Source: Allorhodopirellula solitaria
Lineage (GTDB): Bacteria > Planctomycetota > Planctomycetia > Pirellulales > Pirellulaceae
Assembly (NCBI RefSeq): GCF_007859855.1
Contig: NZ_SJPK01000004.1
Location: forward strand, 124,001-188,000
DNA length: 64,000 nucleotides
Direction of reading: 5' to 3'
The notes below the pieces were generated by a model, which ran no database searches, was not told the DNA's origin, and saw only the letters and a program-made list of their open reading frames with translations. Made by a program: the position numbers and the translations under genes. Below are positions 1 through 64,000 of this stretch, piece after piece (the stretch's first letter is position 1; the number at the start of each line of letters is the position of its first letter).

Positions 1-689
1 CCACCTTCTCGCAGCTGCTCAACCAACGGGACAGGAACCGATTCCGGGCTGCAGGTGACAATAATTTTGTCGAAGGGCGCCTGCTCGGGCCAACCTAAAA
101 AACCATCTCCGATCCGGGTATAGACATTGTCATAGCCGAGCCGGTCGAGCACCTTGCGAGCGGTGACACCAAGCGATTGGACGATCTCGATGGAGTACAC
201 CTCGTCGACCAAGGGGCTCAGCACGGCGGCTTGATAACCGCTGCCGGTACCGATCTCGAGCACCCGATCGTCGACTTGCGGATCGAGCGTTTCGGTCATC
301 GACGCGACGATGAACGGGCTGCTAATCGTCTGCGCCGAACCGATCGGCAACGCCATGTCGAAATAGGCCTTGTTGCGAACCGCAGCGGGAACAAACTCGT
401 GCCGCGGCGTCTGTTGGATCGCATCGAGGACGCGAGAATTGGACACACCAGCGGTGCGAATCCGCGACTCCACCAGCCGCCGACGAGCCTCGGCGTAGGG
501 ATCATTTGGATCGCTCAACGGCGACTGGGCGGGCGTGGTTTGAGCTAGAATAATTCGCGAAGGTTCGGGCACGATGGTCGGCAACGGGTGGGACGAAGGG
601 CGAGGGTGGACGTGCTGCGCCGCGGCGGTTGCAGCCGGGATCGCAGCGAGAACCATCAGACTGATTCCAAGGCGTATCATCATCTTCAT
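1..689 (-). CDS. pcm: Protein-L-isoaspartate O-methyltransferase, apparently exported (3' end off the window)
   Basis: Transfers a methyl group from SAM to isoaspartyl residues of damaged proteins. The reading frame was translated by hand from an ATG at 689 and stays open to the left edge (229 residues seen, C-terminus missing). Residues 1-24 form a signal-peptide-like segment (basic MKMMIR start, hydrophobic core, AAA-type end). The family hallmark [12 protein letters not shown] is at about 118-129 and the SAM-binding loop [13 protein letters not shown] at about 143-155. The start codon overlaps the stop of the upstream ppx-like gene as ATGA, so the two are probably translationally coupled. 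A signal peptide is unexpected because SAM is cytoplasmic. The family call is firm; the location is inferred. Confidence 0.88.
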
Positions 690-2308
690 TCTCCAGCTCG
701 GAGCAGCACGGGGACGCCGAAAATATCGCGAAAGAGCGAACTGTTATTACGCATGGCGAGCTGCTCGAGTGACACGTCATCGACCTCGGGAGCTACGATC
801 ACCAATTGCTTGTCCTCGACAAGACAGCGAATTTCGTGAATTCGTCCACTGCGGGTGTCGTTGAGGGCGATGGCCAAACGCAGCAGGGCAGCCATTTTAG
901 TGACGGCGACGCGGTCCTTGCGATCCAACGCGTCGTAGCCTTCATGGGACGCTTGCGGTGACGCCCGCCGGTGATAGCGAGCCACCAGTGCGACCAGATG
1001 CAGTTCATGCTGACTCAGCCCGAACAGTTCGCTGCTGCGGATCAAGTAGTATGCATGTTTGTGATTGCTATGCAGATTCACGTACAGTCCGATCTCATGC
1101 AAAAGCGCCGCGACGTACAGCAGGACTTCGTGTCTCGCATCGAGCCGGTGCTCGCCGAAAAGTTGCTCGAAGAGACTGCGGGCAAGCTCAGCGACGGTAC
1201 GTGCATGTGTCGCGTCGACAGCGTAGCGTCCGCCAAGGGAGACGGCGGAGCGAATGATTTGCTGGCGAAATTCACTCGTCCAATTGCCGCCTTGCTCGAT
1301 GTCGGCGAGCAGCCCATCGCGCAGGTTGACGCCACTGACAAAGAGGTGGGACAACCCAAAGTGCTTGGCGAACAAAGTGTAGGCGAGCAGCGAAACCTTG
1401 AGTGTCTCAGCTTCGACGAAGGTCGCACCAAAGCGTTTGACAATCGTGTCCTCACTCATCGACAGAATCTGGCCGGAGAGTTTTTCTAACTTCGCGGTTG
1501 CGAGTTTCGCTAAAGACTCCTCATCCCAATCTTCGATCAACCGGTGAGCGGCAAAGCGAATGTCGCCGCCCATGACAACGAGCTGCAAGGGCGAATCCGC
1601 CTTGAGTTCATCGGCGATGCGGTGCACGAACCGACGAACGTGAGTTTCGAGCAGGTGCCGAAGCTTGCCGCCGCGCAGCCCCGAGGCGTCGAGTTCTTGG
1701 ATGAGCCGCAGGGACCCCAAACGAAACGAGTCCGAATGCAAAACATTGCCGCTGCGAATAAGCAGCAACTCGGTACTGCCGCTGCCGATCTCAACAACGA
1801 CCGACTTCGTCCGAGCGGTTTCCTTGCGAGCCATCAACATCGGCGTGATGCCCATGTAAGTGATCCGGTTCACCTCCGCCTCGTCGATCGGCTCGACATC
1901 GAGCCCGGTGGCAACGTAGACACGGTCGACAAACGCGATGCGGTTGGTCGCTTCTCGCACCGCGCTGGTGGCGACGACGCGAATATCCTTGGTATCGGTG
2001 ACCCCGTATTCGCTGAGCACGCGGCGAAAGCGGCGGAGCACCGTCGCGGCCCGCTCGATTCCCCGGCGACTGAGCCGCCGGGTCTCGAAGGCCTCCCGGC
2101 CCAGATCCACGGGCTGCAACAGCGATTCGAGTGTCCGCACTTGACCGTCGGCGTGAATTTCCGCGATCGCCATACGGATGCTGATCGCCCCGATGTCGAT
2201 CACCGCGACGGTTCGAGGTGGCGGCGCCGAAGTGGCCGCCGCTGACACCCGACTCCCCGATGTCGCTTCGGGATGCGAGCCAGTCGGTGGAGGTGTGGAT
2301 GACGTCAT
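686..2308 (-). CDS. ppx: Ppx/GppA-family exopolyphosphatase with C-terminal HD-like domain
   Basis: Family members hydrolyse inorganic polyphosphate or pppGpp. The 540-residue protein has a low-complexity N-terminus of about 32 residues. It is followed by the ASKHA phosphate-loop region [16 protein letters not shown] (about 36-50; the usual DIGSNS reads DIGAIS) and the second loop [13 protein letters not shown] (about 172-184). A Glu-rich segment [13 protein letters not shown] (about 142-154) matches the region of the catalytic Glu. The C-terminal half (about 345-520) is the HD-like domain, with ALLHEIG and NHKHAYYLI. The 3' end overlaps pcm by 4 bp. Ppx and GppA activities cannot be separated by eye, and the altered first loop leaves substrate uncertain. 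Confidence 0.85.
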
Positions 2309-2402
2309 GGGTCACGAGGGTGAGGACAGTGAGAAACGGAAAGGCACTACCATCATAGACACCTCGCCGAGACCGCGTGCAAGAAGAGCCCATTCTAGCC
2401 AA

Positions 2403-2475
2403 CACCCCCTGCCCGATTCGAACGAGCGTTTCCGACTGGATCAGCCGGCGTCCTGAGCCACTAGACGAAGGGGGA
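2403..2475 (-). tRNA. tRNA-Glu-like gene with an unreadable anticodon loop
   Basis: Read on the minus strand, the 5' half (TCCCCCTTCGTCTAG...AGGAC) closely matches bacterial tRNA-Glu, and the T arm GCTCG-TTCGAAT-CGGGC is canonical. The acceptor stem has 6 pairs plus a T-T at position 1-72, the discriminator is G, and no CCA is encoded. The anticodon stem CCGGC/GTCGG closes the loop TGATCCA, which has G at position 33 (normally invariant U) and C at 37. The same bases can extend to a 7-bp stem with a three-base ATC loop. No standard anticodon can be assigned. Stems differ from ordinary tRNA-Glu yet still pair, so it may be a maintained tRNA-like RNA rather than simple decay. Confidence 0.7.
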
Positions 2476-2478
2476 CTG

Positions 2479-2522
2479 AAAACGCCCCGTCAGCCGGTTG
2501 GGCAATCCAACCGACGTGGGGC
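2479..2522 (-). terminator. Rho-independent terminator after clpP
   Basis: On the minus strand GCCCC...GTCGGTTGG, a 5-nt loop, then CCAACCGGC...GGGGC forms a long GC-rich hairpin followed by GTTTTC. It lies between the clpP stop and the tRNA-like gene, so it would end the clpP transcript. Confidence 0.65.
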
Positions 2523-2615
2523 AAATCGAAAGGCAGCCTCGCAGTTCATTATGCTTGCTCCAAGGAGGGAATCCAGCAGGGGCGAGCGCAAAACAATGCC
2601 TTTACTTGGGCGGCG

Positions 2616-3215
2616 TTACTCCGCGGCTGCTTCGTCCACTCGACTGACGACTCGGTCGATCAGCCCATACTCGCGAGCTTCCTCGGCTGACATGAAGCGG
2701 TCACGATCGGTGTCCTCCTCAATTTTCTCCAGCGAATGGCCGGTGTGCTCGATCATGATTTCATTCATTTTTTTCTTGATCCGGCGGAGTTCCCCAACGT
2801 GGATCTCGACTTCACGTGCAGTGCCTTGCATGCCGGCGAGCGGTTGGTGGATCATGATCCGGGCGTTGGGCAGTGAGAATCGCTTGCCCTTGGCGCCGGC
2901 TGTCAACAGCACCGCACCCATCGAAGCGGCCTGCCCCATGCAGTAAGTCGCGACGTCGCAACTGACGAACTGCATCGTGTCGTAAATCGCCATCCCCGCC
3001 GTGATGCTACCGCCGGGCGAGTTGATGTACATGTGAATGTCGGCCTTGGGATCGTCCGATTGCAAAAACAGCATCTGCGCGACCAACGCGTTGCTGATTT
3101 GGTCATCGACCTGTTGGCCTAAAAAAATGATCCGGTCTTTGAGCAACCGGCTATAAATGTCGTAGGTGCGTTCTTCGCGGCCGTTGCTTTCGACCACGTA
3201 AGGGATGACTGGCAT
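2616..3215 (-). CDS. clpP: ATP-dependent Clp protease proteolytic subunit (copy 1)
   Basis: Serine peptidase subunit of the Clp degradation machine, which works with a ClpX or ClpA/C ATPase in the cytoplasm. The 199-residue length is normal for ClpP. The catalytic triad is complete: Ser98 in GQAASMGA, His123 in MIHQP, and Asp172 in DTDRDRF. The oligomerisation and substrate-groove segment [20 protein letters not shown] is intact. It lies 51 bp downstream of a second clpP in the same direction, consistent with one operon. It is closer to the E. coli type than its neighbour and ends at a clear terminator. Confidence 0.97.
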
Positions 3216-3266
3216 ATCTGGGTTCTTTGACTTAGGAAGTGGAATGGTGGGAGAGAGCCTCAGTGA

Positions 3267-3935
3267 TCACTCATCGTCGTCGGCCGGGAGCTCTTCTTTT
3301 TTGAGTAAATCGTCGACCAATCCATATTCCTTGGCCTGTTCGGCCGAGAGAAAGAAGTCGCGGTCGGTGTCTTTGGCGATCTGGTCGATCGACTTGCCAC
3401 TGTGTTCGCTGATGATTTGATTGAGCTTGTCGCGGTAGCGAAACATCTCCGAAGCTTGGATTTCAATGTCGCTGACCTGGCCCGAGACACCGCCCATCGG
3501 CTGGTGCATCATGACGCGGCTGTTGGGTAGACAGAACCGTTTCCCCTTGGCACCGCCGACCAGCAGAACCGCTGCGCCGCTGCAGGCCTCGCCCACGCAG
3601 TAGGTCGCCACCGGGCACGAGACCATCTGCATCGTGTCATAGATCGCCAGCGTCGCGGTGACACTGCCGCCCGGGGAATTGATGTAGAAATGGATGTCCT
3701 TGCGGCGGTTCTCGCTCTGCAAGTACAACAGTTTCATGACAATTTCGTTCGCGTTGGCGTAGTGAATCTCGCCCTGCATGAACACGATGCGATTTTCCAA
3801 GAGCAAATCGCCGAGCGTCATCTGACGCTGACGCTGGTAGCCCTGACTGGCATGGCTGCCCGCCAAGCGATGATCGGAGATCGAGTCGGCACCACCGGCG
3901 AACAGTGGTGATAAGGAACCAAACGGATCGGACAT
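3267..3935 (-). CDS. clpP: ATP-dependent Clp protease proteolytic subunit (copy 2, divergent paralogue)
   Basis: Second ClpP paralogue of 222 residues from the ATG at 3935, which has a GAAGG-type ribosome binding site about 10 nt upstream. The frame is open to 4025, but that longer start would overlap rlmN. The triad is intact: Ser119 in GEACSGAA, His144 in MMHQP, and Asp193 in DTDRDFF. A 30-40-residue N-terminal extension and the altered serine motif (ACSG instead of AASM) separate it from copy 1. Tandem clpP genes in other bacteria can form mixed-ring ClpP1P2 complexes; that this pair does so is inference. Confidence 0.95.
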   Translation of the reverse strand: MSDPFGSLSPLFAGGADSISDHRLAGSHASQGYQRQRQMTLGDLLLENRIVFMQGEIHYANANEIVMKLLYLQSENRRKDIHFYINSPGGSVTATLAIYDTMQMVSCPVATYCVGEACSGAAVLLVGGAKGKRFCLPNSRVMMHQPMGGVSGQVSDIEIQASEMFRYRDKLNQIISEHSGKSIDQIAKDTDRDFFLSAEQAKEYGLVDDLLKKEELPADDDE

Positions 3936-3960
3936 TCGATATTTACCTTCAGGGGTACTT

Positions 3961-5124
3961 ATGGTGAGTTTCTCTGTCGCCAGTGTTCGCGATTCGCTTT
4001 CAGGTGACAAGACCGGTATTGTCAACTTTTCGGATAGGTATTTCTTCCCTACGGCATCTCAGAACTGCTCGATCGTGTCCGCACCCATCTCTATTTTTGA
4101 TGCTCCCGCGCTCGAAAAGCTGCGACGCCAGCGTCGCCTGGATCCCCAGTACGTGCGCGTGCTCCGCAACCGGCTGTTCAAACAGTTCCAGCCCGATGAG
4201 GTATCACTGGCAGGCTTTCCCGCTCGCGAACAGGTTCGTTGTCATACGCTCGAACTGTACCGGCGGGTCGATTCCGCCGTCGACGGCGCCACCAAATTGC
4301 TCTTTCGAACCGCTGCGGGATTGCTGATCGAGTCGGTCGTGCTGCGGATCGCGAGCGGGAGGACGACGCTGTGCGTCTCCAGCCAAGTGGGCTGCGCGGC
4401 GGCCTGTGAATTCTGCGCCACCGGCAAGATGGGCATCGCGAGAAATCTTCTCCCCGCTGAGATCCTTGATCAGGTGCTGCAGGCGGGACAATTACTCGCC
4501 GCCGAACAAAGTCGTTTGGATAATATTGTGTTCATGGGCATGGGTGAACCGTTTCACAATGAGACGAACCTTTGGGAAACGCTCGATGCTTTGACCGCCG
4601 GGGACCACTTCCACCGCTCTCCGGCCAACATTCTCGTCTCGACGGTCGGGGTGAGCGACGCGATGCTGCGACTGGCCAAACGATTCCCCAAAGTCAATCT
4701 AGCCCTCAGTCTTCACAGTGTCGATCAGAAAACACGAGAACAAATCATGCCGTTGGCACGACGATATCCGCTCACCGAATTGAGGCGTGTCCTCGGCCAG
4801 TGCCAGCAGACCCAGGGCCGCGAGGTGATGATCGAATACCTGATGCTGCACAAACTCAATGATGCTCGCGAACAAGCCAATCACTTAGTCGCTTGGCTGG
4901 GAGATCTTCGCGCCCACGTTAACCTGATCCCGTACAACTCCATCGAGGACGCTCCCCACTTGCAGGCCTCCTCACCGGAAAAAATCGCGGAATTTGCGGG
5001 CCGACTCAAGGCCGCTGGCGTTAAAACGACCGTGCGCTATTCGCTCGGCCAAGACATCGCCGCTGCCTGCGGGCAATTGGTGCGGAAAGAGAATCGACTC
5101 CGCGAACCCTCCCATAGACTGTAA
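3961..5124 (+). CDS. rlmN: RlmN/Cfr-family radical SAM 23S rRNA methyltransferase
   Basis: Family enzymes methylate A2503 of 23S rRNA (and A37 of some tRNAs) using a 4Fe-4S cluster and a methyl-Cys intermediate. The cluster motif CAAACEFC is at 145-152, preceded by the conserved Cys138 in CVSSQVGC. GMGEPFHN and LSLHSVD motifs follow. The C-terminal catalytic Cys lies in SLGQDIAAACGQL. The segment before it (RYSLGQDI) resembles Cfr more than the RKTRGDDI-like sequence usual in RlmN, so C2 or C8 specificity is not settled. The ATG at 3961 has AGGGG five bases upstream; a GTG at 4075 is an alternative that would leave more room for divergent promoters with clpP. Confidence 0.9.
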   Translation: MVSFSVASVRDSLSGDKTGIVNFSDRYFFPTASQNCSIVSAPISIFDAPALEKLRRQRRLDPQYVRVLRNRLFKQFQPDEVSLAGFPAREQVRCHTLELYRRVDSAVDGATKLLFRTAAGLLIESVVLRIASGRTTLCVSSQVGCAAACEFCATGKMGIARNLLPAEILDQVLQAGQLLAAEQSRLDNIVFMGMGEPFHNETNLWETLDALTAGDHFHRSPANILVSTVGVSDAMLRLAKRFPKVNLALSLHSVDQKTREQIMPLARRYPLTELRRVLGQCQQTQGREVMIEYLMLHKLNDAREQANHLVAWLGDLRAHVNLIPYNSIEDAPHLQASSPEKIAEFAGRLKAAGVKTTVRYSLGQDIAAACGQLVRKENRLREPSHRL

Positions 5125-5205
5125 TTTGGTACACTTGCTGCCACCCGACGACAAACACCTCCCAGGCAGTAACCTCGCACCCCTTATCCGTACTAAGTCC
5201 GGTCA

Positions 5206-6195
5206 ATGAGCCCTTCTTCTTCCGAGCCGAGTCGCCAGCATGCCTGCGGCCTAACCGACGTGGGGCGTCACCGCGAAGAGAACCAAGATCAGTTCCTGGT
5301 CGCTGAGCTGCGAAATTCGATGATCGTCAAAGCGACGAGCCTGCCGATCGAGCAGAACTCGTCGCTGCTCGGGCGGATCAGCGGCCAACTGTTGATGGTC
5401 GCCGATGGGATGGGCGGGCAGAACGCCGGCCAACGTGCCAGCAGCGTCGCGGTGGATCATTTGATCGCGCAGTTGCTCAATCGCATGCACTGTTTTTTCC
5501 AACTGGGCGGCGGGGGCGATGACGCGTTTGTGGAGGCTTTGAAGGATCTCATGCAGCAAACCCACGCAAAGATTCTCGCCGAATCTGCGGGCAACGATGC
5601 TGAGCGCGGGATGGGCACGACCCTGACCATGGCATACACCGTGTGGCCACGAATGTATGTGGTGCATGTCGGCGACAGTCGGTGCTATCTGATTCGCCAA
5701 GGTCGCTGCGAACAATTGACCACCGACCATACGCTGGCCCGCCAACTCATCGATTCAGGGGGAATGAAGCCCGAGGACGAGGCGCTGAGCCGCTGGAGTA
5801 ACGTGCTGTGGAATGTGCTCGGTGGTGCGGGGGCGCACAAGCTGTTCGTGGAAGTTCACCTTGTCGACTTGGTCGAGGGGGACAAGGTTCTACTGTGCAG
5901 CGATGGCCTGAGTCGGTACCTGTCTGCCGAAACGCTCGCGGAAGTCGTCACCGAGGGTGCAAGGGACATCCAGAGCGTCTGCCATCGCCTCGTGGGGCTG
6001 GCCAACGCCGCCGGTGGCGAAGACAATATCACCGTTGTCATCGGTGAGCCCGAGCAGACCGCGCGCGGCCACCGCCCCCCACCCGGCGAAACGAAGGCCG
6101 ACGCTCTCACCGATGTGGATATTTCCAGTCATACGGGCGGGCGAAAGCGGGCCGCTGGCGGCGAGTTCACCGACGAGGACACCCGGCCGGGTTAG
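5206..6195 (+). CDS. PP2C-family serine/threonine protein phosphatase
   Basis: Metal-dependent phosphatase of the PPM/Stp type that would reverse Ser/Thr kinase signalling. All the key motifs are visible: GLTDVGRHREENQDQF (15-30), the metal-binding VADGMGG (65-71), GTTLTMAY, HVGDSRCYLIRQG, LLCSDGL, and the final GGEDNITVVIG (about 270-280). A hydrophilic tail of about 45 residues follows. No transmembrane helix is seen, so it is probably cytosolic. No kinase gene is adjacent; whether the FHA protein further on is a partner is unknown. The 3' end overlaps the convergent ferredoxin gene by 4 bp. Confidence 0.93.
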   Translation: MSPSSSEPSRQHACGLTDVGRHREENQDQFLVAELRNSMIVKATSLPIEQNSSLLGRISGQLLMVADGMGGQNAGQRASSVAVDHLIAQLLNRMHCFFQLGGGGDDAFVEALKDLMQQTHAKILAESAGNDAERGMGTTLTMAYTVWPRMYVVHVGDSRCYLIRQGRCEQLTTDHTLARQLIDSGGMKPEDEALSRWSNVLWNVLGGAGAHKLFVEVHLVDLVEGDKVLLCSDGLSRYLSAETLAEVVTEGARDIQSVCHRLVGLANAAGGEDNITVVIGEPEQTARGHRPPPGETKADALTDVDISSHTGGRKRAAGGEFTDEDTRPG

Positions 6196-6515
6196 GCGTC
6201 GCCGAGCACTCGAAAAACCATTCCGTCGATTAACTCATCGAGCATGATTTGGCACGCCAACCGGCTCGCAGGATCCGTGTTTTCGAGTTTTTCCAGTGTC
6301 ATCGTCTCGTCGCGGGTCATCGATTCGATAAGCTTGCCCGACACGATCTCGACATGACAGGTTCCGCACCACGCGTGCCCCTTGCAGTCGCCAATGTCCT
6401 CGTACAACTCATTGACCGCCAATTCCATGAGGTTGTTGTACGCATGGCGCCGAAACTCGATGCTGTGCGACTGGCCATCGAGCGTGATGATAGTGACGCG
6501 GTAGGACGAGTTCAC
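6192..6515 (-). CDS. 2Fe-2S ferredoxin
   Basis: Small plant-type ferredoxin of about 107 residues. The ligands CKGHAWCGTC (C-x5-C-x2-C) and a distal Cys in RLACQI match the 2Fe-2S fold. No ATG is available: the frame can start at TTG 6551, TTG 6533 or GTG 6515. The upstream part is encoded by an 18-bp tandem duplication, so GTG 6515 (VNSSYRVTIITLDG) is preferred because it gives the usual family length. The electron-transfer partner is not identifiable here. It ends tail-to-tail inside the PP2C stop region. Confidence 0.88.
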   Translation of the reverse strand: MNSSYRVTIITLDGQSHSIEFRRHAYNNLMELAVNELYEDIGDCKGHAWCGTCHVEIVSGKLIESMTRDETMTLEKLENTDPASRLACQIMLDELIDGMVFRVLGDA

Positions 6516-6520
6516 GAGCA

Positions 6521-6556
6521 GCGGGGTGGGCAAGAGGTGCGGGGTGGGCAAGAGGT
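6521..6556. repeat. Exact 18-bp tandem duplication
   Basis: The unit gcggggtgggcaagaggt occurs twice back to back at 6521-6538 and 6539-6556. It sits at the 5' end of the ferredoxin gene and would encode a PTPxLL repeat if translation began at the upstream TTG codons. Confidence 0.9.
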
Positions 6557-6680
6557 GTTGATCGGCTGGACGGCCTGCCGCGAATCACTCGCTGCCGCTG
6601 GGTAGCTCCCGTTATCGCCGATTCTCCGTTAGTTTAGCGAGAGGTCCATTTTCTATACTCTCGACCCCCGCCCGCACATC

Positions 6681-7613
6681 ATGACATTTTCGACTCGGAT
6701 CAACAAAGCCATCGCCCGCACGGGATCGGTGACCTGCGTGGGGTTGGACCCTCGCAAAGCCCAGCTGCCTGCACCGCTGCGGGACAGCCTCGCCGACCAG
6801 TCACCCCAGGCGTGGGCCCAGGCGTATGCCCAGTTTTGCTGTGAGATCATCGATGTGGTCCAGGACATCGTGCCCTGCGTAAAGCCTCAAGCGGCGTTTT
6901 TTGAACAGCTCGGCCCGGCGGGAATGGTAGCGCTCGGCGACGTAATCGCCCATGCCGCTAACGCCGGATTGATCGTGATTACCGATGGCAAACGCAACGA
7001 CATCGGCAGCACCGCGACGGCCTATGCCGACGCCTACCTGGGCAGTGCGGCCGGGATCGCTGCTGCCGGCGGCGACCCCGCCACGGCCAGCCCCTGGGGC
7101 GGCGACGCCCTCACGGTCAGTCCGTACTTGGGACGCGACAGCATCGAGCCATTCGTCGACGTCTGCGATCGGCGCGCCGCGGGCGTGTTCGTCTTGGTCA
7201 AAACATCCAACCCCGGCGGCGGGTTCTTGCAGGATCTACGCTGCGGTGAACAAACCGTCTACCAAACGGTCGCGGATTTGGTCACATCGCTCAATCAAGA
7301 GCGGCTCGATGCAGACGGATACGGCCCCATCGGGGCTGTCGTCGGGGCCACCTATCCCGAGCAGCTCGTCGAATTGCGGGCCGCGATGCCGCACAGCATC
7401 TTGCTCGTCCCCGGCTTCGGAGCGCAGGGAGGTGCGGCTGACGACGTGCGGGCGGCGCTCGACGAGTCCGGCCGCGGGGCCGTCATCAATAGCTCGCGAG
7501 GGATTATTTTCGCTCACGCGCGAGCCGAATTTTCCCAGCAATACGGCGACGCCAAGTGGCAGGATGCTGTCCGAGCGGCAACCGAAGAGATGAACGCTCA
7601 GCTGAAGAAATGA
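6681..7613 (+). CDS. pyrF: Orotidine 5'-phosphate decarboxylase (type 2)
   Basis: Converts OMP to UMP, the last step of de novo pyrimidine synthesis. The 310-residue length and the signature ITDGKRNDIGSTA (about 100-112; catalytic Asp102, Lys104, Asp107) fit the longer type 2 PyrF. The C-terminal phosphate-binding region LLVPGFGAQGG and the INSSRGIIFA segment are also present. It is a stand-alone gene with no other pyrimidine genes nearby. The start ATG is well placed for this family. Confidence 0.96.
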   Translation: MTFSTRINKAIARTGSVTCVGLDPRKAQLPAPLRDSLADQSPQAWAQAYAQFCCEIIDVVQDIVPCVKPQAAFFEQLGPAGMVALGDVIAHAANAGLIVITDGKRNDIGSTATAYADAYLGSAAGIAAAGGDPATASPWGGDALTVSPYLGRDSIEPFVDVCDRRAAGVFVLVKTSNPGGGFLQDLRCGEQTVYQTVADLVTSLNQERLDADGYGPIGAVVGATYPEQLVELRAAMPHSILLVPGFGAQGGAADDVRAALDESGRGAVINSSRGIIFAHARAEFSQQYGDAKWQDAVRAATEEMNAQLKK

Positions 7614-8063
7614 ATGCAGCGGTCCCGCGAGCAGCGATCTCTCGAGTGGCGGTCGCTTGAGCAGTGGCCGCTTGAGTAGTGGTGACCTGACGCCCCAGGA
7701 ACGCTCTGCGATGCCGCGGAGGTTTGTTCGCCTACCGCAGCTCAGCCTATTGAGATCCCAACCACTGGCCTCCCAACCCACCGGCGCCGAGCGGGCTGGC
7801 CGGCCGGCACCGCGCCCACGTTGGGTTGTGCTACGGGGGCCTCGTGCTTACCGTGTGGCGACCTTTTTCTTGCGTCACCGCCTATCCGACCGCTGCATTG
7901 TGCTATCTTCTATGCGACACAATGTCGCGGTCCCGGGGCTGGCCTTGTCACCGGGGCCTGTTGCGACCGATAATCCTCGCCCGCCACCGGTCGAGATGAC
8001 CTGGTATGCGGTTGAAAACCCCCGACGCGACGCTGTTTAGCCACCGAGTTCATTAGGTCGATC
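7614..8063. other. Intergenic region with short tandem repeat
   Basis: No credible gene. Three imperfect 15-nt units (tctcgagtggcggtc, gcttgagcagtggcc, gcttgagtagtggtg) lie at 7640-7684. The remainder upstream of actA would hold the promoter of the respiratory operon, but no confident promoter element could be picked out. Confidence 0.6.
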
Positions 8064-8753
8064 ATGAAGCGATTTCTGTTCCCACGATGGGTCAATCCGT
8101 TCCTGGGCGTACTCGGCTTAGCTGTACTGGGCGGTCTCGTGTACGCCACCGCTATGGGCGGCTTAGTTACGGACCCGCAAACGCTCAACGTGGGCTACAT
8201 GCCCACACAACCGGTGCCCTTCAGTCACGCGTTGCACGCGGGCCAGTTGAAGATGGATTGTCGCTACTGCCACAACACCGTCTTCGATGCTGCTCACGCG
8301 GCCGTTCCACCGACGGCGACCTGTGTCAATTGCCACGCCCCAGCCGGCGACAATGGCCAACCAGCGACCGCTGCGGTGCACACCGAAAGTGAGCGATTGC
8401 AGCCAATTCATGAGAGCTGGAAATCGGGCCGATCGATGGCTTGGAAACGCGTTCACAACCTTCCTGAATTCGTGTATTTCAACCACGCCGCCCACGTCAA
8501 TTCGGGCGTCAGTTGCAAATCGTGCCACGGCCGGATCGACCAGATGGAAACGGTCTACCAGGCGGAGGAACTGTCGATGGCCTGGTGTATTCAATGTCAC
8601 CGCAACCCGGACGAACACCTTCGCCCAGTCGAGTTCGTGACCAAGTTGGACTGGGTTCCGCCAGAGGATTGGGATCAAGCGGCATTCGCCAAGGCGCACC
8701 GCGAGAAACTCAACATCAATCCTCAAACCCACTGTGCGGTCTGTCACCGCTGA
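8064..8753 (+). CDS. actA: Alternative complex III subunit A, pentaheme cytochrome c
   Basis: Multiheme electron-transfer subunit of the quinol:electron acceptor oxidoreductase ACIII. Five CxxCH sites are at residues 66-70, 87-91, 151-155, 175-179 and 224-228, the expected number for ActA. One hydrophobic segment (about 11-31) should anchor it in the membrane with the hemes on the periplasmic side. It is the first gene of an actABC(DE)F-sco-cox cluster, all on the plus strand. No axial ligand assignments were attempted. Confidence 0.95.
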   Translation: MKRFLFPRWVNPFLGVLGLAVLGGLVYATAMGGLVTDPQTLNVGYMPTQPVPFSHALHAGQLKMDCRYCHNTVFDAAHAAVPPTATCVNCHAPAGDNGQPATAAVHTESERLQPIHESWKSGRSMAWKRVHNLPEFVYFNHAAHVNSGVSCKSCHGRIDQMETVYQAEELSMAWCIQCHRNPDEHLRPVEFVTKLDWVPPEDWDQAAFAKAHREKLNINPQTHCAVCHR

Positions 8754-8822
8754 GAAAGCGTTCCGTTTTAGATTCGTCGTCAGCACATCGTTTTTAGCTA
8801 CCCGCCAGCCATCCTGTAGAAT

Positions 8823-11800
8823 ATGACCACCACTTCGCACTCCGATGCTTCCTCCGGCAAAGACGTTTCTGACGCTACTGCAGCGGCCACAACGCCTCGC
8901 TATTGGCGCAGTCTGTCTGAGCTCAACGGTGATGAATCGTTCGTGAACGAATTTCTGCATCGTGAGTTCCCCGTAGCTGCCTCGGAGTTCCCTGAGGGAA
9001 TCTCGCGGCGGCGATGGATGCAATTGATGAGCGCTTCACTCGCGATGGCCGGCGTGGCTGGCTGCCGCTATCCCGAAGAACTGATTGCACCTTTCGTGGT
9101 CCGGCCTGCGGGGCGGGTTCCGGGAGAGTCGTATTTTTCGGCAACGAATGTGGAGATCGCTGGCGAAGTTCGCCATCTGTTGGTCCGCTGTGTCGACGGG
9201 CGGCCAACCAAGGTGGAGCCGAACACGGAGCACCCCGCCGGCGGTGTGACCGGAACGTACGCTCAGGCCGCGATCCTTGAACTCTATGATCCCGACCGCG
9301 CTCGCGGCGAGACCGGTGTCCCGATCCTGCGGACGGGCAAGAAGCGAGTCCCGTCGGACTGGAAGTCGTTCATTAACTATGGAACCGCCCTGGTTCGCTC
9401 AGCCGAGCAAGGTGGCCGCTTCGCCGTCGTGATGCCGCCTACGACATCGCCCACCACGCTGCGGATGGTGGCAAAGCTGCAGTCCAAGCTGCCCGAGGCC
9501 TCTGTCTGTATCCATGATTCCATCAGCGGTGGCATGATGGGACAAGCCACCAAGGAGGTGTTTGGAAGCGAGGCTCGTCAAAGCTTCGATTTCAGTGATG
9601 CCAAGGTGATTGTCTCTATCCAGTCTGACCTGCTCGGCAGCGACGCGGGCGCCGGCGATAACGCGAAGACGTTTGCCAAGACGCGCGATCCGATGACCGG
9701 CGAAGCGGATCCCGTCGTTGGTAAGATGAGCCGGCTCTACGTGGCCGAGGGCGGCTACAGCACGACCGGCGCTGCAGCGGACGCGCGGATCGCGATTCGC
9801 CCTAGCCAGATGAAGGCTCTCGTCGCCGAACTGGGCCGCCGAATCGAAAAGGCCAAATCAGGAACATTGCCTAAGGCTGCCCTGGCAGTGGAAAATGTTT
9901 CCGAGCAAGAGCAAGCGTACAACGAAATCGATCCCCAGGAACGGCTCGAACGATTCCTGGATTCCGCAGCCACTGACCTCGCCGCCGCAGGTGAGAACGG
10001 CGTCGTGGTCGTGGGCGAGACGCTCGGGGCGGACCTGATCGCCGCCGGCATCGAGCTCAATTCCCAACTCGGCTCGTTTGGCTCGATCCAGAAATTCACT
10101 CCCGTCGCCTCAGCAGCTCTGCAGAATCAAGTCACGCTGGCTGGCCTCGTTGACAAAATCCATTCCGGGGACATCGATCAAGTCCTGATTTTTGACACGA
10201 ACGTGGTCTACAACTCGCCCGGCGACATCGATTTCACCGAAGCCCTGACACACGTTGACCACTCGATCTATCTCGGCATCTATGACGACGAGACGGGCGA
10301 GCAGTGTACCTGGTCGTTGCCCATGGCGCATTCCTTCGAGAGCTGGGGCGATTGCGTCGGGCCGCAAGGACATTACGGCGTCAGCCAACCCCAGATCCTG
10401 CCCTTGCTCGGTGGCCAAACACCCGCCGAAGTGCTGGCGGTGATGCTGGACGAAGAGGAGTTCGAAATCGAAAAGCTCGTTCGCCGTACCGCAGACAGCA
10501 TAACGGGGTCAGCGATCAGCGATCGTCAGTGGCGGAAACTGCTGCACGATGGTTACTCCGATGACGTAATGGTGGATTCCGAAACGCTGCAGCCTCAAGA
10601 GACTGCTGTAGAACTGCCCGCCGAGCCGCCTGTCGCCCAATGGGACTACGACGACGAGTCGTTCCACAATCAATTCGACGTGATCTTCACGCCCGCCGAA
10701 GGACTCTATGACGGCCGCTTTGCCAACAATGGCTGGCTGCAAGAGATGCCCCAGTCAATCTCGAAGCTGACCTGGGACAACGCGGCGATCATGAGTCCGC
10801 GTTCAGCCCAAGCACTCGGCACCAAGCATGGGCTGATGGTGGCGCTGCGTCGCGGCGAAGACACGGTGGAATTGCCTGTCTTTGAAGTTCCTGGCTGTGC
10901 ACCGGGGGTCGTCTCAGTCGCGATTGGCTACGGCCGTACCCGCGTCGGTATGGTCGGCGGAATGCCCGACGAAGATGTGCCAATGGTTGGCGTGGATGTG
11001 TCACCGATCCGCACGAGCGACTCGATGATGTTGGCAGAATCGCTCCAAGCACGGCCCCGGCTCAACGAGTATGAACTCTGTGCTACCCAAGACCACTGGG
11101 CGATCGATGAACTCGGACGTGACGAGACCGAGCGACGCAGCTTCACGCTGATTCGCGAAGGCACCACAACGCTGCTGGACAAGTTGCCGGAATTCACATC
11201 GGCCAAGGGACCTCACGTTCCGAAGGTGGGCTACGATGGATCGCTGTGGAAGGAGCCGATCAATGAGATCGAGGCAACCCAGAAAAACGTGCCGCAGTGG
11301 GGCATGTCGATCGATTTGAGCAAATGCCTTGGCTGCAACGGCTGCGTGATCGCTTGCCAAAGCGAAAACAACGTGCCAATCGTAGGCAAAGAGCAAGTTG
11401 GCAATAGCCGTGAGATGCACTGGCTGCGAATCGATCGCTATTTCCAGGGCGACGAGGACAACGCCGATATCGTGCAAGAACCAGTGGCCTGCATGCACTG
11501 CGAAACGGCACCCTGTGAACAGGTTTGCCCCGTCGCGGCCACGGTGCACACCGATGAAGGGCTCAACGCGATGGCCTACAACCGCTGCATCGGAACGCGG
11601 TACTGCGGCAACAACTGCCCCTTCAAGGTCCGCCGGTTTAACTACTTTAATTACAACGAACAGGTCGGTGTCGGCTATGGAATCGATGCCTACCCCGGCA
11701 GCATCGAAGACGCCAGCCGCAAGTTGCAGGCACTCGTGCTCAACCCGGACGTGACTGTCCGCGGCCGGGGCGTGATGGAGAAGTGCACCTACTGTGTCCA

Positions 11801-12236
11801 GCGCATCGAAGCGGCCAAGATCGATGCTCGCAAAGAGAGTCGCACCTCGGTCGCCGATGGTGCCATCGTCACTGCCTGCCAAGCTGCCTGCCCGACCGGC
11901 GCGATCGAGTTCGGTAATATCGCCGATCCAGAATCGCGTGTTTCCAAGGCCAAGGCGGACATTCGTAGCTATGGGATGCTAGGCCAGCTCAACATCAAGC
12001 CACGGACGAGTTACCTGTCGCGGATCCGCAACACGCCGGCCGCTTTGATGACGCGAGCTCAGCTCAATGATCTGGCCGAACTCGAAGCCCCCCACCATGG
12101 GCACGATGAACATGGCGAAGACGGGCACTCCGATGGCCACGGTCAGGAAGGTTCCGATCACCACGACTCGGAGCACGATGACGCTGGCCATCAAGCTCGC
12201 CGCAAGCAAGTTCGGTACATGTTGCCAATTGTTTAG
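8823..12236 (+). CDS. actB: Alternative complex III subunit B, molybdopterin-like and iron-sulfur fusion
   Basis: 1137-residue periplasmic subunit combining a molybdopterin oxidoreductase-like part with a PsrB/NrfC-like ferredoxin part. A Tat signal SRRRWMQLMSASLAMAG lies unusually far in (61-77), after an ACIII-type N-terminal extension (YWRSLSELNGDESF). Cys clusters for three 4Fe-4S and one 3Fe-4S type centre run from about 835 to 1030: CLGCNGC, CMHCETAPCEQVC, CIGTRYCGNNC, CTYC and CQAACPTGAI. In characterised ACIII the molybdopterin-like part carries no cofactor; no Mo-ligating Cys/SeCys motif was recognised here. The C-terminus has a His/Asp/Glu-rich tail (about 1090-1125) that may bind metal. 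Confidence 0.95.
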   Translation: MTTTSHSDASSGKDVSDATAAATTPRYWRSLSELNGDESFVNEFLHREFPVAASEFPEGISRRRWMQLMSASLAMAGVAGCRYPEELIAPFVVRPAGRVPGESYFSATNVEIAGEVRHLLVRCVDGRPTKVEPNTEHPAGGVTGTYAQAAILELYDPDRARGETGVPILRTGKKRVPSDWKSFINYGTALVRSAEQGGRFAVVMPPTTSPTTLRMVAKLQSKLPEASVCIHDSISGGMMGQATKEVFGSEARQSFDFSDAKVIVSIQSDLLGSDAGAGDNAKTFAKTRDPMTGEADPVVGKMSRLYVAEGGYSTTGAAADARIAIRPSQMKALVAELGRRIEKAKSGTLPKAALAVENVSEQEQAYNEIDPQERLERFLDSAATDLAAAGENGVVVVGETLGADLIAAGIELNSQLGSFGSIQKFTPVASAALQNQVTLAGLVDKIHSGDIDQVLIFDTNVVYNSPGDIDFTEALTHVDHSIYLGIYDDETGEQCTWSLPMAHSFESWGDCVGPQGHYGVSQPQILPLLGGQTPAEVLAVMLDEEEFEIEKLVRRTADSITGSAISDRQWRKLLHDGYSDDVMVDSETLQPQETAVELPAEPPVAQWDYDDESFHNQFDVIFTPAEGLYDGRFANNGWLQEMPQSISKLTWDNAAIMSPRSAQALGTKHGLMVALRRGEDTVELPVFEVPGCAPGVVSVAIGYGRTRVGMVGGMPDEDVPMVGVDVSPIRTSDSMMLAESLQARPRLNEYELCATQDHWAIDELGRDETERRSFTLIREGTTTLLDKLPEFTSAKGPHVPKVGYDGSLWKEPINEIEATQKNVPQWGMSIDLSKCLGCNGCVIACQSENNVPIVGKEQVGNSREMHWLRIDRYFQGDEDNADIVQEPVACMHCETAPCEQVCPVAATVHTDEGLNAMAYNRCIGTRYCGNNCPFKVRRFNYFNYNEQVGVGYGIDAYPGSIEDASRKLQALVLNPDVTVRGRGVMEKCTYCVQRIEAAKIDARKESRTSVADGAIVTACQAACPTGAIEFGNIADPESRVSKAKADIRSYGMLGQLNIKPRTSYLSRIRNTPAALMTRAQLNDLAELEAPHHGHDEHGEDGHSDGHGQEGSDHHDSEHDDAGHQARRKQVRYMLPIV

Positions 12237-12331
12237 TCGCTCTTGGAGAAGCGGCCAGGCCGCGCTCTGACAACGATCTTTCGCAGCACTGATTTTTAAT
12301 ACTTCGCACTTTTAACTTCCCACTTCGTCTC

Positions 12332-13750
<1,419 letters not shown>

Positions 13751-13851
13751 AACCGCATCGATAGCGAGAGTTCGCCCCTTGGTTGAATTGACTTTCGCAA
13801 CACTTTTTCATCCATTCACTTTTATCCAGTTTGCTCCCGACGGCTCATCCC

Positions 13852-15381
13852 ATGTCAACACCTAAAACTCCACCGAAAGCGGTCGATGACGATAACGTCG
13901 TGCATGGCGTGGTTGCGGAGTTCACCGACGTCAGTTCGCTGTTGGCGGCCTGCGAGCGGGTCCGTGACGCAGGCTACACCAAGGCCGATGCGTTCGCACC
14001 TTTCCCTGTCCACGGGATCGACAAGGCGTTGGGCATCAAACCCACGGTGCTGCCTTGGATTGCTCTCGCCGCTGGCGGTATCGGGACCTGCACGGCCCTA
14101 GCAATGCAGATCTGGATGAACGGCATTGACTATCAATACATCATCTCGGGCAAGCCCTTCATTTCGCTTCCGGCGTCCATTCCGGTTGCCTTTGAGCTGA
14201 CGATTCTGTTCGCTTCCTTTGCGACGTTTTTTGGCATGTGGGCGCTCAACGGTTTGCCGCGATTCAGCAATCCGATATTCACGAGCCCTCGTTTTGACCG
14301 GGCCACCGACGACACGTTCTTCTTGTTCTTGGACGCCAAGGACAACCGCTTCGACGAAGCCGGTGCCAAGTCCTTCTTGGCGGACCTCGGTGGCGACTTC
14401 ATTGAGGTCGTCAAAGAAGACGACTCACCGAAATCGATTCCGAAGTTCCTGTTGATCGGGCTCGCCCTGTTGATCAGCTTTTCACTGATTCCCGCCTTGC
14501 TCGTCGCCCGCATGCGAGTGACCAAGAGCACGTCGCCGCGAATCCATATCTTCCCCGATATGGACTTCTCGCCTGCGAAGGATATGCAGCAAACGTCGAC
14601 TCTGTTTGCGGACGGACGGGCGATGCGTCCAGACGTCCCCGGGACCGTCCACCGCGGCGAAATGATCTGGGACTTGGATTTTCAAACCGGCATCGAGCTG
14701 GAGAAACTTGCCCAGACCGATGCTCCGCGAGTACGCCGACTCGTCGCGATGGTGCAGTCGGATGTGGAAGTCGGTGGAGACGAGCAAGCCGCTGACGCAG
14801 CGGACGCCGGCGAGGAGACGAGCAGCGAACCGGCTGAGGAAGCATCCAGCGACGGTGAGTCCGACGAAGACGCCAACCCGACTGCGCTAACGCCTGCTGC
14901 AGGTCCAGAGGTCGATACGACGCCATGGCTCAGCGAGAACCCGCTGCCACTGACCGACGCGGTCCTACGTCGTGGCCAGACGATGTTTGGAGTTTACTGC
15001 TCGACCTGCCACGGGATGAACGGCAATGGCGACGGACTGGTCAATCGACGTGCTCAGCGGATTCTAGCAACGACCTGGACACCCCCATCGAACCTGCACG
15101 ATGAGACACTTTTCGAAGACGCCTATCCCGATGGGAAACTGTTCAGCACGATCAGCAACGGCATCCGCAAAATGCCAGGCTATCGGGCTCAAATTGGTGC
15201 CGAGGATCGGTGGGCGATCGTCGCCTACGTGCGGGCCCTGCAGGCCAGCCAAGACGCGACTCTCGAGGACGTGCCCGAAGCCCAACGAGCGACCATTGAG
15301 AAGGAACAAACTGATGTCAAAGCTGCCCTTGAGAAAGCGGCAGCTGAGGCTGAGGCCAAAGCCAAAGAGTCTTCGACCTAG
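13852..15381 (+). CDS. actD: Fused alternative complex III subunits D and E (DUF3341 plus cytochrome c)
   Basis: 509 residues from ATG 13852 (a TTG at 13831 is the longer alternative). The N-terminal part (about 1-220) is ActD: a DUF3341 domain with two helices, around 55-75 and 95-125. After a third helix near 200-215 comes a periplasmic region, an acidic Glu/Asp/Ala linker (about 310-355), then a mono-heme cytochrome c domain with CSTCHG at 383-388 and a Met-containing IRKMPGY segment as the likely sixth ligand. In Rhodothermus-type operons ActD and ActE are separate genes, so this is a fusion. The C-terminus is Ala/Glu/Lys-rich and probably helical. Confidence 0.92.
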   Translation: MSTPKTPPKAVDDDNVVHGVVAEFTDVSSLLAACERVRDAGYTKADAFAPFPVHGIDKALGIKPTVLPWIALAAGGIGTCTALAMQIWMNGIDYQYIISGKPFISLPASIPVAFELTILFASFATFFGMWALNGLPRFSNPIFTSPRFDRATDDTFFLFLDAKDNRFDEAGAKSFLADLGGDFIEVVKEDDSPKSIPKFLLIGLALLISFSLIPALLVARMRVTKSTSPRIHIFPDMDFSPAKDMQQTSTLFADGRAMRPDVPGTVHRGEMIWDLDFQTGIELEKLAQTDAPRVRRLVAMVQSDVEVGGDEQAADAADAGEETSSEPAEEASSDGESDEDANPTALTPAAGPEVDTTPWLSENPLPLTDAVLRRGQTMFGVYCSTCHGMNGNGDGLVNRRAQRILATTWTPPSNLHDETLFEDAYPDGKLFSTISNGIRKMPGYRAQIGAEDRWAIVAYVRALQASQDATLEDVPEAQRATIEKEQTDVKAALEKAAAEAEAKAKESST

Positions 15382-15492
15382 AAGACGACCGATACGGCCT
15401 GGTGACCACGCCGCAGCAAAGTGCTGAAGTAGTTGCCACCGGCTGCCCACCCCCGTTTTTCGATAACGATTCCCAACCTTCACTCGATTCCC

Positions 15493-16749
15493 ATGTCTCA
15501 TCACCACGCAGTCGCTCCCAAGCCCGCTGATGACCCGGCATTCACGATGCCGGCGATGCTTTCAGGGCTGTCACTTCCACTTTGCGTTGTCGGTTTGATC
15601 GCTCTGGTCGGTGGCACGTTTTTGGGCTCGAGTGCAGTCGGCGGCCGATTCGGCATGTCCGCCTACCTGACGGCGTACATGTACGCGATGACGATCGCGA
15701 TCGGTGCGATGTTTTTCGTGCTGATCCAGCACCTCGTTCGAGCGGGCTGGAGCGTGGTCGTTCGCCGTGTTGCGGAACTGATCATGATTATGGTCGTTCC
15801 ACTGGCGGTGCTCTTCATTCCGATCGGCTGGGCCGTTTGGACTGGGTCGCTCTACGTCTGGACTGATGCTGCGGGATACCAAGCCGAACATCACATCCCC
15901 GCTGACGCGTGGGCCGAGAAGATTCGCTGGCTCAACCCGCAGTGGTTCACGCTCCGCGCCTGCGTTTACCTCGGAGTTTACTGCCTGATTGGTTGTTGGT
16001 ATTACTCCAAGAGCCAGCGTCAGGATCAGACCGGCGAAGTCACTTTGACCGAATCAATGCAGGCTCGCGGTGGTCCGGCGATTATCCTGTTCGCCCTCTG
16101 CACGTCCTTGCTCGCTGCGGACTGGGTGATGAGCCTGGCGCCGATGTGGTTCTCGACCATGTTCGGTGTCTATATTTTTGCTGGCAGTATTTTGTCGGCT
16201 CACTGTGCGATCGCCCTGCTCAGCTTCGTCCTGCAGAAACAAGGTGCGATGCGGGATGAAGTCACAATCGAACACTACCACGATTTGGGGAAACTCATCC
16301 ACGGCTTCGTTTGCTTCTGGGCCTATATCGCCTTCAGCCAATACATGCTGATCTGGTACGCGAACATTCCAGAGGAAACCGTCTGGTTCTTCACACGGTA
16401 TCCTGGCTTCTCAGAAGATTTTGGACCGATCTCGATTGCCTTGATGGTCCTGCACTTCGGCGTTCCCTTCCTCGGCATCATGAGCCGCCATGTGCGGCGA
16501 ACGCCGTGGGCCGTTGCGGCTTGGGCAACCTACATCCTCGTGCTGCACTTTGTCGATCTGTACTGGGCCATCATGCCCGAGGCAACTGTCGGATCGGGTG
16601 GCGCAATGGGCGTGCTGGCGAGCGTGTTGACCGTCCTTGGCATGGTGTGTCTGATGCTGGGACTGATCGTCATAGTGGGTGCTCGCACTCGCCTGATCCC
16701 CGTCCGCGACCCGCGTTTGGCCGAGTCGCTGGCTTTTGAAAACATCTAA
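15493..16749 (+). CDS. actF: Alternative complex III subunit F, NrfD/PsrC-type membrane subunit
   Basis: 418 residues from ATG 15493; a TTG at 15433 would extend it by 20 residues of low plausibility. It is a polytopic membrane protein with about ten helices, paralogous to ActC. A short His-rich N-terminus (MSHHHAVAPKP) precedes the first helix. In known ACIII, ActC and ActF lie side by side in the membrane and ActF is discussed as part of a possible proton path. It follows the ActDE fusion and closes the ACIII part of the operon. Confidence 0.93.
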   Translation: MSHHHAVAPKPADDPAFTMPAMLSGLSLPLCVVGLIALVGGTFLGSSAVGGRFGMSAYLTAYMYAMTIAIGAMFFVLIQHLVRAGWSVVVRRVAELIMIMVVPLAVLFIPIGWAVWTGSLYVWTDAAGYQAEHHIPADAWAEKIRWLNPQWFTLRACVYLGVYCLIGCWYYSKSQRQDQTGEVTLTESMQARGGPAIILFALCTSLLAADWVMSLAPMWFSTMFGVYIFAGSILSAHCAIALLSFVLQKQGAMRDEVTIEHYHDLGKLIHGFVCFWAYIAFSQYMLIWYANIPEETVWFFTRYPGFSEDFGPISIALMVLHFGVPFLGIMSRHVRRTPWAVAAWATYILVLHFVDLYWAIMPEATVGSGGAMGVLASVLTVLGMVCLMLGLIVIVGARTRLIPVRDPRLAESLAFENI

Positions 16750-16811
16750 TTCGCCTCGTTTTAACCTCACCTTTCACTTTTCACTTTTCACCTCTCGACT
16801 CATAATTTCCT

Positions 16812-17114
16812 ATGGCTGCCTACGACGATATCAATGGCAAACGTCTCGCACTGGTCAGTGTGATCTCGATCGTGGTGACTGCGGTTACCGTGTTAGCGGT
16901 ACAGGTGATCTATTTCGCCATGGCTGACTTGGTCGATTCGGAAAAGATCCGTAATTCTGCCTACACCCGCTCCAACCTTGTGTTGGAAGCACAATCTGAG
17001 CAACTGACCAGTTACGGAGTCAATCCTGAGAACGGCAACATCACGGTGCCGATCAGCGAATCGATGAAAAAATTGGTTCGTGAATCCGAAAACGCGCATA
17101 ATGAATCTACCTAG
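16812..17114 (+). CDS. Small single-helix membrane protein between actF and sco1
   Basis: 100 residues with one clear transmembrane segment (about 12-36) and a hydrophilic C-terminal part, probably periplasmic. There is no heme, Cys or metal motif. Spacing (62 bp after actF, 98 bp before sco1) and strand place it in the respiratory operon. I do not recognise a named family. The position suggests a role in assembly or stabilisation of ACIII or the oxidase, but nothing in the sequence proves it. Real coding is supported by clean codon phase and a convincing helix. Confidence 0.75.
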   Translation: MAAYDDINGKRLALVSVISIVVTAVTVLAVQVIYFAMADLVDSEKIRNSAYTRSNLVLEAQSEQLTSYGVNPENGNITVPISESMKKLVRESENAHNEST

Positions 17115-17212
17115 CTGATCGAAGGAACCCATTGATCTGGCGACTGCCGCTTGCCACTCGCTTCGGCTGACCAACTCACTGCCCATTTGAGACACCGTCC
17201 CCCACTGCACCC

Positions 17213-18196
17213 ATGTCCACATCCCATCCCTCTCGTTTACCGCTGCTCGCAGGCTTTGGCTTGGCGTTGTTGGCGCTGCTCGCTGCCCAGGTGGCTGGTG
17301 GCTCACGAGTGTGGGCTCAACCGGCTCCGGGAATCATGGAGGATGGCGCTGCAGACGTGGTTCTCAACGATCGGGTGCCCCGCGATGCTCGCGATGTGAC
17401 GGTCAAGCAGAATTTGGGCGACACGGTGAGCAAGGACTTGCCTCTGATCGACTCGCAAGGTGAGCGTGTCACGCTCGGCGACTATCTCGATGGGGAACTG
17501 CCGCTGATTCTGACGCTGAATTACAGCAATTGCCCAATGCTATGCAATGTCCAGCTCAATCAGCTCGCTCAATCGCTCGAGAAGGGTGGGTTGAAGATTG
17601 GAGAAGATTTCCGCTGCATCAGCATCAGCATCGATCCGAGCGAAACCGAGGAGCGGCTGCAAGAGACCAAAGCTCGCTATGTCGAACAGCTCCCCTCGCA
17701 CGAGGCAGCCGAAGCGGGCTGGGCATTTTGTCGCACAAGCCAAAAAGTGATCGATCAATTAGCCACAGAAGTTGGATTTTCGTATAATTACAACGAAGCG
17801 ACCAAAGAGTATGCTCACCCCGCTTTTCTCGCATTCCTGACGCCCGAGGGTGTCATCACGCGGTATTCGCTGGGGGTCGCGTTTCCTCCCGACCAGATGG
17901 AGTTGGCGCTCGTCGAGGCTGGCCAAGGAAAGATCGGTAGTTTTATCGATCAATTCGTGCTGCTGTGCTACTCCTACGATCCCGAGGCGAACAGTTACGT
18001 GCCCCAGGCATGGAAGATTATGCGGTTGGGCGGTGCGGCGACCTTGCTGCTGCTGGCAATTGCTCTGGTGCCGTATTGGTTAGGCCGCAAAGGAAATGCG
18101 GCGCGTAAAAAATTCAACAACGAACATGCCGGCGAACCGGCTCCGGCAGCCGACGGCACCACGCCGCTCAAACCGACCCAATGGTTTGGCGGCTGA
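17213..18196 (+). CDS. SCO1/SenC-family copper chaperone
   Basis: Thioredoxin-fold protein that delivers copper to the CuA site of cytochrome oxidase. The copper ligands are CPMLC at 107-111 and His202 in YAHPAFLAF. An N-terminal signal/anchor (about 8-30) and a C-terminal helix (about 265-287) followed by a hydrophilic tail indicate a membrane-bound periplasmic domain. It lies directly before coxB, the gene for the CuA subunit. The length of 327 is longer than classic Sco (about 200), because of the extra C-terminal anchor. Confidence 0.94.
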   Translation: MSTSHPSRLPLLAGFGLALLALLAAQVAGGSRVWAQPAPGIMEDGAADVVLNDRVPRDARDVTVKQNLGDTVSKDLPLIDSQGERVTLGDYLDGELPLILTLNYSNCPMLCNVQLNQLAQSLEKGGLKIGEDFRCISISIDPSETEERLQETKARYVEQLPSHEAAEAGWAFCRTSQKVIDQLATEVGFSYNYNEATKEYAHPAFLAFLTPEGVITRYSLGVAFPPDQMELALVEAGQGKIGSFIDQFVLLCYSYDPEANSYVPQAWKIMRLGGAATLLLLAIALVPYWLGRKGNAARKKFNNEHAGEPAPAADGTTPLKPTQWFGG

Positions 18197-18274
18197 CGCT
18201 GAGACGACCCAGGTGAAATAGCCTGACACACTGACATTCCCTTCATTGATACCTTTGACAACCACTTTGGTTGG

Positions 18275-19447
18275 ATGACTATGATCCCGGCACTTACCAC
18301 CATGACGCTTGCCCTGCCGTTGCTCGCGGACCACCACGATAGCTTCTGGTTTCCTGATCAAGCCTCTACGTTTGCGGCCGGAGTTGACTGGGTCTACGAC
18401 ATGATCCTGTACATCTCGCTCGCTTTCTTCATTCCGATGATGGCGTTCACAGCGTACTCGATCGTCAAATACAAAAAGAAACGGGGAGAACGCGCCGAGA
18501 GCCAGGTCACTCACAACACGCCACTGGAACTCGCTTGGTCCATCGGCCCTTCGTTCGTACTGGTGTGGATGTTCATCCAGGGCTCCATTTCTTACCTTGA
18601 CATGCGAACACCTCCGGAGGGTTCTTACGACATCGGCGTGCAGTCCCAGAAATGGAAGTTCATCATGGATTACGGTGGGGGCACCTTCCATGACGAATTG
18701 CATGTCGTCAAAGATGAGCCGACAAAGCTTTCCATGCGTAGCACGGACGTGATTCACGCGCTGTTCATTCCAGCCTTTCGAGTGAAGAAAGACATCGTCC
18801 CCGGTCGCTACAACTATCTATGGTTCCAAGCCACCATCGCTAGCGAAAAGGTCTCTGACGAGGAACTCGCTAAAGCGAAGAAGCAAAGCGAGGGCGGCGG
18901 AACTTGGGACTACGACAAATACCAATTCACTCCCGATGGCTATCGCTTCTACGACCTGTACTGCGCGGAATATTGTGGCACCGACCACTCTGAAATGCAG
19001 ACAGCTGTTGTCGTGCACGAAACGCAAGCCGAACTGGATGAGTGGATCAAAGCGAACAGCTCGCGCGGCGACGTCTCGATGGTGCAGTGGGGCGAGACGC
19101 TCTTCAACCGTCGCGGATGTGCCGGATGCCACTCCATCGACGGAACCAAGGATGGATTCACCGGCCCCTCGTTCAAAGACGTATACGGGTCCAGCCACGC
19201 GATGGTGTCTGGCGAAGAATTGTTGGCCGACGATAATTACATTCGCGAATCGATCCTGGACCCGAAGGCGCAGGTCGTTGCTGGTTACTCACCCGTGATG
19301 CCGACGTTCAAGGGTCAACTCAGTGATGATGATATCGCCTCGATTATCGAGTTCCTCAAGACACTCAGTGTCAACGGTGAGGCAGCCGATGATGCCGAGG
19401 CCGCAGACGCCGAAACCAGTAGCACCGAGACGACACCCGCTTCGTAA
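18275..19447 (+). CDS. coxB: Cytochrome c oxidase subunit II with fused cytochrome c (caa3 type)
   Basis: 390 residues: two N-terminal helices (about 37-62 and 83-105), a cupredoxin domain carrying CuA, and a C-terminal cytochrome c domain. CuA ligands are visible as C230, C234, H238 and M241 in CAEYCGTDHSEM, with an upstream His in DVIHALFIP. The heme c site CAGCH is at 282-286 with the likely Met ligand in YSPVMPTF. A short acidic Ala/Glu tail ends the protein. Fusion of cytochrome c to subunit II defines caa3 oxidases and suits electron supply from ACIII without a soluble carrier. Confidence 0.96.
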   Translation: MTMIPALTTMTLALPLLADHHDSFWFPDQASTFAAGVDWVYDMILYISLAFFIPMMAFTAYSIVKYKKKRGERAESQVTHNTPLELAWSIGPSFVLVWMFIQGSISYLDMRTPPEGSYDIGVQSQKWKFIMDYGGGTFHDELHVVKDEPTKLSMRSTDVIHALFIPAFRVKKDIVPGRYNYLWFQATIASEKVSDEELAKAKKQSEGGGTWDYDKYQFTPDGYRFYDLYCAEYCGTDHSEMQTAVVVHETQAELDEWIKANSSRGDVSMVQWGETLFNRRGCAGCHSIDGTKDGFTGPSFKDVYGSSHAMVSGEELLADDNYIRESILDPKAQVVAGYSPVMPTFKGQLSDDDIASIIEFLKTLSVNGEAADDAEAADAETSSTETTPAS

Positions 19448-19638
19448 TTTTGCGAAGCTACCCAGCAAGCCTAACCGAGAACGGATCTAACCCTCTCCGG
19501 CTAGGCTCAAAGACACACTAACCACACGGCCGCTTTCAATTCCGCGAGCACTCTTCTTTACCGGAGTGAAGCCCAGCGAGTTTGAACGTCAGCCGATACC
19601 AATTCAAATCGATCGCCCTTACTTAGGACACCCCTCCC

Positions 19639-21360
19639 ATGTCCACCGCCGTGACCATCCGTGACCCTGGTTACCCAACCGATCGCGAAAACTATCTGAC
19701 GAACTCCTCTGGAATCCTGAGCTGGATTTTCACGCTCGATCACAAACGGATCGGGATGATGTACCTGGCCGGTGTGGTGGCCTCGTTCATCGTCGGTGGC
19801 TTGCTCGCGTTGGGAATTCGCGTGCACCTGCTACGCCCCGATGGCGTGCTGTTCACCGGACCGGAAGGCAACAATATCTACAACCAGGTCTTCACCCTGC
19901 ACGGTGCGATCATGGTGTTCCTGTTCATCATCCCGAGCATCCCGGCGGCGTTGGGGAACTTCCTCGTCCCGATCATGCTGGGGGCAAAGGACGTGGCCTT
20001 TCCCCGGCTGAACTTGAGCAGTTTCTATCTGTGGTGCGCCGGAGCGGTATTCTTCGTATCGGCCCTCCTGAGCAGTGGACTCGATACTGGCTGGACCTTC
20101 TACACGCCCTACAGCACGACGACCGATACGTCGGTGATTCTCGCGACCCTGGGAGCCTTTATCTTGGGCTTCAGTTCGATCTTTACCGGTTTGAACTTCA
20201 TCGTCACGATCAACACAATGCGGCCACCAGGCATGACCTGGTTCAAAATGCCACTGTTTCTGTGGGCGACCTATGCAACGAGCATCATCCAAGTCCTGGC
20301 GACGCCCGTGCTCGGCATCACGCTGTTGTTGCTGATCGCTGAACGAACCATGCACGTGGGGATTTTTGACCCGGAATACAACGGCGACCCGGTCACCTAC
20401 CAACACTTCTTCTGGTTCTACAGCCACCCGGCCGTTTATATCATGATTTTGCCAGCATTCGGCGTCATCAGTGAATTGATCAGTGTCAACAGTCACAAAC
20501 ATATCTTCGGCTATCGTTTCATCGCGTATTCGTCGATCGCGATTGCCCTGCTCGGCTTCCTTGTCTGGGGACACCACCTGTTCACCTCGGGGATGAGCTC
20601 ACTGACCACGATCGTCTTTTCTGCGTTGACTTTCACGGTTTCCATCCCATCGGCGATCAAGGTATTCAACTGGATCGCAACGATGTACAAGGGATCGATC
20701 AGTCTGACGACGCCGATGTGTTATGCGATCTCGTTTGTGTTCCTGTTCACGATCGGTGGATTGACCGGTCTGTTCCTGGGCACGTTGGCGACGGACCTGC
20801 ACCTTCACGACACCTATTTCGTCGTCGCACACTTTCACTACGTGATGGTCGGGGGCACGCTGATCGCATTCTTGGGCGGGGTGTTCCATTGGTGGCCGAA
20901 GATGGTCGGCAAAATGTACAACGACATGCATGGCCGCATCGCTGCACTCTTGGTCTTCCTGGGCTTCAACCTTACCTTCCTGCCTCAATTTTTACTGGGT
21001 AGCCGCGGCATGCCACGCCGGTATGCGACCTACGATCCGGAGTTTGCGTTCCTGCATCAAATGAGCACCTATGGTGCCTTGTTGCTCGGATGTGGTCTGC
21101 TCTACGCCTTGGTCGTGCTGATGATTTCATTGGCCAAGGGAAAACGAGCTCCTGCGAACCCTTGGGGCGGTATCACGCTCGAGTGGACCTGCACCAGCCC
21201 ACCGCCGTATTACAACTTTGAGCGTCCGCCAATCGTGGGAGATCCATACGATTTCCACAACGTTGAGTGGGACGCTGAAGGCGAGCGATACGTTCTGACG
21301 GAACCCGAGCGCAAGCTGGCTCCCGAAGAGACGCCGAGCGAACAACCCGCTCACCACTAA
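19639..21360 (+). CDS. coxA: Cytochrome c oxidase subunit I, A2-type heme-copper oxidase
   Basis: 573-residue catalytic subunit with twelve helices that reduces O2 and pumps protons. CuB and heme ligands are present: His263 and cross-linked Tyr267 in YSHPAVY, the HH pair in WGHHLFTSG, and HFHYVM for the hemes. Where A1 enzymes have Glu (HPEVY) for the D-channel, this protein has Ala265 with Tyr261-Ser262 before the His, the signature of A2-type oxidases such as that of Rhodothermus. A hydrophilic C-terminus of about 60 residues follows the last helix. It sits between coxB and coxC. Confidence 0.97.
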
Positions 21361-21475
21361 AGCGATTCTTTCCTACTCAGCGGCGATCCACTTGGGCATC
21401 GCCTCCTCATTTCCTCGATATATCAACTGCGTTCGCCCATGATTTGGGCGGTTACCTCGCGAACGGTTTCGGCAC

Positions 21476-22717
21476 ATGGCAACCATCGACACACTTTCTC
21501 CTGAACCTGAAGCTCATGACGACCATGGTCATGACCATGATCATCCCCCATGGCTTGCCCACCACTTCGACACGCCCGAACAGCAGTTCGATAGTGGGAA
21601 ATTGGGGATTTGGTTGTTTCTGGTGACGGAAATCCTGTTCTTCAGTGGCATGTTCTGCGCTTACGCGATGTTTCGCATGCTTCGCCCCGAAATTTTCGAA
21701 GGATCGAGCCAGTTCCTCGATACGAAACTCGGCGCGATCAATACGGGCGTGCTGCTGTTCAGTTCGTTGACGATGGCGTGGGCAGTCCGCTGTTCTCAGA
21801 CTGGAGAGCACAAAAAGCTCGTCGTGATGATCGCCAGCACGCTGTCCTGTGCGATGGTTTTCCTCGGCGTCAAAACGATCGAGTACTCCCACAAATGGGG
21901 CATGGGGCTGCTATTCCCCGGGGCCTATTTTTACGACGAGAACAACCCACACCCGACCACGGAGCAACTCGTTTCCCAGCACGGGTTCTCTGAGAATACG
22001 GCGTACTTCCTCACCCACAGCATCTACTTTCTCTGCGCACCCTTCCTGCTACTCTTGGTTGGTGTCGTCATCTGGGCGATCATTGCCAAGGTCAAGAAGA
22101 ACGACTTTCAATTTGCCGTCGCCAAGCCCCTGGTGGTTGTCTGTTTGAGTTTCTTCGGCGGTGTTGGGCTGGGCATGATCCTCACCGGTAGCGAGGAACA
22201 CGCTGAAGGATCGCACGTCGCTGCCGCTCACCACGACGCTGGCGAGCATGACCATGCTGGCGCAGGAGAGGCGACCGAGAGTATCGCTGCGACCTATACC
22301 GAACCAACGACTTTCAATCCCGCAAGCGATGACGCCGCAGTGGAACTGCTCGCCGAGAGCGACCTCAATACCGGTGCGAAGGCGATGCTGCTGGCACAAG
22401 AGAAGCAAGCCGAGCTCGCTTCAGGCAGAGTGGTTGCTCCGGGTGAAGACGTGGACATGGGCATCGAGCGCATCGAGCGCGGGGTCGAGACGAAACGCCA
22501 AGCCGGCGTGTTCTTCGGGATCTACTACTGCATGACCGGTGTCCACGCGATTCACATCCTGGGCGGGATCGGTGTGCTGGTCTGGCTATTGGTGCGAGCG
22601 ATCCGGCACGATTTCAATCGGCAATACTTTGGCCCCGTGGATTACGTTGGCCTGTACTGGCACTTGGTCGACTTGATCTGGATCTACCTGTTCCCACTGC
22701 TCTACCTGATTCGCTGA
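21476..22717 (+). CDS. coxC: Cytochrome c oxidase subunit III with a large soluble insert
   Basis: 413 residues against about 200-270 for usual bacterial CoxC. The N-terminus is His/Asp-rich (HDDHGHDHDH). Helices at about 40-65, 85-105, 115-135, 180-205 and 220-238 are followed by a hydrophilic insert of roughly 110 residues (about 240-345), with a His-rich start and an Ala/Glu-rich end. The C-terminal family core returns as FFGIYYCMTGVHAIHILGG and YWHLVDLIWIYLFP. The frame is uninterrupted, so the insert is real protein. The His clusters could bind metal; that is inference. Confidence 0.94.
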   Translation: MATIDTLSPEPEAHDDHGHDHDHPPWLAHHFDTPEQQFDSGKLGIWLFLVTEILFFSGMFCAYAMFRMLRPEIFEGSSQFLDTKLGAINTGVLLFSSLTMAWAVRCSQTGEHKKLVVMIASTLSCAMVFLGVKTIEYSHKWGMGLLFPGAYFYDENNPHPTTEQLVSQHGFSENTAYFLTHSIYFLCAPFLLLLVGVVIWAIIAKVKKNDFQFAVAKPLVVVCLSFFGGVGLGMILTGSEEHAEGSHVAAAHHDAGEHDHAGAGEATESIAATYTEPTTFNPASDDAAVELLAESDLNTGAKAMLLAQEKQAELASGRVVAPGEDVDMGIERIERGVETKRQAGVFFGIYYCMTGVHAIHILGGIGVLVWLLVRAIRHDFNRQYFGPVDYVGLYWHLVDLIWIYLFPLLYLIR

Positions 22718-22815
22718 GCCAGACGTGGACGACGTCTCGCTGGCACTGGCCTGCCCGCGAGAGCCACCTGAGCTTACTCTCCCTATCCACCTATTTCCGA
22801 TTCGATAACAAACCC

Positions 22816-23178
22816 ATGGCTACTCACGGACACTCCGACGACGGCACCGACTTCGCCCACCCGCTGCCCGTTTGGCTGCTGCTGACGGTGTTTTTCGCGT
22901 TGGTATTCCTGACCATCATTACCGTTGCCCAGTCCAACCTTAATCTTGGTAGCTACGACATTGCTGTCGTGATGTTGATCGCTACGATGAAGGCCGCTTT
23001 GGTAGGCGCGTTCTTCATGCACCTGGCCTACGACAAGCCCTTCAACGTGATCGTATTCTTGTCGTCGTTCGTCTTCGTGGCGTTGTTCGTGATCATCACG
23101 CTCAGCGATAGCAAGCTGACGTCACCCTCGTTTGAACCCAAGTTCGACGAACCGGCCACTGGGGAACTCGAACGCTAG
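22816..23178 (+). CDS. coxD: Cytochrome c oxidase subunit IV, prokaryotic type
   Basis: 120-residue membrane protein with three helices (about 18-37, 48-72 and 78-97) and the typical KAALVGAFFMHLAYD segment of prokaryotic COX4-like subunits. A short His-containing N-terminus and an acidic tail flank the helices. It is the last gene of the respiratory cluster; no convincing terminator was found right after it. Subunit IV is small and non-catalytic and thought to stabilise the oxidase. Confidence 0.9.
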   Translation: MATHGHSDDGTDFAHPLPVWLLLTVFFALVFLTIITVAQSNLNLGSYDIAVVMLIATMKAALVGAFFMHLAYDKPFNVIVFLSSFVFVALFVIITLSDSKLTSPSFEPKFDEPATGELER

Positions 23179-23305
23179 GGACGTCGGACAAAATTTTTTC
23201 GGGTCAATAAGTCGACGGCACGAGCCTGGGCTGTTCAATCATTGGGGTTGACGCTCGATTGGGCCTGGGCAAGTTCTTGACTTTCTCCCTCTCCGATTGA
23301 AGTAA

Positions 23306-23434
23306 GTAGGGCCGGTTCCCACCGGCCATCCCCTGGGCGTTCATTGGCAGAAGAGCGAACGGGCGGCTCGTCGGTAATGGCCCCGCCAAGTGAGTCGACG
23401 AACCGGCGCATATGGCCGGTAGAACCGGCCCTAC
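23306..23434. repeat. Palindrome-ended 129-bp repeat, copy 1
   Basis: Begins gtagggccggttcccaccgg and ends agaaccggccctac, so its ends are inverted repeats. Similarity to copy 2 runs slightly beyond both ends (23301-23450 against 23591-23740) with only about five differences. No open frame for a transposase is inside, so it resembles a MITE-like or REP-like element. Confidence 0.9.
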
Positions 23435-23482
23435 ATCGTGTCGAGCGTCTGCATCCTCCTTTCATGTTTTTTGGCTGATGAC

Positions 23483-23549
23483 GTGCTCGGAGTGTTTGTC
23501 ATTCGCCGTTTTGCAGAAACCAACGGCGAATGACAAACGCGCAGAGCAC
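23483..23549. repeat. Long perfect hairpin between the two repeat copies
   Basis: A 17-bp perfect stem, 23494-23510 against 23522-23538, with an 11-nt loop. It is bracketed by a second matching pair, gtgctc (23483-23488) and gagcac (23544-23549). It may be a separate palindromic element or a transcription end structure. Confidence 0.85.
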
Positions 23550-23595
23550 GCAGGTCAATCGCCTCGCTCGCTCGTAAGGCCGCTTTGGGCAGTAA

Positions 23596-23724
23596 GTAGG
23601 GCCGGTTCCCACCGGCCATCCGCTGGGCGTTCATTGGCAGAAGAGCGACCCTGCGGCTCGTCGGTAATGGCCCCGCCAAGTGAGTCGACGAACCGGCGCA
23701 TATGGCCGGTAGAACCGGCCCTAC
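23596..23724. repeat. Palindrome-ended 129-bp repeat, copy 2
   Basis: Same orientation as copy 1, 290 bp away, with the same inverted ends. Its main differences are a short substitution (gaccctgcgg for gaacgggcgg) and single bases. Degenerate relatives occur near 26385 and 60071. Confidence 0.9.
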
Positions 23725-24151
23725 GTCGTGTCGAGCGTCTACACCCAGCTTCGCAGAAGACGCTCGCGGTGAACATGCCGAAGAATGAGGGCTGGCTCGC
23801 GTAGCGGCCAACGGGAGCGGCTTTGGCCGGGGCAGTCTCTACCTCTCAGCCAGAAGCGGCTCAATGTGTCAGGGAGTGCCGGGATAAAGCCGGTTTTGGA
23901 TAGAGAATGAGAGTTTCTTACGAAGAACGACTAGCCACCGACTTCGGCCTCTGGCGGAGGCGCGACTGCGGTAACAATGTTGTGCTGAGCGTCCGTACCA
24001 GGGAAATCGCAGGCAAGCTATTGAGCTCCGAAATCAGCCTTTTCGCTCGCCGAGGGTGAAAACAGGTCAGAGATCAACTCGATGAAAATCAACCGAGATG
24101 GGTCGCAAGCCGACAGCTTGAACAGCCCAGCGTAGCGTCAGCTACGGTGTG

Positions 24152-25732
24152 TCACTCTGGACGCAGGATTGGGAACAGAATCACGTCCCGGATCGACTTG
24201 CTGTTGGTCAACACCATCACCAGGCGATCGATACCGATCCCCAAACCGCCTGCAGGCGGCATCGCATAACGCAGAGCGCGGACGAAGTCGTGGTCCATCT
24301 TGGCCATCGAATCCTCGTCATCCAAACCCGCGAGCTGGGTTTGAAACAGCTCTTCCTGCAGATCGGGGTCGTTCAGTTCCGTGTAGGCATTGGCGAGTTC
24401 CATGCCGCAGATAAACAGCTCGAACCGTTCAGCGATCTCAGGATTGTCGCGTTTTCGCTTCGTCAGCGGGCAGATGCTCGCGGGATAGTCGATGACGAAG
24501 ATGGGGCCATCGAGCGAGTCCTCGACCTTTTCCTCGAAGATCTCGTTACGCACAACATCGGGATGCTTGCCAGTCGTTTCGATCTTCAGACGTCCCGCGA
24601 GCTCCATCACCGCGTCCTGGTCGGCTGGATCGATGCCGGTGGCCTTCTCGAACAACTCCGCGTAAGTCGCTCGTTTGAACGGCGGGGTGAAGTCGACCTC
24701 TTGCCCATTGTACTGGCGTTTGTACCCGCCACCGATCTTGTCGATCGCCTCGCAGATCAGGCGTTCGGTCAACTCCATCATCGACTCGTAGTCACCGTAG
24801 GCCTGGTAGATTTCGATCATCGTGAATTCTGGGTTGTGCCGGGGCGACAAACCCTCGTTGCGATAGACGCGTCCCATTTCATAGACCCGCTCCATCCCGC
24901 CGACCATCAATCGCTTGAGGTGCAGTTCAAGTGCGATTCTCATCGTCAGCCCCATGTCGAGGGCATTGTGATGCGTTTCAAAAGGCCGCGCCGCAGCACC
25001 ACCTGGGATCGTATGCAGAGTCGGCCCCTCGACTTCGCAGAAACCGCGTTCATCGAGTGTCGATCGCACACTTTTGACGATTTTGGTGCGGTCGAGGAAC
25101 GTCTGCATCACACCATCGTTGAACGCGAGATCCGCATACCGCATCCGCTGCCGCAGATCGGCATTGGTCATGCCCGCGTGCTTTTCGGGCGGCACCTCGA
25201 GCATCTTGGAAAGTAGAAAGAGTTTCTCGGCGAAGACGGTCAATTCACCGGTATTGGTCCGCCCCAAACGGCCTTCGATACCAATCAAATCTCCCAGATC
25301 GAATAGCTTCGCCAGTTCAAAGCTTTCCTCGCCGACTTGTTTCTTGCCGACAAAGATCTGAATGTCGCCCGTCCAGTCTCTTAGATTCATGAAGATCAGC
25401 TTGCCCGTGGGTCGGGCCAGCATAATCCGCCCCGCTACCCGCACCGTTGGACCGACTTCTTCGCCGGGGCCATGATCAGTCTTCCACTGGCGATAATCCA
25501 GTTCAGGGCTCTCCATGTCCGGCAACTCGAGCGACTCACCCGCTTGCGTGACGAAGCGAACCTCGCTGCCCCGTTGGCGGCATTCCTTGACGAGTTGCCG
25601 ATCATCAAACCGCTGCCCGTAAGGATCGATTCCCCGTTTGACAATCTCCTCGAGTTTATGTCGCCGCGCCGCATGCGGGTCGGTCAAATCGGGATGGGAG
25701 CTACCAGAGGACTGAGAGGGTGAGTTAGCCAC
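24152..25732 (-). CDS. lysS: Lysyl-tRNA synthetase, class II
   Basis: Charges tRNA-Lys. The 526-residue protein has an N-terminal OB-fold anticodon-binding domain (about 80-180; VAGRIMLARPTGKLIFMNLRD) and a class II catalytic core. Motif 2 is MGRVYRNEGLSPRHNPEFTM and motif 3 is GLGIGIDRLVMVL near the C-terminus, ending in the typical ILFPILRPE. The N-terminal 20 residues are Ser/Pro-rich and probably unstructured. A 355-residue open frame on the opposite strand is its shadow. Confidence 0.97.
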   Translation of the reverse strand: MANSPSQSSGSSHPDLTDPHAARRHKLEEIVKRGIDPYGQRFDDRQLVKECRQRGSEVRFVTQAGESLELPDMESPELDYRQWKTDHGPGEEVGPTVRVAGRIMLARPTGKLIFMNLRDWTGDIQIFVGKKQVGEESFELAKLFDLGDLIGIEGRLGRTNTGELTVFAEKLFLLSKMLEVPPEKHAGMTNADLRQRMRYADLAFNDGVMQTFLDRTKIVKSVRSTLDERGFCEVEGPTLHTIPGGAAARPFETHHNALDMGLTMRIALELHLKRLMVGGMERVYEMGRVYRNEGLSPRHNPEFTMIEIYQAYGDYESMMELTERLICEAIDKIGGGYKRQYNGQEVDFTPPFKRATYAELFEKATGIDPADQDAVMELAGRLKIETTGKHPDVVRNEIFEEKVEDSLDGPIFVIDYPASICPLTKRKRDNPEIAERFELFICGMELANAYTELNDPDLQEELFQTQLAGLDDEDSMAKMDHDFVRALRYAMPPAGGLGIGIDRLVMVLTNSKSIRDVILFPILRPE

Positions 25733-25884
25733 AGCGGATCGGATGGTTCGGAAAAGGGAGCGGAAACGAGTCGAGTCAATCGGCCCTGATTGTGGATTTC
25801 GGCGCCGGTCAACGCAAGCCGAGGCAAAATGCGCCCTAGCGGAACCGGCGTCTTTGCGTCAAACTAGCCACTCTCACCCCAGCC

Positions 25885-25958
25885 GCGCCCGTGGCACAAT
25901 TGGATAGCGCGTCGGCCTCCGAAGCCGAAGGTTACAGGTTCGAATCCTGTCGGGCGTA
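25885..25958 (+). tRNA. tRNA-Arg (anticodon CCG)
   Basis: Cloverleaf of 74 nt: acceptor GCGCCCG/CGGGCGT (one G-T pair), D arm GCAC...GCGC, anticodon stem TCGGC/GCCGA with loop CTCCGAA, and T arm ACAGG-TTCGAAT-CCTGT. The anticodon CCG reads CGG codons. CCA is not encoded, as also for the tRNA-like gene at 2403-2475. Confidence 0.95.
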
Positions 25959-26696
25959 CTGAGTTCATTTCTAGCTGAATCACTGGGTTGATCCCAATTT
26001 GATACCCAGCATCGAGCTCGTGCGGCGTTTTCCCAAACCCGATCAATCCGGTAGTGGCTGCTGAGATTGCCAGGCTGGGCCCAGAGTGTCAACGAACTTC
26101 TCAGCCGGCGTGAACTCGATGATGCTCAGCGAGGACGACCAGGCGGCGCCCCCTGACGGGTCGAAGCGATCCCCAGAAGACTTAACTTGAAATCAACCAT
26201 GCGTCCGCGCAGGCGGCCAAAGGATCGTGCCTAGCCACCAGATGCCAGCAAAGAGGCTTGACGCGTTTCTCATTTCCAAGACGCAACGTGCCTGAACGAG
26301 CATCCTATCGGATCGCTGGCGAATCAGCGGGTGAGACGCGTTTAGGTCGCGGGGAATCCGGATTGATACGCCAGACCAGCCAGCACGATAGGGCCGTTTC
26401 CCGCCGGCCGAATGCGCCGGGGGCTGCACCCGACCTCTTCGGACAAGCCAAGGGGATGGCCTGTTCCTACGTGTTCATTGCAGCCGCACCCTCGTCCGAT
26501 CGCGATTGCCAGATCAACGAGGCCTGTCCGTTCAGGTCATCGTCGCCGTCGACAACACCGAATACAACTCGTGTCGCCTATCCTTTTTCGCGCAGTCTCC
26601 GCTCAGACGCTAGCTAAAATTCAGATGCCTTGTTCCCCATTCACCGTCTCGGCCATGATCCGAAAGGCGATGCTCTCGGTCTTTCGGAGTCTCCAG
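25959..26696. other. Gene-free region with a degenerate repeat
   Basis: No credible coding sequence. Around 26385-26425 the sequence (gatagggccgtttcccgccggccgaatgcgcc) is a decayed relative of the 129-bp element found at 23.3 kb. Otherwise nothing recognisable was seen. Confidence 0.6.
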
Positions 26697-28034
26697 TTAG
26701 GACACATGGCGTGCCTCCACCCTCACCGTCATGGCCGTCAGCACAATCGACAGCACGCAAGCCGCCACGATCAAGATGAATCCGGCGTCCCAGCCGCCAC
26801 GATCGACCACGTATCCAATTAAGATATTGGCAGAAAGCGATCCACCTAGGTAGCCGAACAACCCAGTGAATCCGGCGGCCGTCCCCGCTGCTTTTTTCGG
26901 AACCAGGTCGAGGGCAAAGACACCGATCAACATCACCGGCCCATAAATCAAGAAGCCGATAGCGATCAGCATCGCAATATCGAGCCAAGTATTGCCCGGT
27001 GGATTCAACCAATAGGTAATCACGCAGGCCGTCGTCGCCACCATGTAAATGATCACTGCGGGAGCCCGGCGGCCCTTGAATACCTTGTCCGACAGGTAGC
27101 CGCAGGCGATCGTTCCTGGAATGCCCGCCCATTCGTAGGCGGCGTATGCCCAGCCCGACTCGCTGAACGAAAACCCCTTCTCTTCGCTCAGATACGTCGG
27201 TGCCCAGTCGAGTACTCCGTATCGCACCAAGTAGACAAACGCATTGGTCACCGCGATCACCCACAGCAAGCGGTTGTTTAGAACGTGTTCAAAAAAGATC
27301 TGGCGTGTCGTGAACTCCTGCTCGTGGCTCTCATCGTACTGGTACGAGGTCGGATAATCGTCTTTGTATGCCTCGATCGATGGCAGACCTTGAGACTGGG
27401 GTGTATCGCGTACCGTCAACATCACCCACAGAGCAATTGCCAGGGCAATGAAACCGGGGAAATAAAGTTTCGCATGCCAGTCCCCAAAAATCGCCATTGC
27501 GAGAATCGCAATCGGACCGACGAGACCGCCCCCAATGTTGTGCGCAACATTCCAAAATGACATCCAGATTCCACGCTCGCGGTGCGAGAACCAATGCACC
27601 ATGACGCGACCGCAGGGTGGCCATCCCATGCCTTGAAACCAACCGTTGAGCAGCAGCAGCAGAAACATCACCGCGACCGACGTCGTGGCCGCTGGAACGA
27701 GCCCCATCACGATCATCGTCATAGCGCTGCAAGCCAGACCAAGGGACATGAAAACCCGGGCATTGCTGCGATCCGAGACAGCTCCCATCAAAAACTTCGA
27801 CAGCCCGTAGGCGATCGATACCCCGGACAAAGCGAATCCCAATTGCGTCTTGGAGAACCCCGCATCAATCAAGTCTGGCATCGCCAAAGCAAAGTTCTTG
27901 CGAACTAAGTAGTAGCCAGCGTAACCGACAAAAATGCCAACGAAGACCTGAATGCGAAGTCGACGGTATTCAGAATCCACCGCGTCGACCGGACACTCAG
28001 GCCGATGCGATGGTGGTCGGAGGAGAGAGATCAT
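26697..28034 (-). CDS. OPA-family (GlpT/UhpT-like) major facilitator transporter
   Basis: 445-residue inner-membrane protein with about twelve helices, of the organophosphate:phosphate antiporter branch of the MFS. The N-terminal helix YAGYYLVRKNFALAMPDL and the following SKTQLGFALSG and YGLSKFLMGAVSDRSN segments are typical of GlpT-like proteins. The loop motif SDRSNAR corresponds to the MFS motif A region. Substrate is probably a phosphorylated small molecule such as glycerol 3-phosphate, but cannot be fixed by eye. It stands alone between tRNA-Arg and a sulfatase. Confidence 0.9.
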   Translation of the reverse strand: MISLLRPPSHRPECPVDAVDSEYRRLRIQVFVGIFVGYAGYYLVRKNFALAMPDLIDAGFSKTQLGFALSGVSIAYGLSKFLMGAVSDRSNARVFMSLGLACSAMTMIVMGLVPAATTSVAVMFLLLLLNGWFQGMGWPPCGRVMVHWFSHRERGIWMSFWNVAHNIGGGLVGPIAILAMAIFGDWHAKLYFPGFIALAIALWVMLTVRDTPQSQGLPSIEAYKDDYPTSYQYDESHEQEFTTRQIFFEHVLNNRLLWVIAVTNAFVYLVRYGVLDWAPTYLSEEKGFSFSESGWAYAAYEWAGIPGTIACGYLSDKVFKGRRAPAVIIYMVATTACVITYWLNPPGNTWLDIAMLIAIGFLIYGPVMLIGVFALDLVPKKAAGTAAGFTGLFGYLGGSLSANILIGYVVDRGGWDAGFILIVAACVLSIVLTAMTVRVEARHVS

Positions 28035-28528
28035 GCAAGGTCTTCAGAGAACAAATGAACGAGGAAGCCACATCGTAAACGAATACGACCCGAGGAGGGA
28101 GCGTGAATCGATCGACCGCGACGGAACTGCCATCACTGACGAGGATGGCCAAAATCCTGTCGCGAACTAAGGACGGAATCCTGAGCTACTTCAATCACCT
28201 GATTTCTTCCCAGGAGATGGAGGACGCCAACGAGAAAATCAAGATGCTCCAACGACATTCGTGATCGCACATATGTCGAACTACTCCTCTATTCGTTCCA
28301 GCAGAAAATGCACGCATTCGTCGCATGAGCCTTCGTGACAGGCGAACCTGCCTAATCAACTGCGGCAGTGCCTATACGATTTGCAAATCGTAGTAGAGCA
28401 TGATAACCGTCATCTTGTCGCAGTGACATTGACTGCCACGCAAGCGAATTTCGGCCCGGAGGTCTATCATGCGTTTCTCAAGGCAATCGAACCGCACTGC
28501 GTCAACGAACGGCATCGATCCTGCTCGC
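28035..28528. other. Gene-free stretch between transporter and sulfatase
   Basis: About 490 bp with no open frame that looks like a protein and no repeat recognised beyond short palindromes such as atttgcaaat near 28378. It should contain the promoter of the transporter gene on the minus strand. Confidence 0.5.
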
Positions 28529-29926
28529 CTAATTCTTCTTATTCTTCGCGGCCTTCTTGGCTTTCTTCTTTTTCTGCTGGGCTTCCTCGTGGTCGGCAGA
28601 TTGCCCGGTGTACTTGCCATCATCCTTCTGACTACGAGGCTCCATGTAGGCCGCGTCTCCATAGGCTTGTAGACGCTTGGAAATTTCAGGGTGTTGTTGC
28701 GACAAGTCCTTTTGCTCTCCGATGTCTTGACTGAGATCATAGAGAGTGAACGAGTCGCCTTGGGTCAGCCCCTTCCAATTGCCGCTGCGCACGGCGCGTT
28801 CATTCCCAAATTGCCAAAACATATACTCATGCTGCTGCTGTTTCCCTGTGCCGAGCAGCGTTGGGACCACGGAAATCCCGTCGACATGATCTGGCACTTC
28901 ATCCGCCACGCCAGCCAGTTCAGCGAGAGTGGGCATCACGTCGGGGAAATACCAGGGCTGCTCACTCACTGTGCCGGCACTGATTTTCCCTGGCCAACGA
29001 GCGATCATGGGGACGCGAATGCCGCCTTCGTGCAAGGAGCGTTTGTGTCCTTGCATCTCACCACATGAGTTATGAATGCCGCCAAAACGTTTCGCGGCCC
29101 CGTTGTCCGACGTGAAAAAAAAGATCGTCTCGTCGTCAATGTTTTGCTCTTTGAGAACGGCCATCATCTCTCCCACTTGCCGGTCCATCATCGAGTCCAT
29201 CGCAGCGACGACCTTGGCGGCGTGATCCCATGGTTTGTCCTTGTACATCGCCCACGCCGGTTCGTCTGCAGGAATTTCATACGCCGCATGTGGCGGGGTC
29301 CAAGGGCAATACAGGAAAAACGGCTCGTCATGCGATTCTTTTAGGAACCGCATCGTTTCGTCGAAGATCGCGTGGTGGGTGTAACGACCGTTCAGGTCCA
29401 CTCTCTCGCTATTGCGGAACAAATGCGTGTAATACGTGTGGGCATGCCATTGGTTGTAGTAGCCAAAGAACTGATCGAATCCCTGTCGTTCGGCGGCGCC
29501 ATCATGGCCCTGGTTTCCCAGCCCCCATTTTCCAAATCCACCTATTCTGTAGGAGGCCTGCTTCAAGACCTCGGCCACCGTCACGTCTGCTGGATACAAT
29601 GGAATGCCACCACTGTTGCCGCGCACGGGGGTATGCCCCTTATGAGTGCCCGTCATCAAGGTGCTACGGGCCGAGGCACAGACGGTGTCGCCCGAATAGC
29701 AATCGGTAAAGCGGATGCCTTCTGCCGCGAGACGATCGATGTTAGGAGTTTGAATCGTTTGGCTGCCGTAACAACCCAGGTCGTGATAACCCATGTCATC
29801 GACCATGATGAAGATGATATTGGGAGGTTTCGCTTCGGCGGCAACGATCGATGTCGTGGCGGCCAGGGTAGCGGTGAAAGCGAGGAACGCGACAAATAAG
29901 GTGCAGCGAAAGCGTGGGTGTAGCAT
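28529..29926 (-). CDS. Secreted sulfatase (arylsulfatase family S1) with Lys-rich tail
   Basis: 465 residues with a signal peptide (about 8-30). Metal-binding Asp43-Asp44 lies in IIFIMVDDMGYHDLG. The formylglycine site is CASAR at 83-87, giving Ser where Pro or Ala is usual (C-x-[PA]-x-R), followed by STLMTG. Later metal and substrate residues appear in FTSDNGAAKRFGG. The last 16 residues are almost all Lys, Ala and Asn, an unusual tail. It probably removes sulfate from sulfated carbohydrates outside the cytoplasm, after activation by a formylglycine-generating enzyme not present in this window. Confidence 0.93.
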   Translation of the reverse strand: MLHPRFRCTLFVAFLAFTATLAATTSIVAAEAKPPNIIFIMVDDMGYHDLGCYGSQTIQTPNIDRLAAEGIRFTDCYSGDTVCASARSTLMTGTHKGHTPVRGNSGGIPLYPADVTVAEVLKQASYRIGGFGKWGLGNQGHDGAAERQGFDQFFGYYNQWHAHTYYTHLFRNSERVDLNGRYTHHAIFDETMRFLKESHDEPFFLYCPWTPPHAAYEIPADEPAWAMYKDKPWDHAAKVVAAMDSMMDRQVGEMMAVLKEQNIDDETIFFFTSDNGAAKRFGGIHNSCGEMQGHKRSLHEGGIRVPMIARWPGKISAGTVSEQPWYFPDVMPTLAELAGVADEVPDHVDGISVVPTLLGTGKQQQHEYMFWQFGNERAVRSGNWKGLTQGDSFTLYDLSQDIGEQKDLSQQHPEISKRLQAYGDAAYMEPRSQKDDGKYTGQSADHEEAQQKKKKAKKAAKNKKN

Positions 29927-30109
29927 GGGAATGCCAGGTACAGAATGGAAGGTTTAGGAAACGGCATGGCCATCGGGGAACTTTTGCAGGCGACCGCGTG
30001 GACGCGTGGTCATCTCTTGAAAAGAACTTTGAGCGATGGATTCTAACTAGTTTTGCTCTCCAAATGGACAACCGCGAGACGTTGACCAATGCAGCGGTTT
30101 GAAAAACCA

Positions 30110-30152
30110 TAGGTGGCGCTGCGCTGACCTACGGCTATTTTCTATCATCCCT
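30110..30152. repeat. 43-bp direct repeat, left copy
   Basis: The unit starting taggtggcgctgcgctgacc lies just beyond the 3' end of the second sulfatase gene. The same 43-bp unit recurs at 32750-32792 with two mismatches. It contains a short palindrome (tagg/ccta). Confidence 0.9.
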
Positions 30153-30188
30153 TCTCTTCGGTCCATCGCTGCAGTTCGCTCCCATTCC

Positions 30189-32465
30189 CTACTTCGCTGT
30201 CAGTGTCACGGCAGTTTCGGAGTACCCGATAGTGAAACGAGAACCGTCGTCGGTGATGACTTCGTCATTTGGGTTGGCGAAACAACCGTTGACATGGTTG
30301 GCAGTAAGGACCGTGCAGAACGTTCCAGGAGTCAGTTCAGTATCCTGGGCGATCGCGATTCTGAGTTTACCGTTGAGGCTTGCTGTTCCCGTGACATGCG
30401 CCGCTGGCTTCTTGCCTGCGATCAACAAGCTCAACTCAGCCCCGGCAGATTGATGGTAGTCGCCTTGAATGTTGAATACAGTCCCCTTTTGTCCGACCGC
30501 AATCATCGATCCACTATTGTAAATGGTGGCATCAATCGATCCATGGCCGTCAAGCGTGGCACCTTCGTGAATGTCGATCCAACGCAGCGACGACACGACT
30601 CCCCCGTCGACGGTCAGTGTCGCGTGAGACGCGACGCGAATTACGTTTCGTCCGGTGAGGTTGATCTCCGGCCCCAGAACGAGAGTCTGTTTCGCGTTGG
30701 TTGCGGCGTTGCCACTGATTTGGAGACCGAGAACTTCGAGGTCGGCGTCGGCGTGAGCGGTCCGGGACTGATCGCTGGAGTTGGCAATTCGTGCTATCCA
30801 CGACAGTTGGGGAGCACCATTGTCAGTCAAGTAACTGATCCCGTTGTTGGCGTATTCGTAGTCGGACCAATTGTCTGCAGCAGAGGTTTTCGCGCCGTCT
30901 CGACCAGTCCAGTCATGGTAAGTGTTCGCGAAGCCTTTGGGTTCCGTGACGCGTTCACCAAGCAGTAATGATTCAAGTTCTTGCACAAGCTGCGGATGTT
31001 CGGCAGCGATATTACGTGCTTCGGCGCGGTCCGCCTCGAGGTCGTGCAGCACTAGCGGTGAATTCTTTGAACGCACGAGCTTGAGGTCGTTGCGAATAAT
31101 GGACTGGCCGTTGCCCGCTTCGTGAATGATGAAGTCACGCCGACGTTGATGGCCCCTCCCCAGGAGTGTTGGAGCAATGGATACGCCGTCGATACCCAAT
31201 GGAGCAGGAACGCCCGCCAGTTCGCAGAAGGTCGGCAGCATATCGGTTATATCCACAACCATGTCGCAATCACTTCCTGCCTTGAGTGCTGTGTCTTCGG
31301 TGATTTTCCCGGGCCAGCGCATGACCAGTGGGACTCGAATGCCACCTTCTTGAATCTTCCCTTTCGTTCCGCTGAGCCCGCCGTTCGCCTCAAACTCAAC
31401 ATTGCTCCTCCCACCTGGCCCGCCATTGTCCGACTGGAAGATGACGAGCGTATTCTCGGCAACGGAGTCAGATGTATCGCCGTCGTTATTAGGGTCTTCG
31501 AGAGCGGCCAGGAGATTGCCAAAGTGTGCGTCGATGCGCGTGACCATCGCCGCCCATTGCCTCGATTGATCAGCGAGCGTTCGGTAACTCGGGTCATCCG
31601 CGTAAGCTCTGTCCCAATCCGGCAGAGTCGCGATTTCGCCAAAAGGTGCGTGAGGGATCTGCACGGCTAGAAGACCGTGAAATGGCTGTCCCGTCTCGTT
31701 GTAGTTCTGTCCTTGTTCGCGGACGAAGTCGAGCGCGGCGAACGCATATGCATCGTCGCAATAGGCTGTCGTTGGGTAATCGGTGCTGTTCTGCAGTGCC
31801 GGGGTCTGGGGGTAGCTCTTGTTTTGGTAGTCAGCGATCGAGTTGGGAACAAGCTCGAGACCTCCGATCGACTGCGAGTCGGCCGGCGCCTTCCAAAGCG
31901 TTGGCTGAAAGAACGTATGGGCGCGGATGTGGTGCAATTCTGCGAGCACGTATTGGTAGCCGTGAGACGTGGGAAGCGTTTGCACATTATCAATGACAGG
32001 ATTGGCTCTATCTTTCGATCCACCATACCCCCATTTGCCCCAATACCCAGTGACGTAACCTGCGTCAGAGAGCACGTCACCTATCGATACATCGTCCGCC
32101 CGAATGGCTTTTCTGGCATTGTTGGGGTCGTTTCGATCGGCAAAGGTATGCCCCTGATGGAAACCGGATTGCAGCGACGAACGAGAGGGGGAACACACAT
32201 GACAGGCGTAGCCACGCGTGAAATTGATCCCTTCGGCAGCAAGCCGATCAAGATTCGGCGTACGCACGTAAGGCAGGCCTTTGGCTTTCCGAGAAGCTTG
32301 GCCATTGGGGCCAATCGAACCCCATCCCATGTCGTCGACATAGAAGTACAGAATATTCGGTGGCCGCTGCGTTGTATTGGAAAATGAATCATCAGCATTC
32401 AGCGGACTCAAAGCGGTGAGCATGCCGAAAGCAAAGCTCAGAAGGAAAACGGTGTTATTGGTCAC
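30189..32465 (-). CDS. Secreted sulfatase with C-terminal beta-repeat domain
   Basis: About 758 residues from GTG 32465, chosen because it places a signal peptide (TNNTVFLLSFAFGMLTALSP) at the start; the frame is open further to 32747 but that part is repeat-rich and not protein-like. The sulfatase core has Asp44-Asp45 (YVDDMGWG) and the formylglycine site CSPSR at 91-95, a perfect consensus, plus FQSDNGGPGG. After about residue 530 comes a Gly/Asn-rich region with repeats like LTVDGGVVSS, GATLDGHGSIDATIYNSG and YHQSAGAELSLLIAG, similar to autotransporter-associated beta-strand repeats. The domain may serve surface attachment or substrate binding; that is inference. Confidence 0.9.
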   Translation of the reverse strand: MTNNTVFLLSFAFGMLTALSPLNADDSFSNTTQRPPNILYFYVDDMGWGSIGPNGQASRKAKGLPYVRTPNLDRLAAEGINFTRGYACHVCSPSRSSLQSGFHQGHTFADRNDPNNARKAIRADDVSIGDVLSDAGYVTGYWGKWGYGGSKDRANPVIDNVQTLPTSHGYQYVLAELHHIRAHTFFQPTLWKAPADSQSIGGLELVPNSIADYQNKSYPQTPALQNSTDYPTTAYCDDAYAFAALDFVREQGQNYNETGQPFHGLLAVQIPHAPFGEIATLPDWDRAYADDPSYRTLADQSRQWAAMVTRIDAHFGNLLAALEDPNNDGDTSDSVAENTLVIFQSDNGGPGGRSNVEFEANGGLSGTKGKIQEGGIRVPLVMRWPGKITEDTALKAGSDCDMVVDITDMLPTFCELAGVPAPLGIDGVSIAPTLLGRGHQRRRDFIIHEAGNGQSIIRNDLKLVRSKNSPLVLHDLEADRAEARNIAAEHPQLVQELESLLLGERVTEPKGFANTYHDWTGRDGAKTSAADNWSDYEYANNGISYLTDNGAPQLSWIARIANSSDQSRTAHADADLEVLGLQISGNAATNAKQTLVLGPEINLTGRNVIRVASHATLTVDGGVVSSLRWIDIHEGATLDGHGSIDATIYNSGSMIAVGQKGTVFNIQGDYHQSAGAELSLLIAGKKPAAHVTGTASLNGKLRIAIAQDTELTPGTFCTVLTANHVNGCFANPNDEVITDDGSRFTIGYSETAVTLTAK

Positions 32466-32917
32466 TTCACTATGGCTCTTGGTTGATGAAACATTGGCTC
32501 TTCCGTCGAATGAGCCGAAGAAATGGCCATTACGTTGGTTCGGGAAGCTCTTGTACCGCTGCTGGTAGACGTGCCCAAGCCCACTGGTGTGGTATGGAGC
32601 ATGGTAACGCATTCTGTTCCTCAGCCGAAACAGCAGCGACGCACTTCGTGTGTGTCGCTCGAATCGCGTCGCTCGCCGGAAGAACCAACCCAGGTTGGCG
32701 TCGTGCCGCAGATGGGGCGGACTTCCTGCCCACCTTCGATGATACACCGTAGGTGGCGCTGCGCTGAGCTACGGCTATTCTCTATCATCCCTGGCGGGAT
32801 ACTTGTGGGTATCCGGCAGGTGGCGAAGTTGCAGCCGATCGAGTTAGCTGGGTCGCTCGCGGGGACAGTATGGTCCACAAAAAGTAGTTTCCCGAACCCT
32901 CTTCGTTGAGAACCAAC
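32466..32917. other. Divergent intergenic region with repeat copy
   Basis: Separates the sulfatase from the TrmK-like gene. It holds the right copy of the 43-bp direct repeat (32750-32792). No separate gene was found, although frames from both sides run into it. Confidence 0.6.
32750..32792. repeat. 43-bp direct repeat, right copy
   Basis: Same orientation as the copy at 30110-30152 and 2640 bp from it. This copy carries the palindrome ccgtag...ctacgg. The two copies bracket the sulfatase gene and little else. Confidence 0.9.
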
Positions 32918-33661
32918 GTGCCCCATCTCGACCAACGACTCCAAGCAGTTGCTCGCCTGATCCAATGGCACACGCATGCGGACATCGGTTCGGACCACGG
33001 CCATCTGCTCAAAGCATTGCTAAAAACGGGCCGGATTCGACACGGGATTGCCATCGAGAATAAAGCAAGCCCGTGGGAGAACTCCTCGCGAACGCTTTCC
33101 GGTTTATCCGCTGAAGTCCGATTGGCCGATGGGCTTGCGGGTCTCCAAGAGGGCGAAGCGGACGGCTTGAGCGTCTGCGGAATGGGCGGCGCCGCGATCG
33201 CTGGGATTCTATCGGCGTTTCCCAATCGTATCCCGAGTCGGTTGATCGTGCAGCCCAATAGCAAGTCCGAACTGGTGCGGCGTTGGGCGCTGCAAGCGGG
33301 CTATGACCTCATCGATGAGATCTTGGTCCAAGGGACACCGGTGCGAACTGGGGGCACTCAGCCAGGCTCGCGGCGACGGTTCATTGTGCTGCAGTTTGAA
33401 AGTGCAACAACGCCGCCGGGACGCCTCTCAACCCACCTCGACACAGCCTACGCCGGAATCGATCGCGTGGCAGCCGAGCTCTTTGGTCCTCGATTGATCC
33501 GGGCTTGGCAGCCCGACTTGGTCGCGTCATTGCACGAGGAGCAAGCCTATTTCAGAGGCTTGGTGCGGCTCACCCCTGAAAGTGCTCAGCGATTGGCAGC
33601 GATCGAGCGGCTGCTGTCGGCTGGCCCATCACCGGAAGATAGAAAGCCTCGGGCACGTTGA
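32918..33661 (+). CDS. TrmK-like tRNA (adenine-N1)-methyltransferase
   Basis: About 247 residues of the class I SAM methyltransferase fold. The start LDQRLQAVARLI and the SAM loop ADIGSDHGHLL match TrmK, which methylates A22 of tRNA. CGMGGAAIAGIL and LIVQPNSKSELVRRW are further family segments. No ATG is available; GTG 32918 is preferred over TTG 32906. TrmK is best known in Gram-positive bacteria, so the exact substrate here is inferred from family only. It ends convergently with the FHA gene. Confidence 0.85.
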   Translation: MPHLDQRLQAVARLIQWHTHADIGSDHGHLLKALLKTGRIRHGIAIENKASPWENSSRTLSGLSAEVRLADGLAGLQEGEADGLSVCGMGGAAIAGILSAFPNRIPSRLIVQPNSKSELVRRWALQAGYDLIDEILVQGTPVRTGGTQPGSRRRFIVLQFESATTPPGRLSTHLDTAYAGIDRVAAELFGPRLIRAWQPDLVASLHEEQAYFRGLVRLTPESAQRLAAIERLLSAGPSPEDRKPRAR

Positions 33662-33725
33662 TACCCGCCCGGTGCCGCTGGAATTAGCCGCCGAGCATCG
33701 CCCGGTCCATCAGTCAGCTTGGTTT

Positions 33726-33746
33726 CCTGTCAGACAAGCTGACAGG
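33726..33746. terminator. Perfect hairpin between convergent genes
   Basis: cctgtcag-acaag-ctgacagg gives an 8-bp perfect stem with a 5-nt loop, between the 3' ends of the TrmK-like and FHA genes. There is no T-run on either side, so a terminator role is only possible. Confidence 0.35.
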
Positions 33747-33871
33747 GGAACGCGTGTCGATGCCGCGGTTCTCTCAGTTGAAATCGTCGCTTCGGCGTGT
33801 GACAAGGACACGGGGGAGCAAACTTGTGGCCAGCGTGCGAGCGCACAGCTGAGCTGGCTCCGCAGGCGAAC

Positions 33872-36800
33872 TCACGCAGCAGCTTTCGACGGCATCGCGT
33901 CGCCGGAGGATGATTCCCGTCGTTTGGCTTCGAAGCTGGCGACTTCCGCTCGCAGTGCCAGTGCTTCTTTGGCACAAATCGCAGCAACGAGTACTGCGGC
34001 GACCGCCGCGACGAGCTTGAGCATGGGGAGATTCACAAGCACTACCGCAGCGATACCACACACCAGAGCAACGCCCATTTGAGTGAACTTCATGATCGAT
34101 TGCGTTCGATTCGACGAACCACTCGGTTTGCCGCGACGACTCGCTGCGTTTCGAACGGGCGGCGAAGAGACAGTCAGCTTGGTCCGCTGATCATCGCTCA
34201 ACTTGACCGAGGGCGGCAGCGGGAGAGATGGTTCGTGGTGGGCATCTTGCGTTTCGTCCGGGACAGCATCGAGCGTGCTACCGATGCTCGGCTGCTCCTC
34301 GCTCTCCTCCGTTTCTTCCTCTGCAGCGGTCCCCGGTGCAGCGTCGGTGATCCGTCCCTGGACACGCAGCAGTAGACGGTTCATGTACGCTTCAATAGAG
34401 TCATCCTCTGGGAGGATTGTTTTCTTGACGGTCTCTACCGTGGCAGCATCGGCTTGGGGAAGCTCCTCACTCGCTGGCGATTCGATGGCAAGCTCTTCCT
34501 CGGTCGAGTCGGGGATACCCGCATCTGCGTTTATCTTGAGCGACGCGATTTCATCGCGACATTCGGCGTTCACGCTCTCTTCTTCATCCGGCATCACGAT
34601 CGACACGATTGGCAGCGAATGCCTGGCTTGCTCACTGTCGGTTGGAGCGATGTCGTTGGCTGCGGATTCATCAACCGACGGCTCCGCGACTGAAACTGAT
34701 GGCTGTGGAACCTTGGGTGATGGTTCTGCCTCGAGTTCTTTGCTGGAATACATGGGCCACACGTCGTCGGCATCGAATGACTCGGCGAGCTCGGCTCCCG
34801 TCTGGGCCACCGCATCCATAGAAGCGCTGTCATCGGAGAGGGTTGCAGTGGACGGCTGGGGATCGACTGCGGCGTCGTATTCTTGGTCGAGCAGACTGAG
34901 CCGAGGCGGTTTGGAACCCGTCGGCTCGGTCTCGAACGTATCCATCACTTCGCGTGTTTTCTGTTCGAGACGTTCGATCAGATCGAGAGTATCGTCATGA
35001 TCGCGATTGCTGCGGTCGAACAGATCGCGTGTGTCCTTGGCGTCTTGGATGGCAAGATCACGTTGTCGCCGCAGTTCATCCTGGTCGGCGATCGCATCGT
35101 CTCGTTCGGCTTGCATGTTTTGGAGATCGGCCAGCGTGACGGCGAGCTCTTCTTCTGCGCTGAGCCGGGCAGCCTCCGCTTCATCGCGTGCCCGCACAGC
35201 CCGCTCGCATTTCTCTCGCGCATCGGCAAGGTGAGACCGCGCCTCTTGGTAGCGCTGCTCGGCTTGCGATTTCTGCTCCGACCAAACTGATCGTTCCGCT
35301 GAGACCTCATCTTGCAGCGCGAGAACCTCATCGCGATGAGCAACGGCCTCGTCGCGTTCCTGACGAGCCTGTTCGACATCGAGTCGGGCGGCATCGAGAT
35401 CGCGTCGCGCCGATTCGCAATCCATGGTCGCGGTGTCACACACCAACTGGGCGGCTTGGCATTGCTCGATTGCCACCTCGCGTTGAGCGCGTGCCTCATC
35501 CCGCTCGGCGGTTGTCCCCGTCAATTGCTCCGACAATTGAGCGTTGTCCTCACGCAGTTTCGAGAGCTGGCCCTGCGCATTGGCGAGATCGCTAGACAGT
35601 TCGTCAATGTTCTGCCGCAACGCGTCGACCACCTCCGTCCATGATTGACGCTCGGCATCGAATTGGTCTGCACTAGCACGAGCAGTTTCCTCGAGTTCGG
35701 AGACCTGGTGACGAGCGACGCGGCAACTTTCGTTGAGAGTTTCCGCGTCCTCTCTCGTGCGGGCGATCTCGCCTTGCAGCAGCTCAACTTCCGAGCGGAG
35801 CTGCTTCTCGATCAGCTCAAGCTCTTGGCAACATGCGGCGAACTCATCCCGCTCGGCCTGCACGCCGTCGCGAGCGGTCGCCAGCTCATCCCGCTCAACA
35901 GCCAGCTCATCCCGCTGAGTCGCGATCTCGTCTCGCTGATTCGCGATCGCATCCCGGTCAGCGGCAAGCTCATCTCGCTGAGCGGCAAGCTGGCCCCGCT
36001 GAAGCGCCATCTCGTCCCGCTGCGTTGTGGCGTGATCGCGCTGCGCAGACGCATAGTCCCGCTCGGCGATCGCTTCATCGCGAGCGAGCTCGAGTTCTTC
36101 GGATTGCTGCCGATACTCGTGTTCCCGCTGCGTTTCGAGCTGCTTGAGCGATTCCTGGTGTCGGGTCAGCTGCTCGAGTTGGTCGCTCAGGAGTACGAAC
36201 TTCTCGCGCATTTGGGCAACCGCTGAGGTTGCTGTCTCGGCCTGCCGACGCGAAGCCTGAAGTTGATCTTCGCTATCGGCGAGTTTCTGTTGCGAGTCCG
36301 CTTCGACGCGTTTGAATTGCTCCTGCTCACTGATCAATTTATCGATCTGTTGGCGATGCAACCGATCGCGACCATCGAGTCGCTCCTGCTGCAATCGCAG
36401 ATGCTCTCGTCCCGCGTTGAGTTCATCCTGCTGCAGTTTGAGTTCTTCGCGATGCTGCGATAGCTCATTGAAATGGTGTTGGAATTCTTCATGGACCTCA
36501 GCGGCTGCAGACTCTTGTGTTTGCAGATCGGCCTCCCGCTCTCGCATGATCTCGAGTTGTTGGGCGAGGGCGTCTTGTTGCTCTTGCAGTTCGCGCTCGC
36601 GATTTTGGCACCATGCCTCCCGCCGCTGCGTGTCCTGTTTGAGTGCGCGCCATTGCTTGGCTTCTTCGTGCAACGATCGGGACCACTGTTCGTCGCAGCT
36701 ATCGGCGGGGCTCATGCCGTGGTCATCGCACCCCACCACTCCGTGCGATATCGCTCGGGCGATGGCGTCAACTGAATCGGGAACAGATTCCAACAGCTCA

Positions 36801-37279
36801 AACTCATAGGCACCCAAACGCAGACGATCTCCAATCGCCAGCAAGCCTTCGTTCACGTGGCCGTCGTTGATTTGAAAGGGAGCGGAGTAGGCGCGCACTA
36901 GAATGCGGTCGCCATCGCGAATCAGAACGGCGTGGAGCGGTCGGAGGGATGTATCGTCCAGCGGTATCGAACACCCCACCCCGCTGCCGAGCGTGTAGCG
37001 GGCGCCCGGCAGACGCAATCGCCGGGTAGGCCGTCCCTGGCATCTCACACGAAACTCCATGGCCGTCTTCTGCTGCCACGCCGAAGGTGTCGTTGCCCAG
37101 GCGTCGAGATCGTGATCCCGATCACTCCGTCTCATCGCTTCGACATCGTTGGCGCCTCGATCGCCCCCCGTATGCGAAGGTGGCGCCGTCTGCCACGAGG
37201 CGACATCGAAACGAACCGCAGCTTCATCCAGGGTGTTCGATGCGTGTGAGCGGTTTTGCGAGTCGTCGTTAGCCACCAC
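33872..37279 (-). CDS. Giant FHA-domain, coiled-coil, C-terminally membrane-anchored protein
   Basis: About 1135 residues from GTG 37279, chosen because AGAAGGA lies five bases upstream; an ATG at 37363 without a ribosome site is the alternative. An FHA domain spans about 74-164. Its phosphopeptide-binding Arg is missing (LGSGVGCS where GR is usual), though the later His in RPLHAVLI remains. Residues about 200-830 are a continuous coiled coil with runs of QRDE/xRDEL heptads. An acidic Ser/Glu region follows, and two hydrophobic segments (about 1070-1110) end near the C-terminus. It may be a scaffold tethered to the membrane. No named family was recognised. Confidence 0.85.
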   Translation of the reverse strand: MVANDDSQNRSHASNTLDEAAVRFDVASWQTAPPSHTGGDRGANDVEAMRRSDRDHDLDAWATTPSAWQQKTAMEFRVRCQGRPTRRLRLPGARYTLGSGVGCSIPLDDTSLRPLHAVLIRDGDRILVRAYSAPFQINDGHVNEGLLAIGDRLRLGAYEFELLESVPDSVDAIARAISHGVVGCDDHGMSPADSCDEQWSRSLHEEAKQWRALKQDTQRREAWCQNRERELQEQQDALAQQLEIMREREADLQTQESAAAEVHEEFQHHFNELSQHREELKLQQDELNAGREHLRLQQERLDGRDRLHRQQIDKLISEQEQFKRVEADSQQKLADSEDQLQASRRQAETATSAVAQMREKFVLLSDQLEQLTRHQESLKQLETQREHEYRQQSEELELARDEAIAERDYASAQRDHATTQRDEMALQRGQLAAQRDELAADRDAIANQRDEIATQRDELAVERDELATARDGVQAERDEFAACCQELELIEKQLRSEVELLQGEIARTREDAETLNESCRVARHQVSELEETARASADQFDAERQSWTEVVDALRQNIDELSSDLANAQGQLSKLREDNAQLSEQLTGTTAERDEARAQREVAIEQCQAAQLVCDTATMDCESARRDLDAARLDVEQARQERDEAVAHRDEVLALQDEVSAERSVWSEQKSQAEQRYQEARSHLADAREKCERAVRARDEAEAARLSAEEELAVTLADLQNMQAERDDAIADQDELRRQRDLAIQDAKDTRDLFDRSNRDHDDTLDLIERLEQKTREVMDTFETEPTGSKPPRLSLLDQEYDAAVDPQPSTATLSDDSASMDAVAQTGAELAESFDADDVWPMYSSKELEAEPSPKVPQPSVSVAEPSVDESAANDIAPTDSEQARHSLPIVSIVMPDEEESVNAECRDEIASLKINADAGIPDSTEEELAIESPASEELPQADAATVETVKKTILPEDDSIEAYMNRLLLRVQGRITDAAPGTAAEEETEESEEQPSIGSTLDAVPDETQDAHHEPSLPLPPSVKLSDDQRTKLTVSSPPVRNAASRRGKPSGSSNRTQSIMKFTQMGVALVCGIAAVVLVNLPMLKLVAAVAAVLVAAICAKEALALRAEVASFEAKRRESSSGDAMPSKAAA
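35850..36060. repeat. Degenerate 21-nt coding repeats
   Basis: Within the coiled-coil gene, units of the type ctcatcccgctgagcggcaag recur about every 21 nt, matching one heptad (QRDELAA-like) per unit. The pattern suggests growth by tandem duplication. Confidence 0.8.
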
Positions 37280-37466
37280 GGATGTCCTTCTCACGGGGGT
37301 ACAGTTCAATCGGGACTGGGAGAGTCCTTTGAGGCGCCGCCTCCAACAGCAGGAGCCATTCATGGAGGCAGCTTACTTCACAATGAATCGGTTATACCGG
37401 TCGCACGCATGAGTGAAACTACGAACTTCGCGGCGATTGTAATCCGTCATGCCGCGTCAGAGCGTC

Positions 37467-37985
37467 TTAGAAGATCCACCGCAGCAGCGCATTCACAGCA
37501 AACGCCATCAATACGAACAAGGCGGCGAGGACGGCAAGCACAACGATGCCGATAGCGAGTAGAATTGGCCATGCATGAGCCCGATGCTTGCCCTGTTCAT
37601 AGTGTTCGCGCATCAAGCGAGCGTTGCGAAGATTGGCGCGGAAGACGAGATCGAAAAGGTTGCCCACCACCGGCACGGCGCCAACCACCGCGTCCAAAAT
37701 CACGTTACCAAGCATCAACATGACCAGCCGTATGCTGGCGCCATTTCTGGCCATCGTGGCGATGAGCAGGCCGGAGAATCCCAAGCTAAGCGCGTCGCCC
37801 GCACCTGGAACCAGGCCGAGTAGAAAATCAAGTCCAAAGCGGACACGAGTGCCGGGAACTCGATATTTGGCGTCGAGCATGTTGCTCACACCATCGACCC
37901 AACGCATCGCGTCCGGGTTGACCTCGCTCGTGATAGATTTTGAATCGGCGTCGGGTGATTTGGTCATGGATGGGGTCGCAGGCAA
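37467..37985 (-). CDS. DUF4112 family membrane protein
   Basis: 172 residues. The central part RVPGTRVRFGLDFLLGLVPG and GDALSLGFSGLLIATMARNG with VGAVPVVGNLFDLVFRAN is typical of DUF4112. Two or three weak helices (about 48-115) and a strong C-terminal helix (about 142-168) indicate a membrane protein. Function is unknown for the family. It lies 9 bp after the GT9 gene stop, so the two are probably co-transcribed. A second in-frame Met (MTKSPD) is an alternative start. Confidence 0.85.
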   Translation of the reverse strand: MPATPSMTKSPDADSKSITSEVNPDAMRWVDGVSNMLDAKYRVPGTRVRFGLDFLLGLVPGAGDALSLGFSGLLIATMARNGASIRLVMLMLGNVILDAVVGAVPVVGNLFDLVFRANLRNARLMREHYEQGKHRAHAWPILLAIGIVVLAVLAALFVLMAFAVNALLRWIF

Positions 37986-37994
37986 ATGCGGGAG

Positions 37995-39035
37995 TTATGC
38001 CGCGCGGGCGACCGGGACATGGTGCATGTCATCAATCACAGCGCAAACGTGTTCGACGCCAATCGCCCGCATCGCTCGGTTGCTGGCTTGGCGGCGATGT
38101 CGACGGCTGCCCGCTTCGTACTGCAACTGCAGTGCCGCTTGCTCGTAAGGGCCTGAATCGCCCGGCCGGGTTGCTCCATAGAGCCCGATGGTTGGTGTGC
38201 CGACGGCGACGGACATGTGCAGCGGTCCGGTATCGCCACTGACGAACAGATCGGCGGTCTCAATCAGGGCCGCGAGCGTTTGCAGGGTCGTGTTGGGAGC
38301 TAGCGTTGCGGTGCCTTGCGATAACTCCACGATCTCCTCGGCCATCAACCGCTCTTCAAAGGATCCCCAGACCACGAGGCTGTGATAGCCATAGCGATCG
38401 GCCAGGTAGCGAGCTGTGGAGGCAAATCGATCAGATTCCCATAGCTTCGATGGCCACGTCCCGCCCGGGTTCAAAATCGCCACACTCGGTGTCCGGATGG
38501 TATTGCGATAACCTTTGGCCCAATCGCGGTCCTCGTCGTCCAGAGGAAGATCCCAGCTGACACGAGGATGATGGATCCCAAACGACGTCAGCAACTCGAG
38601 AGAGCGGTCAGTAATGTGATGAAAAACCGGTGTGATTCGCTCGTTATTGAAGAAGCGACTGAGCTCGCCACCGTGTTTTCCCGAGAACCCGATCCGGCGA
38701 CTCGCCCCCGATAGCTTGCCCGCCAACGCCGACTTGGTATTGCCTTGGCAATCGATCGCGATTTCGAATCGGTGCTCCTGCAGTTTCGCACGAGCCTCCT
38801 TCACACCTCGCGGTGACGTGAACCACCCTCGTTGGAACTCGATGACAGCATCGAGGGCCTGGTGGCCGCGAACCATCGGCGCCGCTTTGGACTCGACCAC
38901 CCACGCGATGTATGCGTCCGGGAAGTGTTCTCTCAAGCAGCAGGCGACCGGCAATGTCAAAATAGCATCGCCAATCGCGCTCATGCGAGAGATCAAAATT
39001 CGCGGGGCTACCAAATCAGAAATCGGATGAGGCAT
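37995..39035 (-). CDS. Glycosyltransferase family 9 (heptosyltransferase-like)
   Basis: 346 residues of the GT-B fold, related to WaaC/WaaF, which add heptose to the LPS core from ADP-heptose. The N-terminal RILISRMSAIGDAILTLPV and the C-terminal nucleotide-binding segment FVSGDTGPLHMSVAVGTPTIG (Asp-Thr-Gly-Pro motif) are diagnostic. NPGGTWPSKLWESDRFA contains the donor-binding K-W region. Donor and acceptor are not fixed by sequence; Planctomycete outer-membrane glycans are the likely context. It leads a two-gene unit with the DUF4112 gene. Confidence 0.92.
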   Translation of the reverse strand: MPHPISDLVAPRILISRMSAIGDAILTLPVACCLREHFPDAYIAWVVESKAAPMVRGHQALDAVIEFQRGWFTSPRGVKEARAKLQEHRFEIAIDCQGNTKSALAGKLSGASRRIGFSGKHGGELSRFFNNERITPVFHHITDRSLELLTSFGIHHPRVSWDLPLDDEDRDWAKGYRNTIRTPSVAILNPGGTWPSKLWESDRFASTARYLADRYGYHSLVVWGSFEERLMAEEIVELSQGTATLAPNTTLQTLAALIETADLFVSGDTGPLHMSVAVGTPTIGLYGATRPGDSGPYEQAALQLQYEAGSRRHRRQASNRAMRAIGVEHVCAVIDDMHHVPVARAA

Positions 39036-39309
39036 GGCGTCGTCGTTCCAGTCGCGGGGGTAGCGTCAGGTGCCGCCTCAGGGAACCTTGCCGGGCGAGC
39101 ACGGGATTGCGACTCACCCTAGCAACCGGCGTAAATCGATCACCAGATCAATTCACGCCCATCTCCGCCAAGGGATACCAACCCGCACTGCCCAGATCGC
39201 CCCTGCCAGAGCACAGACAATTTGCCATCAACACGGCCTCGTCCTCGACGCCCCGGCGAGCGTCGAGCGATCCGGCTGGAACCATCAGGGCTGGCAGAAA
39301 GAGCCCGGT

Positions 39310-40734
39310 TCAATCCTGGGCAGTGACGCCGAAACGATGATTGCCCTTCTGAGCGGCCCGCAGGGATGCCCACGTGTCTTGCTCGACACCGGGGTCGCCC
39401 TGCGACTGGAGCCAACGATCGAGTTCCTCGCTGAGTTCCTGTTGAATCTCAGCAGTGGAATCAGAACCGGCCAGGTTCTGCATCTCAAAAGGATCCGAGG
39501 CGGTGTGATAAAGCTCCTCGGCGGGGCGGCGCTGGTAGCGTTCGACCAGGTTGTAGACTTTCGGTTTGGACGTGGAGTCCCAGACCCAGGTGCGCCAGTA
39601 GTTGCGGGCGACGTGCGAACTGGGTTTCGAACCCATCACGTGTTTTTCAATATACAGATTGTCGGGGCTCAAATTGCGGATATAGCGATACTCCCCGTTG
39701 CTGATCGAGCGGATCGGATAGGGAGGCCCCTCAGGGACGTTGTTGTGAACGCCATACACATAGTCGCGGTGCTGATCCGTCTCGCCCCGCAGGACAGACA
39801 GGAAGCTGCTGCCATCGAATTTCGCGTCGTTGACCTCACCACCCGCTGCGTCGATCAGCGTCGGGAGCACGTCGGCGTATTGCACCAACGCGTCGGTTCG
39901 CTGGCCGGCGGCAACCACGCCGGGCCAGCGTGCGATCAGGGCGGTATGCACCCCTGTGTTCCAGTTCGTCCACTTGTTGCCCGGGAACTGCGACCCTTGC
40001 TCGGAAGAAAACATCACCAACGTGTCTTCGTCGTGGCCCGTCGACTTCAAAAGATCCAGTAGCTCGCCCACCTGGCCGTCCATGTAGGTGATCTCAGCGA
40101 GGTATCGCGAGAACCCGTCCCGGGTCAGTTTCGTATTGGCAATGTTCGGAGGCAATTTGATGTCCGCCGGTGGGTAGGCTGAAGCATCGCCCATCACCCA
40201 CGGCACGTGCGGTTCAACGAGCGCGACGACGAGACAGAATGGTTCGTCGTCCTTGCGGGTAACAAACTCCTTGGCTTCCGAAATATCGTGAGCCTGGGTT
40301 GGGTCGCGGACACAGTTGCCGTCGTAACCACCCACCGTTTCAAACGGGAACGCTGATTCTGGTTTAACGTGAACCTTGCCAGCGATCCCGACGCGATAGC
40401 CGAGTTCTCCTAAATAGTCTGGCATGCTCTGGATGTCATTGAGACTCGCTGAATGGTTCCAGGCACAACCGTTCCGCATTGGATACAAACCCGAATAGAG
40501 TTCAGCCCGGCAGGGCTGACACATCGCCTCGGCGAGATAGGCCTGATCAAAGACGAGGCTCTCTTTGGCAAGCTGATCGATATGGGGAGTATGGGCGTTG
40601 CTGCCACCGTAGACCGGCAGATCATTGTAGGTGCAGTCATCAGCAAGAATGACCAAAATATTGGATGGTTCGTCCGCAGATAATGACCCGGCGGTCAGTA
40701 TCAAGCAGCAAAGGGCGGTAAGCAGGCGGGGCAT
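39310..40734 (-). CDS. Secreted sulfatase (third in the window)
   Basis: 474 residues with a signal peptide (about 1-20). Metal ligands Asp32-Asp33 are in ILADDCTYND and the formylglycine site CQPCR is at 72-76, a good C-x-P-x-R match with an extra Cys at position four. Later conserved parts are EPHVPWVMGD and MFSSEQGSQFPGNKW, the latter with Glu-Gln in place of the more usual Asp-Asn at the metal site. It resembles heparan/N-sulfoglucosamine-type sulfatases in layout. It is not in an operon with the other sulfatases. Confidence 0.92.
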   Translation of the reverse strand: MPRLLTALCCLILTAGSLSADEPSNILVILADDCTYNDLPVYGGSNAHTPHIDQLAKESLVFDQAYLAEAMCQPCRAELYSGLYPMRNGCAWNHSASLNDIQSMPDYLGELGYRVGIAGKVHVKPESAFPFETVGGYDGNCVRDPTQAHDISEAKEFVTRKDDEPFCLVVALVEPHVPWVMGDASAYPPADIKLPPNIANTKLTRDGFSRYLAEITYMDGQVGELLDLLKSTGHDEDTLVMFSSEQGSQFPGNKWTNWNTGVHTALIARWPGVVAAGQRTDALVQYADVLPTLIDAAGGEVNDAKFDGSSFLSVLRGETDQHRDYVYGVHNNVPEGPPYPIRSISNGEYRYIRNLSPDNLYIEKHVMGSKPSSHVARNYWRTWVWDSTSKPKVYNLVERYQRRPAEELYHTASDPFEMQNLAGSDSTAEIQQELSEELDRWLQSQGDPGVEQDTWASLRAAQKGNHRFGVTAQD

Positions 40735-40957
40735 AAACTATTCGCTTAGGGGGGAGAGGGAGCTGGAGGTGTGACAGGCGTCCATTCTAGCCGATGTATG
40801 GCCCCTTCCCTACCGTCAATCTCGCTTTGGAACGGCATTCGCTTTCTATCCCCTATCGACTCGTTTTTGACGAATCAAGGTGCCAAGCTGGCAGTCTGGC
40901 GACGGCAACTGCAACAGTGCGTCAAGCGATGTCGATCCCTCTCGCAAGGTTCTCCAT

Positions 40958-41464
40958 ATGTTGATTCGCCTGTTTGCCCTTTTCATCTGCATCCCTTTCA
41001 TCGAACTCGTCTTGCTGTTGCGGGTAGCCGATGCGACTAGCTGGATGACCACCCTGCTGATCGTGGTTGTCACCGGTGTGATCGGATCGCTACTCGCCCG
41101 TCGAGAAGGGCTGGCCGCGATGTCCCGATTTCGCGAATCCCTTGCTTCGGGACGGATGCCGGGACGCGAAATCCAAGATGGGATGATGATCGCCTTCGCC
41201 GCGGCACTCCTGCTGACACCTGGCCTGCTAACCGATGGACTGGGGTTCTTTCTACTGACGCCAATTGGCCGAAAAACGGTAGGCGGATTCTTACGCCAGC
41301 GTCTTGCCGGTAGCTTTCAAGTCTACACATCGGGCTTTCCCCAAAACCCGCAACCGACGGACGAGCAGGACCCGCGAACGACAACTTCGTCTCGGCCTCA
41401 GCCCAACGGCGACCGTTTTACGATCGACTCGCCGAGCTTCGGCCCGAAAGAACACTCCTCCTAA
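40958..41464 (+). CDS. fxsA: FxsA family membrane protein
   Basis: 168 residues from ATG 40958. Begins MLIRLFALFICIPFIELVLL and continues with IGSLLARREG and LLLTPGLLTDGLGFFLL, the standard FxsA pattern of three to four membrane segments. In E. coli the protein counteracts F-exclusion of phage T7; the normal cellular job is not known. The hydrophilic C-terminus (about 115-168) is Pro/Thr/Ser-rich. It is divergent from the sulfatase gene, with about 220 bp between. Confidence 0.9.
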   Translation: MLIRLFALFICIPFIELVLLLRVADATSWMTTLLIVVVTGVIGSLLARREGLAAMSRFRESLASGRMPGREIQDGMMIAFAAALLLTPGLLTDGLGFFLLTPIGRKTVGGFLRQRLAGSFQVYTSGFPQNPQPTDEQDPRTTTSSRPQPNGDRFTIDSPSFGPKEHSS

Positions 41465-41681
41465 GGATCGTTAGCTAGTGCCACCCTGCGGCGGACCAGG
41501 AACTTGCGATTGCCCGTGACACCATGAATCTTTGATGAAGTGAAATCTCGCCTGCTGGGCGAATTGATAGACTCACGCGTTCACTGCTCAACAGAGCGAT
41601 CAGCGTGAGCGGCAGCTCTCGCCGGGTCGTCTGTTGACGCTGACCGTGTCTCCAGCACTTCCATCAAAAGAGCAAAACGAA

Positions 41682-43283
41682 ATGGTATCACGCAACGAAA
41701 TCGAGAATTCCTTGCGCTACGAAGGCGGACGTTCGCGGCGTTGGCTCCTCGCCTACGCGGCTTCTCTCAGCTCGATCCCGCTACTCGGACGCACGTCCTG
41801 GGCAGACTCCTCGCCAACCTTTTCGAACGACCCATTCACGCTGGGCGTGGCATCGGGAGATCCCGATTCGAGCAGCGTCGTTTTGTGGACGCGACTGGCA
41901 CCCGAACCGCTCACCCCCGACGGTGGCATGCCCAACCAAGCCGTGCAAGTTACGTGGGAGCTAGCAACCGACGAGTCCTTCCAATCCATCGTGGCCTCAG
42001 GAGTCACCTCGGCGACACCACAGCTCGGTCATTCTGTGCATGTGGAAGTCGAAGGACTGCTGCCGGATCGATGGTACTGGTATCGCTTCCATGCCGGCGA
42101 GGCAACGAGCCCGGTCGGCCGCACCCGCACTTTCCCCGACGCACACGTCCTGCCTGATCAACTCAACTTTGCGGTCACTTCCTGCCAGAACTACGAACAG
42201 GGCTTGTATACCGGCTACGAGCAGATGGCACGTGACGGGGTCGACGTTGTCTATCACCTCGGTGATTATATCTACGAGTATGAAGCCGGGCGTAATGGGA
42301 AGGTCCGGACGCACCATGGCAAAGAGATCCAAACTCTCGCCGACTACCGTATCCGCCACGCGCAATACCGCTCGGATCCATTGTTGCACGGAATGCACGC
42401 GCAGTGCCCGTGGATTGTCACATGGGATGACCACGAAACAGACAACAACTATGCCAGCGATATTAGCGAGCAAGAATACGTTGAATCCGCCGATTTCTTG
42501 GTGCGACGCGCCAACGCCTATCAGGCCTACTACGAGATGATGCCACTGCGAAGCAGTTGTCTGCCGCGTGGCCCCGAAATGCAACTCTATCGCAAATCCA
42601 AGTTTGGTAAGCTCGCCGATTTCTTGGTACTCGATACACGGCAATATCGCAGCGATCAGCCCAATGGGGATCGCAAATCAGCGATCAACGCGGAGGCACT
42701 CGCCAATACGCAATCCATGCTGGGGCAGACTCAGCGCAACTGGATGTACCAACAACTCATTCGTTCAGAATCGAAATGGAACGTCCTGGCGCAACAGGTG
42801 ATGATGGGAATGGTCGATCGCAATTCGGGCAGTAAAGCAGGCGCCGACACACCGAACTATTCCATGGACCAATGGCCAGGGTACAGCTATGAGCGAATGC
42901 AACTCATGCATTTCTTGGCTGAACGCAAGATAAGCAACCCCGTGGTTCTCACCGGAGACATCCACTCAGCTTGGGTGAATGAACTGCGCGTCGATGACCG
43001 CCGTGATTCCGACCCGATCGTAGCAACGGAGTTCGTCGCCACCTCACTGAGCAGCGGCGGCAATGGGCACGAGGTCCCCAAGCACCTCGATCGACTCGTC
43101 GCGAACAATCAGTGTGTGAAATACCACAATACCGCGCGAGGCTATATCCGCTGCCGAGTCACCCCCGAGACCTGGCACGCGGACTACATGATCACCGATG
43201 AAGTGCTCAAACCGGGTGGGAAAACGGTTGCCGGCGCATCCTATGTCGTCGAGAGCGGCAACCCTGCGGTGCATTCGGCTTAG
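41682..43283 (+). CDS. phoD: PhoD-family alkaline phosphatase/phosphodiesterase, Tat-exported
   Basis: About 533 residues from ATG 41682; a TTG 48 bp upstream is less likely. A twin-arginine signal RSRRWLLAYAASLSS begins near residue 18. The N-terminal beta domain (VASGDPDSSSVVLWTR) precedes the PhoD metallophosphatase domain with VTSCQNYEQG, YHLGDYIYEYE, TWDDHETDNNYA, LDTRQYRSDQ and LTGDIHSAW, which supply the Ca/Fe ligands in characterised PhoD. It releases phosphate from esters outside the cytoplasm, often under phosphate limitation. No Pho box was identified upstream. Confidence 0.95.
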   Translation: MVSRNEIENSLRYEGGRSRRWLLAYAASLSSIPLLGRTSWADSSPTFSNDPFTLGVASGDPDSSSVVLWTRLAPEPLTPDGGMPNQAVQVTWELATDESFQSIVASGVTSATPQLGHSVHVEVEGLLPDRWYWYRFHAGEATSPVGRTRTFPDAHVLPDQLNFAVTSCQNYEQGLYTGYEQMARDGVDVVYHLGDYIYEYEAGRNGKVRTHHGKEIQTLADYRIRHAQYRSDPLLHGMHAQCPWIVTWDDHETDNNYASDISEQEYVESADFLVRRANAYQAYYEMMPLRSSCLPRGPEMQLYRKSKFGKLADFLVLDTRQYRSDQPNGDRKSAINAEALANTQSMLGQTQRNWMYQQLIRSESKWNVLAQQVMMGMVDRNSGSKAGADTPNYSMDQWPGYSYERMQLMHFLAERKISNPVVLTGDIHSAWVNELRVDDRRDSDPIVATEFVATSLSSGGNGHEVPKHLDRLVANNQCVKYHNTARGYIRCRVTPETWHADYMITDEVLKPGGKTVAGASYVVESGNPAVHSA

Positions 43284-43390
43284 TAACCGCCCCTTGGGGC
43301 CAGTTCCATGGCGTACAATGTGAGGCCGCCGCGAAACCCGTTCGCGCGGCTGTCTCCAATCGTTGTTCCGCCGTTGCTCATGGAAAGCCA

Positions 43391-45073
43391 ATGCGTCCCT
43401 CCCCCCAACGTCCCGTCTACCTACGCGCCACGATTGCTGCCCTGACGTTCATGGCATCGCTGTTTTCAATGCAGGCAGATGCCGAAACCTACGATGTTGT
43501 GATCTACGGAGGAACCTCCGCTGCAGTAACGGCAGCGGTTCAAGCCAAACGCATGAATCAATCGGTCATCGTGGTCTCCCCTGACCGGCACTTGGGTGGT
43601 CTTACCAGCGGTGGATTGGGGTGGACCGATACCGGAAACAAGTACGTCATCGGTGGCTTGGCCAAAGAGTTCTACCAAGCCGTATACCGCCACTATCAGA
43701 ACGCCGACTCCTGGAATTTCCAGCAGCGTGCTGAGTACGGCGATCGCGCCCAAGGGCACCGCGCCAGCGACGATGACGATGCCACGATGTGGGTTTTCGA
43801 GCCGCACGTCGCGGAGGATATTTTTAATGCCCTAATTGCCGAACATCAGATCCCCGTGATCCGCGATGCCTGGCTCGACCGCGAAAACGGTGTGGTCAAG
43901 AAAGACAAGAAGATCGTTTCCATCACAACCCTCGATGGCGAAACCTACTCAGGTCGGCAGTTCATTGATGCTACCTACGAAGGTGACCTGGTCGCCGCCG
44001 CCGGGGTCGAAACGACGACCGGACGTGAGTCTGTGGCCGCATTCGACGAGCCCCATGCAGGGGTGCAAACAGGTATTCGGCATCACCAGCACCACTTTGG
44101 AGTACTCGACCATCCCGTCGATCCCTATGTCGTTCCAGGAGACCCCTCGAGCGGCGTGATCCCGCGTGTGAGCAGCGATCCGCCTGGAGCCGACGGAAGT
44201 GGCGATGATCGCATCCAAGCCTACTGCTTTCGTACCTGCTTCACTAACCATGCGCCCAACCGAGTACCGTTCCCTAAGCCCGAAGGTTACGACCCGTCGC
44301 AATACGAAGTCCTCGTAAGATGCTTTGAAGCGGGCTGGAAAGACGTCTTTAAAAAGTTTGACCCACTGCCCAATTTCAAAACCGACACCAACAACCACGG
44401 CCCCGTCAGCTTCGACAACATTGGCTACAACTACGACTACCCCGACGCCAGCTACGAGCGACGCGCCGAGATCATCCGAGAACACGAAACCTACCAAAAA
44501 GGGATTCTGTATTTCATCGCCCATGACCCGCGTGTTCCCCAGGCGATCCAGGAGGAGATGCAGCGGTGGGGTTTGGCGAAAGATGAATTCACGGACAATG
44601 GGAATTGGCCGCACCAGATCTACGTCCGCGAAGCCCGGCGGATGGTCGGAAAATTCATCATCACTGAGAATCATCTACGCAAAAAAATCGATACTCCCGA
44701 GTCCGTTGGGATGGGATCCTACAGCATCGACTCACACAACACACAACGATACATCTCGCCTGAGGGCACCGTCCAAAACGAAGGTGATATTGGAGTCAGC
44801 ACTCGAGGTCCCTACGAAATCGCAATGGGCTGCCTACTGCCTCGATCAGAACAGTGTGTCAACTTAACAGTGCCCATTTGCGTCTCTTCGACCCACATGG
44901 CGTTCGGATCGATTCGGATGGAACCTGTGTTCATGATCCTCGGGCAATCAGCCGCAACGCTCTCAGCGATGGCGAATGAGCTCGAAACCGACGTGCAAAA
45001 GATCCGCTACGATCGACTGAAGAAACGCTTGCTCGACGATGGGCAGATCCTACACACCCCACCACGTTCGTAG
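43391..45073 (+). CDS. Secreted FAD-dependent oxidoreductase
   Basis: 560 residues with a signal peptide (about 8-30, ending MQADAE). The dinucleotide-binding fold follows immediately as YDVVIYGGTSAAVTAAVQAK, then HLGGLTSGGLGWTD, typical of the PF12831 FAD-dependent oxidoreductase family common in Planctomycetes. ATYEGDLVAAAGVETTTGRES is a second conserved segment. The substrate is unknown; family members sit with carbohydrate-degradation genes. It is convergent with the metallo-hydrolase downstream. Confidence 0.9.
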   Translation: MRPSPQRPVYLRATIAALTFMASLFSMQADAETYDVVIYGGTSAAVTAAVQAKRMNQSVIVVSPDRHLGGLTSGGLGWTDTGNKYVIGGLAKEFYQAVYRHYQNADSWNFQQRAEYGDRAQGHRASDDDDATMWVFEPHVAEDIFNALIAEHQIPVIRDAWLDRENGVVKKDKKIVSITTLDGETYSGRQFIDATYEGDLVAAAGVETTTGRESVAAFDEPHAGVQTGIRHHQHHFGVLDHPVDPYVVPGDPSSGVIPRVSSDPPGADGSGDDRIQAYCFRTCFTNHAPNRVPFPKPEGYDPSQYEVLVRCFEAGWKDVFKKFDPLPNFKTDTNNHGPVSFDNIGYNYDYPDASYERRAEIIREHETYQKGILYFIAHDPRVPQAIQEEMQRWGLAKDEFTDNGNWPHQIYVREARRMVGKFIITENHLRKKIDTPESVGMGSYSIDSHNTQRYISPEGTVQNEGDIGVSTRGPYEIAMGCLLPRSEQCVNLTVPICVSSTHMAFGSIRMEPVFMILGQSAATLSAMANELETDVQKIRYDRLKKRLLDDGQILHTPPRS

Positions 45074-45129
45074 CCGGCGCGTTCCCAGTCGACGGAAGAG
45101 TCAATGCCTGTCGTGGAGCCGAGCGGAAA

Positions 45130-45972
45130 TCACTCGGCCGAGAGATCGATCGTCAATCGCAGGCCGTCGTACGCCAAATGGACGCCCTCGGGTAGATTCG
45201 ACTCCACCGTCTCATGATCGATCTCATGACAGAGGTGAGTCAGGTAGGCTCGGCGCGGCCTGATCTCGTCGATCACCTCGATGGCTTCCTCCACACAGAA
45301 GTGTGTGGGGTGGGGCCGGAATCGAAGCGCGTCGATAACAAGCGTGTCCACCCCTCGCAACCGCTTCATTGACTCGGAGGGAATCCCATTCGTATCCGTG
45401 CAATAGGCGAAGTCCCCGAAGCGAAAGCCAAGGACGTTGAAATGAGGACCATGCCGCATCGGTATCGGCAGCACATCGGCACCCAATACTTGGAACCGGT
45501 CGTGAGTAATCGGCACAAAGTCTAACTGGGGGGTGGAACCGGGATGCGTGGGTTCACGGTCACTGAAAGCGTAGTCATATACACGTCGGATGCGTTCTTC
45601 GATGTGACGCTCACAATACAGCGGCATGGGGTGGCCAAGCCGAAACGGAAACAACCGCACGTCATCCAATCCATACAGATGATCGACGTGTTCGTGCGTG
45701 AACAACACCGCGTGGACCAATGGGATCTTTTCTCGCAGCAACTGGGTGCGTAGATCCGGAGGGGTGTCGACCAGCAAGTTGCCATTCTGCATTCGGACGA
45801 CGATCGCGCATCGTGTCCGTTGGTTGCGAGGATCCGAACTCGTGCACACGTCGCACTCGCAGCCGATCGCCGGAACACCCACGCTCGTCCCGGTGCCCAA
45901 GAAGACAACTTCGGCCGAAGCAGCAGCGTTCTTATCGCCGGTGGGTTCGTTCAGGAGCGGGTCGGTACTCAT
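45130..45972 (-). CDS. PhnP-like metallo-beta-lactamase fold hydrolase
   Basis: 280 residues. The start VFLGTGTSVGVPAIGCECDVC and the zinc motif THEHVDHLYGLDD match the PhnP/TrpP branch, phosphodiesterases acting on cyclic or other phosphoesters. A further ligand set appears in HGPHFN, DTNG and the C-terminal HLCHEIDHE. No phn operon is present, so a role in phosphonate breakdown is not implied. Likely cytosolic, with no signal peptide. Confidence 0.9.
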   Translation of the reverse strand: MSTDPLLNEPTGDKNAAASAEVVFLGTGTSVGVPAIGCECDVCTSSDPRNQRTRCAIVVRMQNGNLLVDTPPDLRTQLLREKIPLVHAVLFTHEHVDHLYGLDDVRLFPFRLGHPMPLYCERHIEERIRRVYDYAFSDREPTHPGSTPQLDFVPITHDRFQVLGADVLPIPMRHGPHFNVLGFRFGDFAYCTDTNGIPSESMKRLRGVDTLVIDALRFRPHPTHFCVEEAIEVIDEIRPRRAYLTHLCHEIDHETVESNLPEGVHLAYDGLRLTIDLSAE

Positions 45973-46017
45973 AGTTCACCATCGTATCGCTCGGCCCCGA
46001 CATCGCAACCAGAGTGT

Positions 46018-46866
46018 TTACCAAAGCAGCAACGCAAACCCGGCCAGCGCCGCCGATTGACTCAGCAACCCACGGCTCGTGCTGGCGCATCCATCCTTCA
46101 CACACAGAGGTTCCACCGGGCAGTCGTATTGGTGGCAGGTCGGACAATCACCGTAGCTCGGCACACATTGGCAGTGCGGTTGGGACGCGGCCCGATACGG
46201 CAGCATCAAGGTATTGCCGACAAACCAAATGCTCGACGAGAGGTTTTGTAGACATCCACAGCACTCGCAATCCAGACGCCCGCAGCGTTCCAGATTGAGT
46301 TCTTGATAGTAGGTGGGCTGATGATAGAAAGTGATATGAACGCGCTGCGGCGGCGGTGGCGAGCTCACACCGCCATGAACCCAAAAGGGCCGTCGGTTGA
46401 AAACCTGTGCGGCTTGATTGACAGGAGCGTCGCCGGGCTGGGCAGCAGGAACCTCAATCGACAGCAGGCGGGCAGGCTTGTTCAGCTCAGCGAGACGCTG
46501 CGTTAACCGCTCGGTATCGTCCAATTGCCCTGACGCCGATGCCTCCGAAGCCCCTGCCTCGGCTACGGTTTCGACAGTTGTCTGAATGGGTGCCTGAAGT
46601 GTGGCATCTTGAACCCGGATCGGCAGCAGACTCCAACTCTCTTCCACGTCGATGCTACGATCATCCGGCTCGTCCCACATGGGCGAATCCGCCGCTTGAA
46701 GATAAGCCACGAACCGAAAGGGAAAATCCGATTCTTGCTCGAACGAGGTCAGCGCCGAAGAGAGCAAACCCGGTGCGCCGGCGACTGCTGAGCATGGAGT
46801 CTCTGCCAACGCCGCGGGGAGGGGGAGCACGGCGAGGCAGAGAAAGAGTGGTAGGGAATGTCGCAT
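46018..46866 (-). CDS. Cys-rich secreted protein of unknown function
   Basis: About 282 residues from ATG 46866, which opens a clear signal peptide (MRHSLPLFLCLAVLPLPAAL). The middle is Glu/Ala/Pro-rich without a recognisable domain. The C-terminal third carries many Cys in CGRLDCECCGCLQN, CQCVPSYGDCPTC and CPVEPLCVKDGC, followed by a hydrophobic end (SAALAGFALLLW). The Cys could form disulfides or bind metal. The hydrophobic C-terminus may be a membrane tail. No family was recognised. Confidence 0.75.
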   Translation of the reverse strand: MRHSLPLFLCLAVLPLPAALAETPCSAVAGAPGLLSSALTSFEQESDFPFRFVAYLQAADSPMWDEPDDRSIDVEESWSLLPIRVQDATLQAPIQTTVETVAEAGASEASASGQLDDTERLTQRLAELNKPARLLSIEVPAAQPGDAPVNQAAQVFNRRPFWVHGGVSSPPPPQRVHITFYHQPTYYQELNLERCGRLDCECCGCLQNLSSSIWFVGNTLMLPYRAASQPHCQCVPSYGDCPTCHQYDCPVEPLCVKDGCASTSRGLLSQSAALAGFALLLW

Positions 46867-47105
46867 GAGGCAAACTCGCTCAGATAGTTTCGGTGCCCAC
46901 ACATACGACATCTGGAAAAGGGTTCAGCCCTCTTTCGCAACCGGCGAGACGATGCAACACATGTAGACTCGAACGGGCGATGGCCCAGATCGGATTCTCT
47001 TGTCATATCGTTTGCCAATGCTATCAGACGCGAGCCCGATAGATTTCGTCCACAGAGGTAGATCGAGACGAGCGATCGATGTCAGCCGAACAACGCGGAT
47101 GTCCG

Positions 47106-48719
47106 TCAAACCTTCTCTTTCTGCTGCTCCGCTAGTACCGCTTCGGGCGTGGCCGTGCGCATGGCCAGCGCCCGGCGTCCCACCGTCGCAATCGCAATCA
47201 GAATGCTGATCAGTATGAACAAAACCGATACTTCGAGCGTGAAGGCAGGCGTCTGGCCGTCGACGATCTGACTCAATGTCCAAACCCAATTCGTCGTCTG
47301 CCAACCTGAGTACGAAAAGGGGCGATAATCATTGGCATGTAGCGCAATCGAATAGGGGACCAATGCGGCCAGCACCGCGACGGCGATCAAAGCCGCCAAG
47401 CCAATCTCCACACGGGGATGATTGCGAATACGCACAATCGCCACAATCGCGCGAACGAACAGCAACGATACAATCAAATAGGCGGAATAGGTCAGCGCCA
47501 ATAATCGCAGCGTTCTGAATTCACGTGGCCGCAATGGGCTGCCAAGATCCTGGATCCGCTCCAGCCCCAGCAGCGCAGCTGTCATCACGAGCAGTATCCC
47601 CAAACAGGCAAACACCAAACCCGTTGCGGGCCCCGGCGTGAAGAACAGCAGCAACATTCGGCTGAGAAAATTGCCTGGCAATTCACGCTGGATTCGCGGC
47701 GTCACGCTCGCCGATTCCGACGCCATCAGGGCACCGCCGAACGTCCACAAGCTCGCGAGCAAAACGAGCGAGGGAAAGAAAATGTACAAGACTTGTCCGC
47801 GCTCCTCCAGAATCCATTCGATCGCAAAGGCGTTGCACCCCACAATCAAAATCGTCAATGCGAGCAGTGACCAGCGAACACCGCTACTGCGATTCTCGCT
47901 CTCGGGTGTTAACTGCGCCGCCGTTGCCGTTAATAGCAAATGGCTAAGAGAGATCGTCAACAGGATCATCGTGACCAATAGGAACACGGTCCAGCCCACG
48001 GTGAGCGGGTTGCCGTAGACGATGGTGTAGACTACTCCGATGCCAATCAGATATTCGCCCATCATCAAGACCATCAGTACAACCAGCAAGGTGGTGATCC
48101 GGCCTGATCGCCCTCTCGCCAGTGGAGCGAACGCTAACGCCACAACGGTTAACCCCAGTCCTGCCGTGATCAAGACAGCCATCATCAGACTGATCGTTGG
48201 CAGATCGACGCCCCGCAGGGTGTAGGCATATGCCACACAGGGAAACAAGGCGACGAGGTACAGCATCATCTGCAGCGATGCGCTAGCGAGTTTCCCCAGG
48301 ACGATCTGCCACGGACTCAGCGCCGTGATCGAGAGCAGTTCCAGCGTCCCATCATCGATCTCCGATTCGAGCGATCGGTAGGCTGCCAAGGGCACGACCA
48401 ACAGCATGGGAATCGCGAGCACAATGTAGTACCCGATCAGCATCCGGGGTGCCGAGGGCGTCGTGTAGATCAGCGGCATCAATGAAAGACTGCCGCCGAT
48501 CGTCCAGACCAGCGCCGCGACCAACAGCACTGAGAATGTCAGCACAAACTGCCGGCTCTTGAGCGCTTGACGGGTCTCCTTGACCAAGATCGGATTGAGT
48601 TTGTCGCCAAACCGTTCGGACCAATCATCGATTCGCTCCATCCAACGCGTCATCGCCGTCTGGCGATCGGGTGAATCGCCCGATGAAACCGCATCGGAAA
48701 CAGCGTTGACCGTACTCAT
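47106..48719 (-). CDS. ABC-2 type transporter permease
   Basis: About 537 residues from ATG 48719 (a TTG at 48734 is the longer alternative). After a hydrophilic start, LNPILVKETRQALKSRQF leads into about twelve helices. YRSLESEIDDGTLELLSITALSP is typical of ABC-2 permeases. No ATPase gene is adjacent, so its partner must be encoded elsewhere. A long periplasmic or cytoplasmic loop is not obvious. The substrate is unknown. Confidence 0.88.
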   Translation of the reverse strand: MSTVNAVSDAVSSGDSPDRQTAMTRWMERIDDWSERFGDKLNPILVKETRQALKSRQFVLTFSVLLVAALVWTIGGSLSLMPLIYTTPSAPRMLIGYYIVLAIPMLLVVPLAAYRSLESEIDDGTLELLSITALSPWQIVLGKLASASLQMMLYLVALFPCVAYAYTLRGVDLPTISLMMAVLITAGLGLTVVALAFAPLARGRSGRITTLLVVLMVLMMGEYLIGIGVVYTIVYGNPLTVGWTVFLLVTMILLTISLSHLLLTATAAQLTPESENRSSGVRWSLLALTILIVGCNAFAIEWILEERGQVLYIFFPSLVLLASLWTFGGALMASESASVTPRIQRELPGNFLSRMLLLFFTPGPATGLVFACLGILLVMTAALLGLERIQDLGSPLRPREFRTLRLLALTYSAYLIVSLLFVRAIVAIVRIRNHPRVEIGLAALIAVAVLAALVPYSIALHANDYRPFSYSGWQTTNWVWTLSQIVDGQTPAFTLEVSVLFILISILIAIATVGRRALAMRTATPEAVLAEQQKEKV

Positions 48720-48790
48720 GGGCGACGTTGGCAAGGAGAAAAGTGACGACGAGAGAGATCGATGTTATACCGTGCGATCCATGCCAACGC

Positions 48791-48815
48791 AAAAAAGACG
48801 CGTCGGCCGATCGCG
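48791..48815 (-). terminator. Probable terminator after icd
   Basis: On the minus strand a CGCG...CGCG stem with a GC-rich interior (CGGCCG) is followed by TCTTTTTT, 30-50 nt after the icd stop. The stem is short, so the call is moderate. Confidence 0.5.
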
Positions 48816-48843
48816 GTGCACACCTTTCTCAGTTGCCCCTAAA

Positions 48844-51069
48844 TCAGCCTGCCGCGACACCATCGATGATACCGTTGAGCGTTTCGCTCGGTCGCATCGC
48901 CCGCGTCGCTGCTGCCGGGTCGGGGAAGTAGTATCCGCCCACGTTCATCGCGACTCCTTGAGCGTCGTTGAGCTCACCGACGATTTTGTCTTCATTCTCC
49001 GACATCTGCTTCGCAATCGGCGTGAAGCGTTCTTTGAGTTTGGCATCGTCGTCTTGAGCGGCCAGCGCCTCCGCCCAGTACAGTGCGAGATAAAAGTGGC
49101 TTCCCCGGTTATCGAGTTCGTTCACTTTTCGCGAAGGTGATTTGTCTTCTTCCAAAAAGCGATCCGTTGCTGAGTCGAGTGTTTTGGCTAGGACAGCGAG
49201 TTCGCCTCCGCCGCTTTTCTCAGCGAGGTCTTCGATCGAAACGGCAATCGCGAGGAACTCGCCGAGTGAATCCCAACGCAAGTGATTCTCAGCCTGGAAC
49301 TGCTGGACGTGCTTCGGAGCCGATCCACCTGCTCCGGTTTCGAACATCCCGCCGCCCGCCAACAGTGGCACGATCGAGAGCATCTTGGCACTCGTGCCGA
49401 GTTCCAGGATGGGAAACAGGTCGGTCAGGTAGTCCCGCAGCACGTTGCCGGTGACGGAGATGGAATCGAGCCCCTGCCGGCAGCGTGCACAAGCGTGCCT
49501 GGTGGCGTCGACCGGCGCCAGGATCTGGATATCGAGCCCGTCGGTGTCATGCTGCTTCAGATAGGTTTCCACCTTAGTGATCAAGTTGCGATCATGGGCG
49601 CGGTTAGCATCGAGCCAGAACACGACAGCGGCGCCGGTCGCCCGGCCGCGCGCGACGGCCAGACGCACCCAATCGACGATGGCGACGTCCTTGGTTTGGC
49701 AGGCTCGCCACAGGTCACCCTCGGCCACTGTGTGACTGAGCAGGGTCTTGCCATCACCGTTGACGACCCGGACCTCTCCGGGCGCGGCCATTTCAAACGT
49801 TTTGTCATGGGACCCGTACTCTTCCGCCTTCTTGGCCATCAAGCCAACGTTGGCGACGCTGCCCATGGTGGCGACGTCGAAGGCGCCGTTGGCTTTGCAG
49901 TCCTCGATCACGGCCTGGTAGACACCCGCATAGCTGCGATCGGGAATCATCGCGATCGTATCGTGCAGCTCGCCGTCTTTGCCCCACATCTTGCCGCCCG
50001 CCCGGATCGCTGCAGGCATGGACGCATCGATAATCACGTCGCTCGGGACATGCAGATTCGTGATCCCACGATCCGAATCAACCATCGCGAGACAGGGCAA
50101 CTCCGATTCGATTCGAGCCATCGCCGCTTCCACGGGCGCTCGTTTGCCAGCGTCCAAGGATTCGATTGTGCCAAGGACTTGGCCGAGTCCTTGATTCGGA
50201 TCCGCCCCGGCTTGTTGGAGCGTTTCGCCGAACTCGTCGAACAGGTCCGAATACAGAACACGGACGACGTGCCCAAAGAGAATCGGATCGGATACTTTCA
50301 TCATCGTCGCCTTCAGGTGCAGCGACAGCAGTACGTCATCCGCCTGCGCTGCTGCGGCAGTCTCCGCCACGAAGGCCTGCAACTGCTTGCGGCTGAGTAC
50401 GGCAGCGTCGACGACTTCGTCCTTCTCAACCGCGATGGCGTCCTTCAACACGGTCACATCCCCCGATGCCGCCACGTGCTCGACACGCAGCGTATCAGCT
50501 GCAGGCATGACGACCGATTTTTCGCTGCCGTAAAAATCGCCTTCTTGGAGGTGTGCCACGCGTGTTTTCGAGTCGGCCGACCACGCGCCCATCGAGTGGG
50601 GATTCTTTTGTGCGTACTTCTTGACTGGGGCCGCCACGCGGCGATCCGAGTTGCCCTCACGCAGGACTGGATTGACGGCGCTACCGAGAACCTTCGCGTA
50701 CTTCGCCCGAATGTCTTTCTCTTGATCGGTCTGAGGATCCGACGGGAAATCGGGGACATCATACCCTTGAGCCTGCAATTCCTTGATCGTGGCGGAGAGT
50801 TGGGGGATCGACGCGCTAATGTTCGGCAGCTTGATGATGTTAGCGGCGGGCTCCTTGACGAGCTCACCGAGCTGGGCGAGTGCATCAGGCACGCGTTGCT
50901 CGGCCGTCAATCGCTCGGGGAAACTCGCCAGCACTCGAGCGGCCAGCGAAATATCGGCGGCTTCGAACTCAAGTCCCGATGCGGCTGTGAAGGCACGCAA
51001 TATCGGCAACAGCGAATGGGTCGCCAGGGCGGGGGCTTCATCGGTAATCGTGTATACAATCTTTGCCAT
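48844..51069 (-). CDS. icd: NADP-dependent isocitrate dehydrogenase, monomeric type
   Basis: Oxidatively decarboxylates isocitrate to 2-oxoglutarate in the TCA cycle. The 741-residue length is right for the monomeric (IDH-II) form, which differs from the homodimeric enzyme of about 420. Conserved parts include [49 protein letters not shown] and [13 protein letters not shown], the substrate-binding region. It lies downstream of the helicase on the same strand with 96 bp between. No other TCA gene is nearby. Confidence 0.97.
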
Positions 51070-51165
51070 GGAATTATTCGACTCTTAGGTGATGCAGCGA
51101 AACGCACTGGTGAATGTCAAAGGATAATGAAAAGCCTGGAGATCCCAGGAAAATCTGTCAATGCC

Positions 51166-53520
51166 CTACCGGCTCTCCGCGTCGACTAACTCGAGCTTGG
51201 CGAAGGCAAGCCGAAAGGTCTGCTCGCTCTGGTCGTCGGAGAAACGTATCTTAGCGGTCCGTTTAGGCCCCCGGCCCGTCAACTCGGTGATGGTGCCGTC
51301 TCCATATTCAGGATGCCGGACCAAACTGCCCTCGCGGTAGGCCCCGAGTGGCACACGGTCGGACGACATCAGGTCACTCGCCGTTTGGAGCGACGCAGCG
51401 ATGGTCGGCGTGGTCCGCTTGGCTTTGACCTTCGCTGGGCTCGCCGACGGGTCGCGATAGACGTCGGGGATGACCGAACCCGCGTCGCCCGTGTATTCCT
51501 TCTCAGCGTCGTCCTGAGGCGCCGGTTCCTGTACGAGATCCCATGAGTCGGGGTACGATTCATCAGCCCCGTCGTCAAAGAAATCTCGATCCGTACGGGC
51601 CTCGATCACATTCATATCTGCTCGCGGTAACTCGCTCAAAAACATGCTCGGGATCACGACGCGGATGTCGCCGCGGACACTGCGACGTTTCGCGTAACTG
51701 AGCTGCAACCATTGCTGTGCCCGCGTGATCCCAACGAACAGCAGACGGCGTTCTTCCTCGAGTTGCTGGTCGTCCTGTTTGCTGCGGTAATGAGGCAATA
51801 GGTCATCCTCGACCGCGATCACAAACACGCGAGGGAACTCGAGCCCCTTGGCCGCGTGCAGCGTCATCAGCGTGACCCGGTTCCCCGCATCTTCGAACTT
51901 GTCCGTGTCGGAGACCAAAGCGACCTGTTCCAAGAACGCTTCGAGTGACCCGTCATCGGGGTGCATGCGATCGAACTCCACGGCCGCCGAGACGAGTTCA
52001 TCGACATTGGCGATCGGATTGGAATCTTCTTTTTCGACGGCGGTGCGTTCAAGATACGAAATGTATTTGGTTTCTTCGATGAGGAACCGCAGCAACTCTT
52101 CGAGCGGAGCGGTTGCCATCCGGCGCAAACGATCGTAGAGCGTGACGAAATTCCAAAGCATCGTTTGCGCCCGCTTGGACATGGAGTCGATCTCCGACGC
52201 CCGGCGGGCAGCCTCGAGCATCGGAATTCGCTGGGCATCGGCAAACGCTTGCAAGCGACCGAGTGTCGTCGCCCCAATGCTCCGCGTCGGCGTGTTGATG
52301 ATCCGCTGCAACGCGACGTCGTGATTGGGGTTGTTGACCAAGTGCAAATACGCCAACAGGTCCTTGACCTCCTTGCGTTGGTAGAACTCGACGCCGTTGA
52401 TGATTTGATAGGGCAAGCCGCGGCTGCGAAGGGCATGCTCGAGCGACCGGGTCAACGCGTTCATGCGACAGAAAATCGCAAAGTCACGTGGCTCGGCCGT
52501 GCCGGCCATCATTTGCTCGGCAATCTCGTCGGCGATTGCGTCGGCCTCTTGGTAGCCATCGTCATATTGACGCAGGATCACGTTGTCGCCGTCGGCGTTC
52601 TCCGTATAGAGTTCTTTTGCTTTACGGCGGCGATTGTGCCGGATCAATTGGTCGGCGACGGCCAAAATGTTCGGGGTGCTGCGGTAGTTCTGCTCCAAAC
52701 GAACCGTTTTGACGCTCGGGTAGTCTTTCTCGAAGTCGAGAATGTTGTTCAGATCAGCGCCTCGCCAACCATAAATCGATTGGTCTGGATCGCCGGTCAC
52801 GGCCAGGTTGGGGTGATCGACGGACATCGCCCGCACGATCGCGTACTGGGCCAGGTTCGTGTCCTGGTATTCATCGACCATGATGTACTTCAGCTTCGCG
52901 TCGAGTTCGCCCCGGATCTCAGGGTTCTCACGCAACAGGCGTGCGAAGTGGTAGAGCAGGTCATCGAAATCGACCGCATTGGCGAGCAGCAATTGCTGCT
53001 GATACACCGGGTAAACCCGAGCGGCGACGCTATCGCCGGCCCGTCCAGTTTGCTGCTGCATGATCTCAGGTGTGATCAGCCGATTTTTGGCTTTCGAGAT
53101 CGCTGAGGCAATCTGCTCGGGTGTCGCGTGGCTAGTCGAGACACCGGCGGCCTGAATCGCACGTTTCATCGCCGATTTAGAATCGGACATGTCGTAGATC
53201 GAGTAGTTCTCGGACAGTCCCACGTAGGGGGCGTAGCGGCGCAGTTGTTGGGCGCAAAACCGGTGAAAAGTTCCCATCCATACAGCTTGCCCGGGCGCGA
53301 GCCGCTCCAAACGCGTCCGCATTTCATCGGCGGCCTTGTTGGTGAACGTCAACGCTGCAATTTGCCAGGGCTGCACCCCCTGACTGAGCATGTGGGCCAC
53401 CCGGTGCGTGACCACCCGGGTTTTCCCGCTGCCCGGGCCAGCGATGATGAGCAGCGGTCCGTCGATATGCGTGACCGCATCGGCCTGGGCCGGGGTCAAA
53501 TTGTTTGTGATGGCATCCAT
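51166..53520 (-). CDS. pcrA: UvrD/PcrA-type superfamily 1 DNA helicase
   Basis: 784-residue 3'-5' helicase for repair and plasmid or replication-conflict handling. Walker A is AGPGSGKT (27-34). Motif II is DEYQDTN, motif III YGWRGAD, motif IV LEQNYRSTPNI, motif V TLHAAKGLEFP and motif VI EERRLLFVGITRA. After about 110 variable residues the C-terminal Tudor-like domain (LVRHPEYGDGTI) seen in PcrA is present. PcrA and UvrD differ little at this level; the name is a family call. Confidence 0.95.
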   Translation of the reverse strand: MDAITNNLTPAQADAVTHIDGPLLIIAGPGSGKTRVVTHRVAHMLSQGVQPWQIAALTFTNKAADEMRTRLERLAPGQAVWMGTFHRFCAQQLRRYAPYVGLSENYSIYDMSDSKSAMKRAIQAAGVSTSHATPEQIASAISKAKNRLITPEIMQQQTGRAGDSVAARVYPVYQQQLLLANAVDFDDLLYHFARLLRENPEIRGELDAKLKYIMVDEYQDTNLAQYAIVRAMSVDHPNLAVTGDPDQSIYGWRGADLNNILDFEKDYPSVKTVRLEQNYRSTPNILAVADQLIRHNRRRKAKELYTENADGDNVILRQYDDGYQEADAIADEIAEQMMAGTAEPRDFAIFCRMNALTRSLEHALRSRGLPYQIINGVEFYQRKEVKDLLAYLHLVNNPNHDVALQRIINTPTRSIGATTLGRLQAFADAQRIPMLEAARRASEIDSMSKRAQTMLWNFVTLYDRLRRMATAPLEELLRFLIEETKYISYLERTAVEKEDSNPIANVDELVSAAVEFDRMHPDDGSLEAFLEQVALVSDTDKFEDAGNRVTLMTLHAAKGLEFPRVFVIAVEDDLLPHYRSKQDDQQLEEERRLLFVGITRAQQWLQLSYAKRRSVRGDIRVVIPSMFLSELPRADMNVIEARTDRDFFDDGADESYPDSWDLVQEPAPQDDAEKEYTGDAGSVIPDVYRDPSASPAKVKAKRTTPTIAASLQTASDLMSSDRVPLGAYREGSLVRHPEYGDGTITELTGRGPKRTAKIRFSDDQSEQTFRLAFAKLELVDAESR

Positions 53521-53722
53521 CCCGCTTAGGATACCCGACCCAGCCGACTCTCGACAACTTGCCAGAGAAATCCCCCGCGCAGGTCTGCAATTCGGTCTAT
53601 TCCGATCTCAGGCAGCGAAGAAATTTGCAGATTTTTGATTGCAACCGTTACTGTTCTCACTAGGATGACGATGAGATGGCTGCCGTCGATTCCGACGGGG
53701 CAGAAAAAAACGAAAGGATCTG

Positions 53723-54547
53723 ATGATGTGGAAGCCCGTTGTACTGCCAGTTTTAATGGCGTTTGCTTTTCTCTCGAGCCATGCCCAGGCTGACCTGGTC
53801 ATCGACTTTGATACTGACCCAACGGGCGCCGCTTCGACCGACAATGCGCCGTTGACGTCACCCTACATCGACCCCAGCGGCGTGACCGTGATGTTTGGAA
53901 TCGATAGCAGCGACGATGGAGTTGCCAATATCGACGCCGACCCCAAGGTCTACTTCGAAGAATCGGGAGACGACGATCCAGACAACGGGTTTCGATTCGA
54001 TGGGGGGGGTGATCCAGCGGTGTACGACACGGGTGCCAGCGCGGTCGCTACCGCTCGGTTGGGAGATTTTTTCCTGCGTGCCGACACGCTTGACGGAAGC
54101 GTCGGGGGCGCCACTTCCTCGTTCTTGGTTCAGTTTGGTGGGTTCTCGCAAAACGTTGTCACAGGAACCTTCGGTGATATCTGGGACATTGACGGGACCG
54201 CGAGTACGAATACCGAGCAGTACCTGGTGGAGGCTTATGGGCTCAACGGCTCCCTGCTGGCGTCGCAGCTCTCACCGGAAGGCATCAGCAACGATGCATC
54301 TTCGCTCGATGGGCGACCCTGGAGATATGATTTCAGTGGCTTCAATCAAGGCATCGACCATATCAAAATCAGCTTCGTCGGCAGCAAGACCACCGGAATC
54401 GGACTCGCTTTCGACGCTGGCGAAATCACCTCCGCTGCCATCCCTGAACCGTCATCGGTGATCCTGACCGGGATGGTCACTTGCCTCTTCTGCGGCCACG
54501 GCGTCATCCGTCGCCGCCGACGCCGGGCGGCCTCACCACAGTCCTGA
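53723..54547 (+). CDS. PEP-CTERM sorted secreted protein
   Basis: 274 residues with a signal peptide (about 5-25, ending SHAQA) and a C-terminal PEP-CTERM signal: IPEPSS, a short helix, then RRRRRRAA. AAAGGA lies five bases before the ATG. The mature part is Asp/Gly-rich without known catalytic motifs; RFDGGGDPAVYDTG and GIGLAFDAGEI suggest a beta-sandwich type. Exosortase, which would cleave and sort it, is not in the window. It is probably a surface or matrix protein. Confidence 0.88.
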   Translation: MMWKPVVLPVLMAFAFLSSHAQADLVIDFDTDPTGAASTDNAPLTSPYIDPSGVTVMFGIDSSDDGVANIDADPKVYFEESGDDDPDNGFRFDGGGDPAVYDTGASAVATARLGDFFLRADTLDGSVGGATSSFLVQFGGFSQNVVTGTFGDIWDIDGTASTNTEQYLVEAYGLNGSLLASQLSPEGISNDASSLDGRPWRYDFSGFNQGIDHIKISFVGSKTTGIGLAFDAGEITSAAIPEPSSVILTGMVTCLFCGHGVIRRRRRRAASPQS

Positions 54548-54933
54548 GGCTTCGTCGGCCGTCAGAGAGGCCGTGCCGTTTTTAAGTGATTGTGTGAATC
54601 AACGATGGACTTCACCCGCCCGGCGAAGCTGGGAGGGTCGGAAGGCGCGCGTTTGGCAACGCGTGATCAATCAGTGGCGAATTTTGCGAAAGCTTTTCTG
54701 TGGTGAACGGGACGTCGAGCTGTTGATCCCCCCTTAAGTTTTCCTACGCCGGAGGCGTTGAAGAAAATAGCCGGTGGTTTGAGCGCAAGCGAACACCACC
54801 GGAAAAAACGCGAGACGCAATTGCCAACCCCGAATGGGGTTGAAGATCATTCACGACGGGATCTGCGACCCACTTCGGGGTCGACGTTCCACGACCAACG
54901 AACCACTGGCTTCTATTTACCTGCAGCAGGCGA
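54548..54933. other. Gene-free stretch with four small hairpins
   Basis: Perfect palindromes at 54746-54758, 54771-54802, 54826-54841 and 54866-54883. Two are followed by GTTGAAGA. They look like short interspersed palindromic elements. Confidence 0.75.
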
Positions 54934-55728
54934 TTACTCGTCCGAATCCAGCTCTTTCACGCGGACGTTCTTCCACAATACTTTGCCTGCAGTCCCTTTG
55001 TGGATCTGTAGGCTGAAGAAGCCTTTGGAGTAGGTGCCGTCGTCGTTCCAGTTTGCTGCCGGGACGCCGTTGACCCAGGTCTTGACGTTGTTCCCTTTGG
55101 CCTGGATCGTGAGTCGATTCCATCCCGATCGATCCAGGGCCGCGCGAGCCTCTTGGTGGTCGGTCAGCCAGAGTGGATAGAAGTATCCACCACAGCTCTG
55201 GCCATAGATGCCGCCATTCCAATAGCGGTCGCCCGAAATCCCTTCCATCTCCGCCTGCGGCCCGAACACGGTTTCCTTGTCCGTTTTCTCATTGTCTTTA
55301 GCCTGAGCCCGGAACATGACTCCCGAGTTCCCATCGACTTCCCATTTCATATCGCATGAAAATACGAAGTCGGTGTAGTCGTCCTTGTCGGTCGACAGAT
55401 AGGTGCTGTCAGAGCCCGGCACGCATTGGCCAACGACGAGATCGTCTTTGGCTTCGAACGTGCAGGTGCCCCCCTTGGGTGCCCATCCGGTCAAGTCCTT
55501 ACCGTTGAAGAGCGGTGTGAACCCATCGGTCACATTCGGTTCCGGGTCCGTGTTGAGCAACATCTCATCGGGCTGGGGCGCGTTCTGTTGATTCCGGTAC
55601 TTTTCGTACCAAGCGGTCTGGGACGGATCAATCTCCGCGGCACTGGCGTGGTCACCGGCCACGGTCGAGAAGACGGCGGCGCACACGAGGATTACGGGAC
55701 CGATCGAAGACAAGAAGGTTCGCAACAT
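54934..55728 (-). CDS. Secreted DUF1080 (3-keto-disaccharide hydrolase-like) protein
   Basis: 264 residues from ATG 55728, preferred over the start at 55830 because it gives a signal peptide (MLRTFLSSIGPVILVCAAVF). The family start FTPLFNGKDLTGWAPKGG is followed by the laminarinase-like beta fold with SGVMFRAQ, GPQAEMEG and YGQSCGGYFY. WNRLTIQAKGNNVKTWVNGV and FFSLQIHKG near the end are standard. Some DUF1080 proteins cleave 3-keto-glycosides; the activity here is inferred from family. Confidence 0.9.
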   Translation of the reverse strand: MLRTFLSSIGPVILVCAAVFSTVAGDHASAAEIDPSQTAWYEKYRNQQNAPQPDEMLLNTDPEPNVTDGFTPLFNGKDLTGWAPKGGTCTFEAKDDLVVGQCVPGSDSTYLSTDKDDYTDFVFSCDMKWEVDGNSGVMFRAQAKDNEKTDKETVFGPQAEMEGISGDRYWNGGIYGQSCGGYFYPLWLTDHQEARAALDRSGWNRLTIQAKGNNVKTWVNGVPAANWNDDGTYSKGFFSLQIHKGTAGKVLWKNVRVKELDSDE

Positions 55729-56047
55729 GGAATGATTCTGAAACGTGGTAGAGGGACAAGAGGCACAAATCGGGATGTCGGTGCACGTCAATCTGTGAAC
55801 GCCAAAGCGTGGCATCGGCATCACCGACAATCTGACGATAACCTAGATTCGGACCGAGGTGGTTGTCCGGTGCAATGGGATCTACCACTTTACCCGGCTT
55901 TTGCGGCTCAATCGACCGACAATCCGCGTGCTAGCCCTTGAACAGGAAGGCCGCTCTCGCGTACTATCTGTGGTTCGAATCGCACACATCCCGCGTCCCG
56001 CTTACAGCGACGCGTCCCAATCAGCCCATTTTTTTGTGTAAACAGCC

Positions 56048-56296
56048 ATGAAAGACGGCATCCACCCGAATTATCAAGAGACCACCGTCACCTGTGGTTG
56101 CGGAAACACCTTCCAAACCCGAAGCGTGCGTCCTGAGTTGAAGATCGACATTTGCAGCGATTGCCACCCATTTTATACTGGCAAGCTGAAATACGTCGAC
56201 ACGGCAGGCCGGATCGATAAGTTCCAGAAGAAGTTTGCTGCCGGTACCTACGGTAGCCTTCAAAAGCCTAAGAAGGCGAAGAAAGCGAGCAAGTGA
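56048..56296 (+). CDS. rpmE: 50S ribosomal protein L31
   Basis: 82 residues with the zinc-binding C+ form: CGCGN and [11 protein letters not shown] hold four Cys. The start [16 protein letters not shown] is typical. The Lys-rich C-terminus (KKAKKASK) extends slightly beyond the usual length. Its stop overlaps the GTG start of prfA by 4 bp (GTGA), so L31 and RF1 are translationally coupled. Confidence 0.97.
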
Positions 56297-57375
56297 GCGG
56301 GACTATCCGCGACAATCTCGAAGACAAGCTCGCGCGATTCCTGAAACTCGAAGCTGACATGGCCGATCCGGACGTGCTCAGCGACGGTGCGCGAATGAGC
56401 GCGGCGGCACGCGAACACGGGGGCTTGGCCCGCGTTGTCGGCAAGTACCGGGAATTCAAGCGACTCAGCGAAGAGATCCAGGGCTGCCAAGAAATCGCCG
56501 AGGAAACCGACGATTTCGAAGAACGCGAGATGGCCGAAACGGAGATGAAATCGCTCCGGTCGCAACGGGAAATCCTCTGGGAAGACCTACTCAGCCTCAC
56601 CGTTGGCGGTGATGACTCGCACCGGACTCGCTGCGTGATGGAAATTCGCGCCGGCACCGGCGGCGACGAAGCCGCATTGTTCGCTCGCGACCTCTACGAA
56701 ATGTACCGTCGGCACGCCGAGCAAATCGGTTGGAAGACCGAGGTCATGGACGCCAGCCCCACGGAGATGGGCGGTTTCAAAGAGATCATGCTGACCATTG
56801 AGGGCGAGAACGTCTTCCGCGACTTGCAGTACGAATCCGGTGGCCACCGCGTCCAACGCGTGCCCGAAACTGAAACCCAAGGCCGGGTGCATACCTCCGC
56901 GGCAACCGTTGCCGTGATGGCCGAACCGGAAGACGTGGAAGTCAATCTCAAGTCGGATGACTATCGCGTCGATAAGTTTTGCGCCAGCGGCCCGGGGGGC
57001 CAGCACGTCAACAAGACCGAATCCGCGATCCGATTGACGCACTACGAAACCGGTGTGGTCGTGCAGTGCCAAGACGAAAAGAGCCAACATAAAAACTTGG
57101 CCAAAGCCCTGCGGGTCCTCAAGGCTCGCATTTACGAGAAGAAACGTGAAGAGGAAGCCGCCAAGCAAGCCGAAACCCGCAAGGGACTGATCGGCTCAGG
57201 TGACCGTAGCCAACGCATTCGCACCTACAACTTCCCGCAAAATCGCTTGACCGATCATCGCATCAACCTCACTCTCTACAAACTCGATCAGATCATTACC
57301 GGCGACCTCAACCCGGTCACCGATGCACTGATTGAGTACGACCGCGATCAGCTTCGCGGCGACATGATCGATTGA
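56293..57375 (+). CDS. prfA: Peptide chain release factor 1
   Basis: Reads UAA and UAG stops and triggers peptide release. The 360 residues begin at GTG 56293. The stop-codon recognition loop is [10 protein letters not shown], the P-x-T form of RF1 (RF2 has SPF). The catalytic GGQ is in [19 protein letters not shown]. It overlaps rpmE and is followed, after a repeat-bearing gap, by prmC, which would methylate the GGQ glutamine. Confidence 0.97.
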
Positions 57376-57494
57376 GACCGCAAGAGATGTCGCCAATGCA
57401 AGGGCACGTTCGATCTGGGTAGACGCCCCGTGTCGCGCCCGCCGGCAGATCCGCCGACCTTGGCGCTGTTCACCTTTTCAACCACGGATTCTCG

Positions 57495-57592
57495 AGCCTT
57501 TCCGAACAGGGGTCTGACCCTCGCCGGCAAGGCCGTTCCAAACCAATCAATTGACTCACCTCCAAAGGGTCAGACCCCTTTTCGGAGAGGCT
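57495..57592. repeat. 27-bp inverted repeat between prfA and prmC
   Basis: Arms at 57495-57521 and 57566-57592 (core aggggtctgaccct) are reverse complements with two mismatches, 44 nt apart. It could form a long hairpin in the prfA-prmC transcript. No gene lies inside. Confidence 0.9.
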
Positions 57593-57617
57593 GTTAGGCA
57601 ACGGACGCTCCCACAAT

Positions 57618-58511
57618 ATGACCACCCCGAGCACCGAACCATGGACCGTGCTGCGGCTGCTGCAGTGGACGTCGGATTTCTTCAAGTCACGAGGCAGCGA
57701 ATCGCCCCGGCTCGACGCCGAAATCCTACTCGCCCATGCCCGTGACTGCGAACGGATCGAACTGTACACAGCCTTTGCTGAAGTCCCCAGCGACGAGCAG
57801 CGGATCGCCTTCCGTGAACTCGTCCGGCGCCGGGGCGAAGGCGCCCCCGTCGCCCAACTCGTCGGTTTTCGCGAATTCTATTCGATTCCGATTCGTGTCG
57901 ATGACAACGTGCTCGTCCCCCGCCCCGAGACCGAACACCTCGTCGTCGAGGCAATCGATCAAGCCAAACGGATCGCTGCGAACCTCACCGATCGACCGCT
58001 ACGAATCCTCGATATCGGTACCGGCAGCGGTGCGATCGCCATCGCAGTCGCCAAAAGCATGCAAGACGCCGAAGTCGTCGCAGTCGATGTTTCCTTGCCC
58101 GCTCTCGATATCGCCCGTTGGAACGTCGACAAGCAGAAACTCAGCGACCGGATCACGCTCCTGCAAAGCGACCTGTTCGACGCGCTCCAACCCGATGCTC
58201 GCTTTGACGTGATCTGCAGCAACCCGCCCTACATCAGCCAGAGCGAATACGACGAACTGCCCGAGACCGTTCGCAACCATGAACCTCGTGGCGCCCTCCT
58301 CTCCGGTGCCGACGGTACCGAGATCATCGCACGGATTCTAGCCGACGCTCCCGCTCACCTTTTCCCCGACGGGCAGCTTATCCTCGAATACAGCCCCATG
58401 ATCGCTGATGCCTGCAAAGCGATCGCGGACGCGAGCGGCCAGTGGACCGAGATCAAACGCATCCGCGACCTCGCCGGACATCAACGCGTCCTATCGCTAC
58501 AACTGCAGTAG
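57618..58511 (+). CDS. prmC: Release factor glutamine methyltransferase
   Basis: Methylates the Gln of the GGQ motif in RF1 and RF2. 297 residues: the N-terminal substrate-binding helices (LLQWTSDFFKSRG) are followed by the SAM motif LDIGTGSGAIAIAV and the catalytic SNPPYI (about 200). RPETEHLVVEAID is also conserved. It follows prfA, the classic prfA-prmC arrangement. The stop lies 22 bp from the end of the convergent beta-propeller gene. Confidence 0.96.
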   Translation: MTTPSTEPWTVLRLLQWTSDFFKSRGSESPRLDAEILLAHARDCERIELYTAFAEVPSDEQRIAFRELVRRRGEGAPVAQLVGFREFYSIPIRVDDNVLVPRPETEHLVVEAIDQAKRIAANLTDRPLRILDIGTGSGAIAIAVAKSMQDAEVVAVDVSLPALDIARWNVDKQKLSDRITLLQSDLFDALQPDARFDVICSNPPYISQSEYDELPETVRNHEPRGALLSGADGTEIIARILADAPAHLFPDGQLILEYSPMIADACKAIADASGQWTEIKRIRDLAGHQRVLSLQLQ

Positions 58512-58533
58512 ACGATCGCTCCAGCGCGTTGTC

Positions 58534-59931
58534 TCAATTTCCAGACCGGCAATCGAGACAATGCAGTTTCGCACCGACGCGGAGTAGCAAGCGGCCTGCA
58601 GCGAATGCTGGCGTCGCACCGACGCGGCCACCAAGCTCAAATTCACTGACGTCGCGTTTTGCTTCCGCAGCTTCCGTGATGTATGCCGTGCCGCCGAGCG
58701 AGATCAGCAAGAGCTGATCGCCGATAAGGATCGGCGAGGCCCCAAAGTTGCCACCCATCCGTTGACTCCATCTTGGGCGGCCTCCCTCCGCCGTATCGAA
58801 ACAACTGGCGATGCCGTTGTCCGAGACGGTAAACAACAACTCATCTTTGGCCACGGGCGTGGGGACATAGGACGCCGCGCGAGTCAGCCGGAAAGCCTCT
58901 TCTGGCAACTCGCCTGGACGTTGGGGGATTCGAACCGCTGCGATGTAGTTGCCACCGCCTCCGCTACCACAGCTGGCGATCGCGAGGTCACCGACGATCA
59001 ACGGCGACGAACAGCAGCGTTTGTTGAAAACGGATAGCGACCACAGGATCTCACCCGTGGTCGGGTCCATGCCGAACACCCCATTTCCCTTGTTGGCAGC
59101 AATCAATTGAGGCGTCGCTGCCGCGTGACCGTTCCCTTCACCAGAAGCGGGGTGGTAGACCGTGGGGACACCGTAACAGGGCCGGGTTGACTTCAGCGGT
59201 GTGCTCCATCGTTCCGCTCCCGTCGCAGCATCGAACGATAGCATCCGGCTCTGCCCCGCCCTCTGCCATGACTCGAGGCGATCGACCTGCTGCGAATTAA
59301 AAAAGATCACCTGATCGCCCATCACCATCGGGCTGGCACCGAACCCATGCACTCCGGACCAGGGACCGAGGTTGCGATTCCACAGCGGTTTCCCATCGAG
59401 AGTGTATGCATGGAGAGAAGCCCCCTCGGCATCCGCATACGCAAAGAAGACGCGCCCGTCAGCGATCGCAGGAGTGGACGAGGCGGGTGTGTTGCGGGTG
59501 TGACGCGCGATGTCAACGAAGGGGTGGCTGTGACGCCACAGCTCTTCCCCCGAGGCGAGATCCACCGCGACAAAATCAATCGTGCCCGTCGGTTCCCCCG
59601 GCTGAGCATTCGGCTGGCCCGATTTCGCGTCGAGCAAGTAGACAGTCGTCTCGGTCGCCACGGGCGACCCCACATCCGTGCCACCGAGGTCAAACGACCA
59701 TGCGTAATCGTCGGTCGTCCACTCCTTCGGCAGCTGACCCTGAGGAGCCTTGCCAGCCCCCTGCGGCCCATGAAACTGCGGCCATGTCGCTGCGTCGGCC
59801 GCTGCCTCGTGCGAGCCGGTTGCAGGCTCCCGCGACTCGGCTGGCGTCGTCGCCAACCCGCTGGCGGCAATGCCGAGCAATAGACAGGCCCACTCGATTC
59901 TCAGCGGTTTGGGAATGATCCAGCGACGCAT
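58534..59931 (-). CDS. Secreted PQQ-like beta-propeller protein
   Basis: About 465 residues from ATG 59931 (a TTG at 59958 is the alternative). An N-terminal hydrophobic segment (about 12-30) acts as signal. WPQFHGPQGAGKAP opens the propeller; blades appear as VYLLDAKSG, VAVDLASGEELWRHS, VFFAYADAEG, LSFDAATGAERW and GMDPTTGEILWSL, the BamB/PQQ-type repeat. There is no BAM context, so a BamB role is not implied. PQQ ligands were not identified. Such proteins are abundant in Planctomycetes and mostly uncharacterised. Confidence 0.88.
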   Translation of the reverse strand: MRRWIIPKPLRIEWACLLLGIAASGLATTPAESREPATGSHEAAADAATWPQFHGPQGAGKAPQGQLPKEWTTDDYAWSFDLGGTDVGSPVATETTVYLLDAKSGQPNAQPGEPTGTIDFVAVDLASGEELWRHSHPFVDIARHTRNTPASSTPAIADGRVFFAYADAEGASLHAYTLDGKPLWNRNLGPWSGVHGFGASPMVMGDQVIFFNSQQVDRLESWQRAGQSRMLSFDAATGAERWSTPLKSTRPCYGVPTVYHPASGEGNGHAAATPQLIAANKGNGVFGMDPTTGEILWSLSVFNKRCCSSPLIVGDLAIASCGSGGGGNYIAAVRIPQRPGELPEEAFRLTRAASYVPTPVAKDELLFTVSDNGIASCFDTAEGGRPRWSQRMGGNFGASPILIGDQLLLISLGGTAYITEAAEAKRDVSEFELGGRVGATPAFAAGRLLLRVGAKLHCLDCRSGN

Positions 59932-60063
59932 GTGTGGTCTCAATGGGAAGGGGAGCAACGGGCGGTGACGACGCCTCGATTATAGGTGAAATGACCATCC
60001 CTTTGGAGCCAAATCGGTGATTTGTCCAAGCATCACGCCCCCCCAAGAAGTCCCCCTCCGGCC

Positions 60064-60115
60064 CAGACATGTAGGGCCGGTTCCCACTGGTGAAATGCGC
60101 CGGTTAAACCACGCG
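60064..60115. repeat. Degenerate copy of the 23.3-kb repeat family
   Basis: gtagggccggttcccactgg near 60071 matches the left end of the 129-bp elements, followed by gaaatgcgccggtt-type sequence also seen near 26400. The right end is missing. Confidence 0.7.
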
Positions 60116-60163
60116 TGTGAGCGGGGCGATGGCGCAGAAGTGCGAGATCGTTGTTCGGCGGGA

Positions 60164-60859
60164 TCAGGGGTGCTCGGGGGATTGCTTGGCAAGCTGCTCC
60201 CCAGGCGTTTGACCCGATCGGTTCAACAGATAGGTTGCGAAGATCACGAAGCTGAAGCCGATACAGAGACTCGCCAAGAGCTGGCTCGTCCAATGTCCGC
60301 CAAGGACAATACGTGAAATCGAACCCACGGTAATCATGAAAATAGAGATCACGATGGCGACGTTTGACTGCCAGTTCCTAGCGCTGCTGACAGCGAAAAT
60401 CACGCTGCCGAAGAGAGCGGCGTAGACGAGTCCAAATGAGGACGGAAACCCCGACGACTCGCTGGCCGAAGCGACCGCGACGAACTCCTCGATTGGCTTG
60501 GGTGTGTAGATCGTCGCACGCAGCGCGAAATCGAGAACCTTCACTGCGGCGAACACGCCGATCACGGCCGTCGGACCTCGCCATCCCGCTCTTATCCAAG
60601 CCAAGAGGCATCCCACCGCGAGCATCCCCCAAACATAGGGATGTTTGGCAGATTGTGTGATCGGTCCCGCCCAAGCCGGTTCCGGCCCCAAAACCGATTG
60701 AAGAAACCTCGTCGCGGCGACATCACCTGGCAATGGCCCCTGCACCGCGATACTGGCGGCACCAAGCAGGATGCCGAGCATCAACAAGACACCGGCAGAA
60801 ACAAGACGCTGGGATGGGGAAAGCAAAAAACGCCTCTCGATTGACGGTTGATGATTCAT
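60164..60859 (-). CDS. PAP2-like membrane phosphatase with degenerate active site
   Basis: 231 residues with about six helices, of the type 2 phosphatidic acid phosphatase fold. The three signature motifs are only partly kept: YTPKP for the K-x6-RP region, GFPSSF where PSGH is normal (His lost), and SRIVLGGHWTSQ where S-R-x5-H-x3-D has Gln for the final Asp. It may be inactive or act on another substrate. It starts 9 bp before the TolC gene stop on the same strand, suggesting co-transcription. Confidence 0.75.
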   Translation of the reverse strand: MNHQPSIERRFLLSPSQRLVSAGVLLMLGILLGAASIAVQGPLPGDVAATRFLQSVLGPEPAWAGPITQSAKHPYVWGMLAVGCLLAWIRAGWRGPTAVIGVFAAVKVLDFALRATIYTPKPIEEFVAVASASESSGFPSSFGLVYAALFGSVIFAVSSARNWQSNVAIVISIFMITVGSISRIVLGGHWTSQLLASLCIGFSFVIFATYLLNRSGQTPGEQLAKQSPEHP

Positions 60860-60868
60860 GACAGCCTA

Positions 60869-62701
60869 TCACATCTCCGTGATCATGGCGGTAGTCGGTG
60901 GGGCGTGGACGGGCCATCCAAGTGCCCATTGCAATTGAAACTGAGCTCGGTTGTAAGCGATCACGGCGCTGAGGTAAGCGCGTCTGGCCGACTCCAATGC
61001 CTGGACGGCTTGCAAGACCTCGATCGGCAATCCCTCTCCGTCGCGGATGCGTTCGGAGTTCGCAGCGTAGGAGTCCTGGGCGGTTTGAATCGCTTGTTGC
61101 GTGATCGCGATCTGTTGCCGGCGGAAATCAATCTGGCTGCAGGCTTCGGAAACTTCCCGGGCGACCTGATCCATGGCCCGCAGCTTTTCAAACTTAGCCT
61201 GCTCGACGCGAGCACTCGATTCACGGCGAGCGGCCTTTTCACCGAAGCCAAGGTTGCGCACCTCCCAGGTCATCGCGGCTTGGAAATCGTAGCGGCCAGC
61301 CACGTCTGCAAGATCATTGCCGAGTCCACCGCCAAACCCGCCTGCGCTATATCCGAGCAGGACACTGGGCACGAAGGGAGCATACTTTTCGCGTTGGTAG
61401 GCGTCGCAGGCAGCGGCGACGAGTGCTTGCGATTCCTTTAGCTCTGGGCGAGTGGAGAGACCGGTGCGGATCAACGACGACTTGTCGGTCTGGGCGGCGA
61501 CTAGGTCGAGCGGTACCGCATTGACGTCCATCGGTAGAATCTGGTTGCTCGCATCGATACTGATCGCTTGAGCGAGACGGGCCGACGCCACCGAGACCCG
61601 TTCACGCGAGGCGATCAAGCGATTGTCGATCAGGCTCAGTTCCGTTTGCATGCGATCGGCGTCAGCCTGCAAGCCTTCGCCCGCGGCAGCGAAGTCGGCA
61701 GTGATTTTGGCAACCTCGGCAGCCCGCTGGCGAGATTCCTCGAGGATCCGAGCGTCCTGATGGGCATCGAGTAGCTCGGTGTAGGCGAGAGCAGCCCGCA
61801 ACAGCTGTTCATTGAACGTGGCGCTGGCCGCGTGCCCTCGCGCCCAGGCGGTTTTCTCTGCAATTTCGGGCTGGAAGATCGCGTCAGCCAAGTGGAACTG
61901 CGCCACCAGACCGGGGCGTGGGTACGTACCCGCCCCGACCGCTTCGGTACCCAGGCCATATTGGAATGAGTTGCGGTTGACGTCCACGATCTCCCCATCG
62001 ACCGCTTGGAAGTTGCCGTCGTGACGGTAGAAACTGAACCCGCTTTGGATCGACGGCAACCACAGGACGTTGGCGCGATCGAGTCTCGCATAGGCTTCCC
62101 GGACACGCGATTGAGCCAGCCCCACGACGGGATGCTGGCCACCGACCATGGCCAAGACCGATGGTAGATTCAGATCGATGGTATCGGTGGAGAGGGCATC
62201 GATCGACGGGGCATCGACTTCGATTTCCGGCCCCATCATCTCATCGACGATCAGACCTGGCTCCTGAACCAACTGGGCGGGAACGATCTCCTGAACCGGC
62301 TCGCCAACGACGCCGCTCCCCGGATGCTGGATCGCCACCTGCTCGAACGTCGCAACCTCCGCCACGCCCTCGGACGCAGCAGCGATCGCTGCGCGATTTT
62401 GTTCATCATGGCTCGAGTGCGTGCCGGCGACCGCGTTGGTGCTTTCACCGAGTGCACTCAGGTTCGACGTCAGGGGAACCTCATCGACGTGCGAGACCGG
62501 GGCGACGGAGCGACCGGCGGTTGCAGGCCCGCTCGATTCCTCCGCCTCCGGAGTTGCCACGGCGGGCTCGGCCTCCGGAGCTGTCGTCACCGCGGCGGGC
62601 TCGGGGGACGCCGCCGGAAATGAGAATGGATCCGGGAGGGCTGGATTGCTGGCGCATCCGACCATGCCCATGAGGGCGATCGTGAGGAGTGAACGGGGCA
62701 T
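60869..62701 (-). CDS. TolC-family outer membrane efflux lipoprotein
   Basis: About 610 residues from ATG 62701; the open frame continues to 63148 but that part is not protein-like. A lipoprotein signal (MPRSLLTIALMGMVGC) gives a lipidated Cys16. A Pro/Ala/Glu-rich low-complexity region of about 150 residues follows, then the TolC fold with two coiled-coil repeats (VGLAQSRVREAYARLDRA and ESRQRAAEVAKITADFAAAG). TolC proteins form the outer-membrane channel of tripartite pumps. The adaptor gene is divergently transcribed on the right. Confidence 0.9.
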   Translation of the reverse strand: MPRSLLTIALMGMVGCASNPALPDPFSFPAASPEPAAVTTAPEAEPAVATPEAEESSGPATAGRSVAPVSHVDEVPLTSNLSALGESTNAVAGTHSSHDEQNRAAIAAASEGVAEVATFEQVAIQHPGSGVVGEPVQEIVPAQLVQEPGLIVDEMMGPEIEVDAPSIDALSTDTIDLNLPSVLAMVGGQHPVVGLAQSRVREAYARLDRANVLWLPSIQSGFSFYRHDGNFQAVDGEIVDVNRNSFQYGLGTEAVGAGTYPRPGLVAQFHLADAIFQPEIAEKTAWARGHAASATFNEQLLRAALAYTELLDAHQDARILEESRQRAAEVAKITADFAAAGEGLQADADRMQTELSLIDNRLIASRERVSVASARLAQAISIDASNQILPMDVNAVPLDLVAAQTDKSSLIRTGLSTRPELKESQALVAAACDAYQREKYAPFVPSVLLGYSAGGFGGGLGNDLADVAGRYDFQAAMTWEVRNLGFGEKAARRESSARVEQAKFEKLRAMDQVAREVSEACSQIDFRRQQIAITQQAIQTAQDSYAANSERIRDGEGLPIEVLQAVQALESARRAYLSAVIAYNRAQFQLQWALGWPVHAPPTTAMITEM

Positions 62702-62984
62702 TCTGCCTTCCCTGGTTGCTGTCGTATCCATCCGGTTGCATGCGTCGCTCCGATCGCGACGGTTCCACCGAAGATGCTTCGGCAAGGGGCGGGCGCGGTC
62801 GTGACGGTAGAGCGTTTGAAAACGATCGGATTGCTCAGATTGCTTGTCGAAAAATCTCGTTGTCCGAACTAGACTGCTCACTCTGCCTGGCAAGACCCTG
62901 CCGCCCGTTACGGCTGTGACGATCCTGCCGGTCGTAGGGGGCGAGCGAGGAGCGGACTGAACCCCAGCGACCCCAAGAATTCTG

Positions 62985-64000
62985 ATGAAACACCCCTCTT
63001 TTTCAATGCAAACGCGCGCCCTCAGAACCGGCGGATTCGATTTGCTGGTTTCTGGCTTGCTGGCCGCTTGTTTGCTCACTCTCTGCGGCTGCACTTCGGA
63101 TCGAGCCATTGCAAAAAAAGAGAAGGCAACGCATGTGGTTCCTGTCAAAACGGTCGCAGTCGAAACGACGCAGGTGCAGCGGTCGACGCTGCAACCGGCA
63201 ACCGTTCACGCGTTCTACCGGGCCGAGATCCGAGCCAAAGCGTCCGGGTTCGTCAAGAATCTGCAGGCGGACATCGGCGACTACGTCGAGGCCGGCGCGA
63301 AGCTTGCCGAAATCGATGTCCCCGAAATGCTGATGCAGCGGCAAGTGATCGACAAGCGAATTGAACGCTTGATCGCCGAAGAGCAGCGTGGCCAGGCGGG
63401 CGTCCGCTTGGCGGAGGCCCGCGTTCGTTCTGCCCAGGCATTGCTCGCCGAGGCAAGCTCCCAGATGGCGGGCGCCGAAGCATCGCTGGCTGCTTCCCAA
63501 GCCGAGTTTGATCGTACCGAAGATTTGGTCGAACGAGGCTCCTTGCAAAACAGAATGCTGGACGAATCACGCATGAAGCGTGATTCCGAAGCGGCGCGGC
63601 GCGATGCCATGGCATCATCGATCGAATCGGCCAAGGCGGAAGTCGCGGTGGCGGAGGCGCAAGTCGTCGCCGCCCAAGCAGCCTCGGATGCCGCCCAGGC
63701 CGAGACGGAAATCGAGAGATCGCAGCGACAGGAAATGGATGCCCTGCTCGACTACGCCACCCTCCGAGCTCCGTTCGCGGGAGTCGTGACTCAGCGTAAC
63801 CTCGAACCCGGCGACCTGGTCCGCCAATCCAACGAAGTTGGCCGTGGTCAACCGCTCTTCGTGATCAGCCAAGTGGACCGCGTGCGAGTTCGCATCGCGG
63901 TGCCCGAAGCCGAAGCGGCTTTGGTCAACCCTGGTGATGAAGTCACACTGACATTTCCATCCTTCTCGGCTGCCCAGCCCATCGTTGCTGCGGTGACACG
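62985..64000 (+). CDS. RND efflux membrane fusion lipoprotein (3' end off the window)
   Basis: 338 codons seen from ATG 62985, open to the right edge. A lipoprotein-like signal (LLAACLLTLCGC) precedes the adaptor fold. VHAFYRAEIRAKASGFVKNL and GDYVEAGAKLAEIDVPEM form the biotinyl-lipoyl half, then a long Ala/Glu/Arg coiled-coil hairpin (about 130-250), then TLRAPFAGVVTQRNLEPGDLV, the second lipoyl half. LFVISQVDRVRVRIAVPE enters the beta-barrel. This is an HlyD/AcrA-type adaptor linking an inner-membrane pump to the TolC channel. Confidence 0.92.
   Translation, partial: MKHPSFSMQTRALRTGGFDLLVSGLLAACLLTLCGCTSDRAIAKKEKATHVVPVKTVAVETTQVQRSTLQPATVHAFYRAEIRAKASGFVKNLQADIGDYVEAGAKLAEIDVPEMLMQRQVIDKRIERLIAEEQRGQAGVRLAEARVRSAQALLAEASSQMAGAEASLAASQAEFDRTEDLVERGSLQNRMLDESRMKRDSEAARRDAMASSIESAKAEVAVAEAQVVAAQAASDAAQAETEIERSQRQEMDALLDYATLRAPFAGVVTQRNLEPGDLVRQSNEVGRGQPLFVISQVDRVRVRIAVPEAEAALVNPGDEVTLTFPSFSAAQPIVAAVT

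What the first reader, a model, noticed from the sequence alone, without database searches (positions are those of the whole stretch)
2403..2475. tRNA-Glu-like RNA without a usable anticodon
The D-arm side and T arm read as tRNA-Glu, but the anticodon loop TGATCCA lacks U33 and has C37. Its bases can close a 7-bp stem with a 3-nt loop. The anticodon and T stems differ from ordinary tRNA-Glu but remain paired, which suggests selection on structure. It could be a tRNA-like RNA with a non-decoding role such as amino acid donation, a processing substrate or a regulatory RNA next to clpP. Decay from a real tRNA-Glu is the simple alternative.
Basis: partly seen in the sequence, partly recalled or inferred. 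Interest (0 to 1): 0.7.

Follow-up and report, generated by a model that had tools for sequence, protein, structure and literature searches.

The report
A tRNA-Glu retired from translation
A bacterial gene for a glutamate transfer RNA has lost the part that reads the genetic code while the rest of the molecule is kept almost unchanged, so it probably now carries glutamate for another job, perhaps making heme.

Summary
In detail: window 2475-2403 (-) encodes a 73-nt tRNA-Glu-like RNA with anticodon loop UGAUCCA. It is not decay. The same RNA lies just downstream of clpP2 in the 14 genomes aligned (13 of 13 of the genus, and one of another genus). Of 55 positions outside the anticodon arm, 51 are invariant, while flanks and clpP2 synonymous sites have diverged. 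The anticodon arm varies in sequence and length but stays paired. Its only invariant loop bases are U35 and C36, which glutamyl-tRNA synthetase (GluRS) reads. Relatives place its origin in the auxiliary tRNA-Glu(CUC), whose loop is non-standard in several genera. In the window's clade T-stem pairs that set EF-Tu affinity changed too. All 14 genomes keep a normal tRNA-Glu(UUC). Best reading: a non-proteinogenic tRNA-Glu, still charged but kept off EF-Tu and the ribosome, that donates glutamate elsewhere. Glutamyl-tRNA reductase (heme synthesis) is the likeliest user. Expression, charging and the acceptor are inferred, not shown. Known parallels are the S. aureus peptidoglycan tRNA-Gly and B. 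cereus tRNA-Other. The literature searches named in the report showed no such tRNA-Glu in the listings seen.

The parts
2403..2475 (-). tRNA-Glu-like RNA, 73 nt, derived from tRNA-Glu(CUC); no CCA encoded
2450..2466 (-). D arm GUCU...GGAC; U11-A24 and U13.G22 kept (GluRS identity elements named in PMC9976931)
2432..2448 (-). anticodon arm: stem variable but paired in the 14 genomes; 32-38 pairs
2437..2443 (-). anticodon loop UGAUCCA (G33, A34, U35, C36, C37)
2439..2440 (-). U35-C36, the only invariant loop positions among the 14 genomes
2428..2431 (-). variable region AAAC: A46 present, position 47 absent (tRNA-Glu-type core)
2411..2427 (-). T arm GCUCG-UUCGAAU-CGGGC: 49-65 G-C and 50-64 C-G, where standard-loop relatives mostly have A-U (21 of 26 rows) and G-C (21 of 26); 51-63 U.G, also seen in 9 of 26 standard rows
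2484..2522 (-). predicted hairpin between the clpP2 stop and the tRNA 5' end; possible clpP2 mRNA 3' end after RNase P cleavage (inference)
2616..3215 (-). clpP2 (CLP_protease), just upstream in the 14 genomes
3267..4025 (-). clpP1 (CLP_protease); start codon uncertain
686..2308 (-). Ppx/GppA-HD phosphatase downstream; neighbour only in part of the clade (5 of the 14 loci, own included)

Best explanation
This is a non-proteinogenic tRNA-Glu. An auxiliary tRNA-Glu(CUC), redundant because tRNA-Glu(UUC) can also read GAG (established knowledge), was freed from decoding. Its anticodon loop drifted into a closed hairpin that keeps U35 and C36, and its T stem changed at EF-Tu contact pairs. The D arm, variable region, T loop and acceptor arm stayed nearly fixed. 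Proposed mechanism: RNase P, RNase Z and CCA-adding enzyme mature it (inferred). GluRS glutamylates it through the conserved tRNA-Glu core plus U35/C36 (inferred). EF-Tu and the ribosome do not use it (inferred from T stem and loop). The glutamate is therefore reserved for an enzyme that takes Glu-tRNA directly, most likely glutamyl-tRNA reductase (GluTR), the first step of 5-aminolevulinate and heme synthesis. Shown here: derivation, purifying selection, loss of the standard loop, the T-stem change, and a retained normal tRNA-Glu(UUC). Not shown: transcription, charging and the acceptor enzyme.
For: (1) It is conserved in the same place, downstream of clpP2, in the 14 genomes aligned. The body is 93-98% identical to the window's over 55 nt, against 21-44% for flanks and 46-60% at clpP2 four-fold sites. 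(2) 51 of 55 body positions are invariant; in the 20 anticodon-arm columns only 6 are. All helix cells outside the 1-72 pair form standard pairs, with changes on both sides at two anticodon-arm pairs. (3) The only invariant loop bases are U35 and C36. U8, the 5' D-stem strand GUCU, A46 and C56 are present in 70 of 70 rows parsed. PMC9976931 passages name U11-A24, U13.G22:A46, absence of 47, U34, U35, C36 and A37 as tRNA-Glu determinants. (4) The T stem is G49-C65, C50-G64, U51.G63. PMC11231383 and PMC8219837 passages say that pairs 49-65, 50-64 and 51-63 set EF-Tu affinity; PMC8219837 says the tRNA-Glu stem binds EF-Tu strongly; PMC11231383 says C50-G64 is one of three EF-Tu antideterminants of tRNA-Sec. 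PMC9976931 says S. aureus non-proteinogenic tRNA-Gly escape EF-Tu by changes at pairs including 49-65 and 51-63. (5) A canonical tRNA-Glu(UUC) with a standard loop exists in 14 of 14 genomes. (6) GluTR is present in 23 of 23 genomes tested. No match to 5-aminolevulinate synthase passes its cut-off (0 of 23), and the four best-scoring matches are glycine C-acetyltransferases by NCBIfam (4 of 4). Heme synthesis there therefore most likely needs Glu-tRNA.
Against: No RNA or charging data exist here. E. coli GluRS also wants U34 and A37, and the window has A34 and C37, so charging may be weak. The core elements that GluTR needs are shared by tRNA-Glu in general, also by the UUC gene of the same genomes, so they do not single out GluTR. 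Genomes such as G114 and G013 give one R1 match only (whose filters lose weak matches), so a second tRNA-Glu seems dispensable in some relatives. Non-standard loops of the Stieleria type (CUUUCCG) keep U33 and a UUC anticodon and might still decode. The U1-U72 mismatch and the A/G73 switch are unexplained. U51.G63 also occurs in 9 of 26 standard rows, and 11 of 44 non-standard rows keep A49-U65. The C50-G64/loop association lies largely within related genera. Of the five shuffle measures, two were reached by 46 and 48 of 500 shuffles.
Confidence: 0.5

Rival explanations
1. A regulatory or sponge RNA: the tRNA-like fold is matured and binds GluRS, GluTR, RNase P or another protein without delivering an amino acid, as described for pseudo-tRNAs and mascRNA.
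For: Loop unsuited to decoding; charging determinants at 34 and 37 of the E. coli type are absent. B. cereus tRNA-Other and mascRNA are precedents (passages).
Against: The acceptor arm is invariant at 2-7/66-71 and U35-C36 are the only fixed loop bases, which suggests charging is still selected. No base-pairing target was sought.
Confidence: 0.22
2. A processing or 3'-end element of the clpP1-clpP2 transcript: RNase P cleaves at the tRNA-like fold and leaves clpP2 mRNA with a protective hairpin.
For: clpP2 precedes it in the 14 genomes aligned; the gap from its stop codon is 35-49 nt in 7 of 14 and 63-159 nt in 7 of 14. The 50 nt upstream fold at -10 kcal/mol or lower in 12 of 14, without a shuffle control. 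No promoter-like site was found in window 2200-2800, where 0.1 is expected by chance.
Against: Relatives with non-standard loops and the same or nearly the same T stem show no clpP match in the 2-3 kb fetched around the gene (L104, L108, L127, L128, L132-L135). A cleavage signal alone would not keep D-arm, variable-region and U35/C36 identity.
Confidence: 0.1
3. It still decodes, for example as a weak or shifted-frame tRNA-Glu.
For: Some relatives keep U33 and a UUC or CUC anticodon; two of the window's genus (G003, G008) have U33.
Against: In the window's genus loops differ in length and at 33 and 34 between neighbours (8 different loops in the 14 rows), 32-38 forms a Watson-Crick or wobble pair, and T-stem pairs 49-65 and 50-64 differ from most standard relatives. 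tRNA-Glu(UUC) in the same 14 genomes keeps one standard loop.
Confidence: 0.1
4. Glutamyl donor for another enzyme: a lanthipeptide dehydratase, a Fem-type ligase or an aminoacyl-tRNA-protein transferase acting with ClpP.
For: ATE_C transferases occur in 22 of 23 genomes and FemAB matches in 10 of 23.
Against: Neither follows the loop state. The Lant_dehydr_N model found 0 of 23, but its 14 control genomes were silent too, so absence is not shown. Known ATE/Bpt enzymes use Arg or Leu (recalled).
Confidence: 0.12
5. Decaying pseudogene of tRNA-Glu(CUC).
For: The loop is abnormal and Rfam's tRNA model misses it.
Against: Near-invariant body while flanks and synonymous sites have diverged; anticodon stems stay paired, with changes on both sides at two pairs.
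Confidence: 0.03

Closest known systems
Staphylococcus aureus non-proteinogenic tRNA-Gly for peptidoglycan (passage in PMC9976931)
   Same: A tRNA copy that keeps its amino-acid identity while T-stem pairs, 49-65 and 51-63 among them, are changed to escape EF-Tu
   Different: Glutamate instead of glycine, another phylum, an anticodon loop altered in sequence and length, and an acceptor enzyme not established
Bacillus cereus tRNA-Other (PMC3399842, passages)
   Same: Pseudo-tRNA outside translation, present in related strains
   Different: Has a Trp anticodon, lies in a longer iron-regulated RNA beside a genomic island; the present RNA is conserved across genera, in the window's clade beside clpP2
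Acidithiobacillus ferrooxidans tRNA-Glu set (PMC4284751, passages)
   Same: Several tRNA-Glu shared unequally between protein and heme synthesis
   Different: There, three serve both pathways and one likely serves protein only; a heme-only, non-decoding tRNA-Glu is the reverse case
mascRNA (PMC9976931, passage)
   Same: Cloverleaf RNA with tRNA-Glu determinants and no conserved anticodon loop, released from a longer transcript
   Different: Mammalian, not aminoacylated

Membership tests
Canonical elongator tRNA-Glu | 7-nt loop with U33, YUC anticodon and purine 37 | tested here: not met
   Loop UGAUCCA; 0 of 14 genomes aligned have the standard loop
Canonical elongator tRNA-Glu | U11-A24, U13.G22, A46, no nucleotide 47 | tested here: met
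   Invariant in the 14-genome alignment; 5' D-stem strand and A46 in 70 of 70 rows parsed
Non-proteinogenic tRNA | Maintained by selection although unfit to decode | tested here: met
   unfitness to decode is judged from the loop, not measured
Non-proteinogenic tRNA | T-stem pairs altered to escape EF-Tu | tested here: inconclusive
   Pairs 49-65 and 50-64 are changed; C50-G64 in 33 of 44 rows with non-standard loops and 2 of 26 standard rows; U51.G63 is not specific; binding was not measured
Non-proteinogenic tRNA | Charged in vivo and absent from polysomes | not testable with these tools
   needs tRNA-seq and charging assays
GluTR substrate (heme route) | U8, U13.G22.A46, 19-56 pair, no nucleotide 47 (Randau et al. 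2004, recalled; paper not held) | tested here: met
   U8, A46 and C56 in 70 of 70 rows; U13.G22 and G19 in the 14-genome alignment; also present in the UUC tRNA-Glu, so weak
GluTR substrate (heme route) | Reduction of the charged RNA by GluTR | not testable with these tools
   enzyme assay needed
Rfam RF00005 tRNA | Score at or above the gathering cut-off | tested here: not met
   Not reported or the whole-genome scan

The most novel reading that the evidence does not exclude
In Rhodopirellula and relatives a second tRNA-Glu has become a heme-only glutamate carrier: charged by the ordinary GluRS but closed to EF-Tu and the ribosome, so that the Glu-tRNA pools for protein and for tetrapyrroles are physically separate. 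The gradual series in sister genera would record how a tRNA leaves translation step by step.
Probability: 0.3. Interest if true: 0.85.

Novelty: new variant of a known kind. Interest (0 to 1): 0.68.

Why it matters
How one Glu-tRNA pool is shared between protein and heme synthesis is an old question. A natural tRNA-Glu that keeps the core and loses decoding separates the two uses genetically and makes the question testable with simple in vitro assays and one deletion. It also shows a chain of intermediates for the exaptation of a tRNA. ARAGORN calls the RNA tRNA-Asp, tRNA-Met, tRNA-Ile or tRNA-Asn depending on the species, so tRNA tables for these genomes may be wrong.

Tried and rejected
Decay was rejected on conservation. 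A clpP-bound role was lowered because the gene with a non-standard loop occurs without a clpP match nearby. Lanthipeptide dehydratase (controls silent, so not proof of absence), ATE_C and FemAB gave no co-occurrence with loop state. A second GluRS dedicated to this RNA was sought with PF00749 in 23 genomes. From match scores and frame lengths, most genomes carry one GlnRS-like, one GluRS-like and often one shorter Glu-Q-RS-like gene; these labels are mine. The shorter gene also occurs in genomes with a standard CUC tRNA (G018, G174, G201), so it does not track the loop. The partial match G004:C1:1354033 was fetched as L076 and is not called a tRNA. The promoter and terminator scan of window 2200-2800 found nothing. 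Nine literature searches showed no planctomycete or tRNA-Glu case of this kind in their listings. Searches listed only part of the papers found (12 of 1,171), and subscription papers are mostly not held.

Full report
What is there. The window is G000:C4:124001-188000. On the minus strand, 2475-2403 gives UCCCCCU UC GUCU AGUGGCUCA GGAC G CCGGC UGAUCCA GUCGG AAAC GCUCG UUCGAAU CGGGC AGGGGGU G, a complete cloverleaf. ARAGORN labels it tRNA-Asp(atc). Rfam's tRNA model does not report it, nor is it among the 43 tRNA matches of the whole own genome. ARAGORN called 42 of those 43; the only tRNA-Glu among them is UUC (L066).

It is maintained. A DNA search of 40 relatives with the RNA found matches in 31 of 40. 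In 14 of these genomes (13 of 13 of the window's genus, own included, and G023 of another genus) the match is the same RNA immediately downstream of clpP2. The 16 other matches given as loci (L015-L030) are ordinary tRNA-Glu, CUC or UUC, with no match to clpP1, clpP2, ppx or the radical-SAM gene in the fetched DNA. Four further rows had no locus; one of them, in G004, was fetched and is not called a tRNA. In the 14-sequence alignment 51 of 55 positions outside the anticodon arm are invariant, against 6 of 20 columns inside it. Compared with the window, body identity is 93-98%, anticodon-arm identity 50-89%, upstream 30 nt 23-44%, downstream 60 nt 21-43%, and clpP2 four-fold third positions 46-60%. 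The anticodon stem, extended by the 32-38 pair, is paired in all cells with letters, and two of its six pairs change on both sides. Against 500 shuffles, the covariation score, the percentage paired and the number of cells changed on both sides were never reached, but the number of such pairs was reached in 46 and the number of pair types in 48; these shuffles do not remove relatedness. The T and D helices and acceptor pairs 2-7 do not vary, so they say nothing for or against pairing there.

Where it came from. A covariance model of the 14 (R1) matched 222 of 241 family genomes and 385 of 397 class genomes at E<=0.001; many matches are ordinary tRNA-Glu, as the ones read show. I read 56 of the matches listed, taken mainly from the top and hence biased to this RNA, and parsed them with the 14 (70 rows). 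They form a series. Standard CUC forms come first, some already beside clpP2 (L126, L139, L157). Then come 8-nt loops such as CUUCUCGG beside clpP2 (L144, L148), loops with C37 and a 32-38 C-G pair (CUUUCCG, as in Stieleria tagensis), and 9-nt loops (L098, L105, L155). Last are the Rhodopirellula-group forms. By a simple rule (7-nt loop, U33, purine 37, UUC or CUC), 26 of 70 rows are standard and 44 are not. Five rows (G002, G009, L111, L112, L159) are shifted by one base in that fixed parse, so U35-C36 counts 65 of 70. Read by pairing, these five also carry UC at the same place (my reading). Position 1-72 is G.U in 64, U.U in 5 and G-C in 1 of 70. On a GlnRS tree of 21 genomes, the 15 with altered loops need at least 3 changes, of which well-supported branches force 2, so the standard loop was lost more than once or regained. 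Carriers named by an exact pattern scan (9 stretches) are Neorhodopirellula pilleata, Rhodopirellula europaea, R. rubra and R. sallentina, Aporhodopirellula aestuarii, Roseiconus nitratireducens, Rubripirellula obstinata, Stieleria tagensis and strain K23_9.

What it keeps and what it lost. It keeps U8, U11-A24, U13.G22, A46, absence of 47 and C56. Passages of PMC9976931 list U11-A24, U13.G22:A46 and absence of 47, with U34, U35, C36 and A37, as tRNA-Glu determinants in E. coli, and note that A. ferrooxidans GluRS1 reads the augmented D stem and absence of 47. The only invariant loop bases among the 14 are U35 and C36. It lost the standard loop, and its T stem is G49-C65, C50-G64, U51.G63. Standard rows have A49-U65 in 21 of 26, G50-C64 in 21 of 26 and U51.G63 in 9 of 26. 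Non-standard rows have G49-C65 in 33 of 44, C50-G64 in 33 of 44 and U51.G63 in 24 of 44. So 49-65 and 50-64 are the pairs that changed with the loop, largely in related genera, and 51-63 is not specific. PMC11231383 passages say pairs 49:65, 50:64 and 51:63 set EF-Tu affinity and that C50:G64 is part of the tRNA-Sec antideterminant. PMC8219837 passages say the tRNA-Glu T stem is among the strongest EF-Tu binders. I infer weaker EF-Tu binding; no value was computed.

Function. All 14 genomes have an ordinary tRNA-Glu(UUC) with one standard loop, and R1 finds two matches in each of the 13 genomes of the genus, consistent with this RNA plus UUC. GluTR is present in 23 of 23 genomes tested. The 5-aminolevulinate synthase model finds relatives of that enzyme in 23 of 23, but none passes its cut-off of 338.55 bits (0 of 23; best 313.9; 1 of 14 control genomes passes). 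The four best of these matches, one from the window's own genome, score over the cut-off of NCBIfam's glycine C-acetyltransferase (4 of 4). Heme synthesis there therefore most likely consumes Glu-tRNA. From recall of Randau et al. 2004 (cited in PMC4041420; not held), E. coli GluTR reads the tRNA core and tolerates removal of the anticodon arm. A tRNA-Glu with a fixed core and a free anticodon arm is what a GluTR-dedicated carrier should look like. PMC4284751 passages describe competition of heme and protein synthesis for Glu-tRNA and one tRNA-Glu that likely serves protein only. The charging step and the acceptor remain inference. Against it: A34 and C37 should hurt an E. coli-type GluRS; some relatives show a single R1 match (G013, G114, with filters that lose weak matches); and the core is common to tRNA-Glu in general.

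Placement. It works like the S. aureus non-proteinogenic tRNA-Gly (passage), with another amino acid and an open acceptor. B. cereus tRNA-Other is the other bacterial parallel (passages). Term searches inside the review of non-canonical tRNAs (PMC7609411) and PMC8007984 showed no planctomycete or tRNA-Glu passage; the listings seen showed no such case. Confidence: maintained non-decoding tRNA-Glu derivative about 0.85; charged Glu donor about 0.55; GluTR as acceptor about 0.35.

Noticed in passing
window 2476-2526 and the same place in L002-L014: The 50 nt just upstream of the tRNA-like RNA fold at -10 kcal/mol or lower in 12 of 14 genomes, often as one hairpin between the clpP2 stop and the RNA, although the sequences do not align (no shuffle control).
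   Followed up: partly
L069 (G000:C6:363332-363391): A tRNA-like match that Rfam aligns only in part and ARAGORN does not call; by eye it has a GCA anticodon and an encoded CCA, so it may be an acquired or odd tRNA.
   Followed up: no
rows of A1 and A2: This tRNA-Glu carries a weak first pair: G1.U72 in 64 of 70 rows parsed, U1/U72 in 5; the UUC isoacceptor of the 14 genomes has G1-C72.
   Followed up: partly
family genomes such as G114 and G013: Some genomes give only one match to model R1, so they may have lost the second tRNA-Glu (weak matches can be lost by its filters).
   Followed up: no
window 25885-25959: Ordinary tRNA-Arg(ccg).
   Followed up: yes
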